From Limibacillus sp. (GTDB taxonomy: Bacteria > Pseudomonadota > Alphaproteobacteria > Kiloniellales > CECT-8803), in NCBI GenBank assembly GCA_037379885.1, contig JARRJC010000001.1, positions 1 through 64,000 of the forward strand: a stretch of DNA of 64,000 nt, given 5' to 3'. Positions 1 to 64,000 of this stretch are shown here, one piece after another. The translations under genes and the position numbers were made by a program. Each line of letters begins with the position of its first letter. Within the stretch, counting starts at the first letter, position 1. The notes under the pieces are model-generated. The model was given only the letters and a program-made list of their open reading frames with translations. It was not told the DNA's origin and did no database searches.

Positions 1-94
1 GCTTTTTGTCGGTGAATGTCTTTGAGACAGGCGGGTGTCCTTTACGTCGGACCTGCACCTGCCACTTGCTTTTGAGCTGTCGAATTGAAGCCAT
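1..94 (-). CDS. Tyrosine-type site-specific integrase, N-terminal fragment (runs off the left edge)
   Basis: Reading leftwards from an ATG at 94, the first 31 codons encode MASIRQLKSKWQVQVRRKGH followed by PPVSKTFTDKK. The pattern of a short basic lead, WQVQVRRKG and SKTFTDKK matches the Arm-type DNA-binding N-terminus of phage and island integrases, the strand that reads arm-type sites. A GGGGG stretch lies about seven bases upstream of the ATG. The gene starts about 100 bp from the 3' end of tRNA-Val and points away from it, the classic arrangement of an integrative element at a tRNA. Its local base composition is clearly less GC-rich than the core genes. The catalytic domain (R-H-R-Y) lies outside the window, so intactness cannot be judged. 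Confidence 0.8.
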   Translation of the reverse strand, partial: MASIRQLKSKWQVQVRRKGHPPVSKTFTDKK

Positions 95-197
95 CGATGC
101 ACCCCCAGTGTGATCAGAGTGTGAATCACTGAGGTATCCATCGCTTGTTGGGGCAGGCCTCTGATCAGCTAAGTGCTTGATCTTGTGAGGCAAAAGA
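95..197. other. Probable attachment/arm region between integrase and tRNA-Val
   Basis: This gap holds two adjacent 11-bp near-identical direct repeats, AGTGTGATCAG at 107-117 and AGTGTGAATCA at 118-128, and the palindrome CTGATCAG at 161-168 that shares the TGATCAG core. Repeats of this kind next to an integrase start are typical of arm-type or excisionase sites. The att core itself would be expected in the 3' part of the tRNA (about 198-240). The second att copy lies outside the window, so its limits cannot be fixed. This is inferred from position and repeats only. Confidence 0.45.
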
Positions 198-272
198 TGG
201 TGGGCGCGGCTGGGATTGAACCAGCGACCCCTACGATGTCAACGTAGTGCTCTCCCGCTGAGCTACGCGCCC
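198..272 (-). tRNA. tRNA-Val(GAC)
   Basis: Read on the minus strand this folds as a complete cloverleaf. The acceptor strands are GGGCGCG and CGCGCCC, followed by discriminator A and an encoded CCA. The anticodon stem CTACG/CGTAG encloses the loop TTGACAT, giving anticodon GAC (valine). The T arm carries GGTTCAATCCC. Its 3' end faces the integrase gene, so it is the probable integration site of the element to the left. Confidence 0.95.
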
Positions 273-610
273 GCCTTGGATGGGACCGGTGCCTTTTCGG
301 GGCTTCGGTCGAAGCGGTTGTCCTGCGGCGGTTCGGGATGGCTGCCAGGGCGGACCGTTTGGGACCTGCCGGGGCATCTCCGCCGCGAGGTGGGAGGCGA
401 ATAGCATCTGCCGACGGACTTTTCAAGAGGCCTTGGACCGCCCCTTCCCCACCGCGTCCCCACCGCGTCCCCGCCGCCTCCCTGCGCCCCTTTCCATGCC
501 GGGGCGGCGGCCCGACCCGCTCCGGCTTAGAAGCCGCTGTTGGCTTGCCGTGGGGCGCGGAAGCGGCTACCTAGGATGGTGGCCGACTTTCTGCTGGAGG
601 AACCCGCCTC
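273..610. other. Intergenic region with an 11-bp tandem repeat
   Basis: No gene is supported in this 338-base gap. It contains about three tandem copies of an 11-bp unit (CCACCGCGTCC at 449-459 and 460-470, and a degenerate copy at 471-481). A weak minus-strand promoter-like pair (TTGAAA at 421-426, TATTCG at 398-403, 17-bp spacing) could drive the tRNA, but it would leave a leader of more than 100 nt, so it is not called as a promoter. Confidence 0.5.
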
Positions 611-1648
611 TTGGACGAACTCTTCGCTCATCCCCAGGCCCGCGCCGCGCTGGCCCAGGCGCGCGGCGCTACGGGCGAGACCCTGCGCGCTGGCAAGGCG
701 CACGAGGGGGATGGCCGGGCGGCGGAGTCCGGGCAGAGCGGGCGGCAGGCCTTCTCCATCGCCGAGCCCAAGCGGCAGTCGGTGCCGCTGGTCTTCGCCT
801 CGCCGCACAGCGGGCGGGACTATCCAGCGGACTTCGTGGCGCGCTCGCGGCTCGACCCCGCCGGCCTGCGCCGGTCGGAGGACTGCTTCGTCGACCAGCT
901 CTATTCCTTCGCCCCCAGGCTGACCGGCGCGGAGAGCGGCGCGCCGCTGCTCTGCGCCCTCTTCCCGCGCGCCTACGTCGACCCCAACCGGGAGCCCTAT
1001 GAGCTCGACCCCGCCATGTTCGAGGAGTCGCTGCCCGAGTACGTCAACACGCGCTCGCCCCGCGTCGCCGCCGGGCTCGGCACGGTGGCGCGCGTGGTCG
1101 CGGGCGGCGCGGAGATCTACCGCGGCAAGCTGACCTTCGAGGAGGTGCGCCGGCGCATCGAGCTCACCTACTGGCCCTATCACGAGGCGCTGCGCGGCCT
1201 GCTGCAACAGACCCGGGAGAGCTTCGGCGGCTGCCTGCTGCTGGACTGCCACTCCATGCCCTCCGGCGTGGCCGCGACCGTGGCCTCGAACGAGATGGGC
1301 AAGCGGAACAGCGGCATGCCGGCAAGCGGCGCGTCAGGCCCGGCCTTCGTGCTGGGCGACTGCCACGGCAGCGCCTGCGACCGGCGCATCGTCGAGGCGG
1401 CCGAGAGCTTTCTGAAAGGGGCCGGCTACCGCGTCGCGCGCAACCAGCCCTACGCCGGCGGCTTCATCACGCGCCACTACGGGCGCCCCGGCGAGGCGAT
1501 CCATGCCCTGCAGATCGAGATCAACCGCGCCCTCTACATGAACGAGCGGCGGCTGGAGCCCAATGACGGCTTCAAGGCGCTGCAAGACGACCTGAAGGCG
1601 CTCTCGGCCAATCTGGCGGAGGTCTGCGGGTCCCTCTTTTCGAAGTAG
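611..1648 (+). CDS. N-formylglutamate amidohydrolase family protein
   Basis: Predicted to hydrolyse N-formyl-L-glutamate to formate and glutamate, the last step of one histidine degradation route. Family hallmarks are SPHSGR (residues 64-69), the AYVDPNREPYELDP block (about 121-134), DCHSMPSG (212-219), a DCHG block near 256, and the C-terminal GGFITRHYG...ALQIEINR segment. The start is TTG at 611 with GGAGG ten bases upstream; the first about 50 residues are poorly conserved, so a later start is possible. No other hut genes are nearby. Its acetyltransferase neighbour follows by 10 bases, suggesting co-transcription. Whether formylglutamate or another N-formyl amino acid is the real substrate cannot be told from sequence. 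Confidence 0.85.
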   Translation: MDELFAHPQARAALAQARGATGETLRAGKAHEGDGRAAESGQSGRQAFSIAEPKRQSVPLVFASPHSGRDYPADFVARSRLDPAGLRRSEDCFVDQLYSFAPRLTGAESGAPLLCALFPRAYVDPNREPYELDPAMFEESLPEYVNTRSPRVAAGLGTVARVVAGGAEIYRGKLTFEEVRRRIELTYWPYHEALRGLLQQTRESFGGCLLLDCHSMPSGVAATVASNEMGKRNSGMPASGASGPAFVLGDCHGSACDRRIVEAAESFLKGAGYRVARNQPYAGGFITRHYGRPGEAIHALQIEINRALYMNERRLEPNDGFKALQDDLKALSANLAEVCGSLFSK

Positions 1649-1658
1649 GCCGCGCGGC

Positions 1659-2216
1659 ATGGAGAGCGAAAACCAGCCAGACTTCATTCTGCGCGACGCC
1701 GCGCCGGGGGACCTGCCGGCGCTGCAGGCGATCTACGCCCATCATGTGCGCACCGGCCTCGCCTCCTTCGAGCTGGAGCCGCCGGACCTCGCCGAGTTCA
1801 CGCGCCGCTTCGAGGCGCTGAAGGCCGAGGGCCTGCCCTACTACCTGGCCGAGGCGCAGGACGGCACCCCGCTTGGCTACGCCTATGCCGGGCGCTATCG
1901 CCCCCGGCCCGGCTACCGCTTCTCGTTGGAGGACTCGATCTACGTGGCGCCGGAGGCCCAGGGGCGCGGCGTCGGCAAGGCGCTCCTGGAGGCCTTGATC
2001 GAGACCGCGACGGCCATGGGATACCGCAAGATGGTGGCGATCATCGGCGACAGCGCCAACGCCGCCTCCATCGGCCTGCACGCCAGCCACGGCTTTCTGC
2101 TGGCCGGGACGCTTCGGTCGGTTGGCTTCAAGCATGGGCGCTGGGTGGACTCGGTCCTGATGGAGCGTTTCCTGGGCGAGGGCGACAGCAGCCTGCCTCA
2201 GGAAATTTCCCGCTAA
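1659..2216 (+). CDS. GNAT N-acetyltransferase, phosphinothricin/methionine sulfone (Pat/MnaT) type
   Basis: A 185-residue GNAT enzyme transferring acetyl from acetyl-CoA to the amino group of a small amino acid-like substrate. The acetyl-CoA loop is QGRGVG at 101-106, preceded by SIYVAPEA. The C-terminal KHGRWVDSVLMER segment, with EDSIYV, is characteristic of the Pat/MnaT/YncA group (phosphinothricin, methionine sulfone or sulfoximine acetylation) rather than ribosomal protein acetyltransferases. It starts 10 bases after the amidohydrolase. The physiological substrate is not predictable; resistance to natural glutamine synthetase inhibitors is the usual assignment for this family. Confidence 0.88.
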   Translation: MESENQPDFILRDAAPGDLPALQAIYAHHVRTGLASFELEPPDLAEFTRRFEALKAEGLPYYLAEAQDGTPLGYAYAGRYRPRPGYRFSLEDSIYVAPEAQGRGVGKALLEALIETATAMGYRKMVAIIGDSANAASIGLHASHGFLLAGTLRSVGFKHGRWVDSVLMERFLGEGDSSLPQEISR

Positions 2217-2237
2217 ATCACTGGAAACACTCTGAAA

Positions 2238-2337
2238 AGAAAGGGGCCGCGCTCGTAAGCGCGGCCCGAGTTTAGGGAGGAAACGCCCAAGAAGTGCGTT
2301 TACGTCCAGGACGAGGCTTGCTCGTCCCTTTCGCACT
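2238..2337 (-). ncRNA. Candidate small regulatory RNA with promoter and intrinsic terminator
   Basis: On the minus strand the interval has a transcription-unit layout with no ORF. The 5' end folds into an outer stem AGTGCG/CGCACT (2332-2337 with 2293-2298) around a strong hairpin GGACGAG/CTCGTCC (2321-2327 with 2309-2315). A single-stranded linker carries CCTCCC (2275-2280), complementary to Shine-Dalgarno sequences. The 3' end is a perfect 9-bp GC stem (GGGCCGCGC/GCGCGGCCC, 2244-2267) followed by CTTTCTTTT. A 17-bp-spaced promoter lies just upstream. Anti-SD linkers resemble the CCUCC-motif small RNAs known in alphaproteobacteria, but no family can be assigned. Confidence 0.5.
2244..2267. 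terminator. Intrinsic terminator hairpin, possibly bidirectional
   Basis: Perfect 9-bp stem GGGCCGCGC/GCGCGGCCC with a six-base loop. On the minus strand it is followed by CTTTCTTTT, giving a good terminator for the candidate small RNA. On the plus strand the tail GAGTTTAG is weaker but could still end the acetyltransferase transcript. Confidence 0.7.
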
Positions 2338-2341
2338 GCAC

Positions 2342-2370
2342 AATCTAAGGAGCATTTTTGTGCGCCGCAA
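2342..2370 (-). promoter_or_regulatory. Candidate sigma-70 promoter of the small RNA
   Basis: The minus strand reads TTGCGG (2365-2370), a 17-base spacer, then TAGATT (2342-2347). Predicted initiation falls at about 2337, the first base of the outer stem of the candidate RNA. The surrounding 2340-2470 segment is strikingly AT-rich for this genome. Confidence 0.45.
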
Positions 2371-2468
2371 CAGAAAAATTCTAATCCACTGTGTTTTCTT
2401 ATATTTTCAGAATCTTGACGATTTTTTATCCACAAGTTTGGAAAGCTCTGTTTTTGCCTAAAAAAGCG

Positions 2469-2858
2469 TCATTTGTCGGCCGCGAGCAGCAAGGCCTCGA
2501 TCTCCTCGGCGTTCTTCGGCCAGACAGCCCAGTCGCGCGCGGCAAGCCCCCAGCGGTTGCCCGCCTTGGGGTCGGCGCCCGCCGCCAGCAGCCGCTTGAC
2601 CACTTCCGCCTGTCCCCGCGCGGCGGCCAGCATCAAGGCCGAGTTCCCGGCATCGTCGGTCTTGTCGACCGCCGCGCCCTCGGCCAGCAGGAACTCCACG
2701 AGCTCCAGCCGTCCGGCCCCGGCGGCGAGGTGAAGCAGGGTCGCGCCGTGGCGGTCGCAGCCCTCGACCTCCGCGCCGGTCTTGAGGGCGGCGGCGATGG
2801 TTTCCTTGTCGCCGCGCTGGGCGGCGCGCAGCAGCGCGGGGTCGGCTTTCTTGGCCAT
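2469..2858 (-). CDS. Small ankyrin-repeat protein
   Basis: A 129-residue protein made almost wholly of ankyrin repeats, which mediate protein-protein contacts. Clear repeat cores are GATLLHLAAGAGRLELVEFL (about 38-57) and the following NSALMLAAARGQAEVVKRLL (about 72-91), with partial capping repeats either side (LRAAQRGDKETIAAALK near the N-terminus and a degenerate NRWGLAARDWA at the C-terminus). No signal peptide or membrane segment is present, so it is probably cytoplasmic. It is a lone minus-strand gene, divergent from the downstream-oriented DMT transporter. Its partner is unknown. Confidence 0.85.
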   Translation of the reverse strand: MAKKADPALLRAAQRGDKETIAAALKTGAEVEGCDRHGATLLHLAAGAGRLELVEFLLAEGAAVDKTDDAGNSALMLAAARGQAEVVKRLLAAGADPKAGNRWGLAARDWAVWPKNAEEIEALLLAADK

Positions 2859-3000
2859 GAATCTCAGTTTCCTCTATCCAAGCCGTCTTGTCGGCGGGGT
2901 CTTTCGCGCAAGATGCGCCGGGCGCTAAAGCCGGTCAAGCATGGCTCCCATCCCGACTTTGCACCTTGGATGCGCCGGCAAGAATGTTAAGAGAGGCGCC

Positions 3001-3927
3001 ATGACCGGGGAGCGACAAGAAAGGGAACCGCTTGAGAACGTCGCCAATGGCGAGACGCTGGCGCGCGTCCTGCTTTTCGTAACCCCCTCCTTCTTCGCCT
3101 CCAACATGCTGATCGCCCGCGCGACGGCGGAGCTGGTGCCGCCGGTCGCGCTTGCCTTCGGCCGCTGGGCGCTGGCGCTGGCGATCCTGCTGGCGCTGCT
3201 CGGACCCTCTGTCTGGCGCGCGCGCCGCGCGATCGCGGGGGAGGCGGCGGAGCTGGCCCTGCTGGGCGCGCTGGGCATGGGGGTCTGCGGCGCCTTCGTC
3301 TACATCGGGGCCGACAGCACGACGGCCACCAACATCGGCATGATCTATGCGACCTCGCCGGTCATGATCATTCTTCTGGCCCGCGCCTTCTATGGCGAAC
3401 GGCTGACTCCCGGGCGCTGGCTGGGGGTGTTCCTGGCGCTGGCCGGCATGATGGCGATCGTGTTCCGCGGCCAGGTTGAGACGCTCCTGACCCTGGACCT
3501 GACCCGGGGCGATCTCTGGATCATGGCCTCGGCCTTTTCCTGGGCGCTCTATTCGATCCTGCTGAAGCACCGCCCCACCCGGCTTGAACCCAAGGTCCGC
3601 TTTGCCGCGATCATGCTGTTTGGAACCCTGGTGCTGGCGCCCTTCACGCTCCTGGAGGCGCTGCTGTTCGAAGCCCCTGAGATCAACGCGGTCTCCGTCG
3701 GCGCGGTGGTCTTCCTGGCTCTGGTGCCGGCGCTCGGCGCCTATGGCAGCTATGGCTACGTGCAGCGCCACCTGGGCGCGTCCAAGACCGGACTGATGCT
3801 CTACCTAAGCCCCGTCTACACGGCTGTGCTCGCCTATTTCCTGCTGGCGGAGGCCTTGCAGGGCTATCACCTGCTGGGCGCCGCCCTGGTGCTGCCCGGC
3901 CTCTGGCTGGCGACCCGGAGGGACTAG
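3001..3927 (+). CDS. EamA/DMT-family transporter
   Basis: A 308-residue inner-membrane protein with about ten hydrophobic helices in two EamA halves, as in drug/metabolite transporters that export amino acids or other small molecules. The second half contains FSWALYSILLKH and the typical LSPVYTAVLAYFLLAEALQ segment. The ATG at 3001 is preferred over the in-frame ATG at 2941 because GAGAGG lies five bases upstream and the extra 20 residues are not membrane-like. Its stop overlaps the stop of the convergent marR gene by a few bases. Substrate unknown. Confidence 0.88.
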   Translation: MTGERQEREPLENVANGETLARVLLFVTPSFFASNMLIARATAELVPPVALAFGRWALALAILLALLGPSVWRARRAIAGEAAELALLGALGMGVCGAFVYIGADSTTATNIGMIYATSPVMIILLARAFYGERLTPGRWLGVFLALAGMMAIVFRGQVETLLTLDLTRGDLWIMASAFSWALYSILLKHRPTRLEPKVRFAAIMLFGTLVLAPFTLLEALLFEAPEINAVSVGAVVFLALVPALGAYGSYGYVQRHLGASKTGLMLYLSPVYTAVLAYFLLAEALQGYHLLGAALVLPGLWLATRRD

Positions 3928-4456
3928 AGCGAGGCGGCGGCGCGCGCCGCCTGATCGTAGAGTCCCGAGAAGGCGCGCAGCAGTTCCGCCGCCTCCCCCG
4001 TCTCCTCCGCCAGCGCCTCGCGCCGTCCACCCGCGAAGGCCTGGAAGACCTCCAAAAGACAGGCCTCGCGCAGCTCGCGGTAGCGCTTGCAGGCCTTCAG
4101 GCCCTCGGCGCTCGCGCTCCAGAAGGTCTCCTTGCCCTGCCGCGCGCCTTCCACCAGGCCCAGGCGCTGCAGCTTCTTCAGCGCATAGGTGACGGTGTGG
4201 GTGTCCTCGATGTTCAAGACAAAGCAGATGTCGCCCTGCCGCTTGGGCCGGTCCCGGTGATTGACAGAATGCAGGACCAGAACATCGGTGGCCGAAAGCT
4301 CCGGCCAGCCCGCCGCGGCCATGCAGCGCACGATCCAGCGGTTGAAGGCGTTGCCCGCGGTGATCAGGCCGAACTCCAGCTCGCTCAGCTCCGCCGCCTC
4401 CTCCGCGACCAGGTGGGAGGATCCGACGATGCGCGTGCCGCCGCTCTGACGCTTAC

Positions 4457-4460
<4 letters not shown>
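3924..4460 (-). CDS. MarR-like winged-helix regulator coupled to the hydantoinase gene
   Basis: A 178-residue protein with a winged helix-turn-helix (about residues 55-110: [20 protein letters not shown], then [20 protein letters not shown]) and flanking helices like the MarR dimerisation region. The [12 protein letters not shown] start is typical of a MarR subgroup found beside hydantoinase or amidase genes. Its start overlaps the hydantoinase stop by four bases, so the two are translationally coupled. It is therefore the natural candidate to bind the 14-bp palindrome in the operon promoter (8130-8143). The ligand is unknown, possibly the oxoproline or hydantoin-like substrate. Confidence 0.85.
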
Positions 4461-8107
<3,647 letters not shown>

Positions 8108-8129
8108 GGCGAAAACCCTTACACTAATA

Positions 8130-8143
8130 ATTTATCGATAAAT
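8130..8143. promoter_or_regulatory. Palindromic operator upstream of the hydantoinase-marR operon
   Basis: ATTTATCGATAAAT is a perfect 14-bp palindrome, AT-rich in an otherwise GC-rich region. It begins about 10 bases downstream of the predicted -10 box, over the expected transcription start, where a bound repressor would block initiation. MarR proteins bind such short AT-rich palindromes. The link to the operon's own MarR is inferred. Confidence 0.6.
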
Positions 8144-8152
8144 CGTTGGCAT

Positions 8153-8181
8153 TATCTACCATAGCCCTGCGTCCCCTGCAA
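8153..8181 (-). promoter_or_regulatory. Candidate promoter of the hydantoinase-marR operon
   Basis: On the minus strand TTGCAG (8176-8181) and TAGATA (8153-8158) are spaced by 17 bases. An overlapping GATAAT also fits the -10. Predicted start is near 8146, adjoining the palindrome. A ribosome site AAGGG lies about ten bases before the ATG at 8107. Confidence 0.5.
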
Positions 8182-8257
8182 GGCTGCCCCCAAGGGGGCT
8201 TCCAAGCACGCGAACGGTCTTGTCGCGATACCGCTTTCCGTGGAATAAGCATCGGTC

Positions 8258-9004
8258 ATGAGCATCTGGGGAAAGATCGTGGGAGGCGCGGCGGGCTTTG
8301 CCGTCGGCGGGCCTTTGGGCGCCATTCTGGGCGCCGTGGCGGGCCATGCCGTGGACAAGATGTCCGACGACAGCCGCGATCCGGAGAAGGCCGAGAAGGC
8401 GGACGATCCGACCCGGAGGATCGCTTTCACCATCGCCGTCATCGTCCTGGGCGCGAAGATGGCCAAGGCCGACGGGCGCGTGACCAAGGAGGAGATCGCC
8501 GCCTTCAAGCAGATCTTCCACGTGCCGCCCGAAGAGATGAAGAACGTCGGCAAGCTGTTCGATCAGGCGCGGCGCGACGCCCGCGGCTACGAGCCCTACG
8601 CCAAACAGATCGCGCGGCTGTTCCGCGACCGCCCTGCGGTCCTTGAGGAACTTCTGGGCGGGCTCTTCCACATCGCCAAGGCCGACGGGCGCGTGAGCGA
8701 AGAGGAGTTGGCCTATCTTGAAGACGTCGCCCAGATCTTCGGGCTCAGCGAGCAGGACTGGCTGCGCGTCAAGAGCGCCAACATGGGCGCCGACGCGCAG
8801 GACCCCTACGCCATCCTCGGCGTTGACCACAACGCCAGCGACGAGGAGGTCAAGGCCGCCTACCGCAAGCTGATCCGGGAGAACCACCCGGACAAGCTGG
8901 TGGCCGAGGGCCTGCCGCAGGAATTCATCGATCTCGCCAACGAGAAGATGGCCGCGATCAACGCGGCCTACGACCGGCTGCGCAAGCTGCGCGGCCTTTC
9001 CTGA
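8258..9004 (+). CDS. djlA: DjlA-like membrane-anchored J-domain cochaperone
   Basis: A 248-residue protein with the DjlA architecture. The N-terminal glycine-zipper membrane segment WGKIVGGAAGFAVGGPLGAI (4-23) ends in GHAVDK. A TerB domain (about 55-170) contains two acidic KADGRV motifs (70-75 and 141-146). The C-terminal J domain (about 182-245) has the essential HPD at 210-212. DjlA stimulates DnaK ATPase at the inner membrane and in Escherichia coli modulates the Rcs envelope stress pathway. Here it stands alone, divergent from the hydantoinase operon, followed by an EamA transporter. A second TerB gene lies 1.7 kb downstream. Confidence 0.9.
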   Translation: MSIWGKIVGGAAGFAVGGPLGAILGAVAGHAVDKMSDDSRDPEKAEKADDPTRRIAFTIAVIVLGAKMAKADGRVTKEEIAAFKQIFHVPPEEMKNVGKLFDQARRDARGYEPYAKQIARLFRDRPAVLEELLGGLFHIAKADGRVSEEELAYLEDVAQIFGLSEQDWLRVKSANMGADAQDPYAILGVDHNASDEEVKAAYRKLIRENHPDKLVAEGLPQEFIDLANEKMAAINAAYDRLRKLRGLS

Positions 9005-9060
9005 CTCGTCTTCGCAAGGGCGCGGCCAAGCCAAGGGCCGGGCCTTCGTAAAGGAGCCCC

Positions 9061-9945
9061 ATGTTTTCGATCCGCCCGCTCCACCTTGGGCTCATTCTCA
9101 TGGTCCTCTGCTTCTGGGGCTTCAACTTCGCCATGGTGAAGGTGGGCTTGCGCGACCTGCCGCCTTTCATGCTGACCAGTCTGCGCTTCTTCGCCGTGGC
9201 GCTGCTGCTGACCCCCTTCGTCAAGCCGCCGCGCGGGCGCTGGCGCGACATGCTGGTGATCTCGATGCTGCTGGGCGTGGCCCACTTCGCCCTGATGTTC
9301 AACGGCCTGACCGGCCTCGACGCCTCGACGGCGGCCATCTCGATCCAGTTGCAGGTGCCCTTCGCCTCGCTGCTGGCCGCCATCTTCATGAAGGACAAGC
9401 TCGGCTGGCGGCGGGCTCTCGGTATGCTGATCGCCTTTGCCGGGGTGGTGATCATCGCGGGCGAGCCGCGCCTGGACGGGCAGTATGTCTACCTCGGCAT
9501 GGTGATCTCCGCCGCCTGCCTGTGGGCCGTCGCGAACCTCGTCATCAAGATGCAAAGGCCCATGGACGGCATGACGCTGCTCGCCTGGATGTCGGTCTTC
9601 GCCTCGCCCTGCCTGCTCGCCCTCTCTTTCGTTTTCGAGGACAACCAGTGGGAGGCGCTCTCCAACATCGGCTTCGACGGGATTTCCGCGGTTGTCTATC
9701 AGTCGCTCTTCGTGGTCGTGATCGGCTACGGCGTCTGGTACCACCTGCTGCGCCAATATTCGCTCAACGTTATGATGCCCTTCACGCTGCTGCTGCCGCC
9801 GATCGGCGTCCTGTCCGGCGTCGTCGTGCTCGGCGAGCGCTTGAGCATCACCTTCCTGATCGGCGCCGCCGTGACCGTCGTCGGCGTGGCGATTATCCTG
9901 ATCCGGCGGCCAACGACCGCCTCGCCGGAGATCAAGGGCACATGA
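9061..9945 (+). CDS. EamA/DMT-family transporter (YedA/amino acid exporter type)
   Basis: A 294-residue polytopic inner-membrane protein with ten predicted helices arranged as two EamA domains. It opens with LILMVLCFWGFNFAMVKVGL, the usual first helix. The second domain carries YQSLFVVVIGYGVWYHLL and the pre-C-terminal PPIGVLSGVVVLGERLS motif. This pattern is common among exporters such as EamA (O-acetylserine/cysteine), but the substrate is not defined. AAAGGAG lies seven bases before the start. It precedes the amidase gene by seven bases and may be co-transcribed with it. Confidence 0.88.
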   Translation: MFSIRPLHLGLILMVLCFWGFNFAMVKVGLRDLPPFMLTSLRFFAVALLLTPFVKPPRGRWRDMLVISMLLGVAHFALMFNGLTGLDASTAAISIQLQVPFASLLAAIFMKDKLGWRRALGMLIAFAGVVIIAGEPRLDGQYVYLGMVISAACLWAVANLVIKMQRPMDGMTLLAWMSVFASPCLLALSFVFEDNQWEALSNIGFDGISAVVYQSLFVVVIGYGVWYHLLRQYSLNVMMPFTLLLPPIGVLSGVVVLGERLSITFLIGAAVTVVGVAIILIRRPTTASPEIKGT

Positions 9946-9952
9946 GGGCCCC

Positions 9953-10636
9953 ATGAGGATCATCGACCATCCCTCCCCCAACTGCGAGCCCCGGCCCGAG
10001 GGTCTGCGCCCGGATATCCTGCTGCTCCACTACACCGGCATGAAGAGCGGGCCGGAGGCGCTGGCGCGCCTCTGCGCCCCCGAGGCGAAGGTGAGCGCGC
10101 ACTATCTGATCGAGGAGGACGGCCGCGTCTTCGCGCTGGTGCCGGAGGCGGCGCGCGCCTGGCACGCCGGGATCGCCTCCTGGGAGGGCGAGAGCGACAT
10201 CAACAGCCGCTCCATCGGCATCGAACTGGTCAACCCCGGCCACGAGTTCGGCTACCGCCCCTTCCCCGATGCTCAGATCGAAAGCCTGATCGCGCTGTCG
10301 CAAGCGATCCTGGAGCGCCACGCGATCGCGCCGCAGCGGGTCCTGGGCCATTCCGACGTCGCACCGCTCAGGAAGGAAGATCCGGGCGAGCTTTTCCCCT
10401 GGGAGAGACTCGCCGGGGCCGGCATCGGGCTCTGGAGCGAGGCGGAAAGAAAGGACCCCCGTCCCCTCTCGCAGCTCCTGGCGCTGCTCGGCTACGGCTT
10501 TCTGCGCGAAGACGAAGGCGCCGTCATCCGCGCCTTTCAGCGCCATTGGCTGCCCGGCCAGCTGACCGGCGCGCCGGACGAGCGCACGAAGCGGCGGGCC
10601 GCCGCGCTGCTGGCGCTGATCGAATCCGGAGCGTGA
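9953..10636 (+). CDS. AmpD/AmiD-like N-acetylmuramoyl-L-alanine amidase
   Basis: A 227-residue zinc amidase that cleaves the lactyl-amide bond between MurNAc (or anhydroMurNAc) and L-alanine. The Amidase_2 domain carries HYTG with H26, WHAGIASW, GIELVNPG with the catalytic-type E91, and LGHSDVAPLRKEDPG giving H133, K141 and D143. H26, H133 and D143 match the AmpD zinc ligands. The C-terminal about 50 residues form a peptidoglycan-binding domain (LGYGFLREDEGAVIRAFQRHW). No signal peptide or lipobox is seen, which argues for cytosolic muropeptide recycling, AmpD-like, rather than the outer-membrane lipoprotein AmiD. Confidence 0.9.
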   Translation: MRIIDHPSPNCEPRPEGLRPDILLLHYTGMKSGPEALARLCAPEAKVSAHYLIEEDGRVFALVPEAARAWHAGIASWEGESDINSRSIGIELVNPGHEFGYRPFPDAQIESLIALSQAILERHAIAPQRVLGHSDVAPLRKEDPGELFPWERLAGAGIGLWSEAERKDPRPLSQLLALLGYGFLREDEGAVIRAFQRHWLPGQLTGAPDERTKRRAAALLALIESGA

Positions 10637-10739
10637 GCCCAGGACTTCTAGCCTTGCAGGAGGCCCCCGCGCCCCCTACTTTCCCAAGACTGCCGACAGC
10701 CCCGATTTCGCAGCCCCATCCAGGGAGAGAATTCCGCCG

Positions 10740-11147
10740 ATGACCGCCCCGCAAGACGCCCTCATCTATTCCATGGTGGTGATGTCCGCCGCCGACCGTT
10801 CCATGTCCGACCGGGAGCTGAACACCATCGGCGAGATCGTCCGGCATCTGCCGGTCTTTCAGGGCTTCGACCTCAACCGCCTGCCCGAGGTCGTCGGCAA
10901 CTGCATGGCCTACCTCGAGGACGAGGATGGGCTCGACACTCTGATCGACGCGATCAGCGAGGCCCTGCCCGAGCGTCTCTACGAGACGGCCTACGCCCTG
11001 GCCTGCGACATCGCCGCCGTCGATGGGACGGCGACCCAGGAGGAATTGCGGTTGCTGGAGATGATGCGCCACGGCCTGCCGGTCGGCCGCCTGCCCGCCG
11101 CCGCCATCGAGCGCGGCGCCCGCGCGCGCTACATGAAGCCCGAATAA
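10740..11147 (+). CDS. TerB-domain protein
   Basis: A 135-residue protein consisting of a single TerB-like alpha-helical domain. The sequence opens with DALIYSMVVMSAADRSMSDR and contains the internal repeat-like ACDIAAVDGTATQEELRLLE, where acidic residues could bind a metal ion. TerB folds occur in tellurite resistance clusters, DjlA and many stress proteins, but no other ter genes are present here. GGGAGA precedes the start by ten bases. It is followed by recQ within 10 bases, suggesting co-transcription. Function unknown beyond the fold. Confidence 0.8.
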   Translation: MTAPQDALIYSMVVMSAADRSMSDRELNTIGEIVRHLPVFQGFDLNRLPEVVGNCMAYLEDEDGLDTLIDAISEALPERLYETAYALACDIAAVDGTATQEELRLLEMMRHGLPVGRLPAAAIERGARARYMKPE

Positions 11148-11156
11148 CCCGCCGTC

Positions 11157-12998
11157 GTGGGGGGCGAAGCCAATCCAGCCGACAGCCTAGCGGGTGAGGC
11201 GCGCGAGCGCCTGAAAAGCGTGTTCGGCTTCGAGGCCTTCCGCGCCGGGCAGGAGGAGATCGTCTCCGCCGTGCTCGGCGGGCGCGACGTCATGGCGGTG
11301 ATGCCCACCGGGTCCGGCAAGTCGCTCTGCTATCAGCTTCCCGCCCTGCTGCTGCCCGGCCTGACCGTGGTGATCTCGCCCCTGATCGCCCTGATGCGCA
11401 ATCAGGTGGCCCAGCTTCGCGCTTTCGGCATCGAAGCGGGCAGCCTCAATTCCAGCAACGACGAGGGCGAGAACGAACGGGTCTTCTCGGCCATCGACGA
11501 GGGGCGGCTGAAGCTCCTCTATCTGTCGCCCGAGCGCCTCATGACGGCGGGCACCGAGAGCTTGCTGCGCCGGGCCGGCGTGCGCCTGCTGGCGGTTGAC
11601 GAGGCGCACTGCGTATCCCAGTGGGGACATGACTTCCGGCCGGAATACCTCCAGATCGGCGAGCTGCGCCACGCCCTGGGCGATGTCCAGATGATGGCCT
11701 TGACGGCCACCGCCGATGCAGCCACCCAGTCCGACATCGCCCGGCGCCTGTTCGAAGAGCCGCCGCTCAAGGTCATTCACGGCTTTGACCGCCCCAACCT
11801 CTTCCTCGCCATGCAGCCCAAGGCCAACGCGCGCCGCCAGATCCTGGACTTCATGGAGCCGCAGAAGGGCGAGAGCGGCATCGTCTACTGCGCCTCGCGC
11901 CGACAGACGGAGGAGCTGGCGGCCCAACTCCGCCTCAAGGGCTACAAGGCCTACGCCTATCACGCCGGTCAGGACAAGGAGACCCGCGAGGAGGCGCAGG
12001 ACCGCTTTTTGCAGGAAGACGGCATTGTGATCGTGGCGACCATCGCCTTTGGCATGGGGATCGACAAGCCCGACGTACGCTTCGTCGCCCATGCGAACTT
12101 GCCCAAGACCATCGAGGCCTACTATCAGGAGATCGGCCGCGCCGGGCGCGACGGCCTGCCGGCGAAGACGCTGACGCTCTACGGTCTGGACGACATCCGC
12201 CTGCGCCGCCAGCAGATCGAGGAGGGCGACGCCGCGCCCGAGCAAAAACGCAGCGAGCTTCAGCGACTGAACGCCCTGGTCGCGCTCTGCGAGGCGCCCC
12301 GCTGCCGCCGCCAGACGCTGCTCGCCTATTTCGACGAGGAGAGCGCGGCCTGCGGGCACTGCGATCTCTGCAAGGAAGGGGTCGAGCTGTTCGACGCGAC
12401 GGTGGAAGCGCAGAAGATCATGTCCGCGATCCTGCGCACCGGCGAGCGCTTCGGCGCGGAACACATCATCGCGGTCCTGCGCGGGGAGGAGACCGCGAAC
12501 ATCGTGAAGTTCGGCCACGACAAGCTGCCGACCTTCGGCGTCGGCGCGGAGATCGGCAAGAACGAGTGGCGCTCCCTTATGCGTCAGGTCTACGCCGCCG
12601 GCGCCGTCACCATGGACCTGGAGGGCTATGGCCGCTGGTGCGTGACGGAGCGGGGTCGGGCCATCCTGAAGGGCGAGGAACGCCTGGAGTTGCGCAAGGA
12701 GAGCCTGAAGCCCAGAGCGCGCGGGGGCAGCCGGCGCGAGGCCGCAGAGACGCCCGCGGACGTCGACAAGGGCCTGCTCTCGGCCCTGAAGAAGCTGCGC
12801 CTGGAACTGGCGCGCGAGCAGTCGGTCCCGGCCTATGTGGTCTTCCCCGACCGCACGCTGATCGACATGGCGCGGCTCCGGCCGCGAAACCTCAACCAGA
12901 TGGGCCGGGTAAGCGGCGTCGGAGAGGCCAAGCTGGACCGCTACGGCGATACTTTCCTGGAGGCCATTGCCGCCTATGAGGAGGCCGCCGACCTCTAG
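11157..12998 (+). CDS. recQ: ATP-dependent DNA helicase RecQ
   Basis: A 613-residue 3'-5' DNA helicase acting in recombination and fork repair. Visible parts are FGFEAFRAGQEE (helicase motif 0), Walker A PTGSGKS (50-56), DEAH (148-151) in VDEAHCVSQWGHDFRP, the motif VI QEIGRAGRDG, a RecQ zinc-binding cysteine cluster (CRRQTLLAYF and CGHCDLC), a winged-helix RQC region (about 405-520) and a C-terminal HRDC domain (about 535-610). Length is that of canonical bacterial RecQ (about 600). The start is taken as GTG at 11157, ten bases after the TerB stop; no strong ribosome site is visible, so the first residues are uncertain. Confidence 0.95.
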   Translation: MGGEANPADSLAGEARERLKSVFGFEAFRAGQEEIVSAVLGGRDVMAVMPTGSGKSLCYQLPALLLPGLTVVISPLIALMRNQVAQLRAFGIEAGSLNSSNDEGENERVFSAIDEGRLKLLYLSPERLMTAGTESLLRRAGVRLLAVDEAHCVSQWGHDFRPEYLQIGELRHALGDVQMMALTATADAATQSDIARRLFEEPPLKVIHGFDRPNLFLAMQPKANARRQILDFMEPQKGESGIVYCASRRQTEELAAQLRLKGYKAYAYHAGQDKETREEAQDRFLQEDGIVIVATIAFGMGIDKPDVRFVAHANLPKTIEAYYQEIGRAGRDGLPAKTLTLYGLDDIRLRRQQIEEGDAAPEQKRSELQRLNALVALCEAPRCRRQTLLAYFDEESAACGHCDLCKEGVELFDATVEAQKIMSAILRTGERFGAEHIIAVLRGEETANIVKFGHDKLPTFGVGAEIGKNEWRSLMRQVYAAGAVTMDLEGYGRWCVTERGRAILKGEERLELRKESLKPRARGGSRREAAETPADVDKGLLSALKKLRLELAREQSVPAYVVFPDRTLIDMARLRPRNLNQMGRVSGVGEAKLDRYGDTFLEAIAAYEEAADL

Positions 12999-13053
12999 AC
13001 GGCTTGGCGATTTGATCTTGCCAAGGCTGGCCCGAAGCCTCACTAAGGTAGCC

Positions 13054-14946
13054 ATGCGACCCACCCATCTCGACCCCAACTACAAGAGCGACGGCCACTG
13101 GACCACGCTGCGCGAGCTCGCCCCCTATCTCTGGCGCGAGGGGCGCGGCGACCTGAAGGTGCGGGTCGTGGTGGCGCTGGTGCTGCTGGTGGCGGCCAAG
13201 CTGACCAACGTCTATGTCCCGATCATCCTGAAGATGGCCGTGGACCGCCTTGGCAGCGGCGCGGACGCGCTGGTGGTGGCGCCCATCGGCCTGCTGATCG
13301 CCTACGGCCTCGCGCGGGTCGGCGCCCTGGGCTTCGGCGAGTTGCGCGACAGCCTCTTTGCCCGCGTCGCGCAGAACGCGATCCGTGAGGTGGCCCTGAA
13401 GACCTTCCGGCACCTGCATGCGCTTTCGCTCCGCTTTCACCTGGAACGCCAGACCGGCGGCCTGACCCGCGCCATCGACCGCGGCGTCAAAGGCATCGAG
13501 TTCCTGCTGTTCTTCGTGGTCTTCAACGTCCTGCCGACCCTGGTCGAGGTCGGGCTGGTCGCGGGCATCCTCTGGTACATGCTCGACTTCCGTTTCGCGG
13601 CCATCACGCTGGTCGTCATCGTCGCCTTCGTGATCTTCACCTTCAAGGTGACGGCCTGGCGCATCGGCATCCGGCGGCAGATGAACGAGGCCGACAACAC
13701 CGCCAATACCCGGGCGGTCGACAGCCTGCTGAACTACGAGACGGTCAAGTATTTCGGCAACGAGGAGCACGAGGCCCGGCGTCTGGACAAGGGCCTGCGC
13801 TCCTACGAGGAAGCGGCGGTGAAGTCGCGCTACTCGCTTTCCATGCTGAACGCGGGTCAGTCGGTCATCATTGCCTTCGGCATCACTCTGATGATGATCC
13901 TGGCGGCCCAGGGCGTGGCCGCCGGAACCATGACGGTGGGCGACTTCGTGATGGTCAACGCCTACCTGCTGCAGCTCGCCATGCCGCTCAACTTCCTCGG
14001 CACGGTCTACCGCGAGATCAAGCAGTCGCTGGTCGACCTGGAACTGCTATTCAAGCTGACCCATGAGGACGCGGAGATCCGCGACAAGCCGGGCGCGCCG
14101 GACTTGAAGGTGGAGGGCGGCGAGGTCCGTTTCGAGGGCGTCGACTTCGACTACGACCCGCGCCGCAAGGTGCTGCGCGATGTGTCCTTCACCGTGCCGC
14201 CCGGCAACCGTGTCGCCATCGTGGGGCCCTCGGGCGCGGGCAAGTCCACCATCTCCCGCCTGCTGTTCCGCTTCTATGACGTGAACGCGGGCGCGATCAA
14301 GATCGACGGGCAGGACATCCGCGAGGTCAGCCAACAGTCGCTGCGCGCGGCCATCGCCATCGTGCCGCAGGATACGGTTCTATTTAATGATACGTTATAC
14401 TATAACATTTCCTATGGCCGCCCCGGCGCCAGCCGCGAGGAGATCGAGGCCGCGGCCAAGCTCGCGCGCATCGACGAGTTCATCCGCCAACTGCCCGATG
14501 GCTATGAGACCACGGTGGGAGAGCGCGGCCTGAAGCTTTCCGGCGGCGAGAAGCAGCGCGTGGCCATCGCCCGCGCGATCCTGAAGCAGCCCGCGATCTT
14601 CCTCTTCGACGAGGCGACCTCCTCGCTCGACACCGCGACCGAGCGGGAGATTCAGCAGAGCCTCTCGGAGGTCTCCCAGGACCGCACGACACTGGTGATC
14701 GCCCACCGTCTCTCCACCATCGTGGACGCCGACGAGATCATCGTGCTGCAACAGGGCCAGATCGCCGAGCGCGGCAGCCATCAGGATCTGCTGGAGCGCG
14801 AGGGCGTCTACGCCCAGATGTGGGCCCGCCAGCAGGCCGGCGAAGAGGATCGCGGCAAGTCCGTGCGTCAGGCCGCCGAGCATCCGGACGCCGAAGAGGA
14901 AGAGCAAGCCGCCGAAGGCGTGGCGGCGCCGCATCCCACGCGCTAG
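13054..14946 (+). CDS. ABC transporter, ATM1/HMT1 type, fused permease and ATPase
   Basis: A 630-residue half-transporter with an exporter membrane domain of six helices (about 30-330) followed by the nucleotide-binding domain (about 350-600). The NBD has Walker A GPSGAGKST, the signature LSGGEKQRVAIARAI and Walker B AIFLFDEATSSLD. The NYETVKYFGNEEHEARR segment and the overall sequence place it in the ATM1 group, which exports glutathione-bound sulfur or metal species and supports Fe-S or heavy-metal handling. The ATG at 13054 is chosen since the membrane region follows normally from there; the in-frame ATG at 12967 overlaps recQ. The C-terminal tail is acidic. Confidence 0.9.
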   Translation: MRPTHLDPNYKSDGHWTTLRELAPYLWREGRGDLKVRVVVALVLLVAAKLTNVYVPIILKMAVDRLGSGADALVVAPIGLLIAYGLARVGALGFGELRDSLFARVAQNAIREVALKTFRHLHALSLRFHLERQTGGLTRAIDRGVKGIEFLLFFVVFNVLPTLVEVGLVAGILWYMLDFRFAAITLVVIVAFVIFTFKVTAWRIGIRRQMNEADNTANTRAVDSLLNYETVKYFGNEEHEARRLDKGLRSYEEAAVKSRYSLSMLNAGQSVIIAFGITLMMILAAQGVAAGTMTVGDFVMVNAYLLQLAMPLNFLGTVYREIKQSLVDLELLFKLTHEDAEIRDKPGAPDLKVEGGEVRFEGVDFDYDPRRKVLRDVSFTVPPGNRVAIVGPSGAGKSTISRLLFRFYDVNAGAIKIDGQDIREVSQQSLRAAIAIVPQDTVLFNDTLYYNISYGRPGASREEIEAAAKLARIDEFIRQLPDGYETTVGERGLKLSGGEKQRVAIARAILKQPAIFLFDEATSSLDTATEREIQQSLSEVSQDRTTLVIAHRLSTIVDADEIIVLQQGQIAERGSHQDLLEREGVYAQMWARQQAGEEDRGKSVRQAAEHPDAEEEEQAAEGVAAPHPTR

Positions 14947-14959
14947 TCTCTTTTCCGCC

Positions 14960-15418
14960 ATGACCGAGACGAAAGCCCCAGCCCTATCGCTCACCCACCA
15001 GGCGCTGCATGCGCGCGACCTGGAGGCGACGCTCGCCTTCTACCGCGACTATTGCGGCTTGGAGGAGATCCACCGGCGCGAGGACGAGCCCGGCGTGCGG
15101 GTGGTCTGGATCGCCGAGCCGGGCCGCGAGAAGCGCTTCGTCTTCGTGGTGATCGAAGGCGGGCCCGGCCGGGTGAGGCGCGAGGGCGACCTCTCCCACC
15201 TTGGCTTCGCCTGCGCGGACCGGAGGGGCGTGGACGAGCTGGCGGAGAAGGCAGAGGCAGAGGGCCGCCTGATCTGGCCGGTCACCGAAGCACCCGCGCC
15301 GCTTGGCTACTTCTGCGGCGTCGAAGACCCCGACGGCAACCTGGTTGAGTTTTCCTATGGCCAGCCGCTCGGACCACAGCTCGGGAAACCGCCGGGTCCT
15401 GGGGAGGAAAGGTCGTGA
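14960..15418 (+). CDS. VOC-superfamily (glyoxalase-like) protein
   Basis: A 152-residue protein with two beta-alpha-beta-beta-beta modules of the vicinal oxygen chelate fold. Likely metal ligands are the His of SLTHQALH near the N-terminus, the His of LSHLGFAC in the middle and the Glu of GNLVEFSYG at the end. It resembles lactoylglutathione lyase-type proteins (methylglyoxal detoxification). Because its stop overlaps the meaB start by four bases, methylmalonyl-CoA epimerase, also a VOC protein, must be considered. However, the C-terminus ([12 protein letters not shown]) is glyoxalase-like rather than epimerase-like, so a glyoxalase-type reaction is favoured. Confidence 0.8.
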
Positions 15419-16425
15419 GCGGGCCCGGCGCATCCTCGCCCGAAGCCATCCTGAAGGCCGCGCAGGCGGGCGACCGCCGCGCTCTGGGCCGGGCCATCAC
15501 TCTCATCGAATCGACCCGCGCCGATCACCGCAGCGAGGCGCGCGCCCTCCTGGAGACCGCCCTGCCCGCAAGCGGCGGGTCCGTGCGCATCGGCATCACC
15601 GGCACGCCGGGCGTCGGCAAGTCCACCTTCATCGAGCGTTTCGGCCTCACCCTGATTGACCAGGGACTGAAGGTGGCCGTGATCGCCGTCGATCCCTCCT
15701 CGCGCCGCTCGGGGGGTTCGATCCTGGGCGACAAGACCCGCATGCCCGAACTCTCGCGCAACCATCAGGCCTTCATCCGTCCCTCGCCCTCGGCGGGCAC
15801 GCTGGGCGGCGTTGCGCGGCGCACCCGCGAAACCCTGCTGCTGCTCGAAGCCGTGGGCTATGACGTGGTGATCGTCGAGACGGTCGGGGTCGGTCAGTCG
15901 GAGACGGCGGTCGCCGAGATGGTCGATGTCTTCCTGCTGCTGCTCTCGCCGGGCGGCGGCGACGAGCTGCAGGGCATCAAGAAGGGCGTGGTCGAACTGG
16001 CCGACATCATGATCGTCAACAAGGCCGACGGCGACCTGGAAGCCGCAGCCCGCCGGGCGGCGGGCGAATACCGCCACGCCCTCGACCTGCTGCGCCCCAG
16101 CTATCCCGAATGGACGCCCAAGGTCCTGCAGTGCTCGGCGCTGACCGGCAAGGGCGTCGCCGAGGTCTGGGAGACCATCGGCGCCTTCCGCGAGACCCTG
16201 GCCCCTGCCGGGCGGATCGAGGCGCGCCGCGCCGAGCAGGCCCGCGCCTGGTTCTGGCAGCGGTTGGAGGAAGGGCTGCTGGAGGCGTTGAAGGCTGACT
16301 CCGCCCTGGCGGCGAAACTGCCCGCCCTGGAGAAGGCGGTCATGGAGGGCGAACGCAGCCCCACGGCGGCGGCGGAGGAACTGCTCGCCGCCTTCTTGAA
16401 TCCGGGCGGCTCCTCCAAGGGCTGA
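15415..16425 (+). CDS. meaB: Methylmalonyl-CoA mutase-associated GTPase MeaB
   Basis: A 336-residue G3E-class GTPase that gates cofactor loading of, and protects, adenosylcobalamin-dependent methylmalonyl-CoA mutase. Walker A is [10 protein letters not shown] (about 61-70); the G3E motifs [31 protein letters not shown] and the base-specificity NKAD are intact. Length matches MeaB/ArgK proteins. The GTG start at 15415 overlaps the VOC stop, indicating coupling. The mutase itself (21091-23244) lies 5 kb downstream on the other strand, so the two are linked in the same chromosomal region but not in one operon. Confidence 0.94.
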
Positions 16426-16452
16426 AAGGGCCAAAAAAGCCCCGCTTTCGGC

Positions 16453-16481
16453 TTGACCTTAACCGGGGAAGGCCGTACAAA
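16453..16481 (+). promoter_or_regulatory. Sigma-70 promoter of rpmB
   Basis: TTGACC (16453-16458) and TACAAA (16476-16481) with a 17-base spacer, close to consensus, located between meaB and rpmB. Predicted start is near 16488, leaving a leader of about 70 bases. Confidence 0.65.
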
Positions 16482-16561
16482 GCCGCCTCGTTCGGGCGCG
16501 AGCCACGGCTTTCCGCGCCCCAATTTTTTATGAGAACGCCAGAGAGTTCAGGATAAAGATC

Positions 16562-16855
16562 ATGTCCCGACGTTGCGACTTTACCGGTAAGGGCGTGTTG
16601 ACCGGCAACAATGTGAGCCACGCGAACAACAAGACGCGTCGCCGCTTTCTGCCGAACATGCAGGACGCCGCCCTCTACAGCGAGGCGCTTGGCAAGCCTG
16701 TCCGCGTGCGCCTTTCGACCCGTGCGCTGCGCACCATCGAGCACAACGGCGGCATCGACGCCTACCTGCTCTCCACGCCGAACGCCAAGCTGGCCGGCGA
16801 GGCGCTGCGCCTCAAGCGCGTGATCGCCAAGGTCGTCGCCAAGAAGGCCGCCTGA
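16562..16855 (+). CDS. rpmB: 50S ribosomal protein L28
   Basis: A 97-residue large-subunit protein. It begins [20 protein letters not shown] and continues [20 protein letters not shown], the conserved N-terminal body of bacterial L28, with the usual [20 protein letters not shown] core. The length is typical for alphaproteobacterial L28, which has a C-terminal extension ([13 protein letters not shown]). It is a single-gene unit with its own promoter upstream and a strong terminator downstream. Confidence 0.98.
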
Positions 16856-16892
16856 CGCGTCACGCTGCTTAAGAGTTTCCCACCAGGACGCC

Positions 16893-16928
16893 AAAGCCCG
16901 CTCCTCCGGCACCGGAGAGCGGGCTTTT
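16893..16928 (+). terminator. Intrinsic terminator of rpmB
   Basis: Long GC stem (GCCCGCTC pairs with GAGCGGGC, continuing through CTCCGG/CCGGA with one bulged C) ending in TTTT at 16925-16928. The A-run at its left edge would allow weak function in the reverse direction, though no minus-strand gene approaches it. Confidence 0.85.
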
Positions 16929-17011
16929 GCTATGCGCTCCTCTGGAAATCCGCTTCCGGAGCGACAAGTCTTGGACGACCTGCAAAACCCAAGAATAGAG
17001 GAGCTTAAACC

Positions 17012-17788
17012 ATGGTCGCAGTCGCACGCCGTTCCATCCTGAGAGGGGCCGCCAGCCTTCCGCTCGCCACCATCCTCGCCAGCCCAAGCCTGGTCAGGGC
17101 CGCCGCCGGCGAGACCGAGCGGGTCACCATCACCACGCCCAGCGGGCGCGAGGTCTCCGGCGCCCTCGCCATGCCGGATGCGCTGCCCGCGCCCACGGTG
17201 CTGCTGATCCACGAATGGTGGGGTCTCAACGACCACATCAAGACCATGGCGACCGAGTTCGCAAAGCAGGGCTACATCGCTCTCGCCGTCGACCTCTACG
17301 GCGGTGAAGTCGCCATGGCGGGCGACCGGGACGCAGCGCAGAGCCTGATGCAGGGGGTCGACGCCGGAGAGGCCACCGAGACCCTGACCGCCTGGACGGA
17401 GTGGCTGCGCGGGCATGAATTCGCGACCGGCAAGGTCGGGACCGTCGGCTGGTGCTTCGGCGGCGGCTGGTCGCTCTCCGCCTCGATCGCAACGCCGGTC
17501 GACGCCACGGTCATCTACTACGGCCGCGTGAACCAGCCGGTCGAGGAGATCGCCAAGCTTCAGGGCCCCGTCCTGGGCCACTTCGCCACGCGCGACGGCT
17601 GGATCAACGCCGAAATGGTGGGCGGCTTCGAGCGCGCGCTGGAGACCAACGGCAAGAGCGCGGAGATCCACTGGTACGTGGCCGACCACGCCTTCGCCAA
17701 CCCGACCGGCGAGCGCTACGACGAAGAGGACGCCGCGCTCTCCTGGACCCGCACCCTCACCTTCTTCGCCGAACACCTGAAGGGCTGA
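17012..17788 (+). CDS. Exported dienelactone hydrolase-family protein
   Basis: A 258-residue alpha/beta hydrolase with a twin-arginine type leader (ARRSILRG at 5-12, hydrophobic stretch and SPSLVRAAA cleavage region near 25-32), so probably periplasmic. The catalytic triad by alignment with dienelactone hydrolase is C148 in GWCFGG, D195 and H226, with the EWWGL oxyanion-type motif near 68-72. Such enzymes hydrolyse lactones and esters; the substrate is not known. It is monocistronic, bounded by terminators. A second, cytosolic dienelactone hydrolase-family gene is at 40327-40995. Confidence 0.88.
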   Translation: MVAVARRSILRGAASLPLATILASPSLVRAAAGETERVTITTPSGREVSGALAMPDALPAPTVLLIHEWWGLNDHIKTMATEFAKQGYIALAVDLYGGEVAMAGDRDAAQSLMQGVDAGEATETLTAWTEWLRGHEFATGKVGTVGWCFGGGWSLSASIATPVDATVIYYGRVNQPVEEIAKLQGPVLGHFATRDGWINAEMVGGFERALETNGKSAEIHWYVADHAFANPTGERYDEEDAALSWTRTLTFFAEHLKG

Positions 17789-17804
17789 GCGACGGGAAAA
17801 GAAA

Positions 17805-17839
17805 ACGCCGGCTGGAACTGCTCCAGCCGGCGTCTTTTC
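17805..17839. terminator. Bidirectional terminator between convergent hydrolase and hsp20 genes
   Basis: Perfect 12-bp stem ACGCCGGCTGGA/TCCAGCCGGCGT with a five-base loop. It has a CTTTT tail on the plus strand and TTTCTTTTC on the minus strand, so it can end both transcripts. Confidence 0.85.
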
Positions 17840-17876
17840 GTTGCAGGCCTGTCTTTAGGCTAAAAGCCGAAGCGCG

Positions 17877-18344
17877 TTACGCGGCCTCGTGCTCGATGGC
17901 CTTGGCCTTCTTCTCGCCCTTGGTGATGGCGATGGTGCGCGGCTTCATGGCCTCGGGCACCTCGCGCACCAGGTCGATGTGCAGAAGCCCGTTCTCAAGC
18001 GACGCGCCGGTCACCTTGATGTGGTCGGCGAGATCGAAGCGGCGCTCGAAGGCGCGGCGGGCGATGCCGCGGTGCAGGAAGGTGGCTTCCTCCTGCTCTT
18101 CCTTCTGCTGAGCCTCGCCGTGGATGACCACGCCGCCGTCCTGCACGGTGATGGTGATCTCGTCCTCGGAGAAGCCGGCGACCGCCATGGAGATGCGGTA
18201 ATCGTCCTCACCAAGCTTTTCGATGTTGTAGGGGGGATAGCCGCCGCCCTGTTCGTCCATGCGGGCCAGGGAGTCCATCATCCGGGCCATGCGGTCGAAA
18301 CCGACGGTGGAACGCAGCAGCGGGGTCATGTCGTAGCTTCGCAT
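17877..18344 (-). CDS. Small heat shock protein, Hsp20/IbpA type
   Basis: A 155-residue alpha-crystallin chaperone that binds unfolded proteins without ATP. The N-terminal arm MRSYDMTPLLRSTVGFDRM is typical of IbpA-type proteins. The alpha-crystallin domain (about 40-130) contains PPYNIEKLGEDDYRISMAVA, FLHRGIARRAFERRFDL and the A-x-x-x-N-G-L-L motif ASLENGLLHIDLVRE. The C-terminal IAI tail motif is in PRTIAITKG. AAAGGAGG lies upstream of the start. A weak RpoH-type promoter is noted upstream. Confidence 0.95.
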   Translation of the reverse strand: MRSYDMTPLLRSTVGFDRMARMMDSLARMDEQGGGYPPYNIEKLGEDDYRISMAVAGFSEDEITITVQDGGVVIHGEAQQKEEQEEATFLHRGIARRAFERRFDLADHIKVTGASLENGLLHIDLVREVPEAMKPRTIAITKGEKKAKAIEHEAA

Positions 18345-18438
18345 ATCTAAGTCCTCCTTTGATTCTTCGAAGCGACTTTTCGCCGGGCCCTCGTTCTTGT
18401 TGGGAACACCTTCTGGTCGATCCCGAAAGAGCCGGCGC

Positions 18439-18467
18439 TATGGGTCGAAGGGAACCCGCATAAGAAG
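18439..18467 (-). promoter_or_regulatory. Possible RpoH (heat shock) promoter of hsp20
   Basis: On the minus strand CTTCTT (18462-18467) and CCCATA (18439-18444) are separated by 17 bases; CCCAT is the RpoH -10 core, but the -35 matches CTTGAA only partly. It would give a leader of about 90 bases, long enough to hold a thermosensor, though no ROSE-type fold could be confirmed by eye. Confidence 0.3.
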
Positions 18468-18546
18468 GCAGCGAACCCTTCGCCAGAAGATATGGTCAGC
18501 CGTTTTTTGCGGTTCAAGAGGTCAAGAGCGCCAAAAAAGACAGCAG

Positions 18547-18584
18547 AAAAGGCCGCGAGGCGCTCGTTTCCAAGCGCCTCGCGG
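18547..18584 (-). terminator. Intrinsic terminator of rpmE
   Basis: 12-bp stem CCGCGAGGCGCT/AGCGCCTCGCGG with an eight-base loop (18553-18584). On the minus strand it is followed by CCTTTTCTG, downstream of rpmE. Confidence 0.8.
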
Positions 18585-18634
18585 GTCGTTTTCGTCTCGT
18601 CCCTGAAAGAACGGCGCGCGCCGCTCCCAAGCTC

Positions 18635-18862
18635 TTACTGCTGCTTCAGGCCCAGGCCCTGGAAGCGCTTCTTGAACTTGGCGAGCTGGCCGCCCGAGTC
18701 CATCAGGCGATGGACGCCGGTCCAGGCCGGATGCGTCTTGGGGTCGATGTCCAGGCGCAGCGTGTCGCCTTCCTTGCCCATGGTCGAGCGGGTCTCGAAC
18801 TCGCTGCCGTCGGTCATCACCACCTTGATGGTGTGGTACTCGGGATGAATATCTTTTTTCAT
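18635..18862 (-). CDS. rpmE: 50S ribosomal protein L31, cysteine-free type
   Basis: A 75-residue large-subunit protein starting [20 protein letters not shown], with the conserved [10 protein letters not shown] and RFQGLGLK segments. It contains no cysteine, so it lacks the zinc ribbon of zinc-type L31; this C-minus form is normal in alphaproteobacteria. The ATG at 18862 is chosen over upstream in-frame codons because homologues begin MKKDIHP and AGGAG precedes it by about a dozen bases. It is monocistronic, with its own promoter and terminator. Confidence 0.96.
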
Positions 18863-18888
18863 CGGTCCTACTCCTGAATTCGGCGCCT

Positions 18889-18917
18889 GTGATACCTGAG
18901 ACGACCTCATAAGGCAA
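18889..18917 (-). promoter_or_regulatory. Candidate sigma-70 promoter of rpmE
   Basis: Minus-strand TTGCCT (18912-18917) and TATCAC (18889-18894) spaced 17 bases apart, giving a short leader of about 20 bases before the rpmE ATG. Confidence 0.5.
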
Positions 18918-19104
18918 GGGCGCTTTGCCGGGTTTCAAGCCGCTTTCGGGACGGGGCTGTCGGCGCAGGAATTTCAGCCTAGATATTGAGCTTACTGCCC
19001 GAATGGTCTACCGATCGCCTCCGAAGATGAACTTTCCACGTATCATCAAGCAATCCGCCGGACAAAGGCCGCCCGGCACCGGAGCCGCGCCGCGAAAGGG
19101 CCCC

Positions 19105-20907
19105 ATGCGAGAAGCCTCCTCCGCCGACGACCCACGGCACTCGGACCTGCCGAAGAGCCGCAACCTGCGCCAGCTCGCCAAGCTCTGGCCGCTGCTGCGG
19201 CCCTACAAGGGCATGGTGGCGGGCGCGCTGGTGGCGCTCTCCATGGCCTCCATCCTGGTGCTCTTCGTCGGCTATGGCCTGCGCTACCTCGTGGACGCGG
19301 GCTTCAGCACGGGCAACATCGCGGTGCTCAACAAGGCCGTGGTGATCATGCTGATCATCGTGTTGCTGCTGGCGCTGGCGGTCTATTTCCGGGTCTTCAC
19401 CGTCACCTGGCTGGGCGAGCGCGTGGTCGCCGACCTGCGGCGGCGCGTCTTCGATCACGTGGTGACGCTCTCGCCCGCCTTCTTCGAGATCACCAAGACC
19501 GGCGAGGTGCTGAGCCGCGTCACCACCGACACGACGCTGCTACAGGTCGTGGTCGGCACCACGCTGCCGATCGCGCTCCGCAACACCATGCTGTTCCTGG
19601 GCGGCTCGGTGGCCCTCTTTCTGACCTCGCCCAAGCTGGCTGGTCTGGTCTTTCTGGTGATCCCCTTGGTGGTGCCGCCGGTGATCATCATCGGGCGGCG
19701 CGTGCGCGCGCTCAGCCGCAACGCCCAGGACCGCATCGCCGACGTCGGCGCCAGCCTGAACGAGACGCTCTACGGCATCCGCATCGTGCAGGCCTTCAAC
19801 CATCAGGGCCACGACAAGGAAGCCTTCGCCGAGCGCACGGAAGAGGCCTTCTCCGCCGCTGTCAGCCGCACGCGCGCACGCGCTCTGCTGGGCGGCACGG
19901 TGATGGGGCTGGTGTTCGGCGCCATCGCCGTGATCCTTTGGATCGGCGGGCAGGATGTGGTGCAGGGCCGCATCACCTCCGGCGAGCTCGCGGCCTTCGT
20001 GCTCTACGCCGTGATCGTGGCTTCCTCGCTCGGCTCCCTCTCCGAGTTGATCGGCGATCTGCAACGCGCCGCCGGCGCGACCGAACGCCTGCGCGAACTG
20101 CTGGACACCAAGCCCGACATCCTGCCGCCGGCAGACCCCAAGCCGCTGCCCGACCCGGCGCAAGGCCGCGTCTCCTTCCGGCAGGTCACCTTCCACTACC
20201 CCTCCCGCCCGGACGAGGCGGCGCTCCACGACTTCACGCTGGAGGTGGCGCCCGGCGAGCGCATCGCGCTGGTCGGCCCCTCGGGCGCGGGCAAGTCCAC
20301 GGTGCTGCAACTGCTGCTGCGCTTTTACGATCCGACGGAGGGGTCGGTCGCCCTGGACGGCGTCGATCTGCGCGAGGCGGACCCGGCGGCCTTGCGCGCG
20401 CGTCAGGGGCTGGTGCCGCAGGAGGCGACCATCTTCTCCGCCACCCTGGCTGACAACATCCGCTACGGGCGGCCCGACGCCAGCGACGCGGCGGTCAAGG
20501 CCGCCGCCGACGCCGCCTATGCGACCGAGTTCATCGAGACCCTGCCCGAGGGCTTCGACACCTACGTGGGCGAGCGCGGCATCCGCCTTTCCGGCGGCCA
20601 GCGCCAGCGCGTCGCCATCGCCCGCGCGCTCTTGCGCGACCCCGCCGTGCTGCTGCTGGACGAGGCCACCTCGGCGCTGGACGCCGAGTCCGAGCGCTTC
20701 GTGCAGCAGGCCCTCGACCACCTGATGGCCGGCCGCACCACCATCATGATCGCCCACCGCCTTGCCACCGTGAAGAAGGCCGACCGCCTGATCGTCATGG
20801 ACAAGGGCCGCGTCGTCGACAGCGGCACCCACGAGGAACTGGTCGAAAAAGGCGGCCTCTACGCCCGCCTCGCCGAGCTGCAGTTCCAGAATGGGAATGG
20901 GGGTTAG
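19105..20907 (+). CDS. ABC transporter, MsbA/LmrA-like fused permease and ATPase
   Basis: A 600-residue half-exporter working as a dimer in the inner membrane. Six membrane helices (about 35-330) are followed by the ATPase domain (about 355-595) with Walker A GPSGAGKST, signature LSGGQRQRVAIARALL and Walker B AVLLLDEATSALD. It is closer to the lipid/drug exporter group than to ATM1. The ATG at 19105 (AAAGGG upstream) is preferred to earlier in-frame codons, which would add about 60 arginine- and proline-rich residues unlike any family member. The substrate is unknown. The 3' end is followed by REP-like repeats. Confidence 0.88.
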   Translation: MREASSADDPRHSDLPKSRNLRQLAKLWPLLRPYKGMVAGALVALSMASILVLFVGYGLRYLVDAGFSTGNIAVLNKAVVIMLIIVLLLALAVYFRVFTVTWLGERVVADLRRRVFDHVVTLSPAFFEITKTGEVLSRVTTDTTLLQVVVGTTLPIALRNTMLFLGGSVALFLTSPKLAGLVFLVIPLVVPPVIIIGRRVRALSRNAQDRIADVGASLNETLYGIRIVQAFNHQGHDKEAFAERTEEAFSAAVSRTRARALLGGTVMGLVFGAIAVILWIGGQDVVQGRITSGELAAFVLYAVIVASSLGSLSELIGDLQRAAGATERLRELLDTKPDILPPADPKPLPDPAQGRVSFRQVTFHYPSRPDEAALHDFTLEVAPGERIALVGPSGAGKSTVLQLLLRFYDPTEGSVALDGVDLREADPAALRARQGLVPQEATIFSATLADNIRYGRPDASDAAVKAAADAAYATEFIETLPEGFDTYVGERGIRLSGGQRQRVAIARALLRDPAVLLLDEATSALDAESERFVQQALDHLMAGRTTIMIAHRLATVKKADRLIVMDKGRVVDSGTHEELVEKGGLYARLAELQFQNGNGG

Positions 20908-20924
20908 AGAGGCATAGCGCCGCG

Positions 20925-21063
20925 CATCCTTCGAGACGGTCCCGTTCGGGACCTCCTCAGGATGAGGCCGGTTCAAGCTGCAGCCTCATCCTGAGGAGCG
21001 GACGAACGCCCGCGTCTCGAAGCCTCGTCCTGAGGAGCGGGCGGAACGCCCGCGTCTCGAAGG
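20925..21063. repeat. REP-like palindromic repeat cluster A
   Basis: Three copies of a roughly 40-bp module with the ends CATCCTTCGAGACG and CTCAGGATGAGG. Unit 1 (20925-20967) is in one orientation; units 2 (20984-21022) and 3 (21023-21063) are inverted relative to it and tandem to each other. Each can fold into a hairpin (CCTCATCCTGAGG at the closed end). The cluster fills the gap between the convergent 3' ends of the ABC exporter and methylmalonyl-CoA mutase. A related cluster is at 26728-26872. Confidence 0.85.
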
Positions 21064-21090
21064 AGGGGGCGGCGCCTTGCCGCAAGCCGC

Positions 21091-23244
21091 TCAGGCCGCC
21101 TGTTTCAGCTTTCTGACCAGACCCAGGATTTCGCGGGCGGCCTTGGGGATGTTGGTGCCGGGGCCGTAGATGGCGGCGACGCCGGCTTTCTTCAGGAAGT
21201 CGTAGTCCTGCTGCGGGATCACGCCGCCGCAGATCACGGCGATGTCCTCCGCACCCTCGGCCTTCAGCGCGTCGATCAGGTGCGGCACCAGGGTCTTGTG
21301 GCCGGCGGCTTGGCTGGAGACGCCGATCACATGCACGTCGTTCTCCAGGGCCTGGCGCGCGGCCTCCTCGGGCGTCTGGAACAACGGCCCGATGTCCACG
21401 TCGAAGCCCAGGTCGGCGAAGGCCGTTGCGATGATCTTGGCGCCGCGGTCGTGGCCGTCCTGGCCCATCTTCACCACCAGCATGCGCGGGCGGCGGCCCT
21501 CCTCCTCGGCGAAGGCGTCGATCTCCGCGCGGATCCGCTGGAAGTCGTCGTCGGCCTCGTAGGCCTTGCCGTAGACGCCGGAGATCGACTGCGTGGTCGC
21601 CTGGAAACGGCCGTAGACCTTCTCCAGCGCATCGGAAATCTCCCCGACCGTGGCGCGGGCCCGCGTCGCCTTGACCGCGAGATCGAGCAGGTTGCCCTCG
21701 TCGCTCTCGGCGGCTTGGGTCAGGGCCTCCAGCGCCGCCTTGCAGGCGGCCTCGTCGCGGGTCGCGCGGATGCGCTCCAGCCGCTCGACCTGGCCCTTCA
21801 GGACCTTGGTGTTGTCGATGTCGAGAACATCCACCGGGCTCGCCTCTTCCGAGACGTACTTGTTGACGCCGACGATGACCTCCTCGCCCCGGTCGACGCG
21901 GGCCTGCCAGCGCGCGGCGGACTCCTCGATCCGCAGCTTGGGCATGCCGCTTTCGACGGCCTTGGTCATGCCGCCCAGCTCCTCGACCTCCGCGATCAGC
22001 GCTTCGGCGTGCTGGACCAGACTGGCGGTCAGGCTCTCCAGGTAGTAGCTGCCGGCCAGCGGGTCCACGACCTTGGTGATGCCGGTCTCGTGGGTCAGGA
22101 TCAACTGCGTGTTGCGGGCGATGCGCGAGGAAAAGCGCGTCGGCAGGCCAATCGCCTCGTCGAAGGAGTTGGTGTGCAGCGACTGCGTGCCGCCGAGGAC
22201 GGCGGCCATGGCCTCCACCGTGGTGCGCACGATGTTGTTGTAGGGATCCTGCTCAGTCAGGCTGACGCCCGAGGTCTGGCAGTGGGTGCGCAGCGCCAGC
22301 GAGCGCGGGTCCTTGGGCGCAAACTCCTTTTCGATCAGCTTGGCCCAGAGGTAGCGCGCGGCGCGCAGCTTGGCGACCTCCATGAAGAAGTTCATGCCGA
22401 TGGCGAAGAAGAAGGAGAGGCGCGGTGCGAACTTGTCGACGTCCAGCCCGCGCGCCTTGGCGGCGCGCACGTATTCCAGGCCGTCGGCCAGCGTGAAGGC
22501 CAGCTCCTGCACCGCCGTCGCCCCCGCCTCCTGCATGTGATAGCCGGAGATGGAGATGGAGTTGAAGCGCGGCATCTTCTCCGCGGTGAACCCGATGATG
22601 TCGGAGACGATGCGCATGGAGGGCGCGGGCGGATAGATGTAGGTGTTGCGGACCATGAACTCCTTCAGGATGTCGTTCTGGATGGTCCCGGAGAGCTGCT
22701 CCAGCGGCACGCCCTGCTCCTCGCCCGCCACGATGAAGCCCGCCAGGACCGGCAGCACCGCGCCGTTCATGGTCATGGAAACGCTCATCTCGCCGAGCGG
22801 GATGCCGTCGAAGAGGATCTTCATGTCCTCCACGGAATCGATCGCCACGCCGGCCTTGCCGACATCGCCCACCACGCGCGGATGGTCGCTGTCGTAGCCC
22901 CGGTGGGTCGCCAGGTCGAAGGCGACGGAGAGCCCCTTCTGCCCGCCCTTCAGGTTGGCGCGGTAGAAGGCGTTGGATTCTTCCGCCGTGGAGAAACCGG
23001 CGTACTGGCGGATGGTCCAGGGCCGGTTGGCGTACATGGTGGCCTTGGGGCCGCGCAGGTAGGGCGGGAAGCCCGGCAGGGTGCCCTGGGTCTCAAGCTC
23101 CGCCAGGTCCGACTCGCTGTAGAGCGGCTTCACCTCGATGCCCTCGGGCGTCTTCCAGGTGAGCGCGTCCAGGCTCTCGGCCTTCAGCTCCTTCTTTGCG
23201 AGTTCTTCCCAATCGCTGAGCGACTTCCTGTCGAAACCGGCCAT
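21091..23244 (-). CDS. Methylmalonyl-CoA mutase, catalytic subunit
   Basis: A 717-residue adenosylcobalamin enzyme converting (R)-methylmalonyl-CoA to succinyl-CoA in propionyl-CoA and odd-chain or branched-chain catabolism. The N-terminal TIM barrel binds the CoA ester ([46 protein letters not shown]). The C-terminal B12 domain carries DGHDRG (596-601, ligand H598), a serine/GHK block and GGVIP (673-677). It is a complete homodimer-type chain. The start at 23244 (MAGFDRKS, strong GGAGGAACGGAGA upstream) replaces an in-frame ATG 15 codons earlier. The partner GTPase MeaB is at 15415-16425. Confidence 0.96.
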
Positions 23245-23397
23245 TCTCCGTTCCTCCGAGCGCCCCTCCTTATTCGCGGAAAAGGGCATTTTTCTTTTCG
23301 CAGTGCAACAACCGCGGCACTATAAGACTGCCGCCCTGCCTCGTCCATATCTCAGAGAACCCGCGCAGTTTCCTTGCGCTGGATCAAGTGGTTGCGG

Positions 23398-24276
23398 CTA
23401 CCACCTCAAAACCGGCATGGCGAAGTCGGCGCGCTGGCCGATGGTCTCCATCTCGGCCTCGACGCGCTCCAGCGACACCGCGCCGCCCGGCGTCAGGCCC
23501 AGGGCCGGACCGTGCAACCCGTCCAGCACCCAAAGGCTCGCCATGCCGCAGGCGTTCGCCCCGGCCACATCGGTCCTGAGCGCATCGCCGATGCAGAGGA
23601 TCCTGGCGGGGTCTGAGACGCCGAGGATCGCCTCGGCGCTCTCGTAGATCGGCGGGTAGGGCTTGCCGTGATAGCGCACCGCGCCGCCCAGCTCCTCATA
23701 ACGCTGGGCCAACGCCCCGGCGCAGATTTCCGCCTTGCCGCCGCGGATCACCTCCAGGTCCGGGTTGGCGCAGACCATGGGGACGCCCGCGGCCACGCCC
23801 GCTTCGATCACCTCCGCATAGGTCTCGACCGTGTCTTCGGGCGCATGCGCACCGGTGTTCATGATGAAGTCCGCCCCGCCCGGATCGGCGACCAGGGAGA
23901 GATCGAGCCCCTGGCACATGCCCGCATCCTTCGGCGGCCCCAGATGGAAGCAGCGGCGGCCCAGAGCGGCGTACCAGGGATCGCTCCGGTCCTTCAGGTT
24001 CCGCCAGGCGTCCTCCCCGCTGGAGAGGACGGCGTGATAGCAGCGCTCGTCGATGCCCAGTTCCAGGCAGCGGGCGATCACCTCGGAGGCCCGGCGCGGC
24101 GCGTTGGAGAGGATCAGGATGCGCCCGCCCGCCCGCTTCAGGTTCTGCGCCGCCTCGACCGCCGCCGGAAAGGCGGTGACGCCGTCGTGCAGACAGCCCC
24201 AGAGGTCGAGGATGAAGCCCTCGTAGTCCCCGGCGATCTGGGAAAGGCCGCTGATGGTCCGGAGGGGGCCGCTCAT
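23398..24276 (-). CDS. HAD-superfamily subclass IIA hydrolase (TIGR01459-like)
   Basis: A 292-residue HAD phosphatase-like protein with the large IIA cap domain. The nucleophile region is FILDLWGCLHDG with D24; the usual second aspartate (DxD) is a tryptophan (W26), a signature of this subgroup. Motif II is ILSNAPRR (about 55-62) and the acidic motif III/IV is ILCIGDALRTDVAGAN (near 245-260). Relatives include NagD- and 4-nitrophenylphosphatase-like enzymes. Its start overlaps the pyrD stop region by four bases on the same strand, so pyrD and this gene are probably co-transcribed. Substrate unknown. Confidence 0.85.
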   Translation of the reverse strand: MSGPLRTISGLSQIAGDYEGFILDLWGCLHDGVTAFPAAVEAAQNLKRAGGRILILSNAPRRASEVIARCLELGIDERCYHAVLSSGEDAWRNLKDRSDPWYAALGRRCFHLGPPKDAGMCQGLDLSLVADPGGADFIMNTGAHAPEDTVETYAEVIEAGVAAGVPMVCANPDLEVIRGGKAEICAGALAQRYEELGGAVRYHGKPYPPIYESAEAILGVSDPARILCIGDALRTDVAGANACGMASLWVLDGLHGPALGLTPGGAVSLERVEAEMETIGQRADFAMPVLRW

Positions 24277-25346
24277 GGCTTGCCCGCCCTGTGGTCGGCC
24301 CCGACCGCCTCGGCGATGCTCGAAAAGCCGTCGCGCCGCAGCGCCTCCAGCAGACCCGCCTTGATGCGGCGGATCAGGCCCGGCCCCTGATAGACCAGGG
24401 CGGTGTAGAGCTGGACCAGCGAAGCGCCCGCGCGGATCTTGGCGTAGGCGTCTTCCGCCGAGGCGATGCCGCCGACGCCGACCAGCGGCAGCTTCCCCTC
24501 CGTCAGGCCGTAGAGTTCGGACAGCAGAGCGGTGGAAGGCCCGAACAGCGGTTTGCCCGAAAGCCCGCCCGTCTCCGCGCGGTGACGGCTCGCGAGGCTG
24601 TCGGGCCGCTCGACGGTGGTGTTGGAGACGATCAGTCCGGAGAGGCCGCTTTCCAAAGCCACGGCTGCGATATCCTCCTTGTCCGCCTGGGTCAGGTCGG
24701 GCGCGATCTTGAGCAGCAGCGGCGGGCGCTTTTCCTGCTTTTCCAAAGCGCCCATGACGGCTTCGATCAGCGCGCTCAGGCTTTCCTTACCCTGGAGCGC
24801 GCGCAGGCCCGGCGTGTTCGGAGAGGAGACGTTGATCACCAGATAGTCGGCGTAGGGTCCCAGCCGCTCGGCCCCCAGCCGGTAGTCGGCAGCGGCGTCC
24901 GCGCTCTCCTTGTTCTTGCCGAGATTGACGCCCAGCGGGCCGGGCAGCAGGCGGTCGCGCCAAGCCGCGAGGCGGCGCTCGGCGGCCTCCAGACCCTGGC
25001 TGTTGAAGCCGTAGCGGTTGATGACGGCGCCGTCTTCGGGCAGGCGGAAGACACGCGGGCGCGGATTGCCGGGCTGCGGCTTGGGCGTCACCGAGCCGAT
25101 CTCCACGAACCCCAGGCCCAGGCCGAAGAGCGGCCCCACGGCCTCGGCATCCTTGTCGAAACCGGCGGCGATCCCGACCGGGTTCGGGAAGTGCAGCCCC
25201 CAGATATCCTGACCCAGCGGCGGCGGATCGGCGCGGCGGGTCTGAAGCCCCGGGCCAAGCGCCAAGGCCCGGATGGTCAGGCGGTGGGCGGTTTCCGGGT
25301 CCAGCAGGCGCAGGATCGGGGCGCCGAGGGTAAAGAGATCCGTCAT
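24273..25346 (-). CDS. pyrD: Dihydroorotate dehydrogenase (quinone), class 2
   Basis: A 357-residue FMN enzyme oxidising dihydroorotate to orotate with quinone as acceptor, the fourth step of pyrimidine synthesis, at the inner membrane. Class 2 features are the N-terminal membrane-associating helix (LFTLGAPILRLLDPETAHRL), NPVGIAAGFDKDAE, GSVTPKPQPGNPRPR, NRYGFNSQG, the catalytic-serine segment VNVSSPNTPGLR and the FMN-phosphate motif GVGGIASAEDA. The start at 25346 matches known PyrD N-termini; the longer in-frame ORF upstream is arginine-rich and unsupported. It is followed by the overlapping HAD gene and preceded by the DUF952 gene by six bases. Confidence 0.96.
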   Translation of the reverse strand: MTDLFTLGAPILRLLDPETAHRLTIRALALGPGLQTRRADPPPLGQDIWGLHFPNPVGIAAGFDKDAEAVGPLFGLGLGFVEIGSVTPKPQPGNPRPRVFRLPEDGAVINRYGFNSQGLEAAERRLAAWRDRLLPGPLGVNLGKNKESADAAADYRLGAERLGPYADYLVINVSSPNTPGLRALQGKESLSALIEAVMGALEKQEKRPPLLLKIAPDLTQADKEDIAAVALESGLSGLIVSNTTVERPDSLASRHRAETGGLSGKPLFGPSTALLSELYGLTEGKLPLVGVGGIASAEDAYAKIRAGASLVQLYTALVYQGPGLIRRIKAGLLEALRRDGFSSIAEAVGADHRAGKP

Positions 25347-25351
25347 GCCCT

Positions 25352-25699
25352 TTAGAACTCGTCGGGAAAGACGTGACGCCCGGCCTCGTCGAGCGGCAGC
25401 GGATAGACGTCCAGAACCGCCTCCAGTGGCAGCGCTCCGTAGAGGTGCGGGAAGAGCTGCCCGGCGCGCGATTCCTCCCATTTCAGGGACGCCCCCAAAA
25501 GGCCGGGGTCGACCGCGAGCAGCAGCAGCCCGGATTGCCCGGCGCGGTGCTTGGCCGCCGATCCCTCGACCTGCGTGCGGCTGGAGAAATGGATGAAGCC
25601 GTCGGCCTTGTCCTGGGAGGAGCCCTCATAGCGCCCGGCCGCCTCGGCGGCGCGCCACTCCTCTTCACGGCAGATGTGATAGATGCGGTCTCTCATCAT
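25352..25699 (-). CDS. DUF952-family protein
   Basis: A 115-residue protein matching the DUF952 pattern: IYHICREEEW near the start, the DGFIHFSS motif (33-40), LLLLAVDP (58-65) and FPHLYGALPLEAV (83-95). Structures of the family show an ADP-ribosyltransferase-like fold, but the biological role is unknown. The start is taken at the first of two adjacent ATG codons. It lies six bases upstream of pyrD on the same strand. The open frame continues for over 300 codons upstream, antisense to the ilvE gene, but that part has no family resemblance and is a reading-frame shadow. Confidence 0.8.
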   Translation of the reverse strand: MMRDRIYHICREEEWRAAEAAGRYEGSSQDKADGFIHFSSRTQVEGSAAKHRAGQSGLLLLAVDPGLLGASLKWEESRAGQLFPHLYGALPLEAVLDVYPLPLDEAGRHVFPDEF

Positions 25700-25790
25700 G
25701 ACGGCTGATCTTTTAGCACCTCGCGCGCCGGATTGAACAGGAACCTTGAACAGGTGCGCCAGAATAGGTGTGGGGGGGAGCAGGCGCGGC

Positions 25791-25818
25791 TTGCCGCGCG
25801 CGCGGGCGGCGTTATGCT
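25791..25818 (+). promoter_or_regulatory. Candidate promoter of the class IV aminotransferase gene
   Basis: TTGCCG (25791-25796), a 16-base spacer, and TATGCT (25813-25818), about 50 bases before the ATG at 25868. Confidence 0.4.
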
Positions 25819-25867
25819 GGGTCCCTGACTTGAAGCGACCCCATGACATGGAAGGCCGAAGAACCCC

Positions 25868-26707
25868 ATGGAACCGATTCACTTCGTCGACGGCGGCTGG
25901 CAAAGCGGCAATCCCAAGATCGCGGGCCCGATGGACCATGTCATGTGGATGGCCTCCACGGTCTTTGACGGCGCGCGCGCCTTCGAAGGGGTGGCCCCGG
26001 ACCTGGACCTGCACTGCCAGCGGCTGGTGGACTCGGCCAACAGCTTCGGCCTGAAACCAGTCCTGACGGCCCCTGAAATCCTGGAGCTGGCGCTGGACGG
26101 CATTTCCCGCTTCGACAAGGGCGCGGAGCTTTACGTCCGTCCCATGTTCTTCGCCGAGAGCGGGTTCGTCGTCGCCGACCCGGAGACCACGCGCTTTTGC
26201 CTCTCGGTCTACGAAGCGCCCATGCCCGAGCCGAAGGGCTTGGCGGTGACGCTCTCTTCCATGCGCCGCCCCGCGCCCAACATGGCGCCGACGCGGGCCA
26301 AGGCCTCTTGCCTCTACCCCGCTTCCGGCATGGCGCTGAAGGAGGCGATGGAGCAGGGCTTCGACAACGCCGTGGTGCTGGACGGCATCGGCAACGTGGC
26401 CGAACTGGCGACCGCCAACGTCTGGATGGTCAAGGACGGAGAGGCGCACACCCCGATTCCCAACGGCACCTTCCTGAACGGCGTCACGCGGCGGCGCGTG
26501 GCGGGGCTTCTGCAGAAGGCCGGGATCACGGTGCGCGAGCGGACCATCACCTACCCCGAACTGCTGGAAGCCGACGAGCTCTTCACCACGGGCAACTACG
26601 GCAAGGTCATGCCGATCACCCGCATCGAGCAGCGCAACCTCCAGCCCGGCCCGGTCTACGCCAAGGCCCGCGAGCTCTACTGGGCCTACGCCCACGGAGA
26701 TGCGTGA
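25868..26707 (+). CDS. Branched-chain amino acid aminotransferase-like, PLP fold type IV
   Basis: A 279-residue class IV aminotransferase. Predicted PLP lysine is K145 (PTRAKASCLYP) and the pyridoxal-contacting glutamate is E179 (NVAELATANVW); FDGARAFEG (33-41) and GTFLNGVTRRR are family motifs. It most resembles IlvE (valine, leucine, isoleucine and their keto acids), yet it is shorter than classical IlvE and D-amino acid aminotransferase or aminodeoxychorismate lyase activities share the fold. No ilv or leu genes neighbour it, so the gene symbol is withheld. It converges with ychF across a REP-like cluster. Confidence 0.85.
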   Translation: MEPIHFVDGGWQSGNPKIAGPMDHVMWMASTVFDGARAFEGVAPDLDLHCQRLVDSANSFGLKPVLTAPEILELALDGISRFDKGAELYVRPMFFAESGFVVADPETTRFCLSVYEAPMPEPKGLAVTLSSMRRPAPNMAPTRAKASCLYPASGMALKEAMEQGFDNAVVLDGIGNVAELATANVWMVKDGEAHTPIPNGTFLNGVTRRRVAGLLQKAGITVRERTITYPELLEADELFTTGNYGKVMPITRIEQRNLQPGPVYAKARELYWAYAHGDA

Positions 26708-26727
26708 GAAGGGTTTGAGGCAAAGCG

Positions 26728-26872
26728 CCGCCCATCCTTCGAGACGCGGACCTTCGTCCGCTCCTCAGGATGAGGCTGGAGCTTGTGCCGAAACTTCTTC
26801 GCCACAGGGTGAACTTGCGCCCAACCTCATCCTGAGGAGGCCGCGAAGGCGGCCGTCTCGAAGGATGGGCGG
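26728..26872. repeat. REP-like palindromic repeat cluster B
   Basis: Two modules in inverted orientation: 26733-26775 (CATCCTTCGAGACG ... CTCAGGATGAGG) and 26825-26867 (CCTCATCCTGAGG ... CGTCTCGAAGGATG). They are separated by 49 bases. The outermost 20 bp (26728 inward and 26872 inward) are perfectly complementary, so the whole cluster can form a long stem with internal hairpins. It occupies the gap between the convergent 3' ends of the aminotransferase and ychF, exactly like cluster A. Confidence 0.85.
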
Positions 26873-26917
26873 CGGCTTGAAACGCTGGAGCCAGCCCCCT
26901 CACGGAAACCGCAGCCC

Positions 26918-28015
26918 TCACACGTTGAAGCGGAAGTGGAAGATGTCGCCGTCCTTGGCGATGTAGGCCTTGCCTTCCATGCGCATCTTGCCGGCGTCCT
27001 TGGCCCCCTGCTCGCCCTTGCAGGCGATGAAGTCGTCGTAGGCGATGGTCTCCGCCCGGATGAAGCCGCGCTCGAAATCGCTGTGGATCGCACCGGCGGC
27101 CTCGGGCGCGCTGGCGCCCTTGTGCACGGTCCAGGCGCGCACCTCCTTCGGGCCCGAGGTGAAGAAGGTGATGAGGTCCAAGAGCGCGTAGCCCGCGCGG
27201 ATGACGCGGGTGAGGCCCGTCTCCTCCAGCCCCAGGTCGGAGAGGAACAGCTGCTTTTCCTCCTCGTCCTCCAGGGCGGCGACCTCGGCCTCGATGGCGG
27301 CTGAGATCACGACACAGGCCGCGCCCTTCTCCTTCGCCATGGCCTCGACCTCGGCGGAGAGCGCATTGCCGGTGGCGGCGTTCTCCTCCTCCACGTTGGC
27401 CACGTAGAGAACCGGCTTGGCGGTCAGGAGGTTGAGCTGGCGCAGGATCGGCTTCTTGTCCTCGGGCAGCGCGACGGAGGAGGCGGGCTTGCCATCCTGG
27501 AGCGCGGCCATGACCGGCTCGATGACCGCCAGCCTCTCCTTGGCCTCCTTCTCGCCGCCGCGCGCCTTCTTGACGGCAGCGTTGTGCTGGCGCTCCAGAC
27601 TTTCCAGGTCGGCCAGCATCAGCTCGGTCTCGACCGTCTCGGCGTCGCGCACCGGATCGACCGCGCCGTCGACGTGGGTCACCTCGCCCTCGAAGCAGCG
27701 CAGCACATGGACGATGGCGTCGACCTCGCGGATGTTGGCTAGGAACTGGTTGCCCAGCCCCTCTCCCTTGGAGGCGCCGCGCACCAGCCCGGCGATGTCC
27801 ACGAACTCCAGGAAGGTCGGGATGATCTGCTGGGGCTTTTGAATGGCGGCGATGGCGTCGAGACGCTCGTCCGGCACGGCGACGCGGCCCGTGTTGGGCT
27901 CGATCGTGCAGAAGGGATAGTTCGCCGCCTCGGCCTGCGCCGTCTCGGTCAGCGCGTTGAAAAGCGTCGACTTGCCGACATTCGGCAAGCCCACGATGCC
28001 GCAGTTGAAACCCAT
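26918..28015 (-). CDS. ychF: Ribosome-binding GTPase/ATPase YchF
   Basis: A 365-residue Obg-family P-loop protein that binds the ribosome and prefers ATP. Walker A is GLPNVGKST (8-16); G3 lies in FVDIAGLVRGASKGEGLGN; the NKxD position is altered (YVANVEEEN), as usual for YchF and consistent with ATP use. A coiled-coil insertion (about 140-205) and the C-terminal TGS domain (FFTSGPKEVRAWTVHKG ... DGDIFHFRFNV) complete the family layout. It follows pth by ten bases on the same strand, a common pairing linked to translation quality control. Confidence 0.97.
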   Translation of the reverse strand: MGFNCGIVGLPNVGKSTLFNALTETAQAEAANYPFCTIEPNTGRVAVPDERLDAIAAIQKPQQIIPTFLEFVDIAGLVRGASKGEGLGNQFLANIREVDAIVHVLRCFEGEVTHVDGAVDPVRDAETVETELMLADLESLERQHNAAVKKARGGEKEAKERLAVIEPVMAALQDGKPASSVALPEDKKPILRQLNLLTAKPVLYVANVEEENAATGNALSAEVEAMAKEKGAACVVISAAIEAEVAALEDEEEKQLFLSDLGLEETGLTRVIRAGYALLDLITFFTSGPKEVRAWTVHKGASAPEAAGAIHSDFERGFIRAETIAYDDFIACKGEQGAKDAGKMRMEGKAYIAKDGDIFHFRFNV

Positions 28016-28025
28016 GATCTTGCCC

Positions 28026-28643
28026 TCAGCTCTCGTCGTTCTTTTTTTCGGGGTTGGTCTTGTCGCCGCTGGTCTTGTCGCCGGTCAGATAGGCGACACG
28101 GCTCATGTAGCTGCCTTCGTCGCCCTTGACCAGCAGCGGCAGTTCGCTGGCGAGCGCGTCCAGCAGCGGCTCCAGCCAGTCCCGGTCGGCCTTGGCGAAG
28201 TCGCCCAGCACCCAGGGCATCACCAGATCCTTGTTGCCCGGATGACCGATGCCCAGGCGCACGCGCCGGAAGTCAGGACCGATGTGGGCGATCAGGGACC
28301 GGATGCCGTTGTGACCGGCGGCGCCCCCGCCCCACTTCACCTTCACCTTGCCGGGACGCAGGTCCAGCTCGTCATAGAAGACCGTCACCTTTTCAGGCGG
28401 CAGCTTATAGAAGCGCAGCGCCTCCCCGACCGACTGGCCGGAGTTGTTCATGTAGGTCTCCGGACAGAGCAGCAGGCACTTCTCCCCGTCCAGCGTCGCC
28501 TCCGCCGCCCGGCCCTGAAAGCGGCCGCGCCAAGCGGGCGCGTTGTGCCGCCGGGCGATGGCCTCGAGCGCCAGGAACCCGATGTTGTGGCGGTTGGCGG
28601 CGTAACGCGGACCGGGATTGCCGAGGCCGACGAGGATCTGCAT
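28026..28643 (-). CDS. pth: Peptidyl-tRNA hydrolase
   Basis: A 205-residue enzyme releasing peptides from stalled peptidyl-tRNA. It begins MQILVGLGNPGPRYAANRHN, with the N9 and the catalytic H19 equivalents of the Escherichia coli enzyme. YDELDLRPGKVKVKWGGG carries the conserved aspartate, and AGHNGIRSLIAHIG the substrate asparagine. The C-terminus is an unstructured lysine-rich tail (TGDKTSGDKTNPEKKN). It lies between rplY and ychF on the minus strand, the usual alphaproteobacterial order. Confidence 0.97.
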   Translation of the reverse strand: MQILVGLGNPGPRYAANRHNIGFLALEAIARRHNAPAWRGRFQGRAAEATLDGEKCLLLCPETYMNNSGQSVGEALRFYKLPPEKVTVFYDELDLRPGKVKVKWGGGAAGHNGIRSLIAHIGPDFRRVRLGIGHPGNKDLVMPWVLGDFAKADRDWLEPLLDALASELPLLVKGDEGSYMSRVAYLTGDKTSGDKTNPEKKNDES

Positions 28644-28672
28644 GACGGAAGGTCGCTCCTCTCAAGCGAAAG

Positions 28673-28706
28673 ACGGGCCCGCCTTTGGTCAAAGGAACGG
28701 GCCCGT
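28673..28706 (-). terminator. Intrinsic terminator after rplY
   Basis: 9-bp stem ACGGGCCCG/CGGGCCCGT with an inner CCTTTGGTCAAAGG hairpin. On the minus strand the tail is CTTTCG and on the plus strand TTTTCG. It lies between rplY and pth, so pth and ychF may be partly uncoupled from rplY. Confidence 0.65.
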
Positions 28707-28745
28707 TTTCGGATCGCTAGGCTGCGATGGGAGGAAAGATAAGGA

Positions 28746-29462
28746 TTACTCCTTGTTCTCTTCCTCGCCGTCGCCTTCGCCCTCGGACTCTTCGCCCTCG
28801 CCCTCGCCTTCGGTCTCCTCGCCTTCGGCCTCTTCGCCCTCGGCAAGCGCGGCTTCCTCCTCCTCGGCCTGGGCCTCGGCGGCCTCGGCCTTCACCGCGC
28901 TCGGCGCGGCGATGGTGGCGACGGTGAAGTCACGGTCGTCGATGGTCGGGCGCACGCCCTCGGGCAGCGCGAAAGCGGAGATGTGCAGCGAATCGCCGAT
29001 GTCCAGCCCGGCGAGGCTCGCGGTCAGCTCCTCGGGGATCGAGCCGGCCTTACAGACCACCTCGACCTCGTAACGCACGACGTTCAGCACGCCGCCACGC
29101 TCCAGACCCGGCGACGCTTCCTCGTCGGTGAAGTGCACCGGCACGTTGACCGTGATCTCCGAGGACTCGGAGACGCGGAGGAAGTCGATGTGGATCGGGA
29201 AATCCTTCACCGGGTCGAGCTGCACGTCACGGGCCAGCACCTGATGCTTGGTGCCGCCGGCGTCGATCTTCATGATGTGGGAAAAGAAACCCGGACGGTT
29301 GATCAGGGCCTTAACCTCGTTGGCCGCAAGCGCGACCATCACGGGGGACTGCTTGTCGCCGTAGATCACGGCGGGCACTTTTCCTTCACGACGCGTGGCG
29401 CGGGCGGCCCCCTTTCCGGCCCGCTCCTTGACGTCGGCAGAAAGGATAATCTCTTCGGACAT
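28746..29462 (-). CDS. rplY: 50S ribosomal protein L25/Ctc with long acidic tail
   Basis: A 238-residue 5S rRNA-binding protein of the long Ctc type: N-terminal L25 domain (about 1-95: ADVKERAGKGAARATRREGK, PAVIYG, LARDVQLDPVKDFPIHIDFL) and C-terminal TL5 domain (about 96-190). The last about 50 residues are almost entirely glutamate, glycine, alanine and serine, strongly acidic. The start at 29462 follows AGGAG and matches homologues. The acidic tail is common in this bacterial group; its role is not known. Confidence 0.95.
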   Translation of the reverse strand: MSEEIILSADVKERAGKGAARATRREGKVPAVIYGDKQSPVMVALAANEVKALINRPGFFSHIMKIDAGGTKHQVLARDVQLDPVKDFPIHIDFLRVSESSEITVNVPVHFTDEEASPGLERGGVLNVVRYEVEVVCKAGSIPEELTASLAGLDIGDSLHISAFALPEGVRPTIDDRDFTVATIAAPSAVKAEAAEAQAEEEEAALAEGEEAEGEETEGEGEGEESEGEGDGEEENKE

Positions 29463-29577
29463 CCTCTTTACTCCTAGTTCACTGTAACCGGAGGCCCGCC
29501 CTGTCCGGGCCGCCTCCGCTCCTTCAAGTCCGCCGCCTCCAGGGGTGCTGCGGACCCTGGCCGCCCACCACGGGAGG

Positions 29578-29616
29578 CCAAAATCTCTTGAGAGCCGGGG
29601 CCGGTCTCCGCTCTCA
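29578..29616 (-). terminator. Possible terminator after prs
   Basis: Minus-strand stem TGAGAGC/GCTCTCA (29610-29616 with 29589-29595) with a GC-rich loop, followed after a few bases by GATTTT. It lies directly at the 3' end of prs. The T-run is offset from the stem, so the call is tentative. Confidence 0.4.
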
Positions 29617-29619
29617 GCC

Positions 29620-30585
29620 TCAGTTGAAGAGGCTGGAGACCGAACGCGCGTTGCTGATGCGGTCGATGGCATCGCCCAACAGCGGGGCGATGGTGATCTG
29701 CCGGATGTTGTGCGCCACCCTCACCGCCTCTGTCGCCATGATGCTGTCGGTGGTCACCAGCTCCTTCATCGGAGAGGAGGAGACCCGGGCCACCGCGCCG
29801 CCGGAGAGAACCCCGTGCGTCACGTAGGCCGAGACCGATTCAGCACCGGCGTCCATCAGGGCGACGGCGGCGTTGCACAGCGTTCCGGCGGAATCGACGA
29901 TATCGTCCACCAACAGGCAACGGCGGCCTTTGACGTCGCCGATGATGTTCATCACCTCGGAAACGCCGGCTCGTTCGCGGCGCTTATCGATGATTGCGAG
30001 CTCCACGTCAAGACGCCGCGCGATATCGCGCGCGCGCACCACGCCGCCGACATCGGGCGAAATGATCATCAGATTGTCGGTGCCGTAGTTGTCCTGAATG
30101 TCCTGGGTGAAGACGGGTGCGGCGAAAAGGTTGTCGGTGGGGATGTCGAAGAAGCCCTGGATCTGCCCGGCGTGAAGATCGAGCGTCAGTACCCGGTCGG
30201 CGCCCGCCGTGGTGATCAGGTTGGCCACCAGCTTGGCCGAGATCGGCGTGCGCGGCCCGGACTTCCGGTCCTGGCGCGCATAGCCGAAGTAGGGCAGCAC
30301 CGCCGTGATGCGCCGGGCCGAACCGCGCTTCAGCGCGTCGATCGCGACCAGCAGTTCCATCAGGTTGTCGTTGGCCGGGTGGCAGGTCGACTGCACCATG
30401 AAGACGTCCTCGCCGCGGACGTTCTCGTGAATCTCCACGAAAACCTCCTGATCGGAAAAGCGCTTCATGCTGGCCGTGGTAAGCGGCAGGTTGAGATATG
30501 CCGAGATGGCTTCGGCCAGAGGCCGGTTGGAGTTGCCCGTCATGATCTTGTAAGGCCGGGCTGCCTGCTTGCTGCCTTCGCTCAT
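29620..30585 (-). CDS. prs: Ribose-phosphate pyrophosphokinase
   Basis: A 321-residue cytosolic enzyme making PRPP from ribose 5-phosphate and ATP for nucleotide, histidine and tryptophan synthesis. Class I hallmarks are [15 protein letters not shown], the [11 protein letters not shown] loop, [32 protein letters not shown], the catalytic KRRERAG region and the PRPP loop [13 protein letters not shown]. Full length. It sits upstream of rplY in the same direction, an arrangement widespread in proteobacteria. Confidence 0.97.
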
Positions 30586-30743
30586 ATCCGCCGAAATCGC
30601 CCCTTACTGCTTGCTCTTCACCTCGCCGCAAGGGCCCGCTGCTCCCCCGGACGCCGCCTCCCCCGTCGAGGCGCGGCGGACTTTACCAATAGCCCCCCGC
30701 CAAGTAAACGCCGCTCGGCGGGGTTCAGCGGGCTTTTTCCCCA

Positions 30744-31607
30744 CTATTGCGCGCTGCTCGTCCGATAGAGCAGATCGACCACCCCATCGACCGCCGCCTC
30801 GGCGATGAAGGGCGCGGTGTCCGGCCAGAAGAAGGACAGCGCCTGGGCCGGCACCAGATCGCCCTGGGAGACGCGGCCGAGCGAGTTTCCTTCGGGATCA
30901 AAAAGCTCCCAGACGACATCGACCCGGTGCTGTCCGGACTGCGCCGGCCCGATCCGGACAGAGCCCTGGAGCGTCAGGTCCCTGGGCCCGGCGTCCTCCG
31001 GCTCCGCGATCGGCAAGGCGGACTGGGAAAGCGCGACGCGGATCGAACTGCCGAGCAGCCGCGCGGCCTCCTCGGGGGCGGGCTCGACCGGCGCGATCAC
31101 CAGGCGCGCGCCCGGATGCCCCGGCAGGCCGCCCGCTTCGGCGGCGGAAAGCTCGGTGATAAGAAGCGGGGCCGCCGCCTCCATGACCCTGCGCAGCACC
31201 GCGGGGTCGCCCTCGGCCAGGGCCTTGCCCTGGGCCCCGAGAGACTGCCGCTCGGTGCCGCGGATGGTGCCGTCGGCCTCGGAGATCAGCCAGAGCAAGC
31301 CGTCCTTGGTCAGGCGTCCGTCGAGATAGATGGAGGAACTGTTGCCCGGCGCGGCCGCCGCCGCGATGTTGAAGCGCCGCAGCTCTTCGGCCAGCAGTTC
31401 GGCGGCCAGCGCGCCGTCTTCGGGCAGCAGCCCCGAAACAGGGGAAACCGAGAGGGTCTCAGGCGCGGGCGGGGCGGAGAGCGTCTCGTTGGTCACCGCC
31501 TTGCCGCCGGGCTGGAAGGGTCGCGGCAAGGGGCCGCAGGCCGCGAGCAGGCTCACGAGGCAAAGCCCGATGAGCAGCCGGGAGGCCCCCTTCAGATCAT
31601 CACGCAC
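30744..31607 (-). CDS. Uncharacterised lipoprotein
   Basis: A 287-residue protein that starts with a short basic region and hydrophobic helix ending in the lipobox LAAC (C24), so it should be lipidated and anchored in a membrane, facing the periplasm. The mature part alternates acidic and alanine-rich helices (LAAELLAEELRRFNIAAAAA) with beta-rich segments (HRVDVVWELFDPEGNSLGRV). No known family was recognised. The GTG at 31607 is chosen because it gives a normal signal peptide. It lies inside the stop region of the 22-residue peptide gene 31592-31660, suggesting coupling; the in-frame TTG at 31673 is the alternative. It lies downstream of the M24 gene on the same strand. Confidence 0.65.
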   Translation of the reverse strand: MRDDLKGASRLLIGLCLVSLLAACGPLPRPFQPGGKAVTNETLSAPPAPETLSVSPVSGLLPEDGALAAELLAEELRRFNIAAAAAPGNSSSIYLDGRLTKDGLLWLISEADGTIRGTERQSLGAQGKALAEGDPAVLRRVMEAAAPLLITELSAAEAGGLPGHPGARLVIAPVEPAPEEAARLLGSSIRVALSQSALPIAEPEDAGPRDLTLQGSVRIGPAQSGQHRVDVVWELFDPEGNSLGRVSQGDLVPAQALSFFWPDTAPFIAEAAVDGVVDLLYRTSSAQ

Positions 31608-31660
31608 GTCGCGAGCCCGCCGAGCAGGAGAATGATGATGAAGACGATTAGGTGCGGCAT
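31592..31660 (-). CDS. 22-residue predicted membrane peptide
   Basis: A small frame encoding MPHLIVFIIILLLGGLATCV then MI and a TGA stop. The ATG has GAGAGAGGGAC immediately upstream, a better ribosome site than that of the lipoprotein. Nearly all residues are hydrophobic, making one transmembrane helix with a polar MPH start and a cysteine near the end. It overlaps the proposed GTG start of the lipoprotein gene by 16 bases in another frame, as expected for translational coupling or a leader peptide. Function unknown. Confidence 0.45.
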   Translation of the reverse strand: MPHLIVFIIILLLGGLATCVMI

Positions 31661-31699
31661 GTCCCTCTCTCAAAGACGCGCGCGGAAGACTTTTGGGGC

Positions 31700-32860
31700 T
31701 CAGCCCGGAACGTGGATCAGGTCCAGCGGCATCGCCGAAAGGCTCTCCGCGCCCTTTTCCCCGACCAGCGAGGTGCGGCCCAGCGTCATGGCCAAGCCCT
31801 GCTCACTGTTGAAGATAATGATGTGGACGAAGAATACCATGCCCGGCCCGATCACCACGGGATTGTCGTGGTAGAGCATGGGCCAGTCCATCCAGTTGGG
31901 CGCGAAGGTGGTGCCCAGGCAATAGCCGCAGGCGTTCATGCGGTGGTTGCGGTAGCCCGCCCGGTCCAGCGTCTCGGCATGGGCGTCGAAGGCCTGGCCG
32001 ACGGTGTTGCCGGGCGCCAGCTTCTCCTCGACCGCCAGCAGCGCGTCGCGCGCCACCGCGTGCATGGTCTTCTGCCATTCGGGAAGCGCGCCGATCACCG
32101 CCGTCGCCATCATGGCGGCGTGGTAGTGGCGGTAGGCGCCCGCCCACTCCAGGGTCAGTTGATCGTCGGCGGCCAGCACGCCCCGGCCCGTGTGGTAGCG
32201 GCAGAGCAGTGCGCGCTCCCCGGACCCGATGATGAACTCGTTGCCGGGATAGTCGCCGCCGCCCTCGAAGACCGCGCCCTGCATGGCGGCGAGGATGCTG
32301 CCCTCCTCCGCCCCTGGACGGATCAGCGGCAGCGCGGCCTTCAAGGCGTCGTCGGCCAGAACGCCCGCGCGCCGCACGTAGTCGATCTCCGCCGGGCTCT
32401 TAACGAGGCGCAGGCGGCTGACCAGGTAGGAGGCGTCGCGCAGGTGGCAGAAGCCCTCCAGCGTCCTGTCCAGATGCTTGCCGTTACGCGCGGTCAGGCC
32501 ATAGGCCTCGTACTCCACGCCCAGGGTTTTGCCCTCGGCGCCCCGCTCGCGCAGGATCTCCTTCAGATCCTCGGCCGGGCGCGACTGCGGGTGATCGACC
32601 CAGACGCGGATGTCCTCGATGACCGAGGTCTGCTGCGCCTGGCGCAGGTCGGGCGCGCGGGTCAAGAGCGTCATGGCCCCGTCCCGCCCCAGGTAGAGGC
32701 ACTGGAAGAAGACATAGCCGAAGGTATCGTATCCCGTCAGGTAGAAGAGGCTCTCCTGCCGGAAGACCAAGAGGCCGTCGAGGCCGCGTTCGGCCATCAT
32801 CTCGCAGGCGCGCGCGCGGCGCCCCGCCAACTCTTCTTCTGAGAAATGCAGGTGCTTCAT
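31700..32860 (-). CDS. M24-fold peptidase-like protein with degenerate metal site (creatinase/ectoine hydrolase type)
   Basis: A 386-residue pita-bread protein with an N-terminal creatinase domain (about 1-150) and a C-terminal M24 domain (about 155-380). Canonical M24 metallopeptidases use D, D, H, E and E as metal ligands. Here the first Asp is E238 (LEWAGAYRHYH), the second has no counterpart at the expected spacing, the motif with the third-ligand His reads ACGYCLGTTF, and the fourth ligand position reads PGMVFFVHI. Metal binding is therefore unlikely, as in creatinase and DoeA-type ectoine hydrolase, which cleave amidines or lactams. No ectoine genes are nearby, so the substrate is open. 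Confidence 0.82.
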   Translation of the reverse strand: MKHLHFSEEELAGRRARACEMMAERGLDGLLVFRQESLFYLTGYDTFGYVFFQCLYLGRDGAMTLLTRAPDLRQAQQTSVIEDIRVWVDHPQSRPAEDLKEILRERGAEGKTLGVEYEAYGLTARNGKHLDRTLEGFCHLRDASYLVSRLRLVKSPAEIDYVRRAGVLADDALKAALPLIRPGAEEGSILAAMQGAVFEGGGDYPGNEFIIGSGERALLCRYHTGRGVLAADDQLTLEWAGAYRHYHAAMMATAVIGALPEWQKTMHAVARDALLAVEEKLAPGNTVGQAFDAHAETLDRAGYRNHRMNACGYCLGTTFAPNWMDWPMLYHDNPVVIGPGMVFFVHIIIFNSEQGLAMTLGRTSLVGEKGAESLSAMPLDLIHVPG

Positions 32861-32863
32861 GAT

Positions 32864-33649
32864 CTATCTCGGCTCCAGGGCGATGACGGAGACCTCGCGC
32901 CCGTAGTCGGGCTCCCCCGCCAGGGTGGCGCGGCGGTAGCTGAAGAACCGCTCTTCCTCGGCGCGGGTATCGGCGGGGCTGATCTCGACGCGGCCAAGCC
33001 CCGCGCCTGCGAGGCGGCTGGCGACATAGCCCTTCAGGTCGAAAAGGAAGTGGCCCTCGCGTTCGGACTCCATGAAGAAACGCTCGTTGGCGGGGTCCTG
33101 ATCCGCAAAGCGGCCGGGAAACTCCGGCCCGACCTCGTAGGATCGCTGTTCGATGGCGGGCCCGACGGCGGCGGAGATGGCGGCGCGCGCTGCGCCCAGC
33201 CGCTCCATGGCGGCGAGCGTCGCTTCGACCACACCGCCGAGGGCGCCCTTCCAGCCGGCGTGCGCCGCGCCGACGACCCCGGCATCGGGATCGGCGAGCA
33301 GGACCGGCACGCAGTCGGCGGTCAGGATGCCGAGCGCCAGGCCCGGCGTCTTCGTCACCATGGCGTCGGCCTTGGGACGCTCGTCGCCCCAGGACTCGTT
33401 CACCTCGATCACGTCGGGAGAATGATGCTGATAAAGGGTGACCAGGGCGCCGGCGGGCAGACCGAGGGCCTCGGCGACCCGCGCCCGGTTCTCAGCCACG
33501 GCGGCGGGGTCGTCGGCGGAGCCCGGCCCGCAGTTCAAAGACGCATAGAGCCCCTGGCTGACGCCGCCCTGACGGGTGAAGAAGCCATGCTTCACGCCAG
33601 GCAGCGCGGCAAGACTTTCAGAGGTCAGATAGGAGGGGACCTTGCGCAT
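32864..33649 (-). CDS. pgeF: Peptidoglycan editing factor PgeF (YfiH, multicopper oxidase-like)
   Basis: A 261-residue protein of the YfiH/DUF152 family, whose members hydrolyse mis-incorporated UDP-MurNAc-L-Ser or act as purine nucleosidases. Conserved metal and catalytic residues are seen in HGFFTRQGGVS, LYQHHSPDVIEV, LTADCVPVLLAD (the conserved Cys) and the AAHAGWKGALGG motif (the His). It sits between midA and the M24 gene on the minus strand, in the common lgt-midA-pgeF order of alphaproteobacteria. Confidence 0.93.
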   Translation of the reverse strand: MRKVPSYLTSESLAALPGVKHGFFTRQGGVSQGLYASLNCGPGSADDPAAVAENRARVAEALGLPAGALVTLYQHHSPDVIEVNESWGDERPKADAMVTKTPGLALGILTADCVPVLLADPDAGVVGAAHAGWKGALGGVVEATLAAMERLGAARAAISAAVGPAIEQRSYEVGPEFPGRFADQDPANERFFMESEREGHFLFDLKGYVASRLAGAGLGRVEISPADTRAEEERFFSYRRATLAGEPDYGREVSVIALEPR

Positions 33650-33660
33650 GACGCCTCAGA

Positions 33661-34758
33661 CTACAGCACGAAGGGGGCCGGCGCCTCCAGCCCGCTCTTC
33701 ATCAGGACCAGCGCCTTGAAAAGCTCGCCCATGGCCTCGGCGTCGACCAGCCGCGACAGCGCCTGATCGACCGCGGCGGCCGCGTCCGGGTTGGCCGCCT
33801 TCAGATTCTCCGCGCGCAGCTCGATGCCCAGCGCGCGCAGGAAGTCGCCCTGGGTCACCGGCCCGTAGGCCGCCGCCCCTACTTCTTCCGCAGCGGCGAT
33901 CATGGCGGGGAAGTCGACATGCGCGGTCAGGTCGGCGCTGCCCGGCGCCTCCAGCGGCTCATGGCGCTCGTGGCCCTTCACCGCTTGCAGCGTCGCGCCG
34001 AAGGCGGGGTGCGCCCGTCCGTAGTCGATCACCAGCGCCGCGCCGCCCTGCTGCTCCAGGCGCTCGGCCAGCGCCGCCGTCTGGCTGACCACGGCGGGCG
34101 AGACCTCCGCGATGCTGCCCTCGGCCGCCTCGTGCAAGGCGGGCGGAATGAAGGCCGGCGCGGCGGGGCTCACCGGACCCAGCTGGAAGACCAGCTTCTC
34201 GCGCGCCTCGTCCAGGCCCACCATGCGTTCGCGCCAGCCCTGGGCGGTCTTCTCGAAGTGACGCACCGGCAGGGCATCGAAGAACTCGTTGGCGATCACG
34301 ATCAGCGGCGCGCTCTCGGGCAGGCCGGAGCCGTCCTTGTGCCAGATCACCTTGTGGCCGGAGAGGGTCTGGCGCTGCTTTTCCTTCAAGGCCGGGGAGA
34401 CCTCGACGAGATGCACCTCGGCGGCGGCGGCGAACTCCGGGCTGACCTTGGCGCTGCGCAGGATGTCCGCCATCAGGGTGCCGCGCCCCGGTCCCAACTC
34501 GGCCAGGATCACGCGCTTCGGCGCGCCCAGCACGCGCTGCCAGAGATCGATGCACCAGAGGCCGATCATCTCCCCGAACATCTGGCTGACTTCGGGCGCG
34601 GTGACGAAGTCCCCGGCGCGTCCGAAGGGATCACTTTCCATGTAGTAGCCGCCTTTGGGGTCGGTCAGCACGGCGGTCATGTAGTCGGCGAGCGTGATCG
34701 GCCCTTCCAGGGCGATGCGGCGCTTGAGGCGCGCTTCCAGGTCCTTGGCCTCCGCCAT
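33661..34758 (-). CDS. MidA/NDUFAF7-family SAM-dependent methyltransferase
   Basis: A 365-residue methyltransferase related to human NDUFAF7, which methylates an arginine of complex I subunit NDUFS2. It has the family N-terminus LADYMTAVLTDPKGGYYMES, then FGRAGDFVTAPEVSQMFGEM and the SAM-binding LAELGPGRGTLMADILR. Its ATG overlaps the lgt stop by one base (TGATG), and pgeF follows. Complex I genes are not in the window, so the target is inferred from the family only. Confidence 0.9.
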   Translation of the reverse strand: MAEAKDLEARLKRRIALEGPITLADYMTAVLTDPKGGYYMESDPFGRAGDFVTAPEVSQMFGEMIGLWCIDLWQRVLGAPKRVILAELGPGRGTLMADILRSAKVSPEFAAAAEVHLVEVSPALKEKQRQTLSGHKVIWHKDGSGLPESAPLIVIANEFFDALPVRHFEKTAQGWRERMVGLDEAREKLVFQLGPVSPAAPAFIPPALHEAAEGSIAEVSPAVVSQTAALAERLEQQGGAALVIDYGRAHPAFGATLQAVKGHERHEPLEAPGSADLTAHVDFPAMIAAAEEVGAAAYGPVTQGDFLRALGIELRAENLKAANPDAAAAVDQALSRLVDAEAMGELFKALVLMKSGLEAPAPFVL

Positions 34759-35585
34759 CAGGCGCGGCTCCCCACCGCTCCGCGCCGCCAGGCCCAGAGC
34801 GCCAGCCCGAGACCGCCTAGGATCATCGGCAGGGAGAGCAGCTGACCCATGGTGATGCCGCCCGCGAGAAATCCGATATGCGCGTCCGGCTCTCTGAACA
34901 GCTCCACGAAGGCGCGGGAGAGACCGTAGCCAGCCAGGAAAAGGCCGGATATCACGCCGGGGCGCAAGAGAGCGCCGGCCCGGATCATGACCATCAGAAT
35001 CGTGAAGAGCAGCAGGCCTTCAAGCCCGGCCTCATAGAGCTGGCTAGGGTGGCGCGGCTCCGGACCGCCGCCCGGGAAGACCATGGCCCAAGGCAGGTCG
35101 CTGGCGCGCCCAAAAAGCTCCCCGTTCACGAAGTTGGCGATGCGCCCGAAGAAGAGCCCGACCGGCGCCGCCGCCGCCACCAGATCGCAGAGCTGGAAAA
35201 GCGGAAGCCCGCGTTTCCAGGAGAACAGCAGCAAGGCGCCGATCACGCCCAGCAGCCCGCCGTGGAAGGCCATGCCGCCCTGCCAGACCTGGAGGATCTC
35301 CAAAGGGTTCTGCGCGAAATGGCCGAGGTTGTAGAAGAGCACGTAGCCGAGCCGCCCGCCGAGCAGCACGCCGAGCGTCGCCCAGACGACGAAATCGTCG
35401 AAGACCTCTGCCGTCAGCTTATCGCTGGGCGCTTTCGCCGCGAGACGGCGGCAGAGCCGCCAGCCCAGCACCAGACCCACGATATAGGCCAGCGCATACC
35501 AACGGATCGCGAAGGGACCGATCTCAACGGCCACGGGGTCGATCTGGGGAAAGACGAGCGCGTAAAGCATGGCGTCAGCCGTCAC
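34758..35585 (-). CDS. lgt: Prolipoprotein diacylglyceryl transferase
   Basis: A 275-residue inner-membrane enzyme that transfers diacylglycerol from phosphatidylglycerol to the lipobox cysteine of prolipoproteins. Seven membrane helices are visible. Signature blocks are RWYALAYIVGLVLGW, MAFHGGLLG with the essential His, GRIANFVNGELFGR and RHPSQLYEAGLEG. It heads the run lgt-midA-pgeF and is translationally coupled to midA. Its activity would be required by the lipoprotein encoded at 30744-31607. Confidence 0.97.
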   Translation of the reverse strand: MTADAMLYALVFPQIDPVAVEIGPFAIRWYALAYIVGLVLGWRLCRRLAAKAPSDKLTAEVFDDFVVWATLGVLLGGRLGYVLFYNLGHFAQNPLEILQVWQGGMAFHGGLLGVIGALLLFSWKRGLPLFQLCDLVAAAAPVGLFFGRIANFVNGELFGRASDLPWAMVFPGGGPEPRHPSQLYEAGLEGLLLFTILMVMIRAGALLRPGVISGLFLAGYGLSRAFVELFREPDAHIGFLAGGITMGQLLSLPMILGGLGLALWAWRRGAVGSRA

Positions 35586-35711
35586 CTCCTGGAGGGGCCG
35601 GGGGAGAGGGGGATTTGGGCCGGGCCCCGCGTCGGCCCCTTATAGGCACGGGGCCGCGGGGCCCGCAAGGCTCGCTTGCCGCAGCGCGTCATACTGCGCT
35701 AAAGCAGGGGC

Positions 35712-36212
35712 ATGTCCGATCAACCGACAACCCCGTTGAACAGCGGCGGTCCCGAGGCCTTCCGCGCCATTCTGAGAGACGTCTTCGGCGGCGACATCCC
35801 GCATGTCGAGGCGCTCGGCATCGCCGTCGAGAGCTTCGAGGGACCGAGAATCCTGATGCGCCTGCCCTATCAGGAGGCGCTGGTCGGCGACCCGGAGAGC
35901 GGCGTTCTGCATGGCGGGGCCGTCACCACGCTGATCGACAGCGCCTGCGGCCTGGGCGTCGTGGCCGCGCTCGACAAGCCGCGCCCCGTGGCGACTCTCG
36001 ATCTGCGCATCGACTATTTGAAACCGGCGGAGGCGGGCCGCGACCTGCTCTGCCGGGCGGAGTGCTACCGCGTCGCCCATCAGGTCGCCTTCGCGCGGGC
36101 CAACGCCTTCCACGAGGGAGAGGAAGACAAGCCGGTCGCCGCCGCGCTCGGCAGCTTCATGCTCAGCCATCTGCCCCTCGAGGGCGCCGCCGGTGAGGGA
36201 ACCCACAAATGA
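35712..36212 (+). CDS. PaaI-like hotdog-fold thioesterase 1
   Basis: A 166-residue hotdog protein with the PaaI/YigI pattern: LPYQEALVGDPESGVLHGGA (catalytic His/Gly block and start of the main helix), TTLIDSACGLGVVAALDK and DLRIDYLKPAEAGRDLLCRA. Such enzymes hydrolyse acyl-CoA thioesters. Its TGA stop overlaps the ATG of the next gene (ATGA), and that gene encodes a second, diverged hotdog protein. The two may form a heteromer or act on different chain lengths. The substrate is not predictable. Confidence 0.85.
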   Translation: MSDQPTTPLNSGGPEAFRAILRDVFGGDIPHVEALGIAVESFEGPRILMRLPYQEALVGDPESGVLHGGAVTTLIDSACGLGVVAALDKPRPVATLDLRIDYLKPAEAGRDLLCRAECYRVAHQVAFARANAFHEGEEDKPVAAALGSFMLSHLPLEGAAGEGTHK

Positions 36213-36664
36213 GCGCCGGCATCCTCCAAGACGCTCTCGCCAGAGCCCGCGCCGAGGGCGATTGGCAGGCGCTGGTCGACGCCGTGCCCTACGCGCGCTA
36301 CTTGGGCGTGAAGGCCGAGCTGGAGAGCGGACGCCTGCTGCTGCGCCTGCCCTTCGACAAGAAGCTGGTCGGGAACCCCGGCCTGCAGGCGCTGCACGGC
36401 GGCGTGCTGGGGGCCTTCCTGGAGACGGCGGCGATCCTGACCCTGCTCTGGCGGCTGGAAAGCGACGTCATGCCCAAGACCATCACGAACACGGTCGACT
36501 ATCTGCGGTCCGCGCGCGGCGAGGAGATCAGCGCCAGCGGCGAGGTGACCCGCCTGGGACGCCGCGTCGCGAGCGTCGCGGTGGCCGCCTGGGGGCGCGA
36601 GGAAGCCAAGCCGCTCGCCTCCGCGCGGCTGCACTTCCTGGTCGGCGGGGCTGGAAAGCCCTAA
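36209..36664 (+). CDS. PaaI-like hotdog-fold thioesterase 2
   Basis: A 151-residue hotdog protein with LPFDKKLVGNPGLQALHGGV followed by LGAFLETAAILTLLWRLES, matching the catalytic strand and long helix of PaaI thioesterases, and TITNTVDYLRSARGEEISAS for the C-terminal sheet. It is translationally coupled to the preceding paralogue but is only distantly similar to it. UbiK follows 46 bases later. Confidence 0.85.
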   Translation: MSAGILQDALARARAEGDWQALVDAVPYARYLGVKAELESGRLLLRLPFDKKLVGNPGLQALHGGVLGAFLETAAILTLLWRLESDVMPKTITNTVDYLRSARGEEISASGEVTRLGRRVASVAVAAWGREEAKPLASARLHFLVGGAGKP

Positions 36665-36710
36665 GTATAAGAGTACGGAACGACAGCTTCATTTGAGGAG
36701 AGACAGCGCC

Positions 36711-37097
36711 ATGCAGACCCGAAACCGCTTGTTGGACGACCTGGCCAAAGTTGCGACCTCCGCGCTCGGCGTCGCGGGTGGCGTGAAGGACGAGGTGGAA
36801 GGCCGCCTGCGCCAGCAGTTCGAGCGCATCCTCGCCGACATGGACCTCGTGACCCGCGAAGAGTTCGAAGTGGTGCAGGACATGGCCGCCAAGGCGCGCG
36901 AGGAACAGGAACGCCTGCAGGATCGGCTGGCCGCCTTGGAGAAGCAGGTGGCCGCCGCCAAGAAGACGGCGGTAGCCAAGAAAGCGGCGCCCGGAAAGAA
37001 AGCCGCACCGGCGAAGAAGGCCGCACCGGCCAAGAAGACGACAGCCGCCTCGAAGACAACCGGCACGCGCGGCGCTTCGAAAGGCAGTAAAGGCTGA
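36711..37097 (+). CDS. UbiK-family accessory factor with lysine/alanine-rich tail
   Basis: A 128-residue protein. The first about 85 residues match UbiK/YqiC (DUF526), an accessory factor of aerobic ubiquinone synthesis that forms trimeric coiled coils: NRLLDDLAKVATSALGVAGG, then EEFEVVQDMAAKAREEQERL. The remaining about 40 residues are lysine- and alanine-rich with AAPAKKAAPAKK-type repeats, histone H1-like, which classical UbiK lacks. GAGGAG precedes the ATG at 36711; an in-frame start six codons upstream is less likely. Confidence 0.85.
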   Translation: MQTRNRLLDDLAKVATSALGVAGGVKDEVEGRLRQQFERILADMDLVTREEFEVVQDMAAKAREEQERLQDRLAALEKQVAAAKKTAVAKKAAPGKKAAPAKKAAPAKKTTAASKTTGTRGASKGSKG

Positions 37098-37425
37098 CCG
37101 GGACGCGAATCCTGGAGGGTATTCGGCCCCTCTTCCCATCCCGCGATGCCCGCGTCGCGCCCGCGTCGTAATCGAGCCGTAACCGCCGCGCCTTCGAGCC
37201 GTAACGCCACGCGCCGCCGCGCGCCCGAATAACCCCCTGAAAAGACGCCCCTTTCTTCTTTTCCACAGAATTCGACAATCGCTTCTTGCGCCGCCGAATC
37301 GCGCGTGGCACGCTAAATCTTGTGGGTCGGAGGTGAGAGACCATCCATATATCGCTTCACCCCTCCGATCCTTCGCGGAATGCGCCGAGCTTGGCGCAGA
37401 ACACATACGAGGGGGTCCCGACACC
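37098..37425. other. Intergenic region with 12-bp direct repeats
   Basis: No gene is supported here. The gap contains the identical 12-mer TCGAGCCGTAAC at 37172-37183 and 37194-37205, start-to-start 22 bases apart (two helical turns). It could be a regulator site upstream of the YbjN gene, but no convincing promoter elements were found beside it. The remainder is unremarkable GC-rich sequence. Confidence 0.4.
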
Positions 37426-37926
37426 ATGGAAAGTCTTGCCCACACCTCGGATTCCGCCGTCAACCCAATCGATCTTCTGGAAGAACTGGTCGCGGCCAAT
37501 GACTGGCCCTTCGACCGGTCGAGCGATTGTGAGCTTGCGGTGGAGTTGTCCGGACGCTGGTGCGCCTATCATCTCTGGTTCGTGTGGCACGAACAGATCG
37601 GGGGTATGTACTTCTCCAGCCACTTCGACCTCAAGGTCCCGAAGAGCAAGTATCCGAGCGTCCATCAGCTCGTCGGCTCCATGAACGAACAGCTCTGGAT
37701 GGGTCATTTCGAGTTGGGAACGGAGGAGGGTCAGGTGATCTTCCGCCACACCATTCCCTACCGTGGGACCACCGGGCCGAGCGTCGAGCAGCTTGAGGAT
37801 CTGATGGACACCGCCATCCTGGAATGCGAGCGCTTCTATCCCGCGCTGCAGATGGTGCTCTGGGCCGGGCATTCGGTGCCTCAGGCCCTGGCCACCGCCA
37901 TGATGGAAACGGTCGGCGAGGCCTGA
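37426..37926 (+). CDS. YbjN-domain protein
   Basis: A 166-residue protein of the YbjN family (type III secretion chaperone-like fold). It contains DLLEELVAANDWPFDRSSDC near the N-terminus, a beta-sheet core (AYHLWFVWHEQIGGMYFSSH) and the long helix VEQLEDLMDTAILECERFYP. The ATG at 37426 follows GAGGGGG; the in-frame upstream ATG at 37333 adds residues outside the fold. In Escherichia coli YbjN affects motility and stress responses, but the mechanism is unknown. ProC follows nine bases later, a frequent pairing in alphaproteobacteria. Confidence 0.85.
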   Translation: MESLAHTSDSAVNPIDLLEELVAANDWPFDRSSDCELAVELSGRWCAYHLWFVWHEQIGGMYFSSHFDLKVPKSKYPSVHQLVGSMNEQLWMGHFELGTEEGQVIFRHTIPYRGTTGPSVEQLEDLMDTAILECERFYPALQMVLWAGHSVPQALATAMMETVGEA

Positions 37927-37935
37927 GCCGGGGCC

Positions 37936-38766
37936 ATGTCCGACGACCTGCGATTGCCGGGCCCCCTGCTTCTGGTGGGCTGCGGCAAGATGGGGGGCGC
38001 GCTGCTGGACGGCTGGCTTGCGCGCAACCTGCCTCCCTCCGACGTTTTCATCGTTGAGCCCTTCGAGGAAGCCCGCGAGGCGCTGAACGCAAAGGGCGTG
38101 ACCGCCGTCGCCTCCGCCGGGGAGCTGCCCGGCGATCTGGCGCCCGCCATCGTCATGCTGGCGGTCAAGCCGCAGATGATGGACGAGGCGCTTCCGGCCT
38201 ACCGCCGTTTCGTGCGGCCCGGCTGCTTCTTCCTCTCCATCGCCGCGGGCAAGACCATCTCCTACTTCGAGCAGCACCTGGGCGAAGAGGCGGCAATCGT
38301 CCGCTCCATGCCCAACACGCCCGCCGCCGTTGGCCGCGGGATCACGGTCTATTGCCCCAACGACCGGACCAGCGCCGAGCAGGCCGCGCTCGCCGGGGAA
38401 CTCCTGGCCGCCGTCGGCGAGGTGGATTCGGTGGAGGAGGAAGGACTGCTGGACGCCGTGACGGCGCTCTCCGGGGGCGGTCCGGCCTATGTCTTCCTGC
38501 TGATCGAGTGCATGACCCGTGGCGGCATCGAAGCGGGCTTGCCCGAAGCCCTGGCCGAACGCCTGGCGCGCAGCACGGTCGCCGGGGCAGGCGAACTCGC
38601 CCGCCGCTCGGAAGATCCCGCTTCGACCCTGCGGCAGAACGTCACCTCGCCCGGCGGCACGACGCTGGAGGCGCTGAAGGTGCTGATGGCGGAAGACGGC
38701 ATGGAGCCGCTCTTCGTCAAGGCCATCGCCGCCGCCACGAAACGCAGCCGCGAACTGGCCGAGTGA
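37936..38766 (+). CDS. proC: Pyrroline-5-carboxylate reductase
   Basis: A 276-residue NAD(P)H enzyme catalysing the last step of proline synthesis. The Rossmann start is LLLVGCGKMGGALLDGW; VRSMPNTPAAVGRG and LTALSGGGPAYVFLLIE are the conserved family blocks, and LRQNVTSPGGTTLEAL near the C-terminus is the ProC signature. Full length. It follows the YbjN gene closely and is probably co-transcribed with it. Confidence 0.96.
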   Translation: MSDDLRLPGPLLLVGCGKMGGALLDGWLARNLPPSDVFIVEPFEEAREALNAKGVTAVASAGELPGDLAPAIVMLAVKPQMMDEALPAYRRFVRPGCFFLSIAAGKTISYFEQHLGEEAAIVRSMPNTPAAVGRGITVYCPNDRTSAEQAALAGELLAAVGEVDSVEEEGLLDAVTALSGGGPAYVFLLIECMTRGGIEAGLPEALAERLARSTVAGAGELARRSEDPASTLRQNVTSPGGTTLEALKVLMAEDGMEPLFVKAIAAATKRSRELAE

Positions 38767-38836
38767 CCCCGGGTTTGCCCGCCTGAACAGCCCACCTGAA
38801 CAACCCTGCCGGAAGGGCCGGGGACTGACGCCGCTC

Positions 38837-38865
38837 TTGCCTGTGCTATGCTTGCCGCCTAGCTC
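38837..38865 (+). promoter_or_regulatory. Weak promoter candidate of the TetR-type regulator
   Basis: TTGCCT (38837-38842), 17 bases, then TAGCTC (38860-38865), in the gap between proC and the regulator gene. The -10 fits poorly. Confidence 0.3.
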
Positions 38866-38904
38866 ATGACTCTTGGATCTTTTCGAACCTGGGAGAATGA
38901 GGAC

Positions 38905-39567
38905 ATGGCGACGGCCAAAGGCGGCGGGCGCAAAAAGAGCGCCAAGCCCAGAGACCCCGAGAAGACCCTGATCGACGCGGCCATGAAGTTGGCCGCCGAA
39001 AAGGGCTGGAAAGCGCTCAGCCTCGCCGAGATCGGCGAGGAGGCGGGGCTGGAGATGAAGGAGCTCTTCGTGATCGCCCCCGGCAAGCAGGCGATCCTTG
39101 ACCTGCTGGGCCGGCGGATCGACGCCGAGGTGCTGGCCGAGGGCCCTCTGGATGAAGCGGAAGGCTCCCCCCGGGACCGGCTCTTCGATGTGCTGATGCG
39201 CCGCTTCGACGCCATGGCGCCCTACAAGGAGGGCATCGGCGAGATCACCTACGACCTGGGCCGCTCGCCCCTGGACGGGCTGGCGGAACTCCCCTCCCTC
39301 AAGCGCTCCATGGCCTGGATGCTGGAAGCCTCCGGCATAGACAGCAGCGGCCTGAAGGGCATGCTGCGGGTCAAGGTGCTGACCGGCATCTACCTCGGCG
39401 CCCTGCGCAGCTGGCTGAAGGACGACACGGCGGACTTCTCCAAGACCATGGCCGCCCTGGACAGCTATCTGCGGCGGCTGGAACCCTGGGCCGAGCGCTT
39501 CGAACGCCGTGGCCGGGGCCGGCGCGATCACGGAGATGAAACAGAAACCGCAACAGACAATTCTTGA
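38905..39567 (+). CDS. TetR-fold regulator upstream of the phasin gene
   Basis: A 220-residue protein with an N-terminal helix-turn-helix of TetR type (about 25-70: LIDAAMKLAAEKGWKALSLA, then EIGEEAGLEMKELFVIAPGK) and an all-helical C-terminal domain. COQ9-like proteins share this fold, so a non-DNA-binding role is possible. The first 18 residues are basic. The ATG at 38905 (GAGGAC upstream) is preferred to the ATG at 38866. Its TGA stop overlaps the -35 box of the phasin promoter, and a 21-bp palindrome follows, so it may regulate the phasin gene. No ligand is known. Confidence 0.78.
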   Translation: MATAKGGGRKKSAKPRDPEKTLIDAAMKLAAEKGWKALSLAEIGEEAGLEMKELFVIAPGKQAILDLLGRRIDAEVLAEGPLDEAEGSPRDRLFDVLMRRFDAMAPYKEGIGEITYDLGRSPLDGLAELPSLKRSMAWMLEASGIDSSGLKGMLRVKVLTGIYLGALRSWLKDDTADFSKTMAALDSYLRRLEPWAERFERRGRGRRDHGDETETATDNS

Positions 39568-39592
39568 CAGAGACGCCAAGGGGACGCATATA
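39564..39592 (+). promoter_or_regulatory. Sigma-70 promoter of the phasin gene
   Basis: Consensus TTGACA (39564-39569), a 17-base spacer and CATATA (39587-39592). The -35 overlaps the stop codon of the upstream TetR-type gene. The predicted start at about 39599 abuts the palindromic operator. Confidence 0.65.
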
Positions 39593-39601
39593 CGAGCCAG
39601 C

Positions 39602-39622
39602 TTATGCTGCACTGCAACATAA
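39602..39622. promoter_or_regulatory. 21-bp palindromic operator at the phasin promoter
   Basis: Arms TTATGCTGCA (39602-39611) and TGCAACATAA (39613-39622) form an inverted repeat with one mismatched pair and a single central base. It sits 10 bases after the -10, ideal for repression. The TGC/GCA-rich core recalls the sites described for the PHA regulator PhaR, but the neighbouring TetR-type protein is an equally good candidate. Confidence 0.6.
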
Positions 39623-39676
39623 ACCCGCTTTGGATCGTGGGTGCCTCCTGAGGGCCCGCGAGTTAGGAGAATAGAG

Positions 39677-40132
39677 ATGACCAGCAAGAACCCCTTCTTC
39701 GACGCCGATTTCCGCGACTTCATGGACCCGGCGAAGCTGACCGAGCGCTTCAAGATGGCGTCCTTCGACCCGGCCGCGATCACTGAAATGCACCAGAGGA
39801 ACATCGAGGCCATCGCCGAGGCCAACCGCATCTGCTTTGAGGGGATGCAGGCCATGGGTCAGCGTCAGGCCGAGATCATGCGCCAGTCCCTGGAAGAGGC
39901 CGTCGCCGCCCTTCAGGAGATGACCGCCCAGCCGGCCGCGCCGGAACAGCAGATGCAAAAGCAGGCTCAGCAGCTCAAGAAGCAGTATGAGACTGCCCTC
40001 GCCAACATCCGCGAGCTCAACGAGATCGGCACCAAGTCCTCCAGCGAGGCCGCCGAGACCCTGACCAAGCGCGTCGGCGAGTCGCTCGACGAGATCGCCA
40101 AGACCCTGACGGAGATGGGCAAGTCCAAGTAA
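39677..40132 (+). CDS. Phasin family protein
   Basis: A 151-residue granule-associated protein. The N-terminus is NPFFDADFRDFMDPAKLTER followed by FDPAAITEMHQRNIEAIAEA; the rest is amphipathic helix and coiled coil (AEIMRQSLEEAVAALQEMTA and a Q/K-rich middle), as in alphaproteobacterial phasins that coat polyhydroxyalkanoate granules. The ATG at 39677 follows AGGAG; an in-frame ATG 12 codons upstream is less likely. It has its own promoter, operator and terminator. No PHA synthase gene lies in the window. Confidence 0.92.
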   Translation: MTSKNPFFDADFRDFMDPAKLTERFKMASFDPAAITEMHQRNIEAIAEANRICFEGMQAMGQRQAEIMRQSLEEAVAALQEMTAQPAAPEQQMQKQAQQLKKQYETALANIRELNEIGTKSSSEAAETLTKRVGESLDEIAKTLTEMGKSK

Positions 40133-40161
40133 CCCGCCTCTACCGTTAGAGTTCCTACTTA

Positions 40162-40209
40162 AAGAGGCCGCCGGCCCGCCCGCGAGGGATGGGCGGCGGC
40201 CTCTTTTCG
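40162..40209 (+). terminator. Intrinsic terminator of the phasin gene
   Basis: Long GC stem beginning AGAGGCCGCC and closing GGCGGCCTCT, followed by TTTTCGTTTTG. It sits about 30 bases after the phasin stop and is one of the strongest terminators in the window. Confidence 0.85.
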
Positions 40210-40326
40210 TTTTGTCGCGGCGCGTCATCCGCCGGTAAAGACAGCCCGGGTCCGCTTGTGCCAAACTACCCGCGAAAGTCCGCCGGAAAAGAGCGGGCGC
40301 CCGCGGGTCCGGATGGAGGGGAACAC

Positions 40327-40995
40327 ATGGGAGACTGGATACATCTGACAGCGTCCGACGGGCACGGCTTTCAGGCCTACGCCGCCGAGCCGGACCGCAA
40401 GCTGCGCGGCGCGCTGGTCATCGTGCAGGAGATCTTCGGGGTCAACAGCCACATCCGCAGCGTCTGCGACCGCTACGCGGCCCAGGGCTTCAAGGTGGTC
40501 GCCCCCTGTTACTTCGACCGTATAGAGCCAGGCATCGAACTGGACTACGACGAGGCCGGCGTGAAGCGCGGGCGCGAGTTGAAGGCCGAAGTCGGCTACG
40601 ACAACGCCCAGCGCGACACCGGCGCCGCCGTCGCGCGCCTGATCAGCGAGGGTTACCCGGTCGGCGTGATCGGCTACTGCTGGGGCGGCGACATCGCTTG
40701 GCTTGCCGCCGCGCACCTGCCGGTTTCCTGCGCTGTTTGCTACTACGGCGGCGGCATCGTGAACCTTTTGGATCACCAACCGGCGGTCCCCCTCCAACTG
40801 CACTTCGGCGAACAGGATCAGGCGATCCCGCTTGAGTCCGTGGAGAAGATCCACGCGAGCGTGAACAACGCCGAGCTTTACCTCTACCCCGCGGGCCACG
40901 GCTTCAACTGCGATGCCCGCGCCAGCTACGATGCGCAGAGCTCCAAGCGGGCAGAGGCCCGCACCCTGGATTTCCTGGACAAAGCCCTGGGCTGA
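40327..40995 (+). CDS. Dienelactone hydrolase-family protein (cytosolic)
   Basis: A 222-residue alpha/beta hydrolase without a signal peptide. Alignment with dienelactone hydrolase gives the triad C118 (GYCWGG), D164 (GEQDQAIP) and H191 (AGHGFNC), plus E35 in VQEIFGVN, which in the true enzyme controls the Cys. All active-site elements are present, so an active lactone/ester hydrolase is likely; the natural substrate is unknown. The ATG at 40327 (GGAGGGG upstream) is chosen over a longer frame that would run through the phasin terminator. Confidence 0.9.
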   Translation: MGDWIHLTASDGHGFQAYAAEPDRKLRGALVIVQEIFGVNSHIRSVCDRYAAQGFKVVAPCYFDRIEPGIELDYDEAGVKRGRELKAEVGYDNAQRDTGAAVARLISEGYPVGVIGYCWGGDIAWLAAAHLPVSCAVCYYGGGIVNLLDHQPAVPLQLHFGEQDQAIPLESVEKIHASVNNAELYLYPAGHGFNCDARASYDAQSSKRAEARTLDFLDKALG

Positions 40996-41007
40996 CGGCG
41001 AGGCGGC

Positions 41008-41904
41008 ATGTCGATCGAGAGCACAGCAAGACGCGGAATCGACCATCTTGTGCTGGCGGTAAAGGACCTGACCAAGGCGCGCAAAACCTACGAGGCCTTG
41101 GGCTTCACCCTGACCCCGGACGCCCAGCATCCCTTCGGCACCGGAAACTTCCTCGCCCAGTTCCCGGGAACCTTTCTGGAGGTCCTGGCGGTGACGCGCC
41201 CGAAGCTGGTCAAGAAGGCCAAGGAGGGCCACTTCTCCTTTGCCGCCTACAACCGTGATTTCCTGAAGCGGCGCGAAGGTTTCTCCATGCTGGTGTTCGA
41301 AAGCCAGGACGCCCGGCGCGACCGCGACGAATTCGCCGCCGAGGGTCTGACCACCTATGCCCCCTTCGACTTCGAGCGCAAGGCGACCCTGCCCGACGGT
41401 AAGAGCGTGACGGTCGGCTTTTCCCTGGCCTTCGTGACCGAGTCGCGAGCGCCCGATTGCGTCTTCTTCACCTGTCAGCAGCACGCCCCGGAGTACTTCT
41501 GGAAACCGGCCTATCAGGTTCATCCGAACGGTGCGGAGCGCGTTGATGAAGTGGTGATGGTCGCGGAGGAACCGCGCGAGCTCGAACAGCTTTTCGTCGG
41601 CCTTCAGGGACGCGAGCGGGTCGCTGCCTATTCAGACCGGCTTCTGGTCGAGACGGCGCGCGGGCGCGTTCTGGTGCAGCGCCCAGGCGCTTTCGAGGCC
41701 CGCTTTCCCGGCATGACCCCGCCCGACGCTCCGGCGACGCCCCATTTCGCGGGTTACGTGATCGGCGTGGAGGATCTGAACAAAACCGCGAAACTGCTGA
41801 AGAAGAACGGCGTTGGCGCCGTCAAGGTCGGGCGCATGCTCCAGGTGCCGCCGCAGCAGGCCTTCGGCTGCATGATCGCCTTCCAGGAGCCGACCGACGC
41901 TTGA
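41008..41904 (+). CDS. Glyoxalase-like domain (VOC) protein
   Basis: A 298-residue protein with the bi-modular glyoxalase-like domain: IDHLVLAVKDLTKARKTYEA near the start and a second module VDEVVMVAEEPRELEQLFVG at about 175-195, each opening a VOC half. The length and spacing fit the Glyoxalase_3 type. It lies 12 bases after the dienelactone hydrolase gene, so they form a likely two-gene unit. Both fit detoxification or lactone/aldehyde metabolism, but no substrate is assigned. Confidence 0.82.
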   Translation: MSIESTARRGIDHLVLAVKDLTKARKTYEALGFTLTPDAQHPFGTGNFLAQFPGTFLEVLAVTRPKLVKKAKEGHFSFAAYNRDFLKRREGFSMLVFESQDARRDRDEFAAEGLTTYAPFDFERKATLPDGKSVTVGFSLAFVTESRAPDCVFFTCQQHAPEYFWKPAYQVHPNGAERVDEVVMVAEEPRELEQLFVGLQGRERVAAYSDRLLVETARGRVLVQRPGAFEARFPGMTPPDAPATPHFAGYVIGVEDLNKTAKLLKKNGVGAVKVGRMLQVPPQQAFGCMIAFQEPTDA

Positions 41905-41929
41905 CCCGGGTCGCCCGCAGGGGCGCTCT

Positions 41930-42580
41930 TCAGGGCTTGTAGCCTCTGAACTTCTCCAGGACCCGCGCCATTTCAGAGGCGTCCAGGACAGCGGGTTCGC
42001 CGAGCTGAAGCAGACGCCAATAGAGCGCGGCCAGACTCTCAACCTCGCAGGCCAGGTCCAGCGCCTTGTCCAGCGTCTCGCCACAGGCGATCTGACCGTG
42101 GTGAGCGAGCAGACAGGCCTTGCGGCCTTCCAGCGCCATGAGCGCCGCCTCGGAAAGCTGCGGTTCGCCAAAGGTGCTGTAGGGTGCGCAGCGGATATCG
42201 TTGCCCCCCGCGACCGCCACCATGTAGTGGACCGCAGGGATGGATTGCCCCAGGCAGGCGATCGTGGTGGCGTAGGGTGAGTGGCAGTGCACCACGGCCC
42301 CAAGCTCCGTGCGCGACGCCAGGATGTCACGGTGGAAGCGCCACTCGCTGGTCGGACGGCGCGCGTCGGGCGCCTCCAGCACCGCGCCCTCCCAATCCAA
42401 CAGGACCATGTCCTCGGGCGTCATGGCGTCATAGGCAAGCGCCGAGGGGGTGACCAGCAGTCCCTCGTCCACACGCAGCCCCAGGTTCCCGGCGGTCCCC
42501 TCGTTCAGCGCCAGGCCGGCCATGCGCCGCACGGCTTCCAGCAGGGCTTGCCGCTCCGCCTGATGGCCGCCGGCGCTCAT
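41930..42580 (-). CDS. Class II aldolase, probable 5-methylthioribulose-1-phosphate aldolase (DHAP shunt)
   Basis: A 216-residue FucA-like class II aldolase. Zinc ligands by comparison with fuculose-phosphate aldolase are H98, H100 (VVHCHSPYATT) and H161 (LLAHHGQIA), with catalytic E79 in TSEWRFH. It closes the mtnP-mtnA-aldolase operon, overlapping mtnA by four bases. In Rhodospirillum rubrum the matching gene (ald2) cleaves 5-methylthioribulose-1-phosphate into dihydroxyacetone phosphate and methylthioacetaldehyde. The alternative, MtnB dehydratase of the universal salvage route, is also in this superfamily, but mtnC, mtnD and the rest are absent here and the sequence is FucA-like. Confidence 0.82.
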   Translation of the reverse strand: MSAGGHQAERQALLEAVRRMAGLALNEGTAGNLGLRVDEGLLVTPSALAYDAMTPEDMVLLDWEGAVLEAPDARRPTSEWRFHRDILASRTELGAVVHCHSPYATTIACLGQSIPAVHYMVAVAGGNDIRCAPYSTFGEPQLSEAALMALEGRKACLLAHHGQIACGETLDKALDLACEVESLAALYWRLLQLGEPAVLDASEMARVLEKFRGYKP

Positions 42581-43689
42581 CCCTCTGCCGCCCGCTCGCG
42601 CATTTCGGGGAACAGGCCAAGCAGCCCCTCCCGGTTTGCCGGGGCGACGCCGCGCTCGGTGATGAGAGCGGACACCAGCCGGGCCGGCGTCACGTCAAAG
42701 GCGTAGTTCACCGCCCGGCTGCCCGCGGGCAGCAGCCCGACCGTGGCGACCCGGCCGTCCTCCAGCTTGCCGGCGATGTGGGAGACCTCTTCGGCGGCCC
42801 GCTCCTCGATGGGGATGGCCGCGCCGTCGTGGAGCGTCCAATCGATGGTTGGACTGGGCAGCGCGACATAGAAGGGCACCTGATTGTCGTAGGCGGCGAG
42901 CGCCTTCAGGTAGGTGCCGATCTTGTTGCAGACATCGCCGCCCGCCGTGGTGCGGTCCGTGCCGGTGATGCAGAGGTCGACCAACCCCTTTTGCATCAGA
43001 TGCCCGCCGGTGTTGTCGGCGATCACGGCATGCTCGATCTCTTCCTGACCCAACTCCCAGGCGGTCAGGCTCGCCCCTTGATTGCGCGGCCGGGTCTCGT
43101 CGACCCAGACCTCCACCGGGAAGCCCGCGCGCTTGGCGGCGAAGATCGGCGAGAGCGCCGTTCCGTGATCGACCGTGGCCAGCCAGCCCGCGTTGCAGTG
43201 GGTCAGGATGCGCACCGGCTCCTCCGGCCTCTTCTTGCGGTCATGGGCAATCTGAATCAGCCGCAGGCCCTGCTCGCCCAGCGCGCGATTGATGGCGACG
43301 TCCTCCTCGCAGATCTCCGCTGCCAAGGCGTAGGCGGCGGCGGCGCGCTCCTGCTGGGGCAAGGGCCTCAGCCGGGTTTTCGCGCGCTCCAGCGCCCAGC
43401 GCAGGTTGACCGCCGTGGGCCGGGTTGCAAGCAGCCGGGCCGCCGCCTCCTCAAGCCAAGCGTCCTCGGCCTTGTTGCGCAGCGCCAGGGCCATGCCGTA
43501 GGCCGCCGTGGCGCCGATCAGGGGCGCGCCCCGCACCTGCATGGCGGCGATCGCGTGGCAGGCCTCCTCCAGTGTTTCCAGGCGGACGATCCGGAAGTCG
43601 TGCGGCAGCAGTGTCTGATCGATGATCCGCACGGCCCAGCCGTCCTCGTCGAGCCAGATGGAGCGATAGCTTCTACCGGCGACCTGCAT
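42577..43689 (-). CDS. mtnA: S-methyl-5-thioribose-1-phosphate isomerase
   Basis: A 370-residue isomerase converting 5-methylthioribose-1-phosphate to methylthioribulose-1-phosphate, related to eIF2B alpha. Hallmarks are MQVRGAPLIGATAAYGMALA, LTHCNAGWLATVDHGTALSP carrying the catalytic Cys, RPRNQGASLTAWEL, and ITGTDRTTAGGDVCNKIGTY carrying the catalytic Asp. It starts four bases after mtnP and its end overlaps the aldolase start, so the three genes form a tight operon on the minus strand. Confidence 0.96.
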   Translation of the reverse strand: MQVAGRSYRSIWLDEDGWAVRIIDQTLLPHDFRIVRLETLEEACHAIAAMQVRGAPLIGATAAYGMALALRNKAEDAWLEEAAARLLATRPTAVNLRWALERAKTRLRPLPQQERAAAAYALAAEICEEDVAINRALGEQGLRLIQIAHDRKKRPEEPVRILTHCNAGWLATVDHGTALSPIFAAKRAGFPVEVWVDETRPRNQGASLTAWELGQEEIEHAVIADNTGGHLMQKGLVDLCITGTDRTTAGGDVCNKIGTYLKALAAYDNQVPFYVALPSPTIDWTLHDGAAIPIEERAAEEVSHIAGKLEDGRVATVGLLPAGSRAVNYAFDVTPARLVSALITERGVAPANREGLLGLFPEMRERAAEG

Positions 43690-43692
43690 GGT

Positions 43693-44577
43693 TCAGCCTC
43701 CCAGAACCCGGCCCGCGACGGCGTCCAGCTTTGCGGCCAGGGCGGGATCGCGGGCGTCCGGATGGGTGATGAGCGCGTTGTCCAGCGCATGATGGCAGCC
43801 GCTGGGACAGGGGCCCTTGCGCGCCGTCAGCCGCGGCGTGACGCCGCGCACCAGCGCGCGCGCCTTGTCGGCGTTGGCCAGCAGCGTGCGGATCACCTCG
43901 TCAACCGTGACGTGGCCATGGTCGGGATGCCAGCAGTCGTAGTCGGTCACCATGGCGATGGTGGCGTAACAGAGCTCCGCCTCTCGGGCCAGCTTCGCCT
44001 CGGGCATGTTGGTCATGCCGATCACCGAGCAGCCCCACTGGCGGTAGAGCTCGGACTCCGCCCTGGTGGAAAACTGGGGGCCCTCCATCACCAGATAGCT
44101 GCCACCGCGCGCATGGGGCAGCGACAGTTCCTTGGCGACCGCCTCCACGGCGTCGCCCAGCCGCGCGCAGACCGGGTCGGCGAGCGACACGTGGGCGACC
44201 AGCCCGCTGTCGAAGAAGGATTTCTCGCGGGCGAAGGTGCGGTCGATGAACTGATCAACGATCACGAAAGTGCCGGGGGCCAGCTCCTCCTTGAGCGAAC
44301 CGACCGCCGAGAGGGAGAGTATCTCTGTCGCGCCCGCGCGCTTCAGGGCGTCGATGTTGGCGCGGAAGTTGAGGCGGCTGGGCGGGATGCGGTGCCCCCG
44401 GCCATGACGCGGCAGGAAGACCAGCTTCTGACCGTCCAGCTCGCCGAACAGCAGTTCGTCGGAAGGCTCGCCGAACGGCGTTTCGACCCGACGCCAGGCC
44501 CTGTTCTCCAAGCCTTCGATCTCATAGATGCCACTGCCGCCGATGACGCCGATGACCGGCTCGCTGCTCTCGGACAT
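43693..44577 (-). CDS. mtnP: 5'-methylthioadenosine phosphorylase
   Basis: A 294-residue purine nucleoside phosphorylase-family enzyme cleaving methylthioadenosine to adenine and 5-methylthioribose-1-phosphate. Visible blocks are VIGVIGGSGIYEIEGL (phosphate loop), RHGRGHRIPPSRLNFRANID, MEGPQFSTRAESELYRQWG and TDYDCWHPDHGHVTVDEVIR; the last favours methylthioadenosine over guanosine-type substrates. It is the first gene of the operon and prevents build-up of methylthioadenosine from polyamine and homoserine lactone synthesis. Confidence 0.95.
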   Translation of the reverse strand: MSESSEPVIGVIGGSGIYEIEGLENRAWRRVETPFGEPSDELLFGELDGQKLVFLPRHGRGHRIPPSRLNFRANIDALKRAGATEILSLSAVGSLKEELAPGTFVIVDQFIDRTFAREKSFFDSGLVAHVSLADPVCARLGDAVEAVAKELSLPHARGGSYLVMEGPQFSTRAESELYRQWGCSVIGMTNMPEAKLAREAELCYATIAMVTDYDCWHPDHGHVTVDEVIRTLLANADKARALVRGVTPRLTARKGPCPSGCHHALDNALITHPDARDPALAAKLDAVAGRVLGG

Positions 44578-44659
44578 GCTGCCTCCCCTTTGCCCCCGTT
44601 ATCGTTCTTTTCCTATCGCCAAGCAGTCTGCCAAGGCCCCGCCGCCCCCGCAACGCTCA

Positions 44660-44695
44660 AAGAAAACGGGCCGCCCCGGCGAGGGAGCGGCCCGT
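44660..44695 (-). terminator. Intrinsic terminator of petABC
   Basis: 9-bp stem ACGGGCCGC/GCGGCCCGT (44666-44674 with 44687-44695). On the minus strand it is followed by TTTTCTTTG, about 30 bases after the cytochrome c1 stop. Confidence 0.8.
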
Positions 44696-44726
44696 CATCT
44701 CTCATCGGATGCGGATCAGGAAGGGC

Positions 44727-45473
44727 TTAGTGCAGGTCGGCCCAGACCTTCCGCTTCACGGCATAGAGCATGCCGGTGAAGATGATCAGGAACAGCAGCA
44801 CCTTGACGCCGGTGCGCTTGCGGTCCTCAAGATGGGGTTCGGCGGTCCACATCAGGAACGCGGCCACATCCTCGGACTGCTGTTCGATGCTGGCCTCGGT
44901 GCCGTCGGCGTAGGAGACGTCGTCGCCCCAAAGCGGCTGCGGCATGGAGATCTGGTGGCCCGGGAAGTAGGCGTTGTAGTAGAGGCCGTCCTGGACCTCA
45001 ACATCGGCGGGGGCTTCTTCGTAGCCCGCGAGCAACGCCTTCACATAGGACGCACCACCGGCGCGCGCCTTGGGCATCAGCGAGAGATCGGGCGCGTTCT
45101 CGAACACACCCTTGCCGCGGATGCGGTCGGACGGCACGGCCGTGACCTCCTCGACCGAGCCGTAGATGTCGGGCTTGGTGAAGACCGTGTACTCAGCGGC
45201 GAAGGCCTTCACCTCCTCCTCCGAATAGCCGATGTCCTCCAGGTTGCGGAAGGCGACATACTCCAGCGAATGGCAGGAGGAACAGATCACGTTGTAGACC
45301 TGCCAGCCGCGCTGCAACTGCGCCTTGTCCCAGGTGCCGAAGAAGCCGTCGAAGCTGAATTCCGTCTCGGGGATTTCAATGGCCTCGCCGGCCGCTTCGG
45401 AACGGTTGGCGGCGCTGAGACCCAAAGCCAGGACGGCGGCGGCGAGAACGCTTTTTTTCAACATGCTTTTCAT
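44727..45473 (-). CDS. petC: Cytochrome c1 of the bc1 complex
   Basis: A 248-residue membrane-anchored c-type cytochrome passing electrons from the Rieske protein to cytochrome c. It has an N-terminal signal peptide (KKSVLAAAVLALGLSA), the heme-attachment motif CSSCH (64-68), the family block YNAYFPGHQISMPQPLWGDD containing the likely Met ligand, and a C-terminal membrane anchor (VKVLLFLIIFTGMLYAVKRK). It is the third gene of petABC, four bases after cytochrome b. The soluble-domain insert is short compared with Rhodobacter cytochrome c1. Confidence 0.96.
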   Translation of the reverse strand: MKSMLKKSVLAAAVLALGLSAANRSEAAGEAIEIPETEFSFDGFFGTWDKAQLQRGWQVYNVICSSCHSLEYVAFRNLEDIGYSEEEVKAFAAEYTVFTKPDIYGSVEEVTAVPSDRIRGKGVFENAPDLSLMPKARAGGASYVKALLAGYEEAPADVEVQDGLYYNAYFPGHQISMPQPLWGDDVSYADGTEASIEQQSEDVAAFLMWTAEPHLEDRKRTGVKVLLFLIIFTGMLYAVKRKVWADLH

Positions 45474-45476
45474 GGC

Positions 45477-46763
45477 TCAGGCCTTCTCCATCGGCTTGGC
45501 GTTGGCGCCGGACATGCTGCCGCCGCCCTTTAGGACCGGTTCACTGATCGAGGCCGGCAGCGGCTTGGGCCGCTCCAGGCGTCCGAGCAGGGGCAGGATC
45601 ACCAGGAAGTGGAGGAAGTAGTAAGCCGTGGCGATCCGACCGATGGTCAGCCAGACACCCTCCGCCGGCTGCGAGCCCGCATAGCCGAGGACCACGGCGT
45701 CGATCACCAGGATCCAGAAGAACTGCTTGAAGATTGGGCGGAACTTACCGCTTCGCACCGGGCTGGAGTCCAGCCAGGGCAGGGCGAAGAGCAGCAGGAT
45801 CGAGCCGAACATCGCAATCACGCCGGCCAGCTTGGCCTCGACCAGAACGAAGCCGAAGAGACCGATGTCCGGCACGGCGCGCAGGATCGCGTAGAAGGGC
45901 AGGAAGTACCACTCCGGCACGATGTGCGGCGGCGTCACCAGGGGGTCCGCCGGAATGTAGTTGTCCGGATGACCCATGTAGTTCGGCGCGAAGAAGACGA
46001 AGCCCGCGAAGAAGATCAGGAACACGCCCAGCCCGAAGAGGTCCTTCACCGTGTAGTAGGGATGGAAGGGGATGGAGTCCTGCGGGCCCTTGGTGTCGAT
46101 GCCCAGCGGGTTGTTCGAACCGAAGCGGTGCAGCGCGACCAGGTGCAGAACCACCACGCCGACGATCACGAAGGGCAGCAGGTAATGCAGCGCGAAGAAG
46201 CGGTTCAGCGTCGGGTTGTCGACCGAGAAGCCGCCCCACAGCCAGGTCACGATGGAATCGCCGACCAGCGGGATCGCCGAGAAGAGGTTGGTGATCACCG
46301 TGGCGCCCCAGAAGGACATCTGTCCCCAAGGCAGCACGTAGCCCATGAAGGCGGTCGCCATCATCAGCAACAGGATCACCACGCCGAGCTGCCACAAGAG
46401 CTCGCGCGGCGCCTTATAGGAGCCGAAGTAGAGCCCCCGGAACATGTGGATGTAGACCACGATGAAGAAGAAACTGGCGCCGTTCATGTGGATGTAGCGC
46501 AGCAGCCAGCCGAAGTTCACGTCGCGCATGATGCGCTCGACCGAGAAGAAGGCGTGGTCGACGTGCGCAGTGTACTGCATGGCCAGCACGATGCCGGTGG
46601 CGATCATGATCACCAGCGCGATGCCGGCGAGCGAGCCGAAGTTCCACCAGTAGCTCAGGTTCTTCGGGGTGGGATACTCATGAAGCTCGTGGTTCATGAA
46701 GGTGAAGATCGGCAGACGGTGGTCGATCCACTTCACCACGGGATTGTTGGGAATCTCAGCCAT
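45477..46763 (-). CDS. petB: Cytochrome b of the bc1 complex
   Basis: A 428-residue polytopic protein with two b hemes and the quinol oxidation and reduction sites. It shows [36 protein letters not shown] with the first heme-ligand histidines, [20 protein letters not shown] and the [17 protein letters not shown] Qo-site PEW-Y motif. The second histidine pair is in [20 protein letters not shown]. Eight membrane helices as expected. The gene is between the Rieske and cytochrome c1 genes. Confidence 0.97.
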
Positions 46764-46776
46764 TTATCTTTTCTCC

Positions 46777-47322
46777 TCACCCGATCCGCACGGTGGAGTC
46801 ATCAAGGTACTGGTACTCCGGAACCGCGAGGTTCTCGGGAGCGGGCCCCTTCCGGATGCGCCCGGAGGTGTCGTAGTGCGACCCATGACAGGGGCAGAAC
46901 CAGCCGCCGAACTCGCCGCGGGTGCTGCCCGTGGCCTGACCCAGGGGCACGCAGCCCAGGTGGGTGCAGACGCCGACCAGGATCAGCCATTCCGGCTTGA
47001 TCGCGCGCTCTTCGTCCGCCTGCGGGTCGCGCAGGTCGGCGACGTCGACGGCGCGCGCCTGTTCAATGGCTTCGGCCGGGCGGTGGTCGATGAAGACCGG
47101 CTTGCCGCGCCAGGTGACCGTGATGCGCTGGCCCACTGCGATCGGGGTAAGGTCCACGTCGATGGAGGCCAGAGCCAGCACATCGGCAGAGGGGTTGAGC
47201 GTGTCGATCAGCGGCCAAACGACCGCTCCCACGCCGACCGCGCCCATCGCGCCGGTCGCTAGATAGAGGAAATCGCGGCGTGTGCCGCCCTCTTCATGAT
47301 CGCTGTGCACCGTCTCAGCCAT
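46777..47322 (-). CDS. petA: Rieske iron-sulfur protein of the bc1 complex
   Basis: A 181-residue subunit with a twin-arginine leader ([11 protein letters not shown]) that stays as the membrane anchor. The [2Fe-2S] ligands are C119 and H121 (CTHLGC) and C143 and H146 (CPCHGSHYD); C124 and C145 would form the disulfide. The ATG at 47322 with GGAAGG upstream is chosen over a longer frame. First gene of the petABC operon. Confidence 0.97.
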
Positions 47323-47674
47323 CCTTCGTCCTTCCCTTGATCCTTCGCATGGCGGAACGGGCCGACCCGCAAGGCTATGCCCCGGCAGACCCGTCAACGA
47401 AAGTACCTCACTCTGCGGACAAGACTTCCGTCGAAAAGGCGCGCTGATTCTCAAAACCAGATTTTCGCGCCAGTCCCGTCCTCAGTTCCGAACTCTATTC
47501 CCCTTCGACAGGGCGGCCATGCGACACGCGGACGCAGACCAAGCCGGACGCAACGCACCCGAGGCTATAGGGCCACCTTGTCTTAGGCCAGCGATATAGA
47601 GGAAAACGCCCTGAAACGCAAAGCCCCTTCATGGGATTATTATCGCCATTCTTCGTTTTTGGAGGCGCCCCGCA

Positions 47675-48148
47675 ATGACCATCAGATTGGCTCTCTACCA
47701 GCCGGACATTCCGCAAAACTGCGGCACGCTGCTGCGGCTTGGCGCTTGCCTGGGCGTCCCGCTGGACGTGATCGAGCCCTGCGGCTTCGCGCTTTCGGAC
47801 CGGCAGCTGCGGCGCGCCGGCATGGACTATCTGGAACTGGCGGCCCTGGAAAGGCATCAGGATTGGGAGGCTTTCATGGCGCGTCTGCCCGGCCGGCTGG
47901 TGCTGCTGACCACGGCCGGCGACCAGCCCTATCAGCGCTTTGAGTTCCAGGCCGGCGACACGCTTCTTCTGGGACGGGAGAGCGCCGGAGTGCCGCCGGA
48001 GGTGCACGCCGCCGCCGATGCCCGCCTCGTCGTTCCGATGCGCGCGGGTCTGCGGTCATTGAACGTGGCGGTCGCCGGGGCGCTGGCCGCCGGAGAGGCC
48101 CTGCGCCAGACCGGCGGCCTGGAGGCCCTCAGCGGTCCGGCCGCGTGA
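47675..48148 (+). CDS. trmL: tRNA (cytidine/uridine-34 2'-O)-methyltransferase TrmL
   Basis: A 157-residue SPOUT methyltransferase that modifies the wobble base of tRNA-Leu. It starts IRLALYQPDIPQNCGTLLRL, as TrmL does, and the knotted SAM site is DTLLLGRESAGVP with VPMRAGLRSLNVAVAGALAA at the C-terminus. Length matches the minimal TrmL fold. GGAGGCGC lies upstream of the start. It is divergent from petABC and followed by hemF. Confidence 0.93.
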   Translation: MTIRLALYQPDIPQNCGTLLRLGACLGVPLDVIEPCGFALSDRQLRRAGMDYLELAALERHQDWEAFMARLPGRLVLLTTAGDQPYQRFEFQAGDTLLLGRESAGVPPEVHAAADARLVVPMRAGLRSLNVAVAGALAAGEALRQTGGLEALSGPAA

Positions 48149-48244
48149 CCGCCATTTTTTGAGTGGCGCTGTTCGCCCCGCCTTGCCTATGGTCTCCAGC
48201 AAAACCGGGGAGCCGAACAACTAACGCATCGAGGGAGCGACGCC

Positions 48245-49114
48245 GTGACGCAGGTCGAGCAGAGGAAAGAAACTGCCAGGAAATGGTTCGAGAGCTTGCG
48301 GGATTCCATCTGCGCCGCCTTCGAATCGCTTGAAGACGAAGTCGGCGAAGAAGCGGCGGGCCGCGCCAACCGGCAGGAGGCCGGGCGCTTCCAACAGACG
48401 GCCTGGGACCGGCCCGAGGGCGGCGGCGGCGTCATGTCGGTGATGAAGGGCCGCGTCTTCGAAAAGGTCGGCGTCAACACCTCCACCGTGCACGGCGAGT
48501 TCTCACCCGAGTTCCGAAAGCAGATTCCCGGCGCCGAGGAGGATCCGCGTTTCTGGGCCAGCGGCATCTCCCTGGTGGCCCATCTCCAGAACCCGAAGGT
48601 GCCGGCGGTTCACATGAACACCCGCCACATCGTCACCTCCAAGGCCTGGTTCGGGGGCGGCGCGGACCTGACCCCCATGAAGCCGGTCCAGCAGGACACC
48701 GATGACTTCCACGCCGCCTTGAAGGCGGCCTGCGACAAGCACGGCGGCGACTACTACGAACGCTTCAAGGCCTGGTGCGACGACTATTTTCATCTGAAGC
48801 ACCGGGGCGAACCGCGCGGCGTCGGCGGCATCTTCTACGATTACCTGGAAGCCGACAGCCAGGAGGACTGGGATGCGAGCTTCGCCTTCACCCAGGATGT
48901 CGGCCGGGCCTTTCTCGACATCTACCCCAAGCTGGTGGCGCGCCACATGGACGAGCCCTGGTCGGCGGAGGACCGCGAGCACCAGTTAATCCGGCGCGGC
49001 CGCTATGTGGAGTTCAACCTGCTCTACGACCGGGGCACCAAGTTCGGCCTGATGACCGGCGGCAACACCGAGGCGATCCTCATGTCCATGCCGCCCGAGG
49101 TGAAGTGGCCTTAA
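48245..49114 (+). CDS. hemF: Oxygen-dependent coproporphyrinogen III oxidase
   Basis: A 289-residue enzyme converting coproporphyrinogen III to protoporphyrinogen IX with O2. Family blocks are [64 protein letters not shown] and [20 protein letters not shown]. The GTG start at 48245 is preceded by GAGGGAG. It is the only heme-pathway gene here besides the heme O synthase in the cox operon, and fits the aerobic respiratory content of the region. Confidence 0.96.
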
Positions 49115-49126
49115 GGGGCCGGGACC

Positions 49127-50560
49127 TCAAGCCGCCGTGCCGCCCACCGTCAGACCCTCGATCAGGAGGGTCGGCTGGCCGACGCCGACCGGCACGCCCT
49201 GACCCGCTTTGCCGCAGGTGCCCACACCGGGGTCGAGCTTCATGTCGTTGCCGATCATCTTCACCTTGGTCAGGACGTCCGGACCGTTGCCGATCAGGGT
49301 CGCGCCCTTGACCGGCGCGCCGACCTTGCCGTTCTCGACCCGGTAGGCCTCGGTGCAGGAAAAGACGAACTTGCCTGAGGTGATGTCCACCTGCCCGCCG
49401 CCGAAGTTCACCGCGTAGAGGCCGTCCTTGACGCTGGACAGGATCTCCTCCGGCGCCTTGTCGCCCGCCAGCATGACCGTGTTGGTCATGCGCGGCATGG
49501 GGATGTGGGCGTAGGACTCGCGCCGCCCGTTGCCGGTCGGCTTCATGCCCATGAGGGACGCGTTCTGGCGGTCCTGCATGTAGCCCACCAGCTTGCCATC
49601 CTCGATCAGGACGCTGCGCTGGCTGGGTGTGCCCTCGTCATCGATGGTGAGCGAGCCGCGGCGGTCGGAAAGGGTCCCGTCGTCCACCACGGTCACGCCC
49701 GGCGCGGCGACCCGCTCCCCGAGCAGACCGGCGAAGGCCGAGGTCTTCTTGCGGTTGAAGTCGCCCTCCAGGCCATGACCGATGGCTTCATGCAGCAGGA
49801 TGCCGGGCCAACCCGGCCCCAGCACCACGGTCATCTCGCCCGCCGGGGCGGCGACGGATTTGAGGTTCACAAGCGCCTGGCGCAGCGCCTCGTCCACGCT
49901 GGCGCGCCAGTTGGCGGGGTCGATGTAGGCTTCGTACCCGGCGCGCCCGCCGCTGCCGAAGCTGCCGCTTTCCATGCGGTCGCCCTCGCCCACCACGACC
50001 GCGACGTTGAGGCGCACGAGCGGACGGATGTCCGCCATGCGCTCGCCGCCGGCGCGGAGAATCTGCACCGCCTGCCATTCCCCGGAAAGGGAACAGGAAA
50101 CCTGTCGCACCCTGGAGTCCTTCGCGCGGGCATAGGCGTCGATCTCGGCGAGCAGCTTCACCTTCTCCTCGAAGGAGACGCCGTCCAGCGGATTGATCTC
50201 GCCGTAAAGTTGCCGGTTCGTGCCCTGCGGGCCCGCCGCCCAGCTGCCAGAATGGCCACTCTGCACCGCGCGGACGGTCTCTCCGGCGCGGGCGATGGCC
50301 TCCTCGGTCAGTTCGCTGGCGTGGGCGTAGGCCGCCGCCTCGCCCGCCACCGAGCGCAGGCCGAAGCCTTGGGCCGTGTCGAAGCTGGCGTTCTTGAGAC
50401 GGCCGTCATCGAAGGCGAGTCCCTCGGACAGGCGGTATTCTAGAAAGAGTTCCCCGTCGTCGCCCGCCTTCAGGTTGTCATCGACCAGGCGTTCGACCTT
50501 GGCGCGGTCCATGCCGGCGCGGTTGAAAAAAAGATCGTCGGTTGCGGCGATGTGGCTCAC
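49127..50560 (-). CDS. tldD: Metalloprotease TldD
   Basis: A 477-residue subunit of the TldD/TldE metalloprotease, which processes microcin precursors and CcdA and degrades unfolded short peptides. The zinc-binding HEAIGH motif is in ILLHEAIGHGLEGD (about 257-270), and the C-terminal cysteine-containing segment GTCGKAGQGVPVGVGQPTLL completes the active site. TldE is not in the window. It converges with hemF and is divergent from the DUF3422 gene, sharing a short promoter gap. Confidence 0.95.
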   Translation of the reverse strand: MSHIAATDDLFFNRAGMDRAKVERLVDDNLKAGDDGELFLEYRLSEGLAFDDGRLKNASFDTAQGFGLRSVAGEAAAYAHASELTEEAIARAGETVRAVQSGHSGSWAAGPQGTNRQLYGEINPLDGVSFEEKVKLLAEIDAYARAKDSRVRQVSCSLSGEWQAVQILRAGGERMADIRPLVRLNVAVVVGEGDRMESGSFGSGGRAGYEAYIDPANWRASVDEALRQALVNLKSVAAPAGEMTVVLGPGWPGILLHEAIGHGLEGDFNRKKTSAFAGLLGERVAAPGVTVVDDGTLSDRRGSLTIDDEGTPSQRSVLIEDGKLVGYMQDRQNASLMGMKPTGNGRRESYAHIPMPRMTNTVMLAGDKAPEEILSSVKDGLYAVNFGGGQVDITSGKFVFSCTEAYRVENGKVGAPVKGATLIGNGPDVLTKVKMIGNDMKLDPGVGTCGKAGQGVPVGVGQPTLLIEGLTVGGTAA

Positions 50561-50647
50561 GTTCGAACTCCGCTCTTCTATTCAGGCTTGCATCTGTCCA
50601 CTATATGGACGCCACGACCCGTCAAAGAAAGGCCGGATTTCGCCGCC

Positions 50648-51949
50648 ATGCCAACCGAACGCTACGGACTTAAGGATCACCCGCAACGCGAAGCCCTGAC
50701 GATCGAGGTGCATGCCCGGCCCTATGCCGTGCTGCAAGCGCCCGAACGCGCGACGCACCTGGCGATGCTGAGCGGCGACGCCGGCGCCGAGGACGACCGC
50801 GCGCACATCCTGAAGCTCTGCAAGCGCTACAACATCGCCGGGCCGGCCGAGGACATGAACCACTTCATGGCGGACTTCGGACCGTTCCGGCTGAAGTGGG
50901 AGCGCCACACCGAGTTCTCGACCTACACCTTCTTCCGCAGCGAGCCGGTGGCGGCCAACCCCTTCGAGAACCCGATCCTCGACACCGTGCCCAGGGACTG
51001 GGTCGAGGGCATCCCAGGCGAACTGATGGTCGGCATTCACGCCGCCATGGAGGCCGCCGACGCGCCGGAGCGTTCGGGTGACGATCTGGCGCGGCTGTTC
51101 GGCGCGGAATCCTTCGCCGGCGCGCAGGTCGCCGACGGGCACGCCAGCGCCTTCATGGACTTCTGGATCAATGGCGACGGCTTCGGCCACCTGCTGATTC
51201 GCGATTTCGGGCTCGCCCCCCGCCGCGCCGGGCGCCTCTTGCAGCGGCTTCTCGAAATCGAGACCTACAGGACCATGGCCCTGCTGGCCTTTCCCATTGC
51301 CAAGGAGGTCAGCCGCAAGCTCGACAAGATCGGCAAGCAGCTCTCGGGCACCATGGACGCCATGGGCGCCCTGGAGAACACAGAGGACGAGAAGAACCTG
51401 CTGGCCGACCTCACGAATCTGGCGGGCGAGCTGGAGCAGGCGGCAGCGGCCACCAACTACCGATTCGGCGCGGCGCGCGCCTATCATGCCCTAGTCTCCA
51501 AGCGCATCGAGGAATTGAGGGAATCGCGGCTGGAGGGCTATCAGCAGTTCGGCGAGTTCATGGACCGCCGCCTCGCCCCCGCCATGCGCACCTGCGAGGC
51601 TGTCGCGCAGCGCATGGAAAGCCTGTCGGAACGCCTGGCGCGCGCCAGCCAGATGCTGCGCACGCGGGTCGACATTCAGCTGGAGGAGCAGAACCGCAAC
51701 CTGCTGCACTCCATGGACCGCCGGGCGCGCTTGCAGTTGCGCCTCCAGGAAACGGTCGAAGGCCTCTCCATCGCCGCCGTCACCTACTACGGCGTGGGTC
51801 TGATCGCTTATCTGGCCAAGGGACTGAAGCAGACCGGTCTCGCCGTGCCGGTCGAGATCATCCTCGCGGTATCGGTGCCGGTGATCGCTGGCTCCGCGTT
51901 GCTGGTGGTGCGCCGCATCCGCCGCATCGTCAGCAGGGAACAGAACTGA
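50648..51949 (+). CDS. DUF3422-family membrane protein
   Basis: A 433-residue protein of the DUF3422 family, common in alphaproteobacteria. The N-terminal domain (HPQREALTIEVHARPYAVLQ to about 260) is soluble; a long helical, coiled-coil part follows (RLARASQMLRTRVDIQLEEQ); two membrane helices close the chain (TYYGVGLIAYLAKG and VEIILAVSVPVIAGSALLVV). The layout resembles CorA-like membrane proteins in outline, but no function is established. The ATG at 50648 is used because the longer frame starts in the tldD promoter region. Confidence 0.82.
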   Translation: MPTERYGLKDHPQREALTIEVHARPYAVLQAPERATHLAMLSGDAGAEDDRAHILKLCKRYNIAGPAEDMNHFMADFGPFRLKWERHTEFSTYTFFRSEPVAANPFENPILDTVPRDWVEGIPGELMVGIHAAMEAADAPERSGDDLARLFGAESFAGAQVADGHASAFMDFWINGDGFGHLLIRDFGLAPRRAGRLLQRLLEIETYRTMALLAFPIAKEVSRKLDKIGKQLSGTMDAMGALENTEDEKNLLADLTNLAGELEQAAAATNYRFGAARAYHALVSKRIEELRESRLEGYQQFGEFMDRRLAPAMRTCEAVAQRMESLSERLARASQMLRTRVDIQLEEQNRNLLHSMDRRARLQLRLQETVEGLSIAAVTYYGVGLIAYLAKGLKQTGLAVPVEIILAVSVPVIAGSALLVVRRIRRIVSREQN

Positions 51950-52067
51950 AAGCCGCCTGTGCTGGTTCGCGACACAAGGTCGCAAGCCTCCGCGGCGACA
52001 GCGCCTAGGTTAGAGTCTAGACTGTTTTAGACAGAGGAGCGGCGGGCGGAAAACCGCGCTCTCCGGC

Positions 52068-52096
52068 TTGTCGCTGGCAAGGAGTTGCGCTAGGGT
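52068..52096 (+). promoter_or_regulatory. Candidate promoter of the cox operon
   Basis: TTGTCG (52068-52073), 17 bases, then TAGGGT (52091-52096), about 100 bases upstream of coxB. Just upstream (52010-52035) is an AT-rich partial inverted repeat built on GTCTAG and TTAGAC, possibly a regulator site. Confidence 0.4.
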
Positions 52097-52200
52097 CCGC
52101 ACGACTTTTGGGGAAGGGATCATTCGCAGCTCCTGAGAGACTGCGCCGCCCTTTGGGAACGCACCGAACTTAAGGACACGAAGTGGGAAAGGCTGAAAGC

Positions 52201-53055
52201 ATGGCAAAAGGGACGCGACTTGGCGTTTTCTTCGGTCTCCTGACGGTCGGACTTGGCTTGGCCCTTCCGGCCCTCGCCGCCGAACCGCAGGCCTGGTACA
52301 TGAACTTCCAAGAGGCGGCCACGCCGGTGATGGAGCGCATCGAGGGCTTCCATGACCTCTTGCTGGTGATCATCACCGCGATCTCGGTCTTCGTCCTGGG
52401 ACTTCTGATCTACGTGATGTGGCGCTATTCGGAGAAGCGGAACCCGACCCCCTCCAAGACGACCCACCACACGCTGATCGAGGTGGTCTGGACCGTCGTT
52501 CCGGTCTTGATCCTGCTGGTGATCGTCGTCCCCTCCATGCGGCTTCTCTATTACACCGACGTGGTCGAGGACGCCGAGATGACCATCAAGGCGACCGGCC
52601 ATCAGTGGTACTGGAACTACGAGTATCCGGACCACGGGAACTTTGCCTTCGACGCCTACATGGTCGCCGAGGAGGATTTGCAGCCGGGTCAGAAGCGCTT
52701 GCTGGACACCGACAACTACGTGGTCCTGCCGGTCGACACCACGGTGCGCGTGATCGTCACCGCCGGCGACGTTCTGCACTCCTTCGCCATGCCCGCCTTC
52801 GGCGTGAAGAAGGATGCGGTACCCGGCCGACTGAACGAGACCTGGGTGAAGATCGATCCCAAGTACGCGGGCACGACCTTCTACGGCCAGTGCTCGGAGA
52901 TCTGCGGCACGGGCCACGCCTACATGCCGATCGCCATCAAGGCCGTCACCAAGGAGGAATTCACCGCCTGGGTCGAAGAGGCCAAGAACACCTTCGCGCG
53001 CGTCGAGCCTGCGCCGGCACCCGCCGTGCAGCTGGCCGACAGCGCCGAACAATAA
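52201..53055 (+). CDS. coxB: Cytochrome c oxidase subunit II
   Basis: A 284-residue periplasmic-facing subunit with a signal peptide (LGVFFGLLTVGLGLALPALA) and two membrane helices. The Cu-A site is YGQCSEICGTGHAYM, with two Cys, one His and one Met, plus the His in ITAGDVLHSFAMPAFG. GHQWYWNYEYPD is the aromatic electron-entry patch. No heme c is fused. The ATG at 52201 is preferred; a GTG six codons upstream is possible. It is the first gene of the cox operon. Confidence 0.96.
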   Translation: MAKGTRLGVFFGLLTVGLGLALPALAAEPQAWYMNFQEAATPVMERIEGFHDLLLVIITAISVFVLGLLIYVMWRYSEKRNPTPSKTTHHTLIEVVWTVVPVLILLVIVVPSMRLLYYTDVVEDAEMTIKATGHQWYWNYEYPDHGNFAFDAYMVAEEDLQPGQKRLLDTDNYVVLPVDTTVRVIVTAGDVLHSFAMPAFGVKKDAVPGRLNETWVKIDPKYAGTTFYGQCSEICGTGHAYMPIAIKAVTKEEFTAWVEEAKNTFARVEPAPAPAVQLADSAEQ

Positions 53056-54678
<1,623 letters not shown>

Positions 54679-54722
54679 TGCGCGGTCAGAGCCGCTAGGC
54701 ACCTCTGACTGAAAGAGCAAGC

Positions 54723-55646
54723 GTGAGCGACACCAGTCTCCATCTCGACGGCCAGTCCCCGGCGCTTCCCGCGCCGGGCGAACTGCGCGATTACATCGCG
54801 CTGCTAAAGCCGCGCGTGATGTCTCTGGTGGTCTTCACGGCCTTTGCCGGCCTGCTGGCGGCGCCAGGTTCGCTCCATCCCGTCCTGGCCGCCGTGGCCA
54901 TCCTCTGCATCGCGGTTTCCGCCGGGGCCGCGGGCGCCATCAACATGTGGTACGAGCGCGATATCGACGCGGTGATGTCCCGCACGGCCCAGCGTCCCCT
55001 GCCCCAGGGCAAGGTGGCGCCGGCCGAGGCCCTGGCCTTCGGGGTCGCGCTTTCGATCCTCTCGACCATGATGATGGGTCTGGCCGTCAACTGGGCGGCG
55101 GCCGCTCTGTTGGCGCTCGCCAACCTCTTCTACGTCTTCGTCTACACCATCTGGCTGAAGCGCCGCACGCCGCAGAACATCGTGATCGGCGGCGCGGCGG
55201 GCGCCTTTCCGCCGATGATCGGCTGGGCCGCCGTCACCGGCTCGGTCAGCCTGGAGTCCATTGCGCTCTTCCTCTTGATCTTCCTCTGGACCCCGCCGCA
55301 CTTCTGGGCGCTGGCGCTCTTCGCCAAGAGCGACTACGCCAAGGCCGGGGTTCCCATGCTGCCGGTCGTCTCCGGCGTCAAGACCACCAAGCGTCAGATC
55401 CTCTACTACTGCATCGCGCTGCTGCCGGTGTCTCTGCTGCCGAGCCTCCTGGGCACGGCTGGCTGGGCCTACGGCGCGGTCGCCGGGATCATGTCGCTGG
55501 GCTTCATCGGTCTGGCCGTTCGCATTCTCCGCGAGGAGGGCACGGCGGCGGCCAAGCAGACATTCGGTTATTCGATCCTCTACCTCTTCGTGCTCTTCGC
55601 CCTTCTGATGGTGGATAGCGCGGCGAGCAACTGGTTGAACTGGTAA
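54723..55646 (+). CDS. ctaB: Protoheme IX farnesyltransferase (heme O synthase)
   Basis: A 307-residue inner-membrane UbiA-family enzyme adding a farnesyl group to protoheme, the first step to heme A. The substrate-binding aspartate motif is [20 protein letters not shown], the second is [20 protein letters not shown]. Nine hydrophobic helices. The GTG start at 54723 (AAAGAGC upstream) gives a normal N-terminus. It is the third gene of the cox operon. Confidence 0.96.
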
Positions 55647-55670
55647 CGGCGAGGGAACGGCGCAAAGGAC

Positions 55671-55805
55671 ATGAGCGATTCAAAGCGCAGCAATTCGAAC
55701 AGCGAGGTGCACCGCCGTCAGCGGGGCAAGAACCTCGCCATGCTCGCCGGGCTCGTGACCCTGGTGGTGCTGTTCTACATCGTCGCGATCCTGAGGATGA
55801 GCTGA
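55671..55805 (+). CDS. 44-residue CoxF-like small membrane protein
   Basis: A short gene between ctaB and ctaG, with AAAGGAC upstream. The product has a basic soluble N-terminus (MSDSKRSNSNSEVHRRQRGK) and one transmembrane helix (LAMLAGLVTLVVLFYIVAIL) ending RMS. Small proteins in this exact operon slot are described as CoxF-like or oxidase assembly/accessory proteins. Its size, position and helix pattern support a real gene. Confidence 0.7.
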   Translation: MSDSKRSNSNSEVHRRQRGKNLAMLAGLVTLVVLFYIVAILRMS

Positions 55806-55812
55806 GAAGGCC

Positions 55813-56457
55813 ATGCGCGAAGAGACGACCCAAACCGCACGCAAGGCAAAGCGCAGCAACGCCGCCACGGCGCTGCTGCTGAGCGGCCTGGTCTGCGGCA
55901 TGGTCGGGCTTTCCTTCGCGGCGGTGCCCCTCTATCAGATCTTCTGTCAGGTGACGGGCCTGGGCGGCACCACGCAGGTGGCTGAGACCCTGCCCGAGAA
56001 AGCCCTGGAGCGCGTCATCAAGGTCCGCTTCAACGCCGACATCGACAGCGACTTGCCCTGGAGCTTCCAGCCCGGCGAGCGCGAGATTTCGCTGAAGGTC
56101 GGCGAACAGGGCCTGACCTTCTACAAGGCGGCCAGCAAGGCCGAGGTTCCGACCACGGGGCACGCCACCTTCAACGTGACGCCGCTGAAGGCGGGCCAGT
56201 ACTTCAACAAGATCCACTGCTTCTGCTTCGACGAGCAGACGCTGGAGCCAGGAGAGCAGGTGGACATGGGGGTGAACTTCTTCGTCGACCCGGCAATCGA
56301 CGAAGACCCCAACCTTGACGACGTGAAGACAATCACGCTGTCCTATACCTTCTTCCGCACGCCCGAGGACAAGGCGCGCGGCGAGTCGGCCAAGGAGCAG
56401 GTGAGCCAGATCAACGACGGCAGCGGCGGAAAAGCCGAAGCCCGGACCATCAACTGA
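55813..56457 (+). CDS. ctaG: Cytochrome c oxidase assembly protein (Cu-B chaperone)
   Basis: A 214-residue Cox11/CtaG-type copper chaperone that inserts Cu-B into subunit I. It has an N-terminal anchor helix (ALLLSGLVCGMVGLSFAAVP) followed by PLYQIFCQVTGLGGTTQV and a periplasmic domain with the copper-binding pair CFCFDEQTLEPGE. VNFFVDPAIDEDPNL is a Cox11 signature. It starts seven bases after the small CoxF-like gene. Confidence 0.96.
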   Translation: MREETTQTARKAKRSNAATALLLSGLVCGMVGLSFAAVPLYQIFCQVTGLGGTTQVAETLPEKALERVIKVRFNADIDSDLPWSFQPGEREISLKVGEQGLTFYKAASKAEVPTTGHATFNVTPLKAGQYFNKIHCFCFDEQTLEPGEQVDMGVNFFVDPAIDEDPNLDDVKTITLSYTFFRTPEDKARGESAKEQVSQINDGSGGKAEARTIN

Positions 56458-56496
56458 CCGAGCGGCTCTGCCGCGACGTTGGAGGGGAATGAAAGA

Positions 56497-57318
56497 ATGA
56501 GCGAAGGCAGTCATCAGAACCATCCGTACCACTTGGTGGACCCCAGCCCCTGGCCGCTGGTCGGCGCGTTCGCCGGCGGCGTCACCGCAGTCGGCATGGT
56601 GCTTTTCATGCACGACGTGACGGCCTGGCTGCTGCCGGTCGGCCTGCTGATGGTCGCCGGCACGATGTTCGGATGGTGGCGCGACGTGGTGCGCGAGGGC
56701 GAGTATCAGGGACATCACACCCCGGTGGTCCAGATCGGCCTGCGCTACGGCATGCTGCTGTTCATCGCGTCCGAGGTGATGTTCTTCGCGGCCTTTTTCT
56801 GGGCCTTCTTCGACGCCAGTCTGTTCTTCGACGAGGCGAAGCAGGTGGGCCGCGTCGCAGCCACCGGCGGTGTTTGGCCGCCGGAGGGCATCGAGGCTTT
56901 CGATCCCTTCGACATCCCCTTCCTCAACACCCTGGTCCTGCTGCTCTCCGGCTGCACCGTCACCTGGGCCCACCACGCCCTGCGTGAAGGCAACCGCCAG
57001 CAATTCCTGCAGGGTCTCGGCCTGACCGTCCTGCTGGGCGCGGCCTTCTCCGCGCTGCAGGCCTACGAGTACGGCCACGCCGCCTTCGGCTTCACCGACG
57101 GCATCTACGCCTCGACCTTCTACATGGCCACCGGCTTCCACGGCGCGCACGTGCTGATCGGCACGATCTTCCTGCTGGTCTGCTTCTTCCGGGGCCTCGC
57201 CGGCCACTTCACGCCGGACCATCACTTCGGCTTCGAGGCGGCGGCCTGGTACTGGCACTTCGTGGACGTGGTGTGGCTCTTCCTCTTCACCTTCGTCTAC
57301 TGGTGGGCGGGCCCGTAA
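56497..57318 (+). CDS. coxC: Cytochrome c oxidase subunit III
   Basis: A 273-residue integral subunit with seven membrane helices; it supports the stability and proton uptake of the oxidase. Family segments are HPYHLVDPSPWPLVGAFAGG, SEVMFFAAFFWAFFDASLFF, GFHGAHVLIGTIFLL and the final FEAAAWYWHFVDVVWLFLFT. The start is ATG at 56497 with GGAGGGG upstream. It follows ctaG by about 40 bases. Confidence 0.96.
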   Translation: MSEGSHQNHPYHLVDPSPWPLVGAFAGGVTAVGMVLFMHDVTAWLLPVGLLMVAGTMFGWWRDVVREGEYQGHHTPVVQIGLRYGMLLFIASEVMFFAAFFWAFFDASLFFDEAKQVGRVAATGGVWPPEGIEAFDPFDIPFLNTLVLLLSGCTVTWAHHALREGNRQQFLQGLGLTVLLGAAFSALQAYEYGHAAFGFTDGIYASTFYMATGFHGAHVLIGTIFLLVCFFRGLAGHFTPDHHFGFEAAAWYWHFVDVVWLFLFTFVYWWAGP

Positions 57319-57355
57319 CAAGGTTCCCCGCGTTCCGGAGAAAGCCTGGGAGTTC

Positions 57356-57739
57356 ATGAGCGGCAGCGGGTACCGCCCGGTAGTTTCCCCCTACGCCGTC
57401 GGCCTGAAATGCCGCTGCCCGCGTTGCGGGAAGGGCCGCCTGTTCCAGGGGTTCCTGACGCTTCGCAAGGCCTGTGAAGCCTGCGGCCTGGACTTCTCCA
57501 AGGCGGATAGCGGCGATGGACCGGCTGTTTTCATGATCTTCATCCTGGGGTTCACGGTCGTGCCTCTCATCGTGTTCGTGGAGTTCATCTATGAACCGCC
57601 GGTCTGGGTCACGCCCCTCTTGGGGATCGTGCTGGTCCTGGGCGGCGCCCTCCTCCTCCTGCGCCCGCTCAAGGGCCTCATGATCGCGCTGCAATACCGC
57701 CACAGGGCCAGCGACAGCGGCACCACGAAGTATGACTGA
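57356..57739 (+). CDS. DUF983-family protein with two CxxC motifs
   Basis: A 127-residue protein with two Cys pairs (KCRCPRCGKGRLFQGF and KACEACGLDF, a zinc-ribbon-like pair) and two C-terminal membrane helices (AVFMIFILGFTVVPLIVFVE and a second one). DUF983 genes lie between coxC and surf1 in many alphaproteobacteria. The role is unproven; a place in oxidase assembly is inferred from context. Its stop overlaps the surf1 start by eight bases. Confidence 0.88.
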   Translation: MSGSGYRPVVSPYAVGLKCRCPRCGKGRLFQGFLTLRKACEACGLDFSKADSGDGPAVFMIFILGFTVVPLIVFVEFIYEPPVWVTPLLGIVLVLGGALLLLRPLKGLMIALQYRHRASDSGTTKYD

Positions 57740-58469
57740 CCGGCGTTTCCGGCCCGGGTTCTGGGCCAGTCTTTCCTGTCTCATCGTCTTTTGCGTCCTG
57801 GTGACCCTGGGTGTCTGGCAGCTTCATCGGCTGGAATGGAAGCAGGGCCTGATCGACGATCTCCGCGCCCGTTCCGAGGCGCCGCCGCTCACCGAACTGC
57901 CCCGTCCGCCCCACGATCTCGCCAACCTCTCCTACCGCAGCGTCCGTCTGACCGGGCAGTTTCTGGAGGGGCGCGAGTTCCTGTTTCCGGGCCGCAGTTA
58001 TCAGGGCATGACCGGGGAGGAGCTGGCCGCGCCCTTCGTGACCAAGGAGGGGCGCGGCGTGATCGTCAGCCGCGGCTGGCTGCCGCCGCAGCGCCTGGAC
58101 CCCGCGACCCGGACCGGCGAGGCGGCGGAGGGACCGATCACCATCGAGGGCATCCTGCGCCCCGGCGGCTGGAGCGGCATGGAAAGCTTCCGCCCGGTCA
58201 ACGATCCGGAAAAGAACCGCTGGCTCTACTATGATTTGGACGCCATGACCGCGGCGGCGGGCCTTGAAGACCCGGAGACGGAGCTTTACGTGTCCTTGAA
58301 GAGGCAACCGGGAGACGAAAGCCTGCCGCTGCCTCTGCCCCCGGCCATCACGCTGGCCAACAACCACTTGGAATACGCCCTCACCTGGTTCGCGCTTTCG
58401 GGCGGCCTGATCGGCATCTATCTGCTGTTCGGCTTCGCGCGGGGCCGTGAGACACGCGAAAGACAATAG
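57732..58469 (+). CDS. SURF1-family oxidase assembly factor
   Basis: A 245-residue inner-membrane protein with two terminal helices (LSCLIVFCVLVTLGVWQLHR and LTWFALSGGLIGIYLLFGFA) and a periplasmic domain. It contains the family segments GVWQLHRLEWKQGL, GRGVIVSRGWLPP and NNHLEYALTWFALS. SURF1 helps insert heme a3 into subunit I. It is translationally coupled to the DUF983 gene and is the last recognised assembly factor of the operon. Confidence 0.94.
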   Translation: MTDRRFRPGFWASLSCLIVFCVLVTLGVWQLHRLEWKQGLIDDLRARSEAPPLTELPRPPHDLANLSYRSVRLTGQFLEGREFLFPGRSYQGMTGEELAAPFVTKEGRGVIVSRGWLPPQRLDPATRTGEAAEGPITIEGILRPGGWSGMESFRPVNDPEKNRWLYYDLDAMTAAAGLEDPETELYVSLKRQPGDESLPLPLPPAITLANNHLEYALTWFALSGGLIGIYLLFGFARGRETRERQ

Positions 58470-58484
58470 GGAACAGACCCATCC

Positions 58485-59990
58485 ATGAACGCTCCTTCGG
58501 CCTATCAAAATCTGGAGACCCGCTTTAGGCGGATCGCCGCCCTCGATGAGGCGGCCGGCTTTCTCCATTGGGACCTGGCGACCATCATGCCGGAGGACTC
58601 AGCCGAATCCCGTGGCGAGCAGCTGGCCGCGCTAAGCCTCACGAGCCACGAGATGATCACCGACCCGCGCCTCTCGGACTGGCTCGCCGAGGCAGAGGAG
58701 AACGGCAAGGGACTGGACGCCTGGCAGCAGGCCAACCTGCGGGAGATGAAGCGCCGCTGGCTGCATGCCAACGCCGTGCCCGCCGATCTGGTGGAAGCCG
58801 AGAGTCGGGCCACACGGCGCAGTGAGATGGCCTGGCGCCGGGCCCGCCCGGCATCCGACTTCGCGGCGGTAAAGCCCTATCTGGCCGAGCTTCTCGCCAT
58901 TCAGCGCGAGGTCGCCAGGGTCAAGGGCGAGGCCCTCGGCCTCTCGCCCTATGACGCCCTGCTCGACCAGTTCGATCCGGGCAATCGGGCAGAGCGCATC
59001 GACCCCGTGTTCGAGGATCTGGCCGCTTTCCTGCCCGGGTTCCTTGAGCAGGTGCTGGAACGCCAGGCCGCCAATCCGAACCCGCTGCCCCTTGCCGGCC
59101 CCTTCCCGCAGGCCCGTCAGGAGGCGCTGGCCCGCAAGCTGATCGAGGCCGTCGGCTTCGATTTCCGCAGCGGGCGGCTGGATGTCTCCCTGCACCCCTT
59201 CAGCGGCGGCACGCCGGAGGACAGCCGCATCACCACGCGCTACGACGAGGAAAACTTCCTCTCGGCCATGATGGGCGTGCTGCACGAAAGCGGCCACGCC
59301 CAGTACGAGCGCGGCCTGCCCAAGGACTGGCGCCGCCAGCCGGTCGGCGAGGCGCGGGGCATGACCCTGCACGAAAGCCAGTCGCTGCTGATCGAGATGC
59401 AGGCCTGCCGGGGCCGCGAGTTCATGACCTTCATGGCCCCGCTGGCCAAGGAGATCATGGGCGGCGAAGGCCCGGCCTGGGAGCCGGAGAACCTCTTGTC
59501 CCACTATCGCCGGGTGGAGCGGGGCTTCATCCGGGTGGACGCCGACGAGGTGACCTATCCGGCGCACGTGATCCTGCGCTACCGGTTGGAGCGCGCGCTC
59601 ATCGCCGGCGACCTGCCGCTCGATGACCTGCCCGCGGCCTGGAACGATGGGCTGGAGGAACTCCTGGGCATCCGTCCGCCCGAAGACCGCCTCGGAGTCC
59701 TGCAGGACATCCATTGGTACGACGGCGCGTTCGGCTACTTCCCGACCTACACCCTGGGCGCCATGACGGCCGCCCAACTCTTCGCCCAGGCGGTGGCGGA
59801 CAAGCCGGAGATACCTGCAGCGCTCTCCAAAGGCGACTTCGCGCCGCTCATGGCCTGGCTGCGCGACAAGGTGCATGGCCGCGGCTCTCTCTTGAGCGGC
59901 GACGAACTCCTGGAGGAGGCCACCGGCCGTCCGCTCGATGCCGATACCTTCAAGGGGCACCTGAAGCGGCGGTATCTGGAGTGCGCCTGA
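58485..59990 (+). CDS. Carboxypeptidase Taq (M32 family)
   Basis: A 501-residue zinc carboxypeptidase with broad C-terminal specificity. The zinc motif HESGH is at 267-271 (LHESGHAQYERGLP). The family blocks DVSLHPFSGGTPEDSRITTR (233-252) and HESQSLLIEMQACR (near 298) are complete, and the PEFs-like C-terminal part is intact. It starts 15 bases after surf1, so it may be read from the cox operon, though it has no known respiratory role. Confidence 0.95.
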   Translation: MNAPSAYQNLETRFRRIAALDEAAGFLHWDLATIMPEDSAESRGEQLAALSLTSHEMITDPRLSDWLAEAEENGKGLDAWQQANLREMKRRWLHANAVPADLVEAESRATRRSEMAWRRARPASDFAAVKPYLAELLAIQREVARVKGEALGLSPYDALLDQFDPGNRAERIDPVFEDLAAFLPGFLEQVLERQAANPNPLPLAGPFPQARQEALARKLIEAVGFDFRSGRLDVSLHPFSGGTPEDSRITTRYDEENFLSAMMGVLHESGHAQYERGLPKDWRRQPVGEARGMTLHESQSLLIEMQACRGREFMTFMAPLAKEIMGGEGPAWEPENLLSHYRRVERGFIRVDADEVTYPAHVILRYRLERALIAGDLPLDDLPAAWNDGLEELLGIRPPEDRLGVLQDIHWYDGAFGYFPTYTLGAMTAAQLFAQAVADKPEIPAALSKGDFAPLMAWLRDKVHGRGSLLSGDELLEEATGRPLDADTFKGHLKRRYLECA

Positions 59991-60002
59991 GCGCTCCGCT
60001 GC

Positions 60003-60031
60003 TTGTTTGCCGGGCGCGGCCTCAGTAAGGT
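60003..60031 (+). promoter_or_regulatory. Candidate promoter of thrC
   Basis: TTGTTT (60003-60008), 17 bases, then TAAGGT (60026-60031), in the gap after the M32 gene, about 40 bases upstream of the thrC ATG at 60073. It would let the thrC-M16-acetyltransferase group be expressed apart from the cox operon. Confidence 0.35.
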
Positions 60032-60072
60032 GGCGCGCCGCCAGGATTGGAACCAAGAGAAGACCGCAAGCC

Positions 60073-61482
60073 ATGCGCTACCTATCGACACGGGGCGAAG
60101 CCCCTGCGCTCAGCTTCGACGAGGTGCTGCTGACCGGGCTCGCCCGCGACGGCGGCCTTTACGTGCCCGAAAGCTGGCCGCAGTTCTCCCAGGCCGACCT
60201 CCGCCACATGGCGCGGCTTTCCTATCCCGATTTGGCTGTCGCCGTGATGCGCCCCTTCATGGCGGGCAGCGCCGCCGAGGAAAGGCTGCCGGAGCTGGTC
60301 AACAGGGCCTATGCCTCCTTCGCCCACCGGGCGGTGGCGCCCTTGAAGCAACTGGACAGCAATCTCTGGCTGATGGAGCTGTTCCACGGGCCGACGCTGG
60401 CCTTCAAGGACGTGGCGCTGCAACTGCTGGGACAGCTCTTCGAGGTGGTGCTGGAAGCCCACGACGCCCGTGTGACCATCGTCGGCGCGACCTCCGGCGA
60501 TACCGGCTCGGCGGCGATCGAGGCCGTGCGCGGCAAGGAGCGCGCCAGCATCTTCATGCTGCATCCCAAGGGCCGGGTCAGCGAGGTGCAGCGCCGCCAG
60601 ATGACCACCATCGACGACGACAATGTGCACAACCTGGCGGTCGCGGGCAGCTTCGACGACTGCCAGGACCTCGTGAAGGCCATGTTCAACGACCATGCCT
60701 TCCGCGACCGGCACCGGCTCTCCGCCGTCAACTCGATCAACTGGGCGCGGATCATGGCCCAGATCGTCTATTACTTTTCCGCAGCGCTCAGCCTCGGCGC
60801 GCCGGGACGGCCGATCAGCTTTTCCGTGCCCACCGGCAACTTCGGCAACGTCTATGCGGGCTACGCGGCCAAGGCCATGGGCCTGCCCATCGAGCGGCTC
60901 GTCGTCGCCTCCAACAAGAACGATATCCTGACCCGCTTCCTGGCCGACGGGAACATGGTGATCGAGGGGGTCGAGCCCAGCTATTCGCCTTCCATGGACA
61001 TCCAGGTTTCCTCCAACTTCGAGCGGCTGCTGTTCGACCTGACCGGACGTCAGGGCGCGGAGGTGTCGGAGATCATGCAGCGCTTCCGCAAGGAGGGGCG
61101 CTTTTCCGTCTCCGACGCCGCGCTCTCCAAGCTGCAGGGCACCTTCTCGGGCTACCGCCTGGACGACGAGGGGACGCTGGCCGTGATCGGCGCGGAGCGG
61201 GAGGCGAACGGCGAACTGCTCGATCCCCATACCGCGATCGGCGTCTCCGCCGCGCGCGTGACCCTGCCCCGCTTGGAAAGCCCCGTGGTGGCGCTGGCGA
61301 CGGCCCACCCGGCGAAGTTCCCGGACGCGGTGGAGAAGGCCACGGGCATCCGCCCGACCTTGCCCGAGCGTCTCGCCGACCTTTATGAAAGGCCTGAGTA
61401 CGCAGTTGACGTCGAAGCCGGGCTTGACCACATCGAACGGCTCATCGACGATTCTCAATCGCTTACCTTGCAGAAGGGCTAG
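60073..61482 (+). CDS. thrC: Threonine synthase
   Basis: A 469-residue PLP enzyme converting O-phosphohomoserine to threonine. The start MRYLSTRGEAPALSFDEVLL is the usual class I N-terminus. The PLP lysine is K112 in HGPTLAFKDVALQ; the phosphate loop is GATSGDTGSAAIEA, and FSVPTGNFGNVYAGYAAKAM is the family block. The ATG at 60073 is chosen over an in-frame ATG 22 codons earlier. Its TAG stop directly abuts the ATG of the M16 peptidase. Confidence 0.96.
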   Translation: MRYLSTRGEAPALSFDEVLLTGLARDGGLYVPESWPQFSQADLRHMARLSYPDLAVAVMRPFMAGSAAEERLPELVNRAYASFAHRAVAPLKQLDSNLWLMELFHGPTLAFKDVALQLLGQLFEVVLEAHDARVTIVGATSGDTGSAAIEAVRGKERASIFMLHPKGRVSEVQRRQMTTIDDDNVHNLAVAGSFDDCQDLVKAMFNDHAFRDRHRLSAVNSINWARIMAQIVYYFSAALSLGAPGRPISFSVPTGNFGNVYAGYAAKAMGLPIERLVVASNKNDILTRFLADGNMVIEGVEPSYSPSMDIQVSSNFERLLFDLTGRQGAEVSEIMQRFRKEGRFSVSDAALSKLQGTFSGYRLDDEGTLAVIGAEREANGELLDPHTAIGVSAARVTLPRLESPVVALATAHPAKFPDAVEKATGIRPTLPERLADLYERPEYAVDVEAGLDHIERLIDDSQSLTLQKG

Positions 61483-62748
61483 ATGCAAAACGTGAAGGTC
61501 ACCCGCCTGGAAAGCGGCCTGAGGGTCGCCAGCGACAGCCGCCCGGATGTCGCGAGCCTCGCGCTCGGGGTTTTCGTGGCTGTCGGCACGCGCCATGAGC
61601 CGGCGGAGATGAACGGCATCGCCCACATGCTGGAGCACATGGCCTTCAAGGGCACCGAGAACCGCAGCGCCTATGACATCGCGCGCGAGATCGAGGATGT
61701 CGGCGGCTACATCAACGCCTTCACCAGCCGCGAGATGACCGCCTATTACCTGCGCCTTCTGGCCGACGACCTTCCGCTGGGCGTCGATCTGCTGGCCGAC
61801 ATCATGCAGCGCTCCACCTTCGATCCGCAGGAGCTGGAGCGGGAGCGCAGCGTCATTCTCCAGGAACTGGGGCAGGCCCAGGACACGCCGGACGACATCA
61901 TCTTCGACCATTTCCAGGCCACGGCCTTTCCCGCGCAGTCGCTGGGCCGGCCCATCCTGGGCGAGGCGGAGATCATCCGGAACATCAGCCGTGACCAGCT
62001 TCAAGGCTACATGGCCGAGCATTACCGCCCCGAGCGCATGGTGGTGAGCGCGGCGGGCCGGGTCGACCACGAGCGGCTGGTCGAACTGGTCTCGCGCGCT
62101 TTCGAGGGGCTGGCCCCGAGAGAAGGCGGTCTTCCGCCCGAAGGCGCGCGCTACACCGGCGGCGAATACCGCGAGGACAAGACCCTGGAGCAGGCGCACC
62201 TGCTGCTGGGGCTGCCCGGCGTGGCGCAGCTCGACGACGAGGTCTATGGCATTAACCTGCTGGCGACGCTGCTCGGCGGCGGCATGTCCTCCCGGCTGTT
62301 CCAGGAGGTGCGCGAAAAGCGCGGCCTGGTCTATTCCATCTACGCCTTCCACTCCGCCTACGAGGACAGCGGGCTCTTCGGCATCTACGCGGGAACCGGC
62401 GAGGCGGAGACCGGGGAGCTGATGCCGGTGATCTGCGATCAGTTGGCCGAGGTCGCCCGCACCGCCGATCAGGAGGAGCTGGAGCGGGCCCGCGCGCAGC
62501 TGCGTTCCTCCCTGCTGATGGGGCTGGAGAGCTCCAGCCAGCGGTGCGAGTCCCTGGCCCGGCAACTGCTGACGCGCGGGCGGCCCGTCACGCCCGAGGA
62601 GATGCTCGGCAAGCTCGAAGCCGTGACCCTGGAAGATGTGCGCGGACTGGCCCTGCGCCTCGCGAGCGCGGAACCCACCCTGGCGGGCATCGGCCCGCTC
62701 GCCAATCTGGAGTCCTTCGACAGCCTGCGCGCCCGTCTGGTGGCGTGA
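61483..62748 (+). CDS. M16-family zinc peptidase (mitochondrial processing peptidase-like)
   Basis: A 421-residue peptidase with the inverted zinc motif HMLEH (H48, E51, H52) and the third ligand E128, exactly 76 residues after H52, as in processing-peptidase beta subunits. The flexible glycine-rich loop LLGGGMSSRLFQEVREKRGL is also present. This alphaproteobacterial protein is the group from which mitochondrial MPP is thought to derive; substrates in bacteria are uncertain. The ATG immediately follows the thrC stop. Confidence 0.93.
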   Translation: MQNVKVTRLESGLRVASDSRPDVASLALGVFVAVGTRHEPAEMNGIAHMLEHMAFKGTENRSAYDIAREIEDVGGYINAFTSREMTAYYLRLLADDLPLGVDLLADIMQRSTFDPQELERERSVILQELGQAQDTPDDIIFDHFQATAFPAQSLGRPILGEAEIIRNISRDQLQGYMAEHYRPERMVVSAAGRVDHERLVELVSRAFEGLAPREGGLPPEGARYTGGEYREDKTLEQAHLLLGLPGVAQLDDEVYGINLLATLLGGGMSSRLFQEVREKRGLVYSIYAFHSAYEDSGLFGIYAGTGEAETGELMPVICDQLAEVARTADQEELERARAQLRSSLLMGLESSSQRCESLARQLLTRGRPVTPEEMLGKLEAVTLEDVRGLALRLASAEPTLAGIGPLANLESFDSLRARLVA

Positions 62749-62773
62749 GCGCGGTCGAGGCAGGCTGCGTCCC

Positions 62774-63376
62774 ATGACCATGCTGCTGCCTTTCTTCACC
62801 CGCCGCGAAGCCCAGTCCTTCCGGCAGCTGCGCGGGCGCATCTACCTCCGCCCGCCCCTCGGGCGGGACTACCGCGCCTGGGCCGCGGTGCGCGAGGAAA
62901 GCCGGTCCTTCCTGATTCCCTGGGAGCCAACCTGGGCGCATGACGCGCTGAGCCGCAGCGCCTACCGCCGGCGCCTGCGCCACTACGTTCAGGAATGGCG
63001 GCAGGACAACGGCTACGCCTTTTTCGTGTTCACTCAAGAGGACGACCGGCTGGTCGGCGGCATTACCCTCTCCAACCTGCGCCGCAGCGTCGCCCAGACC
63101 GCCGCCGTCGGCTATTGGGTGGGCGAAAGCCATGCCCGCAAGGGCTACATGACCGAAGCCCTGCTGGCGCTCGCCGACTTCTCCTTCGGACGCATCGGGC
63201 TGCGCCGTCTGGAGGCAGCCTGCCTGCCGCAGAACGAGGCCAGCCGCAAGCTGCTGGAGAAGGTCGGCTTCCAGTACGAGGGCTATGCCCGCGAATACCT
63301 GCGCATCGATGGCGAGTGGCGCGACCACCTGCTCTACGCCCTCCTGCGGGAAGACCCGCGGGGCGAGGGCCAGTAG
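62774..63376 (+). CDS. RimJ/RimL-type GNAT N-acetyltransferase
   Basis: A 200-residue GNAT protein of the ribosomal-protein-alanine acetyltransferase group: GRIYLRPPLGRDYRAWAAVR, IPWEPTW (RimJ-like substrate edge), VGYWVGESHARKGYMTEALL for the acetyl-CoA site and LPQNEASRKLLEKVGFQYEG at the end. RimJ acetylates the N-terminus of S5 and acts in translation quality control, but other proteins may be the target. It follows the M16 gene by 25 bases and is probably in the same unit. ATG at 62774 chosen over a longer frame inside the M16 gene. Confidence 0.88.
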   Translation: MTMLLPFFTRREAQSFRQLRGRIYLRPPLGRDYRAWAAVREESRSFLIPWEPTWAHDALSRSAYRRRLRHYVQEWRQDNGYAFFVFTQEDDRLVGGITLSNLRRSVAQTAAVGYWVGESHARKGYMTEALLALADFSFGRIGLRRLEAACLPQNEASRKLLEKVGFQYEGYAREYLRIDGEWRDHLLYALLREDPRGEGQ

Positions 63377-63391
63377 CCGTTCGGGCTCCCT

Positions 63392-64000
63392 TCAGAGCCC
63401 TTCCAAGTGCGGCCGGAAGTGCGGCCAGTCGGCATGGAGCGATTCGCGGCCCATGGCCTCCAGCACGCGCTTGCGCGCCTCCCGGTCGCGCACGGTGGAA
63501 AGGATGCTCTGCTCCAGCGGAGAGCCGTCGCCGAAACGCCTGTGCACCTCGGCCAGCACCTCCTCCTGCGACAGCAGGGCGTGGGGCCGCCCTTCGCCGG
63601 TGACCGCAGCCAGCCCCACCGGCGCGCCCGCCACGGGCAGGCAGCCGTGGTCGCCCCGGTAGACGAAGGCCTCGACCGGCCCGGAGGGCCCGTCCTCCAC
63701 CAAGAGCTCCGCGCCGGTCAAACTGCCGTAGCTGTAGAAGCCCTCGGTCTTGTGCATGTAGGCGAGCTGGGCGGGGTCCAGCCAGGTGACCGCGACCCGC
63801 ACCCGGCATCCCGGCGCGTGCTGCAGGGTGGAGGCGATCGCCCCATAGCGGGTCACGTGGGCGGAATAGACGATGTCGTAGTCCGTGAGCCAGGCGAGGG
63901 TCACCGGGATTTCCGAGTCCCGGCCGCTCAAATGGCCGTACTTGCGATGGATCTGGGAGGGCGCCCGGTTCGACCCATGGCCTATGACGGGCGTACGGCC
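63392..64000 (-). CDS. Uncharacterised protein, gamma-glutamylcyclotransferase-like motif (cut by the right edge)
   Basis: The frame is open from the window edge to the stop at 63392, 202 codons seen. Near its left (N-terminal) side it reads RTPVIGHGSNRAPSQIHRKY, resembling the YGSN substrate loop of gamma-glutamylcyclotransferase-fold proteins. Later segments include DYDIVYSAHVTRYGAIAS and YSYGSLTGAELLVEDGPSGP. No confident family was assigned; a cyclotransferase or related fold is suggested only by the GSN motif and size. The true start lies beyond the window, so a shorter TTG start at 63931 should not be used. Confidence 0.6.
   Translation of the reverse strand, partial: GRTPVIGHGSNRAPSQIHRKYGHLSGRDSEIPVTLAWLTDYDIVYSAHVTRYGAIASTLQHAPGCRVRVAVTWLDPAQLAYMHKTEGFYSYGSLTGAELLVEDGPSGPVEAFVYRGDHGCLPVAGAPVGLAAVTGEGRPHALLSQEEVLAEVHRRFGDGSPLEQSILSTVRDREARKRVLEAMGRESLHADWPHFRPHLEGL

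Follow-up and report, generated by a model that had tools for sequence, protein, structure and literature searches.

Integrative elements at tRNA-Val genes have been described in other Alphaproteobacteria: the RAGE elements of Rickettsia are bounded on one side by tRNA-Val(GAC) (PMC6300072), and the symbiosis ICEs of Bradyrhizobium lie at tRNA-Val (PMC9239051). Our locus shares with them an alphaproteobacterial element at tRNA-Val, although those are large conjugative elements, whereas the 197 bp known of the one described here show no conjugation genes. A second parallel comes from the KplE1-type prophages, in which int reads away from attL at the tRNA 3' end (PMC2951348). In KplE1, attL overlaps the int promoter and includes arm sites, which provides a precedent for autoregulation (PMC2951348). 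The present locus likewise has attL overlapping the upstream region of int, with its candidate arm sites just before int; the element and the arm sequence differ, the KplE1 target is argW, and autoregulation was tested in KplE1. Arm sites themselves have been studied in mycobacteriophages, which carry paired arm repeats whose sequence is proposed to be set by integrase positions 17 and 19 (PMC3203893). In the attP of the cluster K phages the paired 11-bp arm-type repeats, which resemble those found here, flank the core, and these phages differ in infecting another host group and, for the K1 phages, in using a tmRNA target. In ICEMlSymR7A, five TGKTGGTATC sites are required (PMC11963761).

The closest known systems are small islands of Rhizobium sp. 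Root1203, Aquamicrobium zhengzhouense, Mesorhizobium microcysteis, Nitrospirillum amazonense and two MAGs (L295-L300). They have in common with our locus the same N-terminal type of integrase, in the same direction and about 80-106 bp past tRNA-Val, and ahead of int they carry an 11-bp repeat pair, which in Mesorhizobium microcysteis takes a variant form. These islands are complete, with both att sites and cargo, whereas the present element ends after 31 codons. The DNA analysed here (the window, 64,000 nucleotides of Limibacillus sp.) is the start of contig C1 (134,460 bp), from its base 1, in an assembly of 128 contigs and 3.1 Mb. We conclude that the left end of this contig very likely represents attL of an integrative element, most likely a small genomic island or a prophage-like element, that inserted at the tRNA-Val(GAC) 3' end. 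The boundary is distinct and fairly well preserved, and as a mobile-element edge it is of an ordinary kind.

The probable element junction at tRNA-Val(GAC)

A complete tRNA-Val(GAC), the presumed integration target, was found by ARAGORN at 198-272 on the minus strand; the gene on its 5' side is the same all through the order. This neighbour, at 611..1648 on the plus strand, is an N-formylglutamate amidohydrolase-like gene, whose score of 101.5 bits against NCBIfam TIGR02017 lies under the equivalog cut-off of 278.75. The tRNA and the amidohydrolase-like gene are present in nearly all of the 58 related genomes searched, adjoining one another wherever both matches were listed. Judged by this gene order, they are conserved core across the order, and the sequence-only reading was right to place the tRNA on the core side. 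Gene content 3' of the tRNA varies among the relatives inspected, and there was no clean empty site among them. The drop in composition which that reading had noted is also real: GC content is 0.51 over bases 1-197, against a mean of 0.67 (sd 0.044) for 197-bp stretches elsewhere in the window, 0.3% of which are equally low.

On the minus strand, a frame running from an ATG at 94 to base 2 (MASIRQLKSKWQVQVRRKGHPPVSKTFTDKK) is stop-free to the contig end and comprises 31 codons, which we assign to the arm-binding N-terminus of a tyrosine integrase truncated by the contig end (2..94). The ATG lies 104 bases past the 3' end of the tRNA on the same strand, leaving a gap of 103 bp; the arrangement of a complete tRNA-Val and a 31-codon integrase start first read from the letters is confirmed by ARAGORN and by the integrase matches. 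The ORF is 48-57% identical to annotated site-specific integrases with 30 of its 31 residues aligned, and 45-62% identical over about 30 residues to the integrase N-termini of many genomes and phages, with Met aligned to Met. In other members of the class it matches the start of tyrosine recombinases of 314-339 aa; class-wide, the matching frames are mostly 310-340 codons long, and phage integrases match as well. Both relatives tested (n=2) have the PF00589 (Phage_integrase) catalytic domain, while the full-length relatives share R...HDLRHEAISR...GH...RYTH motifs and, used as a profile, match XerC/XerD-like, HP1 and lambda integrase structures. The 31 residues alone gave no match to the Pfam and PHROGs integrase models and two weak matches to PHROGs of unknown function. 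Because they match no Pfam family, the assignment rests on these homologues, by which the ORF is an integrase N-terminus.

The leader between tRNA and integrase (95..197, minus strand, 103 bp, about 51% GC) is the element side of the putative attL. The RNA fold of positions 1-200 gave z = -2.2. No sigma-70-like promoter was found, which we counted against the reading as an attL junction. The putative att core, in its attL copy, occupies 196..242, from the anticodon loop to just beyond the tRNA 3' end. Since its second copy is absent from the assembly, we infer this core from related genomes: the same stretch is what two of them (G004 and G018) duplicate, over 47-50 bp.

The spacing between tRNA and integrase recurs in relatives. 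Several of those with the same N-terminus lie about 77-141 bp past tRNA-Val(GAC) or tRNA-Val(CAC), in the same direction; among them the integrase starts about 83-102 bp past tRNA-Val(GAC) at two loci (L065, L073) and about 120 bp past tRNA-Val(CAC) at a third (L064). A wider set comprised 160 loci, 127 of which had at least 60 bp of upstream DNA. Within 350 bp of the integrase, these 127 had 45 tRNAs in the same direction and 7 in the opposite one. The gap to the integrase was 67-154 bp for the 45 (14 of them tRNA-Val), and the 103 bp found in the window is typical of relatives.

A repeat pair of constant period before int

Aligning the leader of the window with those of three relatives revealed a shared direct repeat, which in the window reads TTCACAC-N4-ATCACAC (109..124, minus strand; period 11 bp). 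The pattern TCACAN6TCACA has a single match in the 64 kb, at 109-124, where 0.04 would be expected. It is present in 9 of 17 leaders including that of the window, with no other spacing from 0 to 19, and arose 5 times in 34,000 shuffles. We also applied a test free of any given sequence, which looks in the last 60 bp ahead of int for any 8-base stretch that recurs 11 bp further on with 7 or more bases matching. Among non-redundant genome loci 52 of 74 had such a pair, where 0.9 would be expected, and among viral loci 18 of 37, where 0.44 would be; the window carries one with 7 of 8 bases matching. At other lags from 5 to 25 the excess was small or absent (5 against 0.5 at lag 14). The repeated word varies between integrases while the period is constant; the words include GTCACA, GGCACA, GGGACA, GCTCCA, GGTACA and GACGCA, among others.

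Complete elements allow the pair to be followed to the far end. Of 13 genomes in which such an integrase lies at tRNA-Val, 7 carry the tRNA 3' end twice on a single contig, both times on the same strand. One of these (G447) was excluded from the complete set, as its pair at tRNA-Val(CAC) comes from another element with a different integrase at the far end. The six complete elements measure 2.9, 6.7, 7.9, 8.4, 12.0 and 16.7 kb, the one of 6.7 kb being that of Aquamicrobium zhengzhouense, and all are flanked by direct repeats (36-96 bp). Among the cargo genes are those for a type I restriction-modification system in G446, for an AbiTii protein in G445 and, in G454, for a protein matching PADLOC PDC-S60. 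In five of the six the pair is limited to the two ends, in the same orientation: between tRNA and int at the near end, and about 87-170 bp before the far repeat at the other. The sixth, in Mesorhizobium microcysteis, carries a variant at both ends (GCTGGTCCCACTCTGGCTCCAG / CTGGTCCCACTCTGGCTCCAG).

On this pattern the repeat pair very probably represents the arm-type binding sites of the integrase, and the window thus holds a nearly complete attL. We suggest, tentatively and with somewhat more doubt than confidence, that the integrase N-terminus of roughly 30 residues may determine the variable word, which would then be a legible code for arm sites. Were this so, both ends of unmarked islands could be found from sequence alone. 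The pair of fixed period is in itself a means to locate the far end of such elements, and it opens the question of how the integrase N-terminus selects its arm sites. As a separate observation among the wider set of loci (L112-L271), words other than GTCACA seem to accompany N-termini whose QW is shifted in position.

The rest of the element and alternative readings

We looked for a second att site as near matches of at least 21 bp genome-wide, and as shorter ones in about 0.64 Mb of readable sequence. In the readable assembly (12 contigs under 3 kb being N), this recovered only the tRNA itself and the tRNA-Val(CAC) on contig C88, the two tRNA-Val genes of the genome sharing at least 25 bp. 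Likewise, with PF00589 and a full-length relative as queries, the catalytic half of the integrase was absent from the readable assembly, the same 12 contigs being N. As the contig ends at base 1, these absences are missing data and not a refutation. The earlier proposal of a tRNA-integrated element therefore stands in part: the place and direction are standard and have parallels with both att sites, while the R-H-R-Y residues and the second copy of the tRNA end that it pointed to are not in the readable assembly. Its further claim that everything to the left is mobile cargo was overstated, given that complete relatives of the element are just 2.9-16.7 kb long and that on the same side of the tRNA the nearest relative (G001) has about 48 kb of ordinary-looking genes, up to a convergent tRNA-Val(CAC).

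Other candidates turned up in the course of the search. The one repeat-pair match among the small contigs (C69, about 3745) we put down to chance, as it lies in ordinary 59-66% GC with no tRNA fragment near. Four other recombinases were found, on C104 and C29 (both XerC/D-like by eye), C49 and C40, none of them the missing half; that on C49 is a 394-residue integrase and that on C40 an ORF of 213-217 residues. As owner of the tRNA-Val(CAC) site the C49 integrase is unsupported, since C49 is without the TACGGAC repeats seen past tRNA-Val(CAC). The C49 integrase (L108, about 1-10000) sits in a half-contig of 50-58% GC that gives way to 67% GC from about 8-10 kb, and this contig is likely another island edge in the same genome. 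On C40 (16,353-18,729; L109) the integrase-domain ORF, there of 213 residues, has beside it, where the contig ends, an ORF that by eye resembles a serine recombinase, which makes this a candidate for another mobile region.

The failure to find the remainder of the integrase in the readable assembly would also be expected if attL and an integrase fragment had been left at the tRNA after the rest was deleted, and relatives with early stops do exist (89 codons in L073, 125 in L074 and 36 in L076). We regard such a decayed remnant as unlikely: the frame has no stop up to the contig's final base, the repeat pair and its spacing are preserved, and a contig that stops inside a gene is what one expects from an assembly break. 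Less probable still is a chimeric contig end, in which the first 197 bases would come from another strain or organism and be joined on at the tRNA sequence. Such sequences are frequent joining points, the genome has two tRNA-Val genes with at least 25 bp in common, and GC falls sharply here; but the gap length, the direction and the repeat pair are exactly as in real single-genome elements, and the first bases of the window overlap no other contig checked. A chance ORF beside the tRNA, with no element at all, would accord with the lack of any family model recognising the 31 residues, yet it is in practice refuted, because the N-terminus matches integrases and full tyrosine recombinases Met on Met across many genomes and phages, and by the independent repeat pair.

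Proposed mechanism and other elements at tRNA-Val

For an element integrated at tRNA-Val(GAC), the tRNA, the integrase N-terminus and the repeat pair are seen in the window itself, with like anatomy in complete relatives. An intact catalytic domain, a far att site and cargo would belong to the part of the element missing from the contig. In the mechanism we propose, recombination between attP and attB by the tyrosine integrase would take place in the 3' half of the tRNA gene. The tRNA would be kept whole at attL because the element supplies its own copy of the 3' half, and the displaced fragment would become attR. The N-terminus of the integrase would hold the pair at 109-124 while the missing C-terminal domains cut the core. 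With the candidate arm pair some 15-30 bp ahead of the int start codon, autoregulation is plausible, the bound integrase probably repressing its own gene. By itself the junction explains a contig break and marks one more integration site.

Within the order, extra tRNA 3' fragments mark other elements: G004 has one of 47 bp about 49 kb away, G018 has one of about 50 bp that lies on a different contig, and in three more genomes (G011, G022, G027) the copies are shorter or imperfect. These copies show tRNA-Val(GAC) to be a repeatedly used entry site in the order. The G004 element of about 49 kb is at the orthologous tRNA-Val(GAC) (G004:C1 3,770,600-3,820,011; L042, L090, L091) and, immediately beyond the tRNA, has genes that look by eye like those of type I restriction-modification.

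In G001, tRNA-Val(GAC) and tRNA-Val(CAC) point towards each other across 48 kb of ordinary-looking genes. The two have nearly identical 3' ends (G001:C3 319,800-368,150; L083-L085), and past the CAC copy lies an islet of about 2 kb and 39% GC with a 354-residue ORF that is DUF262-type-like by eye. Mapped to our own contigs, this G001 interval was dispersed over C47, C63, C11 and C18, and a right flank could not be assigned without ambiguity. On contig C88, tRNA-Val(CAC) has the 5' neighbours that it has in G001, and the contig ends after only 120 bp of 45% GC DNA past the tRNA. This end of C88 is probably the junction of a second element, whose integrase would be of another type, and the C88 end and the C1 start may be two sides of one gap. 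Past the tRNA-Val(CAC) there is an 8-bp direct repeat, GTACGGAC, with a 12-bp period (G000:C88 4782-4977; L089).
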